DNA of 36,521 nucleotides from Candidatus Eiseniibacteriota bacterium (lineage in GTDB: Bacteria > Eisenbacteria > RBG-16-71-46 > JACRLI01), in the NCBI GenBank assembly GCA_025351485.1, contig JANXVU010000037.1, forward strand, positions 1 through 36,521, given 5' to 3'. How positions within the stretch are numbered: the first letter of the stretch is position 1; each line of letters begins with the position of its first letter. The notes under the pieces were generated by a model that had not been told where the DNA came from, ran no database searches, and saw only the letters and a program-made list of their open reading frames with translations. This document shows positions 1 to 36,521 of this stretch, in pieces. Both the position numbers and the translations under genes were made by a program.

Positions 1-99
1 ACAGACCCCTTCAAGCTGGCAATAACAATCCAGAAGAAGCTCAACCGAGTCTGGGCCCTGAACAAACGCTCCGACCGGGTTACTTCTCAAATGGCTTGA
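1..99 (+). pseudogene. C-terminal end of a transposase-like reading frame (cut by window edge)
   Basis: The frame starting at base 1 is open for 32 codons and stops at 97-99. The translated tail is basic and amphipathic and includes the stretch FKLAITIQKKLNRVWAL. That style of ending is seen in DDE/integrase-core transposases, whose last helix often reads like PF-LA-I--KL--I--LA. The stop codon lies inside the first copy of a 24-bp repeat that recurs at 112-136, as expected where a transposase gene runs up to the terminal repeat of its insertion sequence. The rest of the gene is outside the window, so it is unknown whether it is intact. The identification rests on a short tail and its position and is tentative. 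Confidence 0.4.
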
Positions 100-136
100 C
101 GATAGGCACAAGGGTTACCTTTTCAAATGGCTCGAC
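77..136. repeat. Tandem pair of a 24-25 bp sequence, probable insertion-sequence end
   Basis: Copy 1 (77-100) and copy 2 (112-136) both begin GGGTTAC, share TCAAATGGCT and end in GAC. They differ at about two bases and one indel and are separated by 11 bp. Copy 1 contains the stop codon of the upstream transposase-like frame. Copy 2 would be the outer end of the element. No matching inverted copy exists in the window because the other end is off the left edge. Confidence 0.5.
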
Positions 137-215
137 ACGGGTGGGACCGGGGAGGGGCGCAGGGTAGACGCCCCGTCCGCCCGACGGGCCCGCGCGTGTG
201 ATACTCTGGCCGGCG

Positions 216-2666
216 ATGAAGAACCGTTCCGCACTGCCCGCCGCGCCGGATCACGCGCCGTTCCGCCTAGGAGCGGCGTTGGTGCTGTTTGCCGCCGCCG
301 TCGGGGTGTCCTCGGTGCTGGGCGGCCTGCCATGGCTGGCCTGGCTCCGGCTCGCTCTTTCGGTTTCGATCCTGTACCTGCTGTTTCGGTCGCGCCGTCG
401 TCCGGTGGGCCGGGTTGCCACCATCCTTGGAGCGCTGGCGCTGATGGGGGCCGCGGCGGCAGCCGCGGGCAAGGAGGGGGGGCTCGCTCCCGCGATATCC
501 GCCCTGTTCGTGCTCTGCTGGTGGGTGCGCCGCTCCTACATCCCCTGGGTGACCGAACAACCCTCGTGGTCGCTCGTCGCGCTGGGCGTTCTTGGCGGGG
601 CCGCGCCTTTCCTGGCCTACGCCATGGGCGCGCAGGGATACCTGAGGGTCGAGTCGCTTCCGCCACTCCCGCGGTTCTTCGACATCGGTTCGTTCGCGGC
701 GGCCACCTCGGCTTTCTTCATGGCCGCATTCAGCGCCTGGGGCGAGCTCATCCATCGGACCATTCGCCGGTCCTCGATCCGCACCAAGCTGGTGCTTTCG
801 TTCGGGCTCTTCGCCGTGACTCCGGCGGTGCTGGTGGCGGTGTTCCTGGGCCTGGCCAGCTGGCTCCATGCCGGCGACCGGGTGTGCCTGCAGCTTGCGC
901 GCGAGATCCAGCTGAGTTCCCGGGCGGCTCCGTTCATGCGCGCGCTGCGCGCGGAGCCGATGGCCTCGCCCGCCGGGCTCGCCGCGCGTCTTGAACGCTC
1001 CCGCGACTACTTCCGAAGCCAGGGGTTGAGCGCCGTGGCGCTCGCGGGGGGCCGCGCGGACTGGAGGATCCTCGCGAGTGAAGGCAGGCCGGACTCGCTG
1101 TTCGTGCCCGCTTCCTCGGTCGTGGACGACAGCGCCCAAGCGGTGGGCGGGCTGGTGCTGCGTGCGGAAAGGTTCTACTGGGCTGAATTGGCGATCTGGC
1201 CGACCGGCAGGGACTCGCTGGCCCTGGTGACGTATCAACCCGTCGACACGTCCGTCACCAACGATTTTTCCAGGGCCACCGGCGTCGACTTCCTGATGTT
1301 TTCCAACGCCTCGATCCATCGCACCCGGACCGGCGTGACCTACACCACCCGGGGCGTGCAGGTCGCCCAGGTCGGCGAGAAACCCGCTCCGGGAGGGGTG
1401 CACGTTTCGATCACCGAGGATTCGGACACCTCCCGGGCTGCCGGCGCTGCGGCGGCATCGCGCGGCGACTCTTCGGGAATCCAGGAGCTGACCACGCTGG
1501 GGGGAGGCCGGTACGCCGGCAGGAAGCTCGACAAGTCCATCCAGGGATCCCCGGGATTGATCGACTGCCGGGTATGGAACGGCAAGGTCTGGCGCTCGGC
1601 GAGCGCGGTGGTGCTCGTCCGCATCGGGCTCCTGGATGCGCTGGGTCTGCAGCCCGACAAGCGCTACCCGCTGGCGCTGGGCGTGCGCCTCACTCTGCTG
1701 GTCATCGCGGTCCTGTTCCTGATCGTCGAAATCGTCTCTCTGGTGTTCGGCTCCCGGGTCGCCGGGTTCATCACGCGGGGCGTGACCAATCTTCGGCAGG
1801 CCGCCAATGCGATCGGGCAGGGCAACTTTGACGTGCACGTGACGGTGCCGTCCGAGGACGAGTTCGGAGAACTGGCCTCGACCTTCAACAAGATGACCAA
1901 CGGGCTCCGGCTGGGCCGCGAGGCGGTGATCGAGCGCGAACACCTCAAGCGCGAGTTGGACCTGGCCCGCAAGATCCAGATTCGGCTGCTTCCCTCCGGC
2001 CCGCCGGTGATCCCGCGGATCGACATCGCCGCTGCCAATGCCATGAGCCAGCAGGTGGGCGGGGACTACTACGACTACATCGCCATGGCGGGCGGGCGCG
2101 TGGGGCTGTGCATCGCGGACGTTTCCGGGCACGGCGTATCCGCGGCGATTCTCATGAGCAGCGTCAAGGCGGCCTTTGTCTCGTGCGCCTCGGTGGGCTC
2201 CGATCCCGGCGACATCACCGGGCGGGTGAACCGGTTGCTGGAGATGAGTATCGACCCGGGCAAGTTCGTCACCGGGTTCTTTGCGACGCTCGATCCGGTC
2301 ACGTTGCGCATGCAGTACGTGAATGCCGGACATCCCGCGCCCATGGTGCTGCGCGCCAACGGCGCCCTTGCGCGGCTCGACGTGGGCGGGCTGATCCTTG
2401 GAATCGATTCCACCGCGCTCTTCGAGGAGGGCCAGGTTGATCTGGCGCAAGGCGACGTGGTGATGTTCTTCACCGATGGCGTGACCGAGGCGCAGGGTGA
2501 GGACGACGAGCTCTACGGCGACGAGCGCATCGAGGCGCTGCTGCGCCGGGACCGCGACCTGCCGGCCGAACAAATACTGCAGAAGCTGGTCGAGGAAGTA
2601 AAAGTGTTCGAGGGGGAGAGGGGCCCGAGCGACGACCTGACCGCGATGGTGATGCGGGTGGTCTAG
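216..2666 (+). CDS. Membrane-bound SpoIIE/RsbU-type PP2C serine phosphatase with HAMP domain
   Basis: This is a predicted signalling phosphatase of about 816 residues. The N-terminal part (to about residue 215) is rich in hydrophobic segments. A roughly 270-residue probably extracytoplasmic region follows, then another membrane segment near 488-512 and a HAMP-type linker to about 565 (NLRQAANAIGQGNFDV, then EDEFGELASTFNKM). The C-terminal SpoIIE-type PP2C domain has its metal-binding signatures: GGDYYDY near 615, DVSGHG near 635, NAGHP, FFTDGVTEAQ and GPSDDLTAM close to the end. Such enzymes dephosphorylate STAS anti-sigma antagonists or act in similar partner-switching circuits. A STAS-like gene lies 1.5 kb downstream on the other strand. 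ATG 216 is preferred; a GTG at 198 adds six residues. There is no Shine-Dalgarno, but a GATACT box at 200-205 could give a very short leader. Confidence 0.9.
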   Translation: MKNRSALPAAPDHAPFRLGAALVLFAAAVGVSSVLGGLPWLAWLRLALSVSILYLLFRSRRRPVGRVATILGALALMGAAAAAAGKEGGLAPAISALFVLCWWVRRSYIPWVTEQPSWSLVALGVLGGAAPFLAYAMGAQGYLRVESLPPLPRFFDIGSFAAATSAFFMAAFSAWGELIHRTIRRSSIRTKLVLSFGLFAVTPAVLVAVFLGLASWLHAGDRVCLQLAREIQLSSRAAPFMRALRAEPMASPAGLAARLERSRDYFRSQGLSAVALAGGRADWRILASEGRPDSLFVPASSVVDDSAQAVGGLVLRAERFYWAELAIWPTGRDSLALVTYQPVDTSVTNDFSRATGVDFLMFSNASIHRTRTGVTYTTRGVQVAQVGEKPAPGGVHVSITEDSDTSRAAGAAAASRGDSSGIQELTTLGGGRYAGRKLDKSIQGSPGLIDCRVWNGKVWRSASAVVLVRIGLLDALGLQPDKRYPLALGVRLTLLVIAVLFLIVEIVSLVFGSRVAGFITRGVTNLRQAANAIGQGNFDVHVTVPSEDEFGELASTFNKMTNGLRLGREAVIEREHLKRELDLARKIQIRLLPSGPPVIPRIDIAAANAMSQQVGGDYYDYIAMAGGRVGLCIADVSGHGVSAAILMSSVKAAFVSCASVGSDPGDITGRVNRLLEMSIDPGKFVTGFFATLDPVTLRMQYVNAGHPAPMVLRANGALARLDVGGLILGIDSTALFEEGQVDLAQGDVVMFFTDGVTEAQGEDDELYGDERIEALLRRDRDLPAEQILQKLVEEVKVFEGERGPSDDLTAMVMRVV

Positions 2667-2693
2667 CCTCCCGGCTCCTCCGAGCGGAATAAA

Positions 2694-2724
2694 AGAGGGG
2701 CGCCCAATGGACGCCCCTCTCGGT
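2694..2724. terminator. Bidirectional Rho-independent terminator between convergent genes
   Basis: A 9-bp perfect stem (AGAGGGGCG / CGCCCCTCT) has a 9-base loop. It is preceded by AATAAA on the + strand, giving a TTTTATT tract for minus-strand transcripts, and followed by CGGTTCTT for plus-strand transcripts. It lies between the phosphatase stop (2666) and the stop of the minus-strand SRPBCC gene (2759) and can serve both. Confidence 0.8.
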
Positions 2725-2758
2725 TCTTGATTGGCTTGCCGCCTCGAGGCGGCGGGCG

Positions 2759-3799
2759 CTACTTCTTCTTCGCCTTCGCCTTCTTGCGGGCGGGCTTCCG
2801 GACGGCCTTCCTCACCGCTTTCCGGGCGGCCTTCCTGGCGGTCTTCCCGGCCGGTTTCCTGGGCGCGGCCTTCTTCTTTGGCGCGGCTTTCTTCTTTGCC
2901 GCCACCTTCTTCTTGACCGCCTTCTTCAACGGCTTCCTGGCGACCTTTTTCGTGGCCTTCTTGGCGAGCTTCTTGGCGGGCTTCTTCGGAGCCGCCTTCT
3001 TCTTCGGCGCGGCTTTCTTCTTTGCTGCCTTCGGGGTCACCGGCCTGGCGGCGGCCTTGGCGGGCTGCTTTCCGGCGGCCGGCCTGGGCGAGGCCTTCGG
3101 CGCCGGGCGGGGCGCCACTTCGTCCACTTCAATTTCCTCTTCCTCCACCTCCAGCAACGCCGAGATCTCCTTGCCGCTCACGACCGGAGGGGCCGGCGCG
3201 GGGCGCGCGGGAGCCGAAGTCGTCCGGCGTGTGAAGCCGCCTTCACGGCGCTCGTGCCGCGAGCTGGAACCCAGGACATCGTAGTAGTCCAGGCCGATGT
3301 CCATCTCCATGTCGTCGTCGTCTTCGCCGTGAAGCTCGCGCATCTCTTCCGCGGACTCCTCCAGCATGTGCTTGAGCGCTTCGAGCACGTCCGACCAGGC
3401 GATCTCGTGCCAGGAGCGGGCCTCCGCCCAATCCTCGCCGGCGCCCCATCCGGAGTGCGTCAACTGCAGCCGGGTGCCGTCGCCCTCAAGGAAGAACTGG
3501 ACCGTGACATGGGTTCTTGGCTCAGGCTGGTTCATGAAGGAGGCGAAATCGCCGGGACCCTTCCACTCGAATCCCAGCTTTTCGTGGGGGATGATCTCGA
3601 GGATTTTGCAGCCGCGGGTGCGGTCTCGGCCCTGGGACGCGGGCTCGAAGGAAAGCTCGAACGCGCCACCCACCCACGGCTCAATGTGGGCCGACGGCGT
3701 GAACCACTGGGTGATGCGCTCTTCATCGATCCAGGCCTGCCAAGCTTCGGCGACAGGCGCCTCGATCCAGATCTTCTGTTCCAGGGAGTCGCTGGACAT
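2759..3799 (-). CDS. SRPBCC (AHSA1-like) domain protein with histone H1-like lysine/alanine tail
   Basis: A 346-residue fusion of three compositionally distinct parts. Residues about 5-148 form an SRPBCC/AHSA1 (activator of Hsp90 ATPase-like) fold: the IWIEAPVAEAWQAWID start, WFTP, GGAFELSFEP, and a C-terminal helix with W135 and ALKHMLEE. Residues about 148-230 are a low-complexity linker with two acidic runs (EDDDDMEMD; EVEEEEIEVDE) around a basic, proline-rich segment. Residues about 235-346 are almost only K, A, P and R in AAPKKK/AAKKK-type repeats, as in histone H1 C-termini and bacterial H1-like proteins. The tail should bind DNA, RNA or polyanions; the front domain should bind a hydrophobic ligand or protein. 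The start is supported by AAGGAG seven bases upstream of ATG 3799. The cellular role is unknown. The acidic stretches could mask the basic tail. Confidence 0.85.
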   Translation of the reverse strand: MSSDSLEQKIWIEAPVAEAWQAWIDEERITQWFTPSAHIEPWVGGAFELSFEPASQGRDRTRGCKILEIIPHEKLGFEWKGPGDFASFMNQPEPRTHVTVQFFLEGDGTRLQLTHSGWGAGEDWAEARSWHEIAWSDVLEALKHMLEESAEEMRELHGEDDDDMEMDIGLDYYDVLGSSSRHERREGGFTRRTTSAPARPAPAPPVVSGKEISALLEVEEEEIEVDEVAPRPAPKASPRPAAGKQPAKAAARPVTPKAAKKKAAPKKKAAPKKPAKKLAKKATKKVARKPLKKAVKKKVAAKKKAAPKKKAAPRKPAGKTARKAARKAVRKAVRKPARKKAKAKKK

Positions 3800-3911
3800 T
3801 CAAGTCTCCTTGGTGCTGCGCTCCTAGCCGCCCGGGACCGGGCACCCTCACGCCCAATGCCCAATGGTGTAGCACAAACACCTTGCAGCGGGAAACACCG
3901 GTGGAGCTTTC

Positions 3912-3978
3912 AAACAAAAAAAACACCGCCCGCTCCCCGGCGGGGATCCCTGGGATCCCGGCGGAGAAGCGGGCGGTG
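3912..3978 (-). terminator. Strong Rho-independent terminator, minus strand
   Basis: On the minus strand an 11-bp outer stem (CACCGCCCGCT / AGCGGGCGGTG, bases 3924-3934 and 3968-3978) encloses an inner GGGATCC / GGATCCC stem. It is followed directly by eight U residues, then GUUUG. The hairpin is about 55 nt long. It ends transcription that comes from the STAS-like gene (stop at 4162), leaving a 3' region of about 180-250 nt. Confidence 0.78.
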
Positions 3979-4160
3979 CTGGAAAAGCATGGTGGGAGGA
4001 GCCGCGGCCGACCGCCCCCGCGTAGGCGCAAGCTCCATCCCACCAATGTGTTGCGCGGCTCGAAGAAAATCCAAAGCCGGTCCTCGGAAAGATCCGGCGA
4101 GTTCGTTAGGCGACAACCGCCCCCGCGTCAGTCACCTCCGGTGCCTCGCCGGAAAAAGAG
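3979..4160 (-). ncRNA. Candidate structured RNA or structured 3' UTR downstream of the STAS-like gene
   Basis: Read on the minus strand, this non-coding stretch contains GCCTC/GAGGC just after the STAS stop, CACC-gga-GGTG, GCCGG/CCGGC around 4077-4099, and a 12-bp stem with one bulge at 3991-4044 (GGTGGGA, GGAGC / GCTCC, TCCCACC). A 13-base word (ACGCGGGGGCGGT in transcript sense) occurs exactly twice, 105 bp apart (4011-4023 and 4116-4128), each time in or next to a hairpin. The region ends in a strong terminator. No known riboswitch, SRP, 6S, tmRNA or RNase P signature was recognised. It could be a 3'-derived small RNA or a stabilising UTR. The helices were drawn by eye only. Confidence 0.4.
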
Positions 4161-4161
4161 G

Positions 4162-4488
4162 CTAGGGATCCCGGCAGGTCACGGGCGGAGCGGCGGGAGG
4201 CGCGTGGGCCGCGCCGCTCTTTGAATCGATCATTCGAAGGCCTTCCAGCCAGCGGTCCAGATAACGGGGCGCCCTGGAAATTACGAAGCGGTCCCGATCC
4301 CGCGCCAGGTACTCCAGCGTCGGTTGGTCGATCGAGTGCAGCGACTCCAGATCCAGGGAAATCTGCCTGTGACCGGTCAGAGCCATCTTCAGCACTCGCA
4401 CGAGTTCGACCCCGAAGGGTCCGACAGCGAGGCCTTCAACCCTGTAAACGGCGGCTCCATCGGGTTGGGAAGTCGAGATGCGAATCAT
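4162..4488 (-). CDS. Small STAS-like domain protein (anti-sigma-antagonist fold)
   Basis: A 108-residue protein. The pattern is that of a STAS domain: a first strand (AVYRVEGLAVGP), a helix (GVELVRVLKMAL), then G-RQISLDLESLHSIDQPTLEYLA, followed by a strand and helix (RFVISRAPRYLDRWLEGL). In classical SpoIIAA proteins the DLS-V--IDS-G core carries the phosphorylated serine. Here the corresponding piece reads SIDQPTLEYL, so the usual Asp-Ser pair is absent and a nearby Thr is the only hydroxyl candidate. The last 20 residues are low complexity. GGAG lies six bases before ATG 4488. A sigma-54-type promoter is about 30 bases upstream, so control by the activator encoded next door is likely. The family call comes from pattern recognition and is moderately sure. 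Confidence 0.65.
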   Translation of the reverse strand: MIRISTSQPDGAAVYRVEGLAVGPFGVELVRVLKMALTGHRQISLDLESLHSIDQPTLEYLARDRDRFVISRAPRYLDRWLEGLRMIDSKSGAAHAPPAAPPVTCRDP

Positions 4489-4517
4489 AGGTGGCTCCGG
4501 CCCATGCAGCTGGTTTC

Positions 4518-4533
4518 AGCACGATGCATACCA
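4518..4533 (-). promoter_or_regulatory. Putative sigma-54 (-24/-12) promoter of the STAS-like gene
   Basis: On the minus strand the sequence reads TTGG-TATG-CATC-GTGCT. The invariant GG and GC are exactly ten bases apart and the flanks are close to the YTGGCACG-N4-TTGCW consensus. The predicted start near 4507 gives a leader of about 19 nt with GGAG correctly placed before ATG 4488. A gene for a sigma-54 activator ends about 220 bp upstream. Confidence 0.5.
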
Positions 4534-4577
4534 AGGTGGCGGGCAACCGACGGTAAATTGGCAAGGCCATGAAAAAT

Positions 4578-4686
4578 AGCGGCTTATAGCGATCATTCCG
4601 AGCTCGTGATGCCTTCGATATCACCTAAAAATGGCGACATATAGCCTTATGACGAATTAGAGTCATCTCAGAGGCGATATATCGTC
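4578..4686. promoter_or_regulatory. Three related dyads, candidate enhancer (UAS) sites for the adjacent sigma-54 activator
   Basis: AGCGGCTTATAGCG (4578-4591), GGCGACATATAGCC (4633-4646) and GGCGATATATCGTC (4673-4686) share 10-11 of 14 positions pairwise. The last is a near-perfect palindrome around CGATATATCG. Their distances from the predicted sigma-54 start are about 70-180 bp, the normal range for activator binding. Confidence 0.4.
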
Positions 4687-4740
4687 ACTCCAACGTGGTA
4701 CTTGAAACTCATAGGAGATGCGAATTCATGTGCCAGGCGG

Positions 4741-7700
4741 CTACTGCAGATATTCCAACTTCCCGATCCGGAGCTTTCGCATCTTGGAATTCAGGGTGGT
4801 GCGCTTCAGGCCCAGGATCTCGGCCGCCCCGCCGCTCCCCGCGATCCGGCCGCCGGATCGGCGGAGTGCGGCCACGATGGCCCGGCGCTCCGCGTCGGTG
4901 AACGTGGAGGTGGATTCCAGCGGAGGCATAGGCGCCGTGCCGGCCTCGGCGTGGTGATTCCCGGCGGGAAGAGTCCCCAGGTCCACCACCAGGTCCTCCC
5001 CTTCACACAGGATCACGGCGCGACTGATCACGCTTTGCAGTTCGCGCACGTTGCCCGGCCAGTCGTACGCCAGCATGGCCGCCTCGCTGCCGGGGTCGAT
5101 CCGGGTGATGTTCTTGCCCATCTTGCGGGCCTGCTGCTGCAGGAAGTAATAGATCAGGATCCCGATGTCTTCGCGGCGCTCACGGAGCGGCGGAATCGTG
5201 ATCGGGAATACATTCAATCGAAAGAACAGGTCCGCCCGGAACCGCCCATCGCGGACTGCCTTTTCGAGATTTCGATTGGTGGAAGCGATCACCCGGGCAT
5301 CCGTCCTGAGCGTAACACTGCTGCCCACGCGCTCGAACTCCCCGGACTGGAGCACCCGCAGAAGCTTGGCCTGCACTTCCCCCGAGAGCTCCCCGATCTC
5401 GTCCAGCAGCAGCGTGCCGCCGCGGGCCACTTCGAAGCGGCCCAGCCGCTGCTCCACCGCGCCGGTGAACGCGCCCTTGACGTGGCCGAAGAGCTCGCTG
5501 CTGATCAAGGCCTCGGGCAGCGCGGCGCAATTCACGCGGATGAACGGTTGGCCGGCCCGCGAGCTCAGGCGGTGCAGGGCCTCGGCCACCAACTCCTTGC
5601 CGGTGCCGCTTTCTCCCTGGATGAGCACCACCGAATCGGCGTCCGCCACTTTCTTGACCAGTTCTCGCACCCGCGCCAGTCCCAGGCTTGCCCCCACCAG
5701 TTCGGCGAACGCGCCGGTGCCCGAGAGTTCCTCCTTGAGGTAGCGGTTTTCCTGCGCCAGCCGCCGCTCGCGCGCCTGGATCTGCATGAAGCCCCTGGCC
5801 GCCTCCAGCGCGAGCCCAAACTGCTGCGCGACGCGCGAAAGGGTATCCACGTCGGTCCCCAGGAAGGCGTCCTCCCGGGCGGAAGCCAGCCAGCACAGGC
5901 CCACCCGCCGCGAATGCACCATCAGCGGGACCAGCACCATGGTTCGGAAGCCCAGTTCGTGGAGCCGCCCCACCAGGGGATTCCACGCGGTGGTGGTGGA
6001 CATGCGGCGCGATTCTCCGGATTCCATCATTTCGGAGATCGGCGGCACGTCGGCCGGGGTGGGCCGCCAGCAATCCTCTTCGGTCAGGCTCCGAAGGTTG
6101 GTGGCCACCGGGTGCAGCAAAGCGCCCTCCATTTCGAACACCGCGGCCATGTCGGACCGGTCGAAGTGGATCAGCTTTTCCAGCGCCGGCAGGATTTCCT
6201 GAAGGATTTCCTGGGGATTGCGGTGAAGCGTCATGGCGTTGGCCAACTCCAGCAGGGTGCGTTCACGCTCGGCCAGTCTCAGGTTCTGCGCGTGGGCATG
6301 GGCGTTTTCCAGGGCCAGGGCGAACTGCTGCGCGGCCCTCGCCGCCAGGGCAAGGTCGTTGGCGGTCAGCCCCGCCGGATCGCGCGAGGCGATGAATATC
6401 ACCGCCAGCACCCGGTCCCGGCCCGGCACCGGGACGCAGGCGACGGTCTTGAGGCCCAGTTCCACCAGGCGTTGCTTGCGGGCCGTGTCGGGCATTTCGC
6501 CGGCGGTCATCCGCATCGGGCGCCCCGTCTCGATCGCCGCCCGCCCGCCCGAATCCTTCCAGCGCAGCGACAGGATCGTGCCGGGGTGCTCGGCCGGCGG
6601 GGCGGTCGTCGCCAGGGGGTGCATCCACTCGCCCTCCAGCTCGAACAGGGTGGTGCGGTCGAATTCAATCAGGCGCTGCAGGGCGGCCATCATGGTGGAA
6701 AAGAGCTCGCCGGGATCGCGGTGCTGCGAAAACGTGTTGGTGATGTCCAGCAGGTCGCGCTCGCGCTGGGCCACTCGCTGCACTTCGGCAAAGGAGCGGG
6801 CGCTCTGGATGGCCAGGCCGAACTGCCTCACGGCGCGTTCCAGCAGCTCCAGTTCGGAAGCCGGAAACGCATCCGCCTGCCTGGACACCAGGCCCAGCGC
6901 GCCCAGGGTCTGGCCGCGCAGCAGGATGGGCATGACCAGCAGGCTGCCGTATCCCTGCGCCAGCACCCAGGCCGCGCCACCCTCGGCCTGCGACCCCTGG
7001 CGGTAGACCGCCGCCCGGCCCGTGCGCAGCGCCTCGGCGACGAATGTCTCGGTGGGAACCCGCCTCTGGAACAGAACCACACGCGCCTCGGGGGGGGCAT
7101 TTGTGGCCAGCGGGGCCAGCCAGCCTTCCTCCAGCTCGAACACCATGGCCCAGTCGAAACGCGTGAGACGCTTGAGCGCCATGACCATGGACTCGAACAC
7201 TTCCCGCGGATCGAGTTGCCCCGTCAGGGCGTTGCTGAGGTCCTGGAGGTCGCGTTCGCGCCCCACCAGCCGCTGCACCTCGGCGGCGGTCCGGCTGCGC
7301 TCGATCGATAGCCCAAGTTGCTGCGCGGCCCGGGAGAGCAGATCCAGGTCCTGGTCGTTGTAGATGTGCGGGTCGCGCGAGGCCAGGGTCAGCACGGCGT
7401 GGACCTGGTCACGGATCAGGATGGGAGCGGCCATGAAGCTCTGGAGGCCGGCCTCGAACATTCCCCCGGACGGGGCGGGTTCGGTGGGCGACGCCTGCGC
7501 CCGCATCGGCTCCCGGCGCCGCACCACTCGTTCCAACTGGGAGCCGCGCCATGGGAAGGGATGGGGCAGGGTCGAGAGCAGGTGATCGGAAGCGCGCAGG
7601 TTGGAGGGGTGGAACTCATCGCCCTGGACGTCGAGGATCATGGCGCGGTCAAAGGAGACGATCGAGTTCAGGGACGCGGTGATGCTCTCGAACACCTGGC

Positions 7701-8283
7701 TCGAATCGTTCAGCGCGGCCACGGCGTCGCTGATCTCTCGAAGCGCCCGCTCGCGGCGTGCGAGCCATTCCAGGTCCTCCAGATCGAGCAGGTGCTGGAT
7801 GGCCGAATGCAGCGGCCCGCAGATCTGTTCCAGGGCGTGCACTTCGTCGCCGGTCAAGCACGGCGGCTCGCGGCGCCAGAATCGCATGGCGCCCCGGTAC
7901 CGGCCTACCTGGCCCAGCGGGAAGAGCGCGGCGCAGCAATAGCCCAGTTCGCGGTGCCCGGCCTCGTCGCTGAAGCGGGGCGGGGAATGGACGAGGTCTG
8001 CGGAAAGGTACGGCTCTCCGGTCATCATCACGTGGCCCACGGTGGTGCCTTCGATGGGAATGGGCTCCGAGGCTGGGGCGCTCGGGCGGTCCTCCACCGA
8101 ACCCAGCAGCCGGTAGTGGCTTCCATCCCGGGTCAGCACCCCCATGGCGGCCCCGTGGATGGGCACGATCTCCCGGACCACGTCGGTGAACCGCTGGAGC
8201 ATGGAAGCGGCGTCGCGCGCGCCGGTGACGGCCCGCGTGGCCCGCAGCAAGAGTTCCGGAGTGACGGCGATGGGTTGGCTCAT
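4741..8283 (-). CDS. Sigma-54-dependent Fis-family transcriptional activator with about five GAF domains
   Basis: A 1180-residue cytoplasmic protein. Roughly residues 15-845 consist of about five GAF-type repeats of some 165 residues, each carrying a similar segment such as FDRAMIL, FDWAMVFELEE, FDRTTLFELEGEW or FDRSDMAAVFEMEG, and separated by coiled-coil linkers (ERDLQDLSNALT, ERDLLDITNTFS, ERTLLELANAMT). The AAA+ module follows: Walker A GESGTGKE near 889-896, the sigma-54 contact loop GAFTGA near 937-942, Walker B GGTLLLDEIGEL, and the arginine region FRADLFFRLNVFP. A Fis helix-turn-helix ends the protein (ILGLKRTTLNSKMRKL). All motifs needed for activating sigma-54 polymerase are present. 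Five GAF units suggest integration of several small-molecule or redox signals. GAGGG lies six bases before ATG 8283. Its own likely target is the downstream STAS-like gene. Confidence 0.93.
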   Translation of the reverse strand: MSQPIAVTPELLLRATRAVTGARDAASMLQRFTDVVREIVPIHGAAMGVLTRDGSHYRLLGSVEDRPSAPASEPIPIEGTTVGHVMMTGEPYLSADLVHSPPRFSDEAGHRELGYCCAALFPLGQVGRYRGAMRFWRREPPCLTGDEVHALEQICGPLHSAIQHLLDLEDLEWLARRERALREISDAVAALNDSSQVFESITASLNSIVSFDRAMILDVQGDEFHPSNLRASDHLLSTLPHPFPWRGSQLERVVRRREPMRAQASPTEPAPSGGMFEAGLQSFMAAPILIRDQVHAVLTLASRDPHIYNDQDLDLLSRAAQQLGLSIERSRTAAEVQRLVGRERDLQDLSNALTGQLDPREVFESMVMALKRLTRFDWAMVFELEEGWLAPLATNAPPEARVVLFQRRVPTETFVAEALRTGRAAVYRQGSQAEGGAAWVLAQGYGSLLVMPILLRGQTLGALGLVSRQADAFPASELELLERAVRQFGLAIQSARSFAEVQRVAQRERDLLDITNTFSQHRDPGELFSTMMAALQRLIEFDRTTLFELEGEWMHPLATTAPPAEHPGTILSLRWKDSGGRAAIETGRPMRMTAGEMPDTARKQRLVELGLKTVACVPVPGRDRVLAVIFIASRDPAGLTANDLALAARAAQQFALALENAHAHAQNLRLAERERTLLELANAMTLHRNPQEILQEILPALEKLIHFDRSDMAAVFEMEGALLHPVATNLRSLTEEDCWRPTPADVPPISEMMESGESRRMSTTTAWNPLVGRLHELGFRTMVLVPLMVHSRRVGLCWLASAREDAFLGTDVDTLSRVAQQFGLALEAARGFMQIQARERRLAQENRYLKEELSGTGAFAELVGASLGLARVRELVKKVADADSVVLIQGESGTGKELVAEALHRLSSRAGQPFIRVNCAALPEALISSELFGHVKGAFTGAVEQRLGRFEVARGGTLLLDEIGELSGEVQAKLLRVLQSGEFERVGSSVTLRTDARVIASTNRNLEKAVRDGRFRADLFFRLNVFPITIPPLRERREDIGILIYYFLQQQARKMGKNITRIDPGSEAAMLAYDWPGNVRELQSVISRAVILCEGEDLVVDLGTLPAGNHHAEAGTAPMPPLESTSTFTDAERRAIVAALRRSGGRIAGSGGAAEILGLKRTTLNSKMRKLRIGKLEYLQ

Positions 8284-8361
8284 GGTGAGCCCTCATGTTA
8301 TCACACCGCGGGCACTCCACCGATGGCGCCGGGTGGCCCCGGCTGATAGACTCGCTTCCCC
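8284..8361. promoter_or_regulatory. Divergent intergenic region; possible near-leaderless start for the ABC ATPase gene
   Basis: This 78-bp gap separates the minus-strand activator from the plus-strand ABC ATPase. TAGACT at 8347-8352 ends nine bases before ATG 8362 and would act as a -10 box. There is no Shine-Dalgarno before 8362, and a -35 match at the expected distance is weak. Confidence 0.25.
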
Positions 8362-9144
8362 ATGACCGACCGTCCGGAGTCCGCGCCCGCGGCATCGCTG
8401 CAGCAGGTGTCGTGCCTGTTCCCCACGGGCCGCGGCGTGGAGGAACTGACCTTCGAGGCGCTGCCGGGCGAGGTGCTGGGCCTGGTGGGAAACGCCGGGG
8501 CGGGCTGCACCACGGCGCTGCGGCTGCTGGCCGGTGAGCTGGAGCCCACCCGCGGGACGCTCACCCTTCTGGGAGCCACCCGCGCGGACGAGCGCCGCCA
8601 GGTGCGCCGGCGCATCGGGTTCCAAGGCTCCCGCGACGCGCACTTCGGGGCGCTCTCCGGCTTTCGCAATGCGTGCTTTTTCGGGGGCCTGCACGGGCTC
8701 GGCCGCCAGGCGCTCCTGACCCGCGTGGACGGCCTGTTCGACGAACTCGACCTGAGATCGCTGCGCGATGTTCCCGTGGCTGCCTGGGATGCGGATGCTT
8801 CCCGACGGCTTTCCATACTCGAGGCGCTGCTCCCGGAGCCGGCGCTGCTGGTCCTGGACGAGCCCTTCGAGCCGCTCGGGTTCGGCTCCCGCGACGGGGT
8901 CCGGCATGCCATGTCCGGGGCGGCTTCCCGGGGCGCGGCGGTGGTCTTTTGTGCCGGCCACTCGGACGAGGCGGCCCGATTGTGTCGCCGGGTCGCTCTG
9001 ATGCACCGCGGCCGGGTGGTGGCCCTGGGCGCTCCCGTCGAACTGATTCGAGCAAACGCGGGCGCGGGCCGGCGCGAGGGGCAGGAGCCGACCCTGGCCG
9101 AGGTCTATCTTTCCCTGACCGGCGAACCGCTGGGGGAGAACTAG
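8362..9144 (+). CDS. ABC transporter ATP-binding protein with degenerate Walker A and signature motifs
   Basis: A 260-residue ABC-type nucleotide-binding protein, closest in style to ABC-2 exporter ATPases. The usual order is seen: P-loop region (residues 43-50), Q-loop Q88, signature position about 142-150, Walker B LLVLDEP with E167, and switch histidine H200 in CAGHSDEA. Two key motifs are altered. The P-loop reads GNAGAGCT, with Cys49 (codon TGC) in place of the invariant lysine. The LSGGQ signature is replaced by WDADASRRL. Walker B and the histidine remain. The protein may bind nucleotide poorly, or act as the inactive half of a pair or as a regulatory subunit. The next gene, one base downstream, encodes a permease, so they form one transporter unit. 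Degeneration without stop codons or frameshifts suggests a maintained protein. Confidence 0.85.
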   Translation: MTDRPESAPAASLQQVSCLFPTGRGVEELTFEALPGEVLGLVGNAGAGCTTALRLLAGELEPTRGTLTLLGATRADERRQVRRRIGFQGSRDAHFGALSGFRNACFFGGLHGLGRQALLTRVDGLFDELDLRSLRDVPVAAWDADASRRLSILEALLPEPALLVLDEPFEPLGFGSRDGVRHAMSGAASRGAAVVFCAGHSDEAARLCRRVALMHRGRVVALGAPVELIRANAGAGRREGQEPTLAEVYLSLTGEPLGEN

Positions 9145-9145
9145 C

Positions 9146-9859
9146 ATGCTGGCGACCAGCGTCTGGCGCAGGGAGGCCCTGGAACTCTCGGGACGAAAGG
9201 CGCACTTCGCCCTGGAGGCCGCCGTGCCGCTGGCCCTGGCCCTGCCGCTCCTGGGCGGGCCGGCGCTGGTGCCCCAGGCGACCCTCTATACCACGCTGAT
9301 CGTGACCACCACGGTGCTTCATTCCGGCGCCCGCGCCCACTACCTGATCCGCTCCGGCCTGGCCCAGCGGATGGCCCGCACGCCGGCCTCGCCCTACAAG
9401 CTGTTCCTATCCACCGTGCTGGTGCGGGCCGTGATCGCGCTGCTCCGGCTCCTGCCGCTGCTCCTGGCGCTCGAGTGGCGCTACCAGGCGCCGCCGCATC
9501 TGTGGCTGGCGCTGCTGGCCCTGGCCGCTCCGGCCATGGTGGCGTCCGAGCTGACCGGGGGGCTTGCCGGGAGCCTGGCTCGCTCGGCGGGGGAGGTGTG
9601 GCTCTACAGCCTCGTGCTGGCATTGCCCGCGCTGTTCCTTTCGGGCGTGTTCGGGCCTGAGACCGAACCGCTTGGGATCCAGTACGTGATCGCGCAGATC
9701 CTGCCGTTCACCTTCCTGCACCGGGCGGTGCTCCAGCTGGTCCGCCCGTTTCCGGGCCCGATCCCAGGGACTTCCATCGGCCCGGCGATGTGGGCCGCGG
9801 TCGGATGGGTCGGGATTTCCCTGGCTTTCCTCAAGGGCCGGCTCGAACGCGATCGGTAA
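9146..9859 (+). CDS. ABC-2-type membrane permease subunit
   Basis: A 237-residue, strongly hydrophobic protein with about six membrane segments (for example AAVPLALALPLL, LLRLLPLLLALEW, LWLALLALAAPAMVA, VWLYSLVLALPALFLSGVF, PAMWAAVGWVGISLAF). The charged N-terminus is cytoplasmic. It starts one base after the ATPase stop, which implies translational coupling and a shared complex. ABC-2 permeases of this size export lipids, drugs or polysaccharides, but nothing here points to a substrate. No terminator follows directly; the next gene has its own leader. Confidence 0.75.
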   Translation: MLATSVWRREALELSGRKAHFALEAAVPLALALPLLGGPALVPQATLYTTLIVTTTVLHSGARAHYLIRSGLAQRMARTPASPYKLFLSTVLVRAVIALLRLLPLLLALEWRYQAPPHLWLALLALAAPAMVASELTGGLAGSLARSAGEVWLYSLVLALPALFLSGVFGPETEPLGIQYVIAQILPFTFLHRAVLQLVRPFPGPIPGTSIGPAMWAAVGWVGISLAFLKGRLERDR

Positions 9860-9892
9860 TCCAGTCTTCTTCGGGAGCGAAACACAGCGCGC

Positions 9893-9922
9893 TTGTTGAC
9901 GCGGCCTCCATTTGTTAGCTTT
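9893..9922 (+). promoter_or_regulatory. Possible promoter of the deoxyhypusine synthase-like gene
   Basis: TTGTTG (9893-9898) is separated by 17 bp from TAGCTT (9916-9921). An overlapping TTGACG gives an alternative -35 with shorter spacing. The leader to ATG 9974 would be about 45 nt with a good Shine-Dalgarno. The match is modest. Confidence 0.3.
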
Positions 9923-9973
9923 CCGCCTGTTCCTGCTCTTGGAAATCCATCGTCCCGCCGCCAAGGAGCGCGC

Positions 9974-11068
9974 ATGCCGTCGCACAAGTACCTGAGCGGG
10001 CCCCGGCTCGATCCGCATCCCATCACGCCGACCACCTCGCTGGTGGAACTGGTGGAGCACACCTTCCTGGCCTACAACGCCGCGAGGCTTCGCGAAGCCT
10101 GCGGGCTGTACGCAGAAAAGATGCTGGCGGAAGACGCCACCGTGGGGGTTTCCCTCACCGGCGCGTTGACCCCGGCGGGGATCGGCATCTCGGCCCTGAT
10201 TCCGCTGATCCGCGCGGGCATGATCGACTGGATCGTCTCCACCGGGGCCAACCTGTATCACGACGCGCACTACGGCCTGGGCCTGGCCATGCACCGCGGC
10301 AACCACACCACCAGCGACGTGGTCCTGCGGGATGAGGGCGTGGTCCGGATCTACGATATCTTCTTCGACTACGATGTGCTGCTGTCCACCGACACGTTCT
10401 TTCGCAAGATGATCGAGGCGCCCGAGTTCCAGCGCTCCATGAGCAGCGCGGAGTTCCACTGGCTCGCGGGCAAGTACCTGCGGGAGCGCGAAAAGGCCCT
10501 TGGACGCGGCGACCAGTCGCTGCTCTCCGTGTGCCACCAGTGCGACGTGCCGGTCTACACCAGTTCTCCCGGCGACAGTTCCATCGGCATGAACATTGCC
10601 GGCAAGGCGCTGTTCGGGAGCAAGCTGGTGCTGGACCCCAACGTGGACGTGAACGAGACCGCCGCGATCGTGCTGGACGCCAAGCGGAGCGGCGGCTGCA
10701 GCGGCGTGCTGCTGCTGGGCGGGGGAAGTCCGAAGAATTTCGTGCTGCAGACCGAGCCCCAGATCCAGGAAGTGCTGGGTATCGAGGAAAAAGGCCACGA
10801 CTACTTCCTGCAAATCACCGACGCCAGGCCCGACACGGGTGGCCTTTCCGGCGCGACGCCTTCCGAGGCCGTCTCGTGGGGCAAGGTGGACCCTTCCAAA
10901 TTGCCGGACGCCGTGGTTTGCTACGTGGACAGCACCATCGGCCTGCCGATCCTTGCGGCCTATGCGCTTGCAAAGCACGCGCCGCGCCCGCTTCGCAGGC
11001 TGTACGCCGAGCGGGGACGGATGATGGACCAACTCAAAAAACTGGCAACGGAAGCCGGCCGCGTCTAG
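9974..11068 (+). CDS. Deoxyhypusine synthase-like NAD-dependent aminobutyl transferase
   Basis: A 364-residue member of the deoxyhypusine synthase family. The active-site element of eukaryotic and archaeal enzymes is preserved: EAVSWGK with the lysine (K304) that forms the enzyme-imine intermediate, preceded by ARPDTGG. Further family features are the STGAN segment at 89-93, HRGNHTTSD, and the [11 protein letters not shown] glycine loop at 246-256. In archaea and eukaryotes the enzyme moves the aminobutyl group of spermidine to a lysine of IF5A. Bacterial homologues have no IF5A substrate and probably work in polyamine chemistry (homospermidine-type products or a related NAD-dependent reaction). 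ATG 9974 is chosen because AAGGAG lies six bases upstream; a longer frame from 9893 lacks support. No polyamine gene is adjacent, so the substrate is open. Confidence 0.85.
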
Positions 11069-11154
11069 AATCCGGATTCGCCCGGAATCCCGACGTGGCG
11101 GCGGCGCGACATTTCTAACTTTCCATTGCGAACCAATACCCGCGGAGGCAGAAA

Positions 11155-11343
11155 ATGACGGAACAGAACACGGAATTGTTCGAAGAGCTCGAAGACTGCG
11201 CCGGAGCGGCGTCCTTCGCGGCCCCTCCGAAGGGGCCGAAAGACGACGACGAACTCGAGGACGTCGACGGCGCAGACGACGATGATGACGACGAGGATGA
11301 CGACGACGACGAGGACGAGGAGGACGGCGACGACGACGAGTAG
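11155..11343 (+). CDS. Small, extremely acidic protein of unknown function
   Basis: A 62-residue protein whose last half is nearly only Asp and Glu (about 26 of the final 33 residues), after a short normal N-terminus (MTEQNTELFEELEDCAGAA) and a PPKGPKDDDE hinge. The start has a perfect GGAGG six bases upstream and a strong terminator follows the stop, so it looks like a real, separately ended gene. The D/E codons are mixed GAC/GAT/GAG, not a pure simple repeat. Such tails mimic nucleic acids or bind basic proteins and divalent metals. No family was recognised. Confidence 0.65.
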   Translation: MTEQNTELFEELEDCAGAASFAAPPKGPKDDDELEDVDGADDDDDDEDDDDDEDEEDGDDDE

Positions 11344-11387
11344 TCCGGGAGCGCGCCGTGGCGCGGAGCCCGAATCACGATAATGAA

Positions 11388-11424
11388 ACCGGCCGGAGGG
11401 TTCGCCCCCCGGCCGGTCTTATTT
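11388..11424. terminator. Bidirectional Rho-independent terminator with UUCG tetraloop
   Basis: A 13-position stem (ACCGGCCGG-A-GGG / CCC-C-CCGGCCGGT) has one A-C mismatch and a TTCG loop. CTTATTT follows on the + strand and TTTCATTAT on the - strand. It lies between the acidic-protein gene and the convergent phosphofructokinase gene and can end both. Confidence 0.85.
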
Positions 11425-11445
11425 CGGATTGTCCCGAGTCCCCGG

Positions 11446-12579
11446 TCAGTCGCCGAATCGCACTCCGACGGCGCGGGCGGCGTGCACCAGCGCCCCCTGA
11501 GGGTCCACGTTGCGCGTCTGGCGCACCGCGTCCGAGAGCGGCACCGAAACGATGTCCACTCCGCGCAGGCTCACCATGCGCCCGAACTCGCCCGCCGCGG
11601 CGAGCTCGACCGCCTCGACCCCGAAACGAATCCCCAGGATACGGTCGAACGGGCTGGGGGAACCGCTGCGCTGGAGGTGTCCCAGCACCGTGACGCGGGT
11701 CTCGATCTGCACGTGGTGCTCGATCTGGTCGCTCAGCCAGTAGCCGATCCCGCCCAGGCGAACCGGATCGGTGGAATCCTCGATGCGCCGCTGCACGACT
11801 TCCCGTCCCCCGAGGGGCTTGGCGCCCTCGCCGACCACCACGATGCTGAATTTCTTGCCCGAGGCGATGCGGCTGCGCACGTGCTCATAGACCTTCTCCA
11901 GGCGGAAGGGGATCTCGGGAATCAAGATCAGATCGGCGCCCCCCGCCAGGCCGGCGCCCAGCGCAATCCAGCCGGCGTAGCGGCCCATGACTTCCAGCAC
12001 CATGACCCGGTGATGCGACTCCGCGGTGGTATGCAGGCTGTCGGCGGCCCCGGTGGCCACCCGCAACGCGGAGTCGAAGCCGAACGTGACGTCCGTCGCC
12101 TCCAGGTCGTTGTCGATGGTCTTGGGGATCGCCACCACTTTCAGGCCCTTCTCGGCCAGCTTATTGGCGATGCTCAGTGTGCCGTCCCCGCCGACGGCGA
12201 TCAGGGCTTCGATCCCGCGCTCCTTGAAGTTCGAGAGCACCAGGTCGGAACGGTCCTCGTAAACCTTGGCTCCGTTCACCATGGTGGCGACACGGAACGG
12301 ATCGTCGCGGTTGCTGCTTCCCAGGACCGTGCCGCCACGCGGCAGGATGCCGCGGACGTGCTGGGATCCCAGGAGCTCCATGCGATTTTGAATGGCGCCC
12401 GCAAAGCCGTCCTCGATGCCCACGACCTCCATGCCGAATTGTCCGGTGGCGGTCTTGTACACCGAGCGGATCACGGCGTTCAGCCCGGGGCAATCCCCGC
12501 CGGCGGTCACGATCCCGATCCGGCTCACGGCCGGTTTATCCGTTACGGCTGAACTCTTGGCGGATGACTGCATGGTCAT
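11446..12579 (-). CDS. pfkA: 6-phosphofructokinase, PfkA superfamily (mixed-substrate group III type signature)
   Basis: A 377-residue enzyme phosphorylating fructose 6-phosphate in glycolysis. Motifs: TAGGDCPGLNAVIR (residues 25-38), GGDGT (130-134) and PKTIDND (152-158) with catalytic Asp156, then the substrate segments GRYAGWIAL, LIPE and GHLQRSGSPSPFDR. At the two positions that separate ATP from pyrophosphate enzymes it has Gly in GGDG (Gly104 in E. coli PfkA) but Lys in PKTIDND (Gly124 in E. coli). Gly plus Lys is typical of the group III 'mixed-substrate' family, generally ATP-dependent. The donor cannot be settled from sequence. ATG 12579 is taken as start; longer open frame upstream would run across the divergent mscL gene. 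A clear Shine-Dalgarno is lacking. Confidence 0.92.
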   Translation of the reverse strand: MTMQSSAKSSAVTDKPAVSRIGIVTAGGDCPGLNAVIRSVYKTATGQFGMEVVGIEDGFAGAIQNRMELLGSQHVRGILPRGGTVLGSSNRDDPFRVATMVNGAKVYEDRSDLVLSNFKERGIEALIAVGGDGTLSIANKLAEKGLKVVAIPKTIDNDLEATDVTFGFDSALRVATGAADSLHTTAESHHRVMVLEVMGRYAGWIALGAGLAGGADLILIPEIPFRLEKVYEHVRSRIASGKKFSIVVVGEGAKPLGGREVVQRRIEDSTDPVRLGGIGYWLSDQIEHHVQIETRVTVLGHLQRSGSPSPFDRILGIRFGVEAVELAAAGEFGRMVSLRGVDIVSVPLSDAVRQTRNVDPQGALVHAARAVGVRFGD

Positions 12580-12688
12580 GGTTTCGCTGTTTCCCCAGGG
12601 TGGTTGAGTGTGTATCTTGGAATCGCCGCCGCCAGAATAGCAGGATCCGGGGCGGCATTCACCCCACTTCGCAGCCCGGGAGGGTCTC

Positions 12689-13090
12689 ATGATCAATGAC
12701 TTCAAGAAGTTCCTGCTCCAGACCAACGCGCTGGCGCTGGCCATCGGTGTGATCATTGGCGGCGCGGTTGGCAAAGTTGTGTCCTCCTTGGTCGCGGACG
12801 TGCTGATGCCGGTCATCGGACTGGCGATTCCGGGCGGGGCCTGGCGCGAAACCCAGATCGTGCTCTCGAGCAAACCCGACGGCACCGTTGCCAACGCCAT
12901 CAAGATCGGTAGTTTCCTGGGCTCCACGGTGGATTTCGTGATCATCGCTTTTGTGGTGTTCCTCGTCACGAAGTCGCTGCTGAAGCCGGCGCCGGCGGCG
13001 CCTGGCCCGGCCACCAAGGAATGCGGACAGTGCGGCGAGACCGTGCTGGCGGTGGCCAAGAAGTGCAAGTTCTGCGCGAGCGCGCTGTAG
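12689..13090 (+). CDS. mscL: Large-conductance mechanosensitive channel MscL with C-terminal zinc ribbon
   Basis: A 133-residue inner-membrane channel that opens under hypo-osmotic shock. The N-terminal amphipathic helix (MINDFKKFLLQTNALALAIG) runs into TM1 (GVIIGGAVGKVVSSLVADVLMP). A periplasmic loop and TM2 (FLGSTVDFVIIAFVVFLVTKSLLK) follow. The glycine-rich TM1 pore signature is intact. Instead of the charged cytoplasmic helical bundle, the C-terminus is a small zinc-ribbon with two CxxC pairs (C112/C115 and C126/C129), a variant known in part of the MscL family. A strong GGGAGGG lies before ATG 12689. It is divergent from pfkA with a gap of about 109 bp that must hold both promoters. Confidence 0.95.
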   Translation: MINDFKKFLLQTNALALAIGVIIGGAVGKVVSSLVADVLMPVIGLAIPGGAWRETQIVLSSKPDGTVANAIKIGSFLGSTVDFVIIAFVVFLVTKSLLKPAPAAPGPATKECGQCGETVLAVAKKCKFCASAL

Positions 13091-13135
13091 ATTCTTCTGC
13101 TGCATCGCGGCGCCGCCGTCCCCAGGAATGGAGAA

Positions 13136-13178
13136 GCCCCGGGTTGCCAGTCGGCATCCCGGGGCCTCGAGTATGGAA
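13136..13178 (-). terminator. Hairpin terminator after the small exported protein gene (minus strand)
   Basis: An 8-bp perfect stem (GCCCCGGG / CCCGGGGC, 13136-13143 and 13158-13165) with an inner GCC/GGC pairing. In minus-strand sense it is followed by TTCTCCATTCC, a modest U-tract. It can also slow transcription coming from mscL. Confidence 0.5.
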
Positions 13179-13190
13179 GCGGCGCCCTGG

Positions 13191-13508
13191 CTAATTGCGC
13201 CGGCGGCCGTTGTGCTTCAGGCGGTGGATCTTGCGGCTCTCCACGTTCTGATCGTGCGCCAGCTTGGCGTGCTCTCCCGCATCGATCTTGCCGTCGTTGG
13301 CCTTGAAGTCGCGGCGTTCCTCGCGGATTCCCCGCTGGTCCTCCCGCAGTTCGGAAGCCTCCTTGTGGGTCAGTTCTCCGCTCTTGACTCCTTCGGCAAT
13401 TCGCTCGTGCTGGCGGTGCATGCGGCGCTTGGCCGGGCCGGCGTGGGCGCTGGTGGCGGACACGGCGAATACCAGGAGCAGGGCGATCACTACGAGATTC
13501 TTCTTCAT
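13191..13508 (-). CDS. Small exported charged helical protein of unknown function
   Basis: A 105-residue protein with a clear Sec signal peptide (MKKNLVVIALLLVFAVSATSAHA). The mature part is highly charged and helical and seems to hold two related units: RQHERIAEGVKSGELTHKEA, then a DQRGIREERRDFKANDGKID segment and EHAKLAHDQNVESRKIHRLK. This layout, with a -G-L---E---L-- turn that resembles a calcium-binding or EF-hand-like loop, occurs in many small periplasmic proteins of unknown role. AAAGGA lies eight bases before ATG 13508; the longer frame from 13547 would bury the signal peptide and is not used. The gene stands alone and convergent with mscL. Its function is not known. Confidence 0.7.
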   Translation of the reverse strand: MKKNLVVIALLLVFAVSATSAHAGPAKRRMHRQHERIAEGVKSGELTHKEASELREDQRGIREERRDFKANDGKIDAGEHAKLAHDQNVESRKIHRLKHNGRRRN

Positions 13509-13754
13509 GTCTGGGATCCTTTCGCGGTGGAAGAAGCCGGACGACATCGTTGGCAGGCTAGAGCATTCGCTGTGCCATTTTCAAGCAGGCAGTCCGTCTC
13601 CCGTGCCTCCACCGCAACCTTCATGCCATGCCTCGCGCCATCCGCCAAGTTCCTTCTGGCGGCGAGACTTGCCGAATCGGGCATGCTAAAGTTAGCGCTT
13701 GCTGGCCCCTCCGTGCCGGCCCGGCTGTACCCCCAGGAACACGAGGTGTACCGA

Positions 13755-14917
<1,163 letters not shown>

Positions 14918-14921
<4 letters not shown>

Positions 14922-15448
14922 GCCGGATCATCGCGGTCTACGGAAGCGCCACCGTCACCCAGGACTCCGAGGAGGCGCGTCTGGCCTTCCACGTGGGGGT
15001 GCGGCTGGCCCAGCGCGGGGCGGTGGTGATGAACGGCGGCTACGGCGGCATCATGGAAGCCGTGAGCCGGGGCGCCCGTGAAACCGGCGGCAAGGTGGTG
15101 GGCGTCACCGTGGATGGGTTCCTCGACCGCAAGGCCAACGAGCACCTCACGGTCGAACATTCCGTGCCCGACCTCCTGGAGCGGCTGCGCGTGCTCACCG
15201 AAGAGCCCGATGGGTTCCTGGCTCTGCCAGGCGGGATCGGCACCGCGGCGGAAGTCTTCCTGGCGTGGAACCTGCTTTCCCTGGGGCTGCGCCGGCCGGC
15301 GCCGCTGGTACTGATGGGGAACGCGCTGGAAACGATCCTGGATCGGAGCAACGACAAGATGGGCATCCCGCCCGCGCAGTACGACCTGATCCACTTCGCC
15401 CACGATCCCGACGAGGCCGTGGACCTGGTGCTCGGAGGCACGCGATGA
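14918..15448 (+). CDS. LOG/TIGR00725-type Rossmann-fold protein (possible nucleotide phosphoribohydrolase)
   Basis: A 176-residue protein of the lysine-decarboxylase-like (LOG) superfamily. It has the N-terminal strand IIAVYGSA, the glycine loop NGGYGGIMEAVSRGA (39-53) and the hallmark PGGIGTAAEVFLAW (104-117), in which PGG-GT--E is the active-site signature of enzymes removing the base from nucleoside 5'-monophosphates. GTG 14918 overlaps the upstream stop (GTGA), so translation is coupled with the kynureninase-like gene. Its own stop overlaps the next start (ATGA). Why it sits between two kynurenine-pathway genes is unclear; it may act on a nucleotide or ribosylated intermediate, or simply share the transcript. 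Confidence 0.8.
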
Positions 15449-16074
15449 AGATCCACGACATCACGCCGCCCGTATCGGTGAACACCGCCGTGTGGCCCGG
15501 GGACGTTCCGTTCACGATCCATTCCACCATGAGCCAGGATCGGGGACACTCGGTGAACGTGTCCGAAATCCGGTCCACTGTGCACCTGGGCGCCCACGCC
15601 GACGCGCCGCTCCACTTCGATTCGCGAGGGTTTGACATCGCCCGGGTGCCGCTGGACTTCTACATCGGGCCCGCGCGGGTGATCGAGCTCGTCGGGGTCA
15701 AGGAAGTGGCCGCCACGGACCTGGCGCTGGTCCCGTGGGCGCAGACCGAGCGGCTGCTGATCAAGACCAAGTCCCGCTACCAGGCCAGCGAGTTCGACGA
15801 CCAGTTTCCGCACCTGACCGAAGAGGCCGGCGCCCTGATCGCCTCCAAGGGCATCCGCCTGATCGGCGTCGACGTGCCCTCGGTGGACGCCTGCCACAGC
15901 AAGAGGCTCATGAACCACAAGGCTTTCTTGAAGGCCCGCACCGCCATCCTTGAAAACCTGGACCTGAGCCACGTCGCCCCCGGGGTGTACGAGCTGATCG
16001 CGCTGCCCTTGAAGCTGGTGGACGTGGACGGCAGCCCGGTGCGCGCGGTCCTGGTGGAGCGGGAGCCCGCGTGA
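15445..16074 (+). CDS. kynB: Cyclase-family hydrolase, kynurenine formamidase-like
   Basis: A 209-residue metal-dependent hydrolase of the cyclase/KynB family. Signs are the WPGDVPF segment at 17-23, the metal-binding motif HLGAHADAPLH (H47, H51, D53, H57; family consensus H-G-H-D-P-H), YIGPARVIEL, and later GVDVPSVD and NHKAFL. KynB hydrolyses N-formylkynurenine to kynurenine, the substrate of kynureninase encoded at the start of this operon. Length is normal for the family. The start ATG overlaps the LOG gene stop by four bases and its stop overlaps the next GTG, giving a fully coupled series. No tryptophan 2,3-dioxygenase is seen in the window. Related cyclases act on other amides, so the kynurenine role depends partly on context. 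Confidence 0.82.
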   Translation: MKIHDITPPVSVNTAVWPGDVPFTIHSTMSQDRGHSVNVSEIRSTVHLGAHADAPLHFDSRGFDIARVPLDFYIGPARVIELVGVKEVAATDLALVPWAQTERLLIKTKSRYQASEFDDQFPHLTEEAGALIASKGIRLIGVDVPSVDACHSKRLMNHKAFLKARTAILENLDLSHVAPGVYELIALPLKLVDVDGSPVRAVLVEREPA

Positions 16075-17159
16075 CGGTGGGCGTGCAACGGCTCCCGGCG
16101 TGGCAGACCCTCCTTTTGGGCGCCTGCCTTGGTCTCCTGGGGTGCGGCGACAAGACTCCGGTGGACTCCCGCATCCATCACGTCGAGCGGCTGCAGGACT
16201 ATCAGTATGTCCGGCGGACCTTCTTCTATTTGACCTCGGACCCTACGGAAAATATCGATCTCCGGACGGTTAGCGTTTGGGTGGACGACCGGTCGGCGAG
16301 CGGCGACGTCACTACGAAGCGCCCTGGAATCGCCTACCTTGATCCCCGCGCAGCGGTCCCCGACTCGATTCGCTATTTCGGCAACTTTCGGTTCGAGACT
16401 GGATTTGCCGTCCGTCAGGCGCTCAGCGCCCGCCGCGGAATCGATGGCGTTTTCATCGAGTTGGATCGGCAACTGGACGAACAGTCCGTTCTCGCGGTGA
16501 CCTATCGGCACATGGACGGGAGTTCCGTCGGTGTGGCGACCGGCGACTCGCTGGTGGTCAAAATGCTGCGCCCGAACAAGGAACTTCTGGGGATCGACGT
16601 TTCAGGGAACTTCCTTTCGCCTGGAAGGCCTGGCGGGTACTGGAATTCAACGCTTCCCTACGAAATGAAGAATGTCTACCGCCTCGACTACACCGACATC
16701 AACCCGGACTCCTTCCAGTTGGCAATCTACGACACCCGCTCGAACCCAAGGGCCGATACGCTGGGCAATCCGGGCAGCCGGATCACGGAAATTGTCGGGC
16801 TGGACAATGAAGTGATCCAGGGATCGAGCTATCAGTTCGGGATCGGGGGAAAGGGCGACGGCAAGGTGGACAACGACTTCGACAGGGAGCGGACCTTCGT
16901 GGACTATACCCGGGGGCTGATCTTGTTTCCCGATACCAGGCCGTTCTTCTATCAACCGGATCCGGGCGCGGGGGAGGCCACCAGGGACCGGGACCACCGG
17001 CCGGCGCTGCTGAGCCGGGCCCAGTCGGACACCCTGATCTACCTGCAGCGGGACTACAATCCGAACGCCCTGGTGAACCGCTACTATTTCGAAGCCAGTT
17101 TCTATCTTCGGTCCAACCTGAAGCCAGGCGGCTTTTTGAGGCATTTCTTGAGTCCCTAG
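16071..17159 (+). CDS. Short lipoprotein resembling a segment of the cell-surface protein SprA
   Basis: A 362-residue predicted lipoprotein. The signal has a lipobox (LGLLGCGD). The body has features recalled from SprA, the very large outer-membrane protein of Bacteroidota gliding/type IX secretion: YQYVRRTFFYLTSDPTENID, a -V-V-VDDR- strand, IAYLDPR, LAVTYRH, and LVVKMLRP-KELLG. Full SprA is over 2000 residues, so this resembles one module standing alone. The end (YYFEASFYLRSNLK) is a clean stop, with no continuation in other frames in the 134 bp before the next gene. GGGAG lies five bases before GTG 16071, which overlaps the formamidase stop by four bases. The relation to the kynurenine-type genes is unknown. 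The SprA resemblance is from memory and needs a profile search. Confidence 0.6.
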   Translation: MTVGVQRLPAWQTLLLGACLGLLGCGDKTPVDSRIHHVERLQDYQYVRRTFFYLTSDPTENIDLRTVSVWVDDRSASGDVTTKRPGIAYLDPRAAVPDSIRYFGNFRFETGFAVRQALSARRGIDGVFIELDRQLDEQSVLAVTYRHMDGSSVGVATGDSLVVKMLRPNKELLGIDVSGNFLSPGRPGGYWNSTLPYEMKNVYRLDYTDINPDSFQLAIYDTRSNPRADTLGNPGSRITEIVGLDNEVIQGSSYQFGIGGKGDGKVDNDFDRERTFVDYTRGLILFPDTRPFFYQPDPGAGEATRDRDHRPALLSRAQSDTLIYLQRDYNPNALVNRYYFEASFYLRSNLKPGGFLRHFLSP

Positions 17160-17293
17160 GCGGGGCAACAGGATCCTCCCCCCGAATCACCACCTTTGCC
17201 GCAACCCCCGGCAAGGACTAGAATCTAACCAAGCGACCGGCCGCCGTCTCAACCCAGCCATCCGCCCCAAACCGGGGCCCATCAGGGAGTTCC

Positions 17294-18799
17294 ATGACCA
17301 AGCACCAACGGCCCGCCACGCTGGGCCAGCTGAAGGCCTCCGGATATGTCCCCCGGAGCGTCAAGGACGAGATCCGCCAGAATCTTATCTGTAAGCTGCA
17401 GAAGAAGGAGCGGCTGTTTCCGGGCATCGTGGGCTATGAAGACACGGTCCAGCCCCAGCTGGTGAACGCCATCCTTTCCCGGCACGATTTCATCCTGCTG
17501 GGGCTTCGGGGCCAGGCCAAGACGCGCATCCTCAGGGCCCTGCCGCTATTCCTGGATGAGTGGACCCCGGTCATCCCGGGCAGTTCGGTGAACGAGGACC
17601 CGCTGAACCCCACCACCGTGGAGGGCCAGCGCCAGGTCAACGAAGAGGGCGACGACCTGAAGATCGGCTGGCTTTCCAGGGAGCAGCGCTACCAGGAAAA
17701 ACTGGCCACGCCCGACGTGACCATCGCCGACCTGATCGGGGACATCGATCCCATCAAGGCCGCCAGCAAGAAGCTCGATTACTCCGACGAACGGGTCATC
17801 CACTACGGCATCATCCCGCGCACCAACCGCGGGATCTTCGCCATCAACGAGCTGCCCGACCTTCAGCCGCGCATCCAGGTGGGGCTGCTGAACATTCTTG
17901 AAGAGCGCGACTTCCAGATCCGCGGTTTCCCGGTGCGGATCCCGCTCGACATCCAGATGGTGTTCAGCGCCAACCCCGAGGACTACACCAACCGCGGCAA
18001 CATCATCACGCCTTTGCGCGACCGCATCCAGTCTCAGATCCTGACCCACTATCCGCGCAGCGTGGAAGAGGGCATGGCCATCACCGCCCAGGAGGCCTGG
18101 ATGGACCGCCCCGGGCGCCACGTGAGCATTCCGGGATTCATCAAGGAGATCATCGAGGAAGTGGCCATCCAGGCGCGCGAGAGCGAGTACGTGGACCAGA
18201 ACTCGGGTGTCTCGGCGCGCATGACCATCGCGCTGGCTGAGAACGTGGCCTCCAACGCCGAGCGCCGGGCGCTCACGCTGGGGCTCGCGACCGCCACCGC
18301 GCGCATCTGCGACCTGACCCACTCGCTCTCGGCCGTGTCCGGCAAGGTGGAGCTGGTGCTGGAAGGGGAGCAGGAAGGGCCGCTCAACGTGGCGCGCCAC
18401 CTGATCGGCAAGGGCGTGAAGGCCTACTTCGCGCGCACCTTTCCCAGCGCCTTCCCTCCGAAGAAGCGCAAGCACGAGCCGGCCGACGAGAGCCTGGCGG
18501 GGTCCGAGTACAAGCCCATCCTGGAGTGGTTCGCCGCCGGCAAGTCGGTGGAAGTGGGGGACGACACCGCGGACGACGCTTTCCTGGCCGGGCTCGACCA
18601 GGTGAAGGGGTTGCGCAAGGTGGCCTCCAAGTACATGTCCCCCGGGAGCGACGAGGAGCTCGCGGTGGCCATGGAGCTGGTGCTGGAGGGGCTCCACCAG
18701 CACTCCATCCTGACCCGCGAGCACATCGACGGCCGGTCCATGAGCTATCGCGACATGTTCAAGTCCATGTTCTCCAGCCTGGGCAAAGATGAAGCTTAG
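17294..18799 (+). CDS. MoxR/magnesium-chelatase-type AAA+ ATPase
   Basis: A 501-residue AAA+ protein paired with a VWA-domain partner. Walker A is GLRGQAKT (70-77). Walker B reads FAINELPDL (182-190), with Asn where the usual Asp sits but the catalytic Glu kept; this NE form is, as far as I recall, normal in this subfamily. Sensor region: MVFSANPEDYTNRGNIITPLRDRI. The C-terminal third contains a helical lid and a charged extension (PPKKRKHEP). Such ATPases work as chaperones or remodelers with VWA proteins, as in MoxR/CoxD or BchI/BchD pairs. AGGGAG lies five bases upstream of ATG 17294. It overlaps the VWA gene by 11 bp, indicating a stoichiometric complex. The client protein is not evident. 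Confidence 0.88.
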   Translation: MTKHQRPATLGQLKASGYVPRSVKDEIRQNLICKLQKKERLFPGIVGYEDTVQPQLVNAILSRHDFILLGLRGQAKTRILRALPLFLDEWTPVIPGSSVNEDPLNPTTVEGQRQVNEEGDDLKIGWLSREQRYQEKLATPDVTIADLIGDIDPIKAASKKLDYSDERVIHYGIIPRTNRGIFAINELPDLQPRIQVGLLNILEERDFQIRGFPVRIPLDIQMVFSANPEDYTNRGNIITPLRDRIQSQILTHYPRSVEEGMAITAQEAWMDRPGRHVSIPGFIKEIIEEVAIQARESEYVDQNSGVSARMTIALAENVASNAERRALTLGLATATARICDLTHSLSAVSGKVELVLEGEQEGPLNVARHLIGKGVKAYFARTFPSAFPPKKRKHEPADESLAGSEYKPILEWFAAGKSVEVGDDTADDAFLAGLDQVKGLRKVASKYMSPGSDEELAVAMELVLEGLHQHSILTREHIDGRSMSYRDMFKSMFSSLGKDEA

Positions 18800-19886
18800 G
18801 TACAGCGACTGGTCGGGGGACAACAGGAGCAACCCCGACTTTCTCAAGGCGCTCTTCCGCATCTACAACGACCTGCTGCTTCAGACCAGCGGAGACGTGG
18901 AGGAAGCCCTGCGCTGGATGGAGACGCTGGGCAAGGAGTACGGCTTCTTCGACGATAAGTTCGGGGTGGAAGACTTCAAGAAGCTGCTGGAAGAAAGCGG
19001 CATGATCAAGGCCAAGGGCCAGGGGCAGGGGTACGAAGTCACCTCCCGCGGCGAGCGCGCCATCCGCAAGTCCGCCCTGAACGAGATCTTCAACTCCGTG
19101 GACAAGGGCCCGGCCGGCCAGCACCGCAGTCCCCAGTCCGGGACGGGCAACGAACGGCTCCCCGAATCCCGCGCCTACCAGTTCGGGGACAAGCTGAGCG
19201 ACCTGGACGTGCTCACCAGCATGCAGAACGCCATCAAACGCGGCGGCGGAGACGACCTGACCCTGCAGGAAGAGGACCTGGCCGTCTACGAGACCGAGCA
19301 CCTCTCCAGTTGCGCCACGGTGCTGCTGGTGGACATCAGCCACAGCATGATCCTGTACGGCGAAGACCGCATCACCCCGGCCAAGCGGGTGGCGCTGGCC
19401 CTGTGCGAGCTCATCACCACCCAGTACCCCAAGGACTCCCTGCACGTGGTGCTCTTCGGCGACGATGCGGTGGAGGTGCCGCTGCGGCAGTTGCCCTACG
19501 TGACCGTTGGCCCCTATCACACCAACACCCGCGCCGGGCTGATGATGGCCCAGCGGATCCTGGCCAAGGTGCGCCAGCCCAACAAGCAGATCTTCATGAT
19601 CACGGACGGCAAGCCCTCGTGCATCTTCGAGGAGGGGCGGCTGTACAAGAACGCCTTTGGCTTGGACCCCAAGATCGTCAATAAGACCTTGGAACAGGCC
19701 GCCCTGTGCCGCCGGAAGGGCATCGAGATCTCGACATTCATGCTGGCGGAGCACCATGAGTTGGTCGGGTTCGTGGACAAGCTGACCAAGATCAACCGGG
19801 GCCGGGCCTACTTCTCGGACCTGGAGAACCTGGGGCAGTTCGTGCTGGTGGATTATGCTCGGAACCGGAAGCGGAGGACCCGCTAG
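18789..19886 (+). CDS. VWA-domain protein, partner of the adjacent AAA+ ATPase
   Basis: A 365-residue cytoplasmic protein. The N-terminal 130 residues are helical (FLKALFRIYNDLLLQTSGDVEEAL; FGVEDFKKLLEESGMI). A von Willebrand A domain starts near residue 175 and has the metal-ion-dependent adhesion site DISHS (182-186). The later MIDAS threonine is probably in YHTNTRAG, and the Asp in MITDGKPS. It has no membrane segment or signal peptide. The start lies inside the end of the AAA+ gene. By analogy with BchD, CoxE and other MoxR partners, it probably recruits or positions the ATPase on a target that needs metal insertion or activation. No metalloenzyme or chelatase gene is adjacent. Confidence 0.88.
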   Translation: MKLRYSDWSGDNRSNPDFLKALFRIYNDLLLQTSGDVEEALRWMETLGKEYGFFDDKFGVEDFKKLLEESGMIKAKGQGQGYEVTSRGERAIRKSALNEIFNSVDKGPAGQHRSPQSGTGNERLPESRAYQFGDKLSDLDVLTSMQNAIKRGGGDDLTLQEEDLAVYETEHLSSCATVLLVDISHSMILYGEDRITPAKRVALALCELITTQYPKDSLHVVLFGDDAVEVPLRQLPYVTVGPYHTNTRAGLMMAQRILAKVRQPNKQIFMITDGKPSCIFEEGRLYKNAFGLDPKIVNKTLEQAALCRRKGIEISTFMLAEHHELVGFVDKLTKINRGRAYFSDLENLGQFVLVDYARNRKRRTR

Positions 19887-19894
19887 GGCCCGCC

Positions 19895-20512
19895 ATGCTC
19901 ATCTCCGCCTTCGGCCCCTTCGGGTCGTTCACGACGAACCCTTCCCAGAAGCTGCTGGAATCGCTGCTGTCGGACCCCATCCAGGGGATTCAGCTCATGG
20001 GCATCACCCTGCCGGTGCGCTACAACGTCGCCCCTGAAATCCTCCTGGCGGAAATCCGCCTGCGCAAGCCCGCGGCCGTGATCTCCTTCGGCGTGGCGAC
20101 CGGGTCCGACGACCTCCGCCTGGAGCGCATCGCGATCAACTGGGACGAGTCCGATGTTCCCGATCAGTCCGGCGACACCCCCAGGGGCCGCAAGATCGAT
20201 CCCGACGGCCCGGACGGCCTGTTCTCCTCGCTTCCGCTCCAGCAGATGATGGAGGCCCTGGACGGACAGGCGCTCCCGTACCGCATTTCCAACACCGCGG
20301 GCACGTACCTGTGCAACCACCTTATGTACCGGACCCTGTGGGCGCTCCGGCAAGAGGGGATCGATATCCCGTGCGGCTTCGTCCACATTCCTCCGGCCGA
20401 GGAGTGGAACAAGGACGCCGGGGGGCCCACGCGGCCCTTCGCGCAGATCCGCACCGCGGCGCTGCGCATCATGCAGGCGGTGCACGGTGCGGCCCCGGGT
20501 AACCGCTCCTAG
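19895..20512 (+). CDS. pcp: Pyroglutamyl peptidase I-like cysteine peptidase (family C15)
   Basis: A 205-residue peptidase that removes N-terminal pyroglutamate. The family start is seen in SAFGPFGSFTTNPS. The catalytic triad residues are in place: E77 (in RLERIAIN), C140 (SNTAGTYLCNHLMY) and H164 (CGFVHIPP), with normal spacing. Length is typical (about 200-215). The gene starts eight bases after the VWA stop without an obvious Shine-Dalgarno, so it probably depends on read-through from upstream. It lies in the same direction as thyX, which has its own -10 box. Confidence 0.88.
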   Translation: MLISAFGPFGSFTTNPSQKLLESLLSDPIQGIQLMGITLPVRYNVAPEILLAEIRLRKPAAVISFGVATGSDDLRLERIAINWDESDVPDQSGDTPRGRKIDPDGPDGLFSSLPLQQMMEALDGQALPYRISNTAGTYLCNHLMYRTLWALRQEGIDIPCGFVHIPPAEEWNKDAGGPTRPFAQIRTAALRIMQAVHGAAPGNRS

Positions 20513-20549
20513 CCGCAACCCCAATCCGCACAAATCTTTCCGGGCCCCG

Positions 20550-20585
20550 TAGACGCGCCCCCCCGCGCACGCTTACAATCGCCCC
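20550..20585 (+). promoter_or_regulatory. Probable promoter giving a leaderless thyX transcript
   Basis: TACAAT (20574-20579) is a near-consensus -10 box and ends only six bases before ATG 20586; TAGACG (20550-20555) is an 18-bp-spaced -35 candidate. The predicted transcription start coincides with the start codon, and no Shine-Dalgarno is present. Confidence 0.4.
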
Positions 20586-21389
20586 ATGATGACCGACACC
20601 CATTCTTCGACGAGCTCGCTGCGCATCGTCCGCGAGCCCCAGGTGTACCTGGTGGGCCGCCAGACGGTGGACGATTCCGAGATCGCGCGCTTCCTGGCCG
20701 ACAACGGCACCAACTGGACCACCGACACCGAGGTGGGGGCGGAGAAGCTCGCCGAAGTGGGCGGGCGTCTTTGCTACATGAGCTTCGGCAAGGGCCGCAA
20801 GACCAACCAGGAGTTCCTTAGCCACATCGTGGAAGTGGGGCACGGCAGCGTGCTGGAGCACGCGGTGTGGAACTTCATCGTGACCGACGTCTCGCGCTCG
20901 CTCACGCACGAGTTGATCCGGCACCGCGCCGGATTCGGCTACTCGCAGCTGTCGCAGCGCTACGTGAACGAGAGCGACTCGCCGTTCATCGAGCCCGACT
21001 GCATCGCCGAGGACCCCAAGGCCCACGCCATCTGGCTGGAAGCGATCGAAGCCGCCCGCCGTGGATACGACGGGCTGGTGGCGCAGCTGGAGTCCAAGTT
21101 CGATCACGTGGAAAACAAGACCCTGCGCCGCAAGCTGGCACGCCAGGCCGCTCGCAGCGTGCTTCCGAACGCCACCGAGACGCGCATCTTCGTCACGGCC
21201 AACGCCCGCGCGCTCCGGCACTTCCTGGAGTTGCGGGGCAGCATCGATGCCGAAGACGAGATCCGCAAGCTGGCCTTGCGGATGCTGGAGATCCTCCACG
21301 CCGAGTCGCCGAACCTGTTCGGCGACATGAAGATCGTCACGCGCGAGGACGGCACCCGCGTGGTCTCGACGGACCACCACAAGATCTGA
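20586..21389 (+). CDS. thyX: FAD-dependent thymidylate synthase ThyX
   Basis: A 267-residue enzyme converting dUMP to dTMP with methylenetetrahydrofolate and FAD/NADPH. The ThyX motif is present as RHRAGFGYSQLSQRY (112-126), two residues longer in the loop than the common RHR--S-NE-S-RY form. Other family elements are GHGSVLEHAVWNF, RQAARSVLPNATET and the FLELR-S--AE-EIR helix. An N-terminal segment of about 20 residues precedes the core. An alternative start at the second Met codon changes only one residue. It lies eight bases upstream of nadE, so both may be co-transcribed. Confidence 0.95.
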   Translation: MMTDTHSSTSSLRIVREPQVYLVGRQTVDDSEIARFLADNGTNWTTDTEVGAEKLAEVGGRLCYMSFGKGRKTNQEFLSHIVEVGHGSVLEHAVWNFIVTDVSRSLTHELIRHRAGFGYSQLSQRYVNESDSPFIEPDCIAEDPKAHAIWLEAIEAARRGYDGLVAQLESKFDHVENKTLRRKLARQAARSVLPNATETRIFVTANARALRHFLELRGSIDAEDEIRKLALRMLEILHAESPNLFGDMKIVTREDGTRVVSTDHHKI

Positions 21390-21397
21390 CCCCCGCC

Positions 21398-23083
21398 ATG
21401 TTCCGGATTGCTCTTGCGCAGATGAACTCCTGCGTCGGCGATGTTCGCGGCAACGCCGACCGGGTGTTGGATTTCGCGCGCCGCGCCCACGAGAAGGGTG
21501 CGGACCTGGTGGTGTTCCCCGAGCTCACGCTGGTCGGCTATCCCCCCGAAGATTTGGTGTTCCTGCCCGCGCTGGTGGAGGCCAACATGCGCGAACTTGA
21601 CCGAATCGCCCGCGAGGCGCCGCCCACCGCGTTGGTGCTGGGCTACCTGGAACCCGCTTCGGGGGGCCGGGTGTTCAATTCCGCGGCCTTTGTCTTCGGG
21701 GGCAAGGTGCACGCCCGCTACCACAAGATGAAGCTCCCCAACTTCAGCGTGTTCGACGAGCAGCGCTACTTCCAGGCCGGCCAGGGCTGCCCCATCGTCT
21801 CCTACGGCGGCGTGCGCATCGCCATGACCCTGTGCGAGGACCTGTGGCACGACGACGGGCCGGTGGCCACCACGGCGCGGGCCGGCGCCCGCCTGATCGT
21901 GAGCCCCAACGCTTCTCCCTACAGCATCGGCAGGATCGAGCTGCGCGAGCGCATGCTGCACAAGCTCTCGCTCCAGAACGGCGTGTACGTGGCCTACGCC
22001 AACCTGGTGGGCGGGCAGGACGAGCTGGTCTTTGACGGCGGCTCCATGGTCTACGGCCCCGACGGCAGCACCCTGGGCCGCGCCGAGCAGTTCGAGGAGG
22101 CCATCCTGACGGTGGACATGGACCTGGCGCACGAGCTGGCCGCCTCCACCGACGTCAGGATCGACGCCGGCCCGTTCGGGCACGGGCGCGCGTCGCTGCC
22201 CTACCAGATCGCGTCCACCCTGGAGGTGGAGCCCGAGGTGTACAAGGCGCTGGTGCTGGCCACCCGCGACTACGCGCGCAAGAACGGCTTCAAGGACGTG
22301 GTGCTGGGCCTCTCCGGCGGGGTGGACTCGAGCCTGGTGGCCACCATCGCCGCCGACGCCCTGGGGCCCGCGCAGGTGACCGGCGTGATGATGCCGTCCC
22401 GCTACTCTTCGGAGGGCAGCGTGTCGGACGCCGAGTCGCTGGCGCGGCTGCAGGGGCTCAAGACCGAGACGCTTCCCATCGAGCCGGCGCATGCCGCACT
22501 CCTGGGCACGCTGGAAACGGTGCTCGGGGAGGGCGCGCACGGCCTCACCGAGGAAAATCTCCAGGCCCGCATCCGCGGGGTGCTCCTGATGGCGGTCAGC
22601 AACGCGCGCGGCTCCCTGGTGCTCACCACCGGCAACAAGAGCGAAATCGCCACCGGATATTCCACGCTGTACGGGGACACCGCCGGCGGATTCGCGGTGC
22701 TGAAGGACGTCGAGAAGTCGCTGGTGTTCCGCCTGTGCCGCTGGCGCAACAGCCAGCAGAAGCGCGACGTGATCCCCGACTGGGTGATCGAAAAGCCGCC
22801 CTCGGCCGAACTGCGTCCCGGCCAGCGCGACACCGACAGCCTGCCGCCCTACGACGTGCTGGATCCCATCATGCGCGCCTACGTGGAAGACGACATGCCG
22901 CCCCCGAAGATCGCCGCCCTGGGCTACGACCTGGCCACGGTGAAGAAGGTGGTGGGGATGGTGGACCGCAACGAGTACAAGCGCCGCCAGTCGCCCCCGG
23001 GCCCGCGCATCACCCAGCGCTCGCTGGGCAAGGACCGTCGCATGCCGGTCACTTCGAAGTGGCGGAGCGAAGCGGGCGCGTAG
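21398..23083 (+). CDS. nadE: Glutamine-dependent NAD+ synthetase
   Basis: A 561-residue two-domain enzyme of the last step in NAD biosynthesis. The N-terminal nitrilase-type glutaminase domain has the Glu-Lys-Cys triad: E42 (VVFPELTLVGYPP), K112 (YHKMKLPN) and C146 (MTLCEDLW). The C-terminal synthetase has the PP-loop SGGVDSS (306-312) and the NAD-substrate segments TTGNKSEIATGYSTLYGD and GGFAVLKDV. The end (RRQSPPGPRITQRSLGKDRR) is typical. ATG 21398 is eight bases after the thyX stop; a longer frame upstream only overlaps thyX in another phase. It can use glutamine or ammonia. Confidence 0.95.
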   Translation: MFRIALAQMNSCVGDVRGNADRVLDFARRAHEKGADLVVFPELTLVGYPPEDLVFLPALVEANMRELDRIAREAPPTALVLGYLEPASGGRVFNSAAFVFGGKVHARYHKMKLPNFSVFDEQRYFQAGQGCPIVSYGGVRIAMTLCEDLWHDDGPVATTARAGARLIVSPNASPYSIGRIELRERMLHKLSLQNGVYVAYANLVGGQDELVFDGGSMVYGPDGSTLGRAEQFEEAILTVDMDLAHELAASTDVRIDAGPFGHGRASLPYQIASTLEVEPEVYKALVLATRDYARKNGFKDVVLGLSGGVDSSLVATIAADALGPAQVTGVMMPSRYSSEGSVSDAESLARLQGLKTETLPIEPAHAALLGTLETVLGEGAHGLTEENLQARIRGVLLMAVSNARGSLVLTTGNKSEIATGYSTLYGDTAGGFAVLKDVEKSLVFRLCRWRNSQQKRDVIPDWVIEKPPSAELRPGQRDTDSLPPYDVLDPIMRAYVEDDMPPPKIAALGYDLATVKKVVGMVDRNEYKRRQSPPGPRITQRSLGKDRRMPVTSKWRSEAGA

Positions 23084-23103
23084 CGCGAGCGGGCTCTTTT
23101 TTT
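23065..23103 (+). terminator. Possible terminator at the end of nadE
   Basis: A weak GC-rich dyad (GAGC, CGCG-tag-CGCG, GCTC) spans the nadE stop and is followed at once by seven T residues (23097-23103). The stem has several mismatches, so the U-tract is the main support. Confidence 0.35.
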
Positions 23104-23112
23104 GGGGCAGCC

Positions 23113-23337
23113 GGTGTTGCTCCGGTCGAGTCCGTCGAGGAGAAGTTCCAGCTCGCGGTGTTCGACGTCCAGGGACTTCGCGCGGCAAGTCTATGGAATG
23201 GCCCGGCGGGCGCCGGGGAGCAGACGGTGCGCTGGAACGGGGAGACCGGCGCGGGGCGGGCGTACGGCGGCATTTACTTCCTGCGATTGGCTTCGCCATC
23301 ACGGACGGCGACAGCCAAACTGGTCCAGCTCCGCTGA
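23113..23337 (+). pseudogene. Remnant of a FlgD-like / sorting-type C-terminal Ig domain
   Basis: In the frame that stops at 23335-23337 the translation contains FQLAVFDVQG-R-ASLWNGP, GEQTVRWNGETGAGRAYGGIYFLRL and a terminal AKLVQLR. This is the typical FlgD-like Ig domain found at the C-terminus of many secreted proteins in the FCB group and Eisenbacteria-like genomes. No ATG or Shine-Dalgarno precedes it, and the upstream sequence is nadE in another frame followed by a T-run. The N-terminal part of a much larger protein has therefore been lost. The fragment ends two bases before the stop of the convergent exported protein gene. An internal GTG (23158) could in principle start a 59-residue peptide, which is unlikely. 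Confidence 0.6.
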
Positions 23338-23339
23338 GA

Positions 23340-24176
23340 CTATCGGTACACGCGCCTTAACCATCCCCAGGTCTTCTTGGGGACCGGAGTGAAGCCGCAT
23401 CCCATGAAGTAGTAATCGGGGCAATTGTCACAGTTGATTCCAGGCGCATCCATCCAACCCAGCGAGTAGATCTGCTTGGGCAGGGTCGGGTAAAAAGCCA
23501 TGTCCGTCGCCGAATCTGCGTCCAAGACTGTCATGGCCTGTTCTCTGAGTCCGTTGCAGGGGATTTGCAGTCTCGGAGATATGAATACGCTGACCGGGCC
23601 GAGCGGGTCGGCCGCGCCGCCTTCGCATGGATCGCCGGTCGAGGGATCGGTCGCCGTGAGGTCCACCGCGACACCCCAAACGGCGTACTCGATGTTGGGG
23701 TCGCGCGTGACCGCCGTGGGTGCGGTTGCCGACAAATGGAAGAATCCGGTGCCGTGGGCCGTTTCACAGCTGCCGTTGTTGAAGGTCATTTCGTTGTGGG
23801 CCAGTTGCGTGCCCGCCATCGCAGGCGGGGTCGTGAAGATATTCCTGTAGTGGCCGCCCCAACCGCCCGGCTGAAACGAAGCGGCCCCTTCCGCGCATCC
23901 CCCGGCCTGGAACTGCCATGCCGCGGGCACCAACCCGGAGCGTGAGGCCATCATCAGCTGAACATCCGCACCTCGAAAACTGCTCACTCCCTTGACCGTG
24001 ATGATGAAGGACGTGACCGCCGAATAGCTGCAAGGGGATTCCAATCCTCGGCCCCTGGGAAAGGCCTGCCAGTACACGTGGGCAATGGCGCCGGCATTTT
24101 GTCCGGCCGGGGAGGGAATCGGCGAGGATAGGGCGGCGCCCAGGATCAGGGCGCCCACAGATAGCAGTTTCTTCAT
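23340..24176 (-). CDS. Exported protein of unknown function
   Basis: A 278-residue secreted protein with an excellent GGGAGGA four to five bases before ATG 24176 and a Sec signal peptide (MKKLLSVGALILGAALSSP). The mature part is rich in Gly, Ser, aromatic residues and paired cysteines, suggesting an extracellular beta-rich, disulfide-stabilised protein. Notable segments are VSSFRGADVQLMM, the ADPLGPVSVFISPRLQIPC region, CDNCPDYYFMGCG and the C-terminal TWGWLRRVYR. I recall similar proteins in families of many paralogues in Eisenbacteria-type metagenome genomes, ending in a W-G--K-MYR-like tail. The function is unknown. The 36 bp upstream of the chosen start are open but contain the Shine-Dalgarno, so they are leader. 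Confidence 0.75.
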   Translation of the reverse strand: MKKLLSVGALILGAALSSPIPSPAGQNAGAIAHVYWQAFPRGRGLESPCSYSAVTSFIITVKGVSSFRGADVQLMMASRSGLVPAAWQFQAGGCAEGAASFQPGGWGGHYRNIFTTPPAMAGTQLAHNEMTFNNGSCETAHGTGFFHLSATAPTAVTRDPNIEYAVWGVAVDLTATDPSTGDPCEGGAADPLGPVSVFISPRLQIPCNGLREQAMTVLDADSATDMAFYPTLPKQIYSLGWMDAPGINCDNCPDYYFMGCGFTPVPKKTWGWLRRVYR

Positions 24177-24312
24177 GCGTCCTCCCGGAAAAGGACCGCC
24201 GCCCCGGCACATCCAGGGCGGCCTCGGGGGCGTCTAGCGATGCATCAAGGATACTCCTCCCGGGATGCATTCGCAATCGGCGGACTGCCGCACCGGCCTT
24301 CGTGCCCCTCCC

Positions 24313-24341
24313 TTGTCAAACCTCCCGCAAAGGTGTAAAAC
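24313..24341 (+). promoter_or_regulatory. Probable promoter of the sdhCAB operon
   Basis: TTGTCA (24313-24318; five of six match to the -35 consensus) is 17 bp before TAAAAC (24336-24341). The predicted leader to GTG 24445 is about 97 nt. A second TAAAAT lies at 24357-24362. Confidence 0.45.
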
Positions 24342-24444
24342 CAATGGGCATACGCACTAAAATGCCGATTTCCCCGGGGGCGGCCACCGCCTCGGCCGGC
24401 GCGGAGCGGCAATTCCGGGATTCCTCTTGGGGAGGAGCGCCAGC

Positions 24445-25101
24445 GTGGGTCGTGTGAGTGCCTTTTACGATAGTCTGGTCGGCAAAAAGATCATCATGGC
24501 GGCGACGGGGTTCATCCTGTTCGGATTCATCGTCGGCCATCTCCTGGGTAACCTGCAGATCTTCCTCGGCGCGGAGCCGCTCAACCGGTACGCCGCGTTC
24601 CTGAAGAGCATCGGCGAGCTGCTGTGGGTCGTCCGGGGCGTCCTGATCATTTCGTTCCTCCTGCACGTGATCTCATCCATCCAGGTCGCCCTGGCCAACC
24701 GCGCCGCCCGGCCCCTGGGCTACGCGCACAAGAAGAACATCGAGACCAACTACGCCGCCCTCACCATGCAAATCGGCGGCCCGCTGATCTTCCTCTACGT
24801 GGTCTACCACCTGATGATGTTCACGTTCCTGACCACCGGCCCGGGCTACAGCCACACGGACGTCTACGCCAACGTGGTGGCCTCCTTCAAGGTGCCGGCG
24901 ATTTCAGCCGTGTACATCGCCTCCATGCTGCTGCTGGGATTTCACCTGTACCACGGCACCTGGAGCATGCTGCACACGCTGGGCATCAGCAATGCGAAGT
25001 CGAACGGTTTGCGCCGCGCGCTGGCCCCCACGGTGGCCGTGCTGGTCGCGGGTGGTTATATCTCGATCCCGGTGGCGGTGCTGGCCGGGCTGGTCGGTTG
25101 A
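24445..25101 (+). CDS. sdhC: Succinate dehydrogenase/fumarate reductase cytochrome b subunit (b558 type)
   Basis: A 218-residue membrane anchor with five predicted transmembrane helices, as in the single-anchor B-type complexes of Bacillus and epsilon-proteobacteria. Haem-ligand histidine candidates are in [28 protein letters not shown] and GFHLYHGTW. The N-terminus [21 protein letters not shown] matches the SdhC-b558 family. GTG 24445 is chosen because GGGGAGGAG lies seven to eight bases upstream; a TTG at 24427 is less likely. The gene leads an operon with sdhA (13-bp gap) and sdhB. No separate sdhD is present, which fits this class. Confidence 0.9.
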
Positions 25102-25114
25102 GGGGGAGGCTGAG

Positions 25115-27027
<1,913 letters not shown>

Positions 27028-27031
<4 letters not shown>

Positions 27032-27795
27032 AGCTGACACTGAAGATCTGGCGCCAGGCCGGTCCCCGGGAAAAGGGAGCCCTGGCGACCTACCAGGTGG
27101 ACGACATCAATCCCGACATGTCCTTCCTGGAATTGCTGGACGTGCTGAACGAAAGTCTGATGCTCAAGGGCGAGCGCCCGGTGGCCTTTGACCACGATTG
27201 TCGCGAGGGAATCTGCGGCAGCTGCGGATTCATGATCGGGGGCGTGGCCCACGGCCCCCTCAAGCTGTGCACCACCTGCACCCTGTTCATGCGCCACTTC
27301 AAGGATGGGGACACTGTCACCGTCGAGCCTTTCCGCGCCAAGGGCTTCCCGGTGCTGCAAGACCTGGTGGTGGACCGGGGCGCATTGGACCGGATCGTGC
27401 AGGCAGGCGGATTCATTTCGGCCCGGACCGGCAGCGCGCCCGAAGCCAACGCCATGCTGATCCCGAAGCAGAATGCGGACCGGGCCATGGACGCCGCCGC
27501 CTGCATCGGATGCGGCGCGTGCGTGGCCGCATGCCCCAACGGATCGGCCATGCTGTTCACCGCCGCCAAGGTCACGCATCTGGGCGAGCTTCCGCAGGGC
27601 CAACCGGAGCGCAATCATCGCGTGCTTCGAATGGTCTCGAAGATGCAGCAGTTGGACTTTGGCGGCTGCTCCAACCACGGCGAGTGCGAGGCCGTATGCC
27701 CCAAGGGCATCAAGATCGACTTCATCGCACAGCTCAACCGGGACTTCCTCAAGGCCAGCCTCACCGACGAAATGGAAACCCTGAAGCGGGTCTAG
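27028..27795 (+). CDS. sdhB: Succinate dehydrogenase/fumarate reductase iron-sulfur subunit
   Basis: A 255-residue electron-transfer subunit. The [2Fe-2S] ligands are C58, C63 and C66 (CREGICGSC) and C81. The ferredoxin-like part has [12 protein letters not shown] (C159, C162, C165, C169) and [15 protein letters not shown] (C214, C220, C224), giving the usual [4Fe-4S] and [3Fe-4S] sites. It passes electrons from the SdhA flavin to haem/quinone in SdhC. It overlaps sdhA by four bases. Two GC-rich hairpins without U-tract (27846-27870 and 27882-27897) follow before the cytochrome gene and may process or attenuate the transcript. Confidence 0.95.
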
Positions 27796-27918
27796 GAGTC
27801 CGGACGCCCCCGTCATTCGCAGGAAGGGCACGTATCCCGTTCCCCGGCCGTCCGGATCATCCGGGCGGCCCACCGTTCCATTCCGCCCCCGGGCGGAACC
27901 TGAAGGAGGCCGCGCATC

Positions 27919-28470
27919 ATGAAGCTTCGAAATGGACTGGGTCTGGTTCTGGTAGTTGCAGCTGGCTGGCTTGCCGTAACCGCCGCCACGCCGCCCAAGA
28001 GCTCCAAGGGCGACGCCACACGTGGGAAATACCTGGTAAGCATCATGGGCTGCGGAGATTGCCACACGCCGGGCACGTTTTACGGCGCCCCGGACATGAA
28101 GCGCTGGCTTTCCGGCAGCGAACTGGGCTGGAACGGCCCGTGGGGCGTGGTGCACCCGGCCAACCTGACATCGGACATGGAGACCGGCATTGGCAAGTGG
28201 AGCGAAGACGACATCGTGAAGGCGATCCAGACCGGTGTGCGTCCCGATGGCCGCCTGCTGGCGCCGATCATGCCGTGGCAGACGTTCGCCAACGCGACCA
28301 AGGAAGACGCCCACGCCATCGCCGCGTACCTGAAGACTCTGCCCCCGGTGAAGCACAGGCTGCTCCCGCTCCAGCCGCCGGGCGTCAAACCAGAAGGCGC
28401 CTGCATGATCTTCCCGCCGCCGCCCGCATGGGATGCGCCGCGGACCGCGCCGAAAGGCGCGGGCCACTAG
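27919..28470 (+). CDS. Exported monohaem c-type cytochrome
   Basis: A 183-residue exported protein. The N-terminus is a signal peptide or anchor (LGLVLVVAAGWLAVTAA). One haem site, CGDCH (C45, C48, H49), follows a typical GKYLVSIMGC lead, and the axial Met is probably M118 in APIMPW. The C-terminal helix is AHAIAAYLKTLPPV, the standard ending of class I cytochromes of the alcohol-dehydrogenase/oxidase type, followed by a proline-rich tail. GGAGG lies nine bases before ATG 27919. It lies 123 bp after sdhB and may be co-transcribed, acting as an electron carrier on the periplasmic side. The last codons (RTAPKGAGH) overlap a repeat that recurs downstream. Confidence 0.88.
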   Translation: MKLRNGLGLVLVVAAGWLAVTAATPPKSSKGDATRGKYLVSIMGCGDCHTPGTFYGAPDMKRWLSGSELGWNGPWGVVHPANLTSDMETGIGKWSEDDIVKAIQTGVRPDGRLLAPIMPWQTFANATKEDAHAIAAYLKTLPPVKHRLLPLQPPGVKPEGACMIFPPPPAWDAPRTAPKGAGH

Positions 28471-28568
28471 CGGCGCAAGTGTTTGCGAGTCTGGAGACCG
28501 TCCAGTGGACGGTTCAGAGGCGAGTTCGACCCGGTCCCGCAGGACCGCGCCGAGAGGCGAGCTCGACC
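28442..28568 (+). repeat. Iterated palindromic repeat (hairpin plus GAGGCGAG box), partly inside the cytochrome gene
   Basis: Unit 1 is the hairpin ACCGTCC-agt-GGACGGT (28497-28513) followed by AGAGGCGAGTTCGACC (28516-28531). Unit 2 is CGGTCC-cgca-GGACCG (28532-28547) followed by AGAGGCGAGCTCGACC (28553-28568), a period of about 37 bp. A related 18-base piece, GGACCGCGCCGAAAGGCG (28442-28459), in the last codons of the cytochrome gene matches 28542-28559 at 17 of 18 bases, exactly 100 bp away. Confidence 0.6.
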
Positions 28569-28601
28569 TCAGCAACGCCGACGCACAAGGCAGCGCAAAC
28601 A

Positions 28602-28644
28602 AAACGCGGGGAGTGGCCCGGAAGCCGCTCCCCGCGTTTCTATT
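28602..28644. terminator. Bidirectional Rho-independent terminator
   Basis: A 12-bp outer stem (AAACGCGGGGAG / CTCCCCGCGTTT) continues with GGC/GCC around a CCGGAA loop. TTTCTATT follows on the + strand and TTTTGTTTGC on the - strand. It separates the cytochrome gene from the convergent permease gene. Confidence 0.85.
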
Positions 28645-28684
28645 CCGAATGTCGCCGTGGCCGGAGTTGGAGGTCTCTCCCGCC

Positions 28685-29518
28685 CTAGTCGCCCACCCTG
28701 GGATCCAGCACATCCCGCAGTCCATCCCCGAACAGGTTGAACCCGATCACCACCAGCAAGATGGCCACGCCGGGCGCGGTCAGCACCCACGGCGCCTCCA
28801 GGATGTATTCGCGGCCGTGGCTCAGCATCGCGCCCCATTCGGGCGTGGGGGGCTGGGCGCCCAGACCGATGAACGAGAGCCCGGCGGCGTCCAGGATGGC
28901 CGTGGCCATGCCCAGCGTGGTGCGCACGATCAGCGGCGGAATGGCGTTGGGAAGGATGCTTCGGAACAGGATGGCCATGTCGCTGGCACCCAGCGCGCGG
29001 GCGGCCGTGACGTATTCTTCCTCGCGCAGTGACAGCACCGAGGCCCGCACCTGGCGCGCGTACTGCGGGATCACCACGATCCCCACCGCGATCATGGCGT
29101 TGGTCAGGCTCGGCCCCAGGACCGCCACGATCACGATGGCCAGCAGGATGCTGGGGAACGCCAGCATCAGGTCCATCAGGCGCATGATCACCATGTCCAG
29201 CATGCCGCCGTAGTATCCCGCGATCAATCCCAGGAAGCTTCCCGCCAGGAGCGCGATCCCCACCGCCACGAACCCGATCTCCAGCGAGATCCGCGCTCCG
29301 TAGAAGATGCGCGACAGGATATCGCGCCCGAGCTCGTCCGTGCCCAGCACGTGCCCGGTTTCCGGCTTTTCTAGGCGGTGGTACAGGTTCTGCGCCAGCG
29401 GATCGTGGGGCGCGAGCTGCGGGCCCGCGAAGGCCAGCACGATGAACACGAACAAGATTGCCGCGCCGACCATGGCCGGCCGCGACTTCTTCAATTCCTT
29501 CCAGTACTCATGCCACAT
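28685..29518 (-). CDS. dppC: Peptide/nickel-type ABC transporter permease (DppC/OppC family)
   Basis: A 277-residue inner-membrane permease. The N-terminus has one membrane segment (MVGAAILFVFIVLAFAGPQLAP) and the family HPLGTDELGRD-like motif (HVLGTDELGRDILSRI). The transmembrane core follows, with the EAA loop (EEEYVTAARALGASDMAILFRSILPN) that contacts the ATPase. It is the last gene of a minus-strand operon behind the binding lipoprotein and DppB-like permease. GAGG lies about eight bases before ATG 29518, and the gap to dppB is 12 bp. A strong terminator follows. Confidence 0.92.
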   Translation of the reverse strand: MWHEYWKELKKSRPAMVGAAILFVFIVLAFAGPQLAPHDPLAQNLYHRLEKPETGHVLGTDELGRDILSRIFYGARISLEIGFVAVGIALLAGSFLGLIAGYYGGMLDMVIMRLMDLMLAFPSILLAIVIVAVLGPSLTNAMIAVGIVVIPQYARQVRASVLSLREEEYVTAARALGASDMAILFRSILPNAIPPLIVRTTLGMATAILDAAGLSFIGLGAQPPTPEWGAMLSHGREYILEAPWVLTAPGVAILLVVIGFNLFGDGLRDVLDPRVGD

Positions 29519-29530
29519 GGCCGCGATCCT

Positions 29531-30535
29531 CTACGAGTACTTGATGCGCGGGTCGAACACCGCGTACAGGAGGTCCACCACCAGGTTCACCATCACGAAA
29601 AGCGACGCCACCATCATCACGCCCGCCTGCACCGCGCGGAAGTCGCGGGCCTCCACCGAGAGCAGCAGGTAGCGGCCCACGCCCGGCCAGGCAAAGATCG
29701 TTTCAGTGATGATCGCCCCTCCCAGCAGCGAGCCGAACTCCAGGCCCAGCACGGTCAGGATCGGGATGAAGCTGTTCTTGAGCACGTGCTTCAAGACCAC
29801 CTTCCACTCGGGAAGTCCCTTGGCGCGCGCGGTGCGCACGTAGTCCTGTCCTAGGATTTCCAGCACCGAGGAGCGGGTCATGCGGGCGATCACTGCCATG
29901 GGGATGGTGCCCAGGGCCACCGCCGGAAGGACCAGGTGCTTGAGCGCATCCCAAGCCACGTCCGGACGGCCCCGCAGGAGCGAGTCCAGGATGGCCAGGT
30001 GGGTGATGGGCTCGATCGACATGCCGGACGTGAATCGCCCGGAGAGCGGGAACCATCCGAGTTGCACCGCGAAAAGCAAGATCAGCATGAGGCCCAGCCA
30101 GAAGATCGGCATGCTCACGCCAACCAGCGCGCCGACCATGGTGATGCCGTCCACCCAGGTGCCGCGTTTAGCGGCGCTGTAGATGCCGGCGGCGATCCCC
30201 ACGAAGGCGGCGAAGAGCATGCTGGCCAGCGCCAATTCCAGCGTGGCGGGAAAGCGCTGCGAAAGCTCCACCGCCACTTCCTCGTGGGTGCTGATGGAGC
30301 GGCCCAGGTCGCCGTGCAGCACGTCACCCAGGTAGATGAAGTATTGGACGTGGAGCGGCCGGTCGAGGCCCATCTGATGGCGGACCATGGCCAGCGCCTC
30401 GGGCGTGGCGCGCTCGCCCAGGATGGACTGCGCGGGATCGCCCGGGGCCAGGTGGATCATGAAGAAGACGACGAACGAAATGGCGAGCAGGGTTGGGACG
30501 AGGGCCAGGAGCCGCTTGAGCGCGTAAGTCCACAT
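29531..30535 (-). CDS. dppB: Peptide/nickel-type ABC transporter permease (DppB/OppB family)
   Basis: A 334-residue inner-membrane permease. The start WTYALKRLLALVPTLLAISFVVFFMIHLAPGDP is the standard DppB N-terminus, followed by the periplasmic segment with MGLDRPLHVQYFIYL. The EAA-type loop is QDYVRTARAKGLPEWKVVLKHVLKNSFIP. The C-terminus FDPRIKYS is also typical. It forms the membrane channel with the DppC-like partner 12 bp downstream. The gap to the binding protein gene upstream is 33 bp. No recognisable Shine-Dalgarno precedes ATG 30535. Confidence 0.92.
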   Translation of the reverse strand: MWTYALKRLLALVPTLLAISFVVFFMIHLAPGDPAQSILGERATPEALAMVRHQMGLDRPLHVQYFIYLGDVLHGDLGRSISTHEEVAVELSQRFPATLELALASMLFAAFVGIAAGIYSAAKRGTWVDGITMVGALVGVSMPIFWLGLMLILLFAVQLGWFPLSGRFTSGMSIEPITHLAILDSLLRGRPDVAWDALKHLVLPAVALGTIPMAVIARMTRSSVLEILGQDYVRTARAKGLPEWKVVLKHVLKNSFIPILTVLGLEFGSLLGGAIITETIFAWPGVGRYLLLSVEARDFRAVQAGVMMVASLFVMVNLVVDLLYAVFDPRIKYS

Positions 30536-30568
30536 CAGGAATGACCGGCCCGGCCGGGCGGCTCGAGC

Positions 30569-32221
30569 TTACTCGAACCGGACCCGGTAGAAGCGTTCCT
30601 TGCCCGTGGGGTGAAGGTGGAATCCGGAAATGTTCCGGGGCTGGGCGAACAGCGCCGAGGTGTGCACCAGCGGCACCCACGGAGCGTCGTCGTGGGCCAC
30701 CTGCTGCGCCTGCTCGTAGAGCGCCGTGCGCTTGGCCTGGTCCGACTCGTTCTGGGCCTCCACCACGATCTGGTGGTACTTCTCGCTGCGGTAAAAGGCC
30801 AGGTTCTGCGCCGGGAGGCGCGTGGCGGTCTTGTCCAGCAGCGTGAACAGGAAGTTGTCCGGGTCGCCGTTGTCACCGGTCCAGCCCATGATGCACATGT
30901 CGTGTTCGCCGGCCTGGGTCTTGTCCAGGTAAGTCTTCCACTCGGTGGAGACGATCTCGGCGTCGATCCCGACGGACTTGAGATTCGCCTGGATGGCCTC
31001 GGCCACCTTTTGGGGCTCGGGCACGTAGGGGCGGGGAACGCTCATGGCCCACAACTTGGTCTTGAACCCGTTGGGGAAGCCCGCCTGCTTCAGGAGTTCG
31101 CGCGCCCTGGCCGGGTCGAACGGGTAAGGCGTGATGGACTTGTTGTAGCCCCACACCACCGGGGGCATTGGGTTCACCGCGGCCACCGCCAGGTTGCGGT
31201 AGAGCGTCTCCACGATGGCCTTCTTGTCGATGGCCAGGTTCACGGCCTGGCGCACCCGCGGATCGCCGAACGGCTTCTTGTCGTTGTGCATGGCCAGGTA
31301 GCAGATGTTCATGCCGGCCTGGGTCAGGAGCACCAGGTCCTTGTTGTCGCGGATGGGCTGCACCTGGTCGGGGGCGATTCCGTCCATGCCCTGCAGGTTG
31401 CCCTTCTTGAGCTCCAGGTAGCGGACGGTGTTGTCGGGGATGGAGCGGAACACCAGCCTGGCGATGGCGGGCGTGCCGTTCCAGTAGCCCTCGTTGCGGG
31501 CCAGCGTGATGTGGTCGTCCTTCACCCACTCTTCGAACTTGAACGGGCCCGTGCCGACCGGGTGCTTGAAGAACTCCGGTCCCCACTTCTTCACTCCGGT
31601 CGGGCTCACGATCGAGGTGAAATTCATGGCCAGGTTGGCCAGGAACGGCGCGTTGGGGTGGCGGAGCGTGAACACCACCGTGGAATCGTCCACGGCCTTC
31701 ACGTCCCTGATGATGCTGCCCATGGACATGGATTGCCAGTAGGTGTAAGGCCCGCCCACGTTGTTGAACGGGTTGTGGAACATGGAGTCCTGCCGGGCCA
31801 TCGAGAACACCACCGCGTCGGCGTTGAACGGCGTGCCGTCGTGGAACTTCACGCCCTGGCGCAGGTGAAAGGTCCAGGAGAGGTTGTCGGGAGTGTGTTC
31901 CCAGCGGGAGGCGAGTCCGGGTTCGATTTCCGTGGTGGAGTCGGTGTACTGCACCAGGTTGTCGTAGATATTGTCGCACACCTTGTGGGATTCGCCGTCG
32001 GTCTCGTGCGCGGGGTCGAGCCCGGGGGAATCGCCGCCGCGCCCCATGACGAACGTGGGACCGTCCGCCGCCGCTCCGCCGCTCTTCGAGCCGCCCTTGC
32101 CGCAGCCGGCCGCGAAAGCCAGGAGCGAAATCAGGAAAAGGATCGGCAGTTGCTTGATGGCCAGCGATGAAACCAGAGAAATCGAGGCGAAAACCCGCCG
32201 CAGGCGTAGGGATTTTGTCAT
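30569..32221 (-). CDS. Peptide-type ABC transporter substrate-binding lipoprotein (SBP family 5)
   Basis: A 550-residue extracytoplasmic solute-binding protein. The N-terminus has an unusually long leader (about 39 residues) before the lipobox FAAGC. Family signs are LDPAHETDGES-KVCDNIYDNLV, LRQGVKFHDGTPFNADAVVFS and VGTGPFKFEEW, then NEGYWNGTPAIARLVFRSIPDN, RQAVNLAIDKKAIVETLYRN and the C-terminal lobe MGWTGDNGDPDNFLF. Family 5 proteins bind peptides, nickel, haem or glutathione; the ligand is not predictable here. It is the first gene of a three-gene operon with two permeases and no ATPase genes. TAGAGT ends nine bases before the start and no Shine-Dalgarno is present, so a near-leaderless mRNA is likely. 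Confidence 0.92.
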   Translation of the reverse strand: MTKSLRLRRVFASISLVSSLAIKQLPILFLISLLAFAAGCGKGGSKSGGAAADGPTFVMGRGGDSPGLDPAHETDGESHKVCDNIYDNLVQYTDSTTEIEPGLASRWEHTPDNLSWTFHLRQGVKFHDGTPFNADAVVFSMARQDSMFHNPFNNVGGPYTYWQSMSMGSIIRDVKAVDDSTVVFTLRHPNAPFLANLAMNFTSIVSPTGVKKWGPEFFKHPVGTGPFKFEEWVKDDHITLARNEGYWNGTPAIARLVFRSIPDNTVRYLELKKGNLQGMDGIAPDQVQPIRDNKDLVLLTQAGMNICYLAMHNDKKPFGDPRVRQAVNLAIDKKAIVETLYRNLAVAAVNPMPPVVWGYNKSITPYPFDPARARELLKQAGFPNGFKTKLWAMSVPRPYVPEPQKVAEAIQANLKSVGIDAEIVSTEWKTYLDKTQAGEHDMCIMGWTGDNGDPDNFLFTLLDKTATRLPAQNLAFYRSEKYHQIVVEAQNESDQAKRTALYEQAQQVAHDDAPWVPLVHTSALFAQPRNISGFHLHPTGKERFYRVRFE

Positions 32222-32230
32222 GGTGCGAGA

Positions 32231-32259
32231 ACTCTAACACACGGCCCGGGGGGGAACAA
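32231..32259 (-). promoter_or_regulatory. Probable promoter of the peptide ABC uptake operon
   Basis: On the minus strand TTGTTC (32254-32259) and TAGAGT (32231-32236) are 17 bp apart. The -10 box ends nine bases before ATG 32221. The -35 box lies in the U-tract of the terminator of the upstream greA gene, a compact terminator-promoter overlap. Confidence 0.4.
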
Positions 32260-32288
32260 TAAGGCCCCGGGGCGTGTGCCCCGGGGCC
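32254..32288 (-). terminator. Rho-independent terminator after the giant greA gene
   Basis: A perfect 11-bp stem (GGCCCCGGGGC / GCCCCGGGGCC, 32263-32273 and 32278-32288) has a four-base loop. In minus sense it is followed by TTATTGTT. It lies 30 bp after the greA stop. Confidence 0.8.
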
Positions 32289-32317
32289 CTGAATTGGCGG
32301 CGATATCGGTGATGCGG

Positions 32318-35038
32318 CTAGGAGCGGACCGGCGTCTTGGAGAGCAGCGAGATGGTCGCCCGGGCCTCGTACTCCGGCAGCAGCTTGCGGATCGACAGGA
32401 TCTCGTAGTCGCCTTCTCCGATCTCGGCGGTCAAGGTCAGCTTGTCGCCCACCCGGTGCCCGATCAACTGCTTGCCCAGCGGGGCGCGGTAGCTCACCAC
32501 GCCCTCGCCGATGTGGTTGTCGCCTTCGCCCAGCATCCAGAGCACCCGCTTGCCGGTCGGCCCGGCGAGCGTGACCTCGGTGCCCGGCCCCACGGTCTCG
32601 GTGGAGATTTCCAGGTCCTCGATCAGGCGGATGTTCCGGATGGCCGCTTCCAACTGCTCGCAGCGCTGAGTGGTCTGCCGCTGCTTGAGCTTGGCCGCGT
32701 CGTACTCGGCGTTTTCTTTCAGATCGCCCAGTTCGCGGGCCTTACGGATGGCCACCGGGATCACTGTCTTCAGGTCGCGGTTCAAGCGTTCCAGCTCACC
32801 GACCATGCGCTCGAAGGTCTGGCGCGTCATGAGGGTGGTCTCGAATTCGGTCTGGTCACCGGTCGGGATGTCCAGCTTGCGCAGCTCCTCGGCGCGGCGC
32901 GCCTCGGCGTCCTCGGCCACCTTCTTTGCCCTGGTCCGCTTGATGAACTCCAGCACCGGGAAGAAGTAGCGGTCCGACGAGCGCCAGTAGCGCACCAGAC
33001 GCTCCAGCGTGAGCCCCAGGTCTTCCTCGGGCTCCTTGTTCTTGACCAGCGACAGCAGGCGTCCCTCTTCCACGTCCAGGATGCGCAGGGCTTCCTTGGC
33101 CAGGGCTTCCTCGCTCTTGCCCTCGAGGATTGAGAGCAGGGCCACGGTCACCCGCCACGGGTTGGCCCACGAGGGGATTTCCGGCTCGTTCATGGCCTCG
33201 GTGCACAGGGCGATGGTCACGGACGGCAGCTCGGTGGCGCGCTCCAGGAGCCGTTCCAGCTCCAGCGGGGCGCGGTCCTTCCAGCGCGCCATCAGCTCGG
33301 CGCGGGCGGCCTGGCGCATCTCGGTCTTGCGGGAACCCAGGAACGGCGGAAGCGTGTCGTTCCAGCGGGTGTCGCGTCCGAGCAATTCCAGCCACAGCCT
33401 CTGGTCGATGGGGGAGGCCCAGTTCGGCGCGTCCACCTCTTCAGCGTTCAGTTCGGCGGCTACCTTGCCCCAGGCCTCCGAGTGGTCCGGGAACCAGCGG
33501 GCCAGCAGCAGCAGCACGATGGCGCGGTCCGATGCGAGCGTGCCGTCGTCCATGAGCCATTCGTTGAAGTAGGGCGTGTAGCGGGCCTTGGCCTGCTCCA
33601 GCGCGCCCGGGTGCTGGGTCACGAAGCGGTTCACCAGGGTCACCGCCGCGCGGGGGCCCTTCTTGACGGTCAGGATCGGCAGGCGGAACTCGCCGCCCGC
33701 GCCCTCGCGCACCAGGTGCATGACGTCGCGGTAGGCCTCGTGGTCGTCCAGGCGCGGGTGGTCCTTCGCCGCGCTCTTAGCCTTCTTCCACCACGCCGCG
33801 AACGACGAGGCCGGGAAGCCCAGGTGGGTCAGGTACTTCTTCACGTCGGTGTTCTTGGCGGTGCCGCCCAGGTCTTCCAGGGCGTTGGCCAATGTGCCCG
33901 CCGGATCGGTGGCGAAGCGGCCCAGGGTGCCCTCGTGGTCGCGCGCGAGCTGCGCCTTCAGATGGTTGGCCGGGATCAGGCCCAGGCTCTTTTGCGCGAA
34001 CGCCACGGTCATGCTGTGCGCCGGGGACTTTGGGAAGTTGATCAGGATGCGGTTGCTGTCGTTCTTCTGGATGATCCCGAGACCGAGGCTCCCGTGTTCC
34101 ACCACCACGCCCGGCCGGTAGGACCACAGCAGGTCCCATGCCTTGATGGCCGGGGCCAGTTCGTTTTCCGAGTTCGGGAGCCCGGAGAGTTCCAGGTACT
34201 CGTCGAGTTCGGCGAAGTCGTTGTGCTGTGCCCGGAGGGTGGCGATGTAGGCGTCGCGCACCGATTCCGGAGCAGATCCGCGTTCGGCAATCGCGCGCAA
34301 GGTCTTCTCCAGGAGAGGGGCAAAATTCGGCGACCGCCACTTTGGAAGTCCCAGGTCGAGGTACCCGGCGGCCTTGTCGGCGTCGCCACCCCGGTAGATC
34401 AAAGGTAGGGTTTCGATGGCGGCAGCCTGGGAGCTCTCCTCATCCCCGTCGATCACCGCCAGGATGCACTCGTCCATCTTCTTCCACTCGTCGGCCTCGG
34501 CCAGGCCCTTGAGGGAAGCGCCCATCCACTCCAGCTCACCCGCGCGGTCGCCGCGCAACTTGGCCTGTTCGGCAAGGCGGAGCGCCACATCGGGGTTTCC
34601 CATGTCCATGGTCCAGGCCTGCTCCAGCGCAGCTTCCAGCGCGGCGGCATCCCCATCGGCCTCGGCGGCGCGCACCAGCAGGCGGGCGGCGTGGGCGGAC
34701 GGGTGGGAACCAAGGATTTCATCGGCGATATCGCGGGCCAGTTGCGGTGCGGTGGCCTGCAGCAGGCGATCTCCCAGCTTGAGCAGGGCGCGCTCCCAAT
34801 CCTCGACCCGGCGCATCTGGTTGTTGAGTTGGGCGATGAGGTAGGCCGACCAGAGCAGGGAGCCCTTCTTGCGTTCCAGGGATTCGGCGCGCTGCAGGAA
34901 GGTGTCGGCTTTGCCGCGGTCGGCGGCTTCGACCGCGAACGAAGCGAGGGTGGCGCGGAATTCTGGGGTGAACTGGGATATTTCCTGGCTCAACTCGGCG
35001 GGGAGGCGTTCGAACTTTTGGTAAGTTTCTTCGAGCAT
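32318..35038 (-). CDS. greA: Giant GreA: long helical-repeat N-terminus fused to a transcript cleavage factor domain
   Basis: A 906-residue protein. The last 170 residues (about 730-900) are a complete GreA: the coiled-coil part (RQTFERMVGELERLN, KARELGDLKENAEYDAAK) keeps the acidic tip pair (D772, E775) that stimulates RNA cleavage by stalled RNA polymerase. The C-terminal globular domain includes VGPGTEVTL and SPI-like sequence ending in GDYEILSI. The first 280 residues look like TPR/alpha-helical repeats. The centre (about 305-360, GVVVEHGSLGLGIIQ) resembles a small beta-barrel of CarD/Tudor type, a possible polymerase or nucleic-acid contact. Similar 700-900-residue GreA proteins are known in chlamydiae and Borrelia/Treponema, so the fusion itself is not new. 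GGAG lies five bases before ATG 35038. It is a single-gene unit. Confidence 0.9.
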   Translation of the reverse strand: MLEETYQKFERLPAELSQEISQFTPEFRATLASFAVEAADRGKADTFLQRAESLERKKGSLLWSAYLIAQLNNQMRRVEDWERALLKLGDRLLQATAPQLARDIADEILGSHPSAHAARLLVRAAEADGDAAALEAALEQAWTMDMGNPDVALRLAEQAKLRGDRAGELEWMGASLKGLAEADEWKKMDECILAVIDGDEESSQAAAIETLPLIYRGGDADKAAGYLDLGLPKWRSPNFAPLLEKTLRAIAERGSAPESVRDAYIATLRAQHNDFAELDEYLELSGLPNSENELAPAIKAWDLLWSYRPGVVVEHGSLGLGIIQKNDSNRILINFPKSPAHSMTVAFAQKSLGLIPANHLKAQLARDHEGTLGRFATDPAGTLANALEDLGGTAKNTDVKKYLTHLGFPASSFAAWWKKAKSAAKDHPRLDDHEAYRDVMHLVREGAGGEFRLPILTVKKGPRAAVTLVNRFVTQHPGALEQAKARYTPYFNEWLMDDGTLASDRAIVLLLLARWFPDHSEAWGKVAAELNAEEVDAPNWASPIDQRLWLELLGRDTRWNDTLPPFLGSRKTEMRQAARAELMARWKDRAPLELERLLERATELPSVTIALCTEAMNEPEIPSWANPWRVTVALLSILEGKSEEALAKEALRILDVEEGRLLSLVKNKEPEEDLGLTLERLVRYWRSSDRYFFPVLEFIKRTRAKKVAEDAEARRAEELRKLDIPTGDQTEFETTLMTRQTFERMVGELERLNRDLKTVIPVAIRKARELGDLKENAEYDAAKLKQRQTTQRCEQLEAAIRNIRLIEDLEISTETVGPGTEVTLAGPTGKRVLWMLGEGDNHIGEGVVSYRAPLGKQLIGHRVGDKLTLTAEIGEGDYEILSIRKLLPEYEARATISLLSKTPVRS

Positions 35039-35119
35039 TCCTTCTCCAGGCTGGGCGAGTCCATCTTGCGGTGAAGGTTAAATGTAGCAGATTGCAGGCC
35101 CTTCGTGGTGAAAACCGAT

Positions 35120-35315
35120 GGTTGTGGTTCGAAGAATGTGTCCGGCGGAAGGGCCGTATCGCGGAACTGTAGGATTCCGTTGGCTTTACGCCGTGGGGCC
35201 CGGCTTTCGGAGGCCGCGGGGGGGAATTTTGAATAGATGCGGCCCAGGGGAGCCCGGGCAGAAGGCTGTCCATGACAATGCCGGGCGAGCCGGACACATT
35301 CTGCGAACCACAACC
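35120..35315. mobile_element. MITE-like element with 27-bp terminal inverted repeats
   Basis: The left end (35120-35146) starts GGTTGTGGTTCG and continues AGAATGTGTCCGGC. The right end (35289-35315) is its reverse complement with one mismatch in 27 bases. The internal 142 bp are GC-rich and non-coding. Size and structure fit a miniature inverted-repeat element moved by a transposase encoded elsewhere. No clear target-site duplication was found at the borders, and the ends do not match the IS-end repeat at 77-136. Confidence 0.6.
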
Positions 35316-35321
35316 TGCGGG

Positions 35322-35350
35322 TTGAGCGCGGGGGTGGGTCGGTCCATAAT
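35322..35350 (+). promoter_or_regulatory. Probable promoter of the threonine aldolase gene
   Basis: TTGAGC (35322-35327) and CATAAT (35345-35350; five of six) are exactly 17 bp apart. The promoter begins seven bases outside the right end of the MITE-like element. The predicted leader is about 50 nt and carries AAGGAGG before the TTG start. Confidence 0.5.
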
Positions 35351-35408
35351 GAAATGCTGAAGCATCCCCCAACCCACGTTTCCAAGCGCCGATTCCAAGG
35401 AGGGCGAA

Positions 35409-36479
35409 TTGATCCCCACACAGGTAGACCTCGGGAGCGACACCGCGACCCGCCCCGGGCCCGAGATGCGTCGCGCCATGTGCGAGGCCGAGGTGGGGGA
35501 CGAGCAGCGCCGGGAAGACCCCACGGTGCGCCGCCTGGAGGAAATGGCGGCCGAGCGCGTGGGGCAGGAGGCCTCGGTATTCCTGCCCTCGGCCAGCATG
35601 GCCAACGAAATCGCCTACAAAGTGCACACCAGGCCGGGCGACGAGATCATCATTGACCGGTGGGCCCATCCCGCCAACTTCGAGGGTGGCGGCCCGGCGG
35701 CCCTGTGCGGGGCGACCTTGCACCACCTGGACACGCCGCGGGGGATCTTTACCCCCGAACAGGTGGAGCGCGCGATCCGGCCCGATGACCCGCACTATTC
35801 GCGCACCCGGCTGGTATCCATCGAGCAGACCACCAACGTGGGGGGCGGGAGCGTCTGGGAGCTTGCCCGGATGCAGGCGGTTGTGGAGGTGGCCCGCAGG
35901 CACCTGCTCCGCGCCCACCTGGACGGCGCGCGCCTGTTCAACGCCGCGGTGGCTTCCGGCCTGCCGGCATCGCGCTATGGAGGCATGTTCGACTCGGTGA
36001 CGATCTGCTTTTCCAAGGGCCTGGGCGCGCCGGTGGGCGCGGTGGTGGCGGGCACCGAGGACTTCTGCCGCGAGGCGCGGCGCATGAAGCACCTGTTCGG
36101 AGGAGCGATGAGGCAGGCGGGCATCCTGGCGGCCGCCTGCATCTACGGGCTCGAACATCACGTGGACCGGCTGAAGGAAGACCACGAAAACGCGGCCGAG
36201 CTGGCACGGGGGCTGCATGAGATCCCGGGGCTGAAGCTGGATCCCGAGGACGTTCAGACCAACATGGTGTACCTGCGCACCGATGGATTGGGGCTCAAGC
36301 CCGGCGAATTCGTCGAGCGGCTCCTGGCGCACGGGGTGCGGATGAACGCCTATCCGTACCAGAGGGTGCGCGCCGTGACCCACCTGGACGTCGGCCGCGA
36401 CGGAATCCGCAAGGCCATCGAAGCCGCGCGCGAAGTCGCCGCCGAGGCCCTGGGGGCTACGGCGAAATCCAGAACGTAA
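35409..36479 (+). CDS. ltaE: Low-specificity L-threonine aldolase
   Basis: A 356-residue PLP enzyme splitting threonine (and allo-threonine) into glycine and acetaldehyde. Family marks: DLGSDTATRP at the start, the stacking His in DRWAHPANFEGGG (H87), IEQTTNVGGGSVW, PLP-contacting Asp in AHLDGARLFNAA (D172), and Schiff-base lysine K203 in CFSKGLGAPVGA. Length is normal. The start is a TTG (35409) with a strong AAGGAGG six bases before; the first in-frame ATG lies too far inside because DLGSDT is part of the conserved N-terminus. It has its own promoter next to the MITE-like element. Confidence 0.93.
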   Translation: MIPTQVDLGSDTATRPGPEMRRAMCEAEVGDEQRREDPTVRRLEEMAAERVGQEASVFLPSASMANEIAYKVHTRPGDEIIIDRWAHPANFEGGGPAALCGATLHHLDTPRGIFTPEQVERAIRPDDPHYSRTRLVSIEQTTNVGGGSVWELARMQAVVEVARRHLLRAHLDGARLFNAAVASGLPASRYGGMFDSVTICFSKGLGAPVGAVVAGTEDFCREARRMKHLFGGAMRQAGILAAACIYGLEHHVDRLKEDHENAAELARGLHEIPGLKLDPEDVQTNMVYLRTDGLGLKPGEFVERLLAHGVRMNAYPYQRVRAVTHLDVGRDGIRKAIEAAREVAAEALGATAKSRT

Positions 36480-36521
36480 GGGTGGTGAAGTCGCTCGACC
36501 AGATCGCTTCGGGCGAGGTCG
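36457..36521 (-). CDS. Possible C-terminal end of a convergent gene (cut by window edge)
   Basis: On the minus strand the frame that stops at 36457-36459 translates to TSPEAIWSSDFTTLTFWISP, which reads like the last beta strand of a secreted protein. It overlaps the last codons of the threonine aldolase gene by 23 bases in convergent orientation. Only 21 codons are visible, and the opposite strand also stays open, so this is tentative. Confidence 0.25.
   Translation of the reverse strand, partial: TSPEAIWSSDFTTLTFWISP

Follow-up and report, generated by a model that had tools for sequence, protein, structure and literature searches.

A predicted lipoprotein carrying one extramembrane segment of SprA, and a possible partner elsewhere in the genome

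The SprA cap and a gene for one SprA segment

SprA/Sov is the translocon of the type 9 secretion system (T9SS). According to a review, its cap consists of two folded inserts, one located between strands 7 and 8 and the other between strands 11 and 12; the first surrounds the second, and together they form an extracellular lid (PMC9127263). The extracellular side of SprA is given as over 150 kDa in a 2025 paper (PMC12611786). In F. johnsoniae, the contact between a cargo sorting domain and SprA inside the pore buries about 1,000 square angstroms, and the SprA cap is named in a figure legend as helping to bind this domain (PMC10994853). Lipoproteins that act with SprA are also described, namely SprE/PorW and a PPI subunit (PMC10994853, PMC9127263), but these are TPR and isomerase proteins rather than copies of SprA, whereas the protein reported here, P0001, matches a SprA segment only. 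A search for a detached SprA cap in the literature found none; it covered open-licence papers, part of its results were swamped by unrelated words, and we claim novelty only as far as that literature reaches.

The window, meaning the whole stretch of 36,521 nucleotides that was analyzed, belongs to a genome of 3.44 Mb in 186 contigs that is 98.55% complete. The gene for P0001 occupies positions 16071 to 17159 of the forward strand, stop codon included, and consists of 362 open codons closed by TAG. Its GC content at codon positions 1, 2, and 3 (0.60, 0.44, and 0.78) is gene-like. The encoded start has a basic n-region, a hydrophobic stretch, and a lipobox, and is thus a predicted lipoprotein-type signal peptide reaching Cys25 (16071 to 16145, forward strand), with an alternative lipobox cysteine at residue 19; both residues fit a PROSITE PS51257-type pattern. 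Residues 37 to 344 (16179 to 17102, forward strand) make up the SprA module, and sequence comparison leaves a C-terminal tail of 18 residues beyond it (17103 to 17156, forward strand). P0001 had no match in Pfam at E values up to 1 and none to the TIGR04183 sorting domain at the same threshold. The original prediction had described a protein of 362 residues with a normal stop, its own lipobox, and segments that recall SprA (RRTFFYLTSDPTENID, VDDR, LDPR, and LVVKMLRP), and all of this is borne out by the translation, the lipobox as a pattern match. Overall, P0001 is a predicted lipoprotein bearing one SprA module, which would be lipidated and may be exposed at the surface.

The GTG start codon of P0001 lies within a GTGA that overlaps the TGA stop of an upstream arylformamidase gene (TIGR03035; 15445 to 16074, forward strand) by 4 bp at 16071 to 16074, in agreement with the translational coupling proposed earlier. 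The arylformamidase start is placed by an ATGA overlap at 15445 with a LOG/lysine-decarboxylase-like gene (PF03641; 14918 to 15448, forward strand), whose own start is placed by a GTGA overlap at 14918 with a kynureninase-like gene (13776 to 14921, forward strand). The start of the latter is approximate, as the TIGR01814 match begins at residue 217 of an open reading frame spanning 13128 to 14921. P0001 is therefore the fourth and last gene of a run joined by 4-bp overlaps, a longer run than had been stated. The description of this run as a kynurenine-type operon stands as regards placement, with both kynureninase and arylformamidase present; a functional tie of P0001 to kynurenine metabolism was considered and set aside, since nothing was found for it beyond the overlaps. 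The LOG/lysine-decarboxylase-like gene, which overlaps both of its neighbors, has a weak PADLOC match to PsyrA. Elsewhere in the window, positions 9893 to 11068 of the forward strand encode a deoxyhypusine-synthase-type homospermidine biosynthesis protein (NF001980, 537 bits).

The sole NCBIfam match of P0001 is TIGR04189 (SprA/Sov), covering profile positions 389 to 543 of 2319 with an E value of 2.9e-7 and 28.1 bits, far under the cut-off of 200 bits. The genome search for a full SprA that had been suggested found one on contig C161 (2004 aa, 498 bits for TIGR04189). Residues 37 to 344 of P0001 align with residues 327 to 638 of this SprA at 50% identity over 314 aligned positions (E 1.7e-92). 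The alignment is confined to a single place in SprA, with the next matches at E 0.83 or worse, so the idea that P0001 is one of several SprA repeats does not hold. An AlphaFold model of P0001 built from 31 sequences has a mean pLDDT of 77.2, and in Foldseek this model retrieved just two chains at E up to 0.001, both of them solved F. johnsoniae SprA (E 2.2e-12 and 3.3e-12). VIA-align placed the model on 6h3j (Z 12.8, 268 residues, rmsd 5.3), 8gl8 (Z 11.4, 265 residues, rmsd 3.5), and 8gl6 (Z 11.2, 287 residues, rmsd 7.3), compared with Z 3.9 for the best of the other chains, and the match falls within residues 230 to 710 of the solved SprA chains. The structural comparison that had been set beforehand was thus positive by both methods. 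Direct phmmer comparison of P0001 with the solved chains gave nothing at E up to 1; the link to them is made via the genome's own SprA and via the predicted structure. By alignment and by model, the likeness to SprA goes beyond chance, and SprA is the one clear structural match of P0001.

P0001 is homologous in sequence and predicted fold to one segment of SprA/Sov but lacks the barrel, the N-terminal domain, and insert 2, and it has a lipoprotein-type signal of its own. It is not itself a SprA; rather, it is a paralogue of a single SprA segment placed in a new context, and the original description of a stand-alone, single-module SprA-like protein is upheld. A frameshifted or broken SprA was rejected as an explanation, because a search of the window at E values up to 0.1 gave no second stretch of SprA sequence. 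An assembly artifact was likewise rejected, as the gene lies mid-contig and is only 50% identical to SprA.

Of the large extramembrane segments of SprA, the first is the one matched by P0001. From its position and size, together with the account in the review (PMC9127263), the module is most likely cap insert 1. The number of strands ahead of the module does not add to this assignment. In a model of residues 40 to 720 of the genome's own SprA (pLDDT 69.7), the module is preceded by twelve strand segments; a count of seven is reached only by omitting the four ahead of model residue 142 and merging 263-272 with 275-282. Strand parity was therefore rejected as support for a location between strands 7 and 8, the count of seven being dependent on these choices.

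A second detached segment and the likely T9SS of the genome

A second SprA-profile match in the window genome is a 691-aa frame on contig C69 (L042, 7625 to 9664, reverse strand). Its product combines a signal-peptide-like start, a SprA segment, and a T9SS type A sorting domain, and it aligns with residues 809 to 1364 of the genome's own SprA at 43% identity over 569 positions. It corresponds to the second large extramembrane segment of SprA, whose position and size suggest cap insert 2; subject to that positional assignment, insert 2 exists separately in this genome as the C69 protein. The TIGR04183 match of its tail is barely over the cut-off (24.5 bits against 23). There are 90 TIGR04183 matches in the genome at E up to 0.01, of which 79 are over the cut-off, and a T9SS with many cargos is therefore likely. 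The C69 protein resembles T9SS type A cargo in bearing this C-terminal domain over the cut-off, as does a copy in genome G033 described below. It differs in that its passenger is a piece of the translocon itself, and P0001 differs in having no TIGR04183 match. The genes for P0001 and the C69 protein are on separate contigs and carry different signals. The C69 protein is nevertheless the likely partner of P0001, and the hint in the original prediction at a partner was useful to this extent, the likely partner being a detached insert 2 elsewhere in the genome.

Two other kinds of frame with a SprA-profile match were observed. Contig C27 of the window genome encodes a 1292-aa frame (L010, L043) with a short match (604 to 651) at 30557 to 30706. 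The same profile region is matched by frames of 1136 to 1203 aa in the phylum of G115, and all of these frames possibly represent a separate SprA-like outer-membrane family.

Distribution, origin, and integrity of the detached copies

The search for insert 1 covered 118 genomes: 47 from the window's phylum (39 with a match), 5 from that of G112 (4 with a match), and 66 others (60 with a match). A detached insert 1 was found in two of the 118, the window genome and G167 (contig C606). The window genome is thus the only one of the 47 in its phylum in which one was found, and the set contains no other member of its family. Several short insert 1 frames (for example, in G013, G017, G019, G025, G036, G037, G039, and G198) were discounted, as their coordinates indicate that they are seemingly contig edges or split matches. 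Insert 2 was searched for in 80 of the 118 genomes, 68 of which had a match, and it is detached in four: the window genome, G033 (contig C89), G162 (contig C5), and G167 (contig C606). In three of these four, only the first half of insert 2 is present. These four of 80 include both of the genomes in which insert 1 is detached; the chance of this is 0.0019 for two genomes under an assumption of independence that ignores relatedness. In G033 and G162, insert 2 is detached but insert 1 is not. Among 39 genomes of the phylum of G053, searched with the SprA profile at E up to 1e-7, no detached insert 1 or 2 was found away from contig edges, as judged by coordinates.

Genome G167 is of another phylum, distant from the window genome, and its two genes are convergent neighbors. 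Its insert 2 gene (L049, about 3835 to 4896, forward strand) encodes a lipobox-pattern match, and its insert 1 gene (L049, 5657 to 4905, reverse strand) begins off contig C606 and stops right after the module; this genome is 9% contaminated. A beta-propeller gene with a sorting tail adjoins the pair. In G033, the product of the detached gene (L044, 6781 to 8154, forward strand) begins with a signal-peptide-like stretch, continues with insert 2, and ends in a sorting tail; it is 51% identical to the SprA of G033 and 27% identical to that of the window genome. The G162 gene, from another phylum, encodes the first half of insert 2 (L046, 2240 to 3262, forward strand) and lies downstream of an APH-like gene on a contig of 3.7 kb. 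The hydrophobic stretch of its product ends in LAAC, which fits only a simpler form of the lipobox and not the PS51257-type pattern. Apart from the adjacent pair in G167, no neighbors shared among the detached genes were found by Pfam in ten neighbor proteins.

Trees were built from a subset of loci (38 rows for insert 1 and 36 rows for insert 2) rather than from every matching genome. In the insert 1 tree, P0001 and the SprA of the window genome are sisters (100/99), as are the detached insert 1 and the SprA of G167 (100/99). In the insert 2 tree, the C69 protein is sister to its own SprA (100/100), the G167 copy is sister to the SprA of G167 (99/77) within a 100/94 group, and the G033 and G162 copies fall inside the groups of their own families (100/98 and 100/97). 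BLAST places the G162 copy closer to the SprA of G115 (55%) than to the SprA in its own bin (46%). A minimum of two label changes for insert 1 and four for insert 2 is forced by the starred branches, most simply read as the same number of separate origins. Gene conversion between a copy and SprA could mimic repeated origin. The clade formed by P0001 and its own SprA indicates that P0001 derives from SprA. Therefore, an ancestral single module is rejected, and the suggestion that P0001 might inform on how the giant SprA arose is not supported: it is a copy of a segment of the lineage's own SprA.

Half of the residues of P0001 differ from those of its own SprA, yet the conserved positions are largely kept. 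In a first alignment with 29 other sequences, P0001 retains all 20 columns of 95% conservation and 42 of the 49 of 70% conservation, and its own SprA keeps the same numbers. At the 95% columns of a second alignment, insert 1 is retained at 14 of 15 positions in P0001 (14 in its own SprA) and 13 of 15 in G167 (14 in the SprA of G167). For insert 2, the corresponding counts are 25 of 25 in G033 (own SprA 25), 23 of 27 in the C69 protein (own SprA 23), 26 of 26 in G162 (own SprA 25), and 24 of 25 in G167 (own SprA 24). Taken together, the six detached copies keep 125 of 133 conserved cells, and the SprA proteins of the same genomes also keep 125 of 133. No remnants of the SprA barrel were found at E up to 0.1 in the sequence flanking each copy, which for G162 is bounded by the 3.7-kb contig and for the G167 insert 1 by the contig end at which the gene starts; within the window, no further SprA sequence lies beside P0001 at this threshold. 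The kept columns and the lack of further SprA sequence around the copies speak against drifting fragments.

Possible functions of a putative detached cap

In two genomes from two phyla, two different extramembrane segments of SprA exist as stand-alone proteins, and each of these lies closest to the SprA of the genome that encodes it. We propose that P0001 is a detached cap insert 1 of the lineage's own SprA, paired with the insert 2 of the C69 protein as a lid apart from the barrel, and assign this reading a probability of about 0.47. The SprA segment would have been duplicated out of SprA, gained a lipoprotein signal, and come to be expressed as the last gene of the kynureninase operon. The sorting domain on the C69 protein leads us to expect its export by the same T9SS, and P0001 would most likely work with it. 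The proposal that the free pair could re-form the lid on the cell surface builds on the two-insert lid described in the review (PMC9127263) and on the cap's role in binding sorting domains. Such a lid may engage the normal ligands of the cap, whether cargo sorting domains, carrier-cargo complexes, or the translocon itself. As the cap is named as helping to bind the cargo sorting domain (PMC10994853), a free cap could hold cargo or carrier-cargo complexes after export. Both the pairing and the function of the pair are our inference from these data.

The main rival is a surface decoy, in which detached cap segments would imitate the outward-facing surface of SprA and sequester phages, toxins, or contact-dependent inhibitors for which SprA serves as receptor. 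Such a role would fit the resemblance of the copies to the SprA of their own lineage and the export or lipoprotein-type signals on those copies whose start is present, and recurrent separate origins would suit an arms race. However, searches of open-licence papers showed none that names SprA as a phage or toxin receptor, and PADLOC at E up to 0.001 gave no match for P0001 or any of the four detached inserts 2. Two upstream genes of the operon gave only superfamily-type PADLOC matches (SspA/DndA and PsyrA), and a search of viral contigs found no relative of P0001. We consider a decoy unlikely.

Free insert 1 may instead act as a regulator or assembly factor, docking on the barrel rim or on the insert 2 of SprA so as to gate, stabilize, or compete with the native cap. 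The arrangement in which insert 1 surrounds insert 2 within SprA, described in the review (PMC9127263), means that a free copy could swap in, and at the conserved columns P0001 is as complete as its own SprA. However, this role leaves unexplained both the detached insert 2 in each of the genomes with a detached insert 1 and the presence of insert 2 alone in G033 and G162, and we regard it as improbable. The least likely explanation, and one we hold to be very improbable, is a SprA segment that was duplicated into the operon by chance and drifts without function: the single case among the 47 genomes of the phylum, the seemingly fortuitous operon placement, and the departure of the C69 protein at 4 of 27 columns of 95% conservation (a number shared by its own SprA) would fit it, but the frame and signal of P0001 are intact at 50% divergence with all 20 such columns kept, the module boundaries are clean and without barrel remnants, and there are parallel cases, two of which have both segments.

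Beyond the pairing of P0001 and the C69 protein, it is possible, if doubtful, that at least two phyla independently made the lid of the T9SS translocon into a two-piece extracellular device, lipid-anchored or exported through the channel from which it derives, that serves at the cell surface, away from the barrel, as a free cargo receptor or decoy. That the same segments became detached separately in several lineages, in two cases together, suggests that they are useful in themselves. A piece of the translocon bearing the sorting tail of that translocon's own cargo also represents an unusual gene history. To our knowledge, it is hard to tell apart what the SprA cap and the barrel each contribute to type 9 secretion, as both are part of one giant protein. 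Natural cap halves of manageable size would let the cap be tested alone, against cargo sorting domains, PorV-type carriers, and phages.
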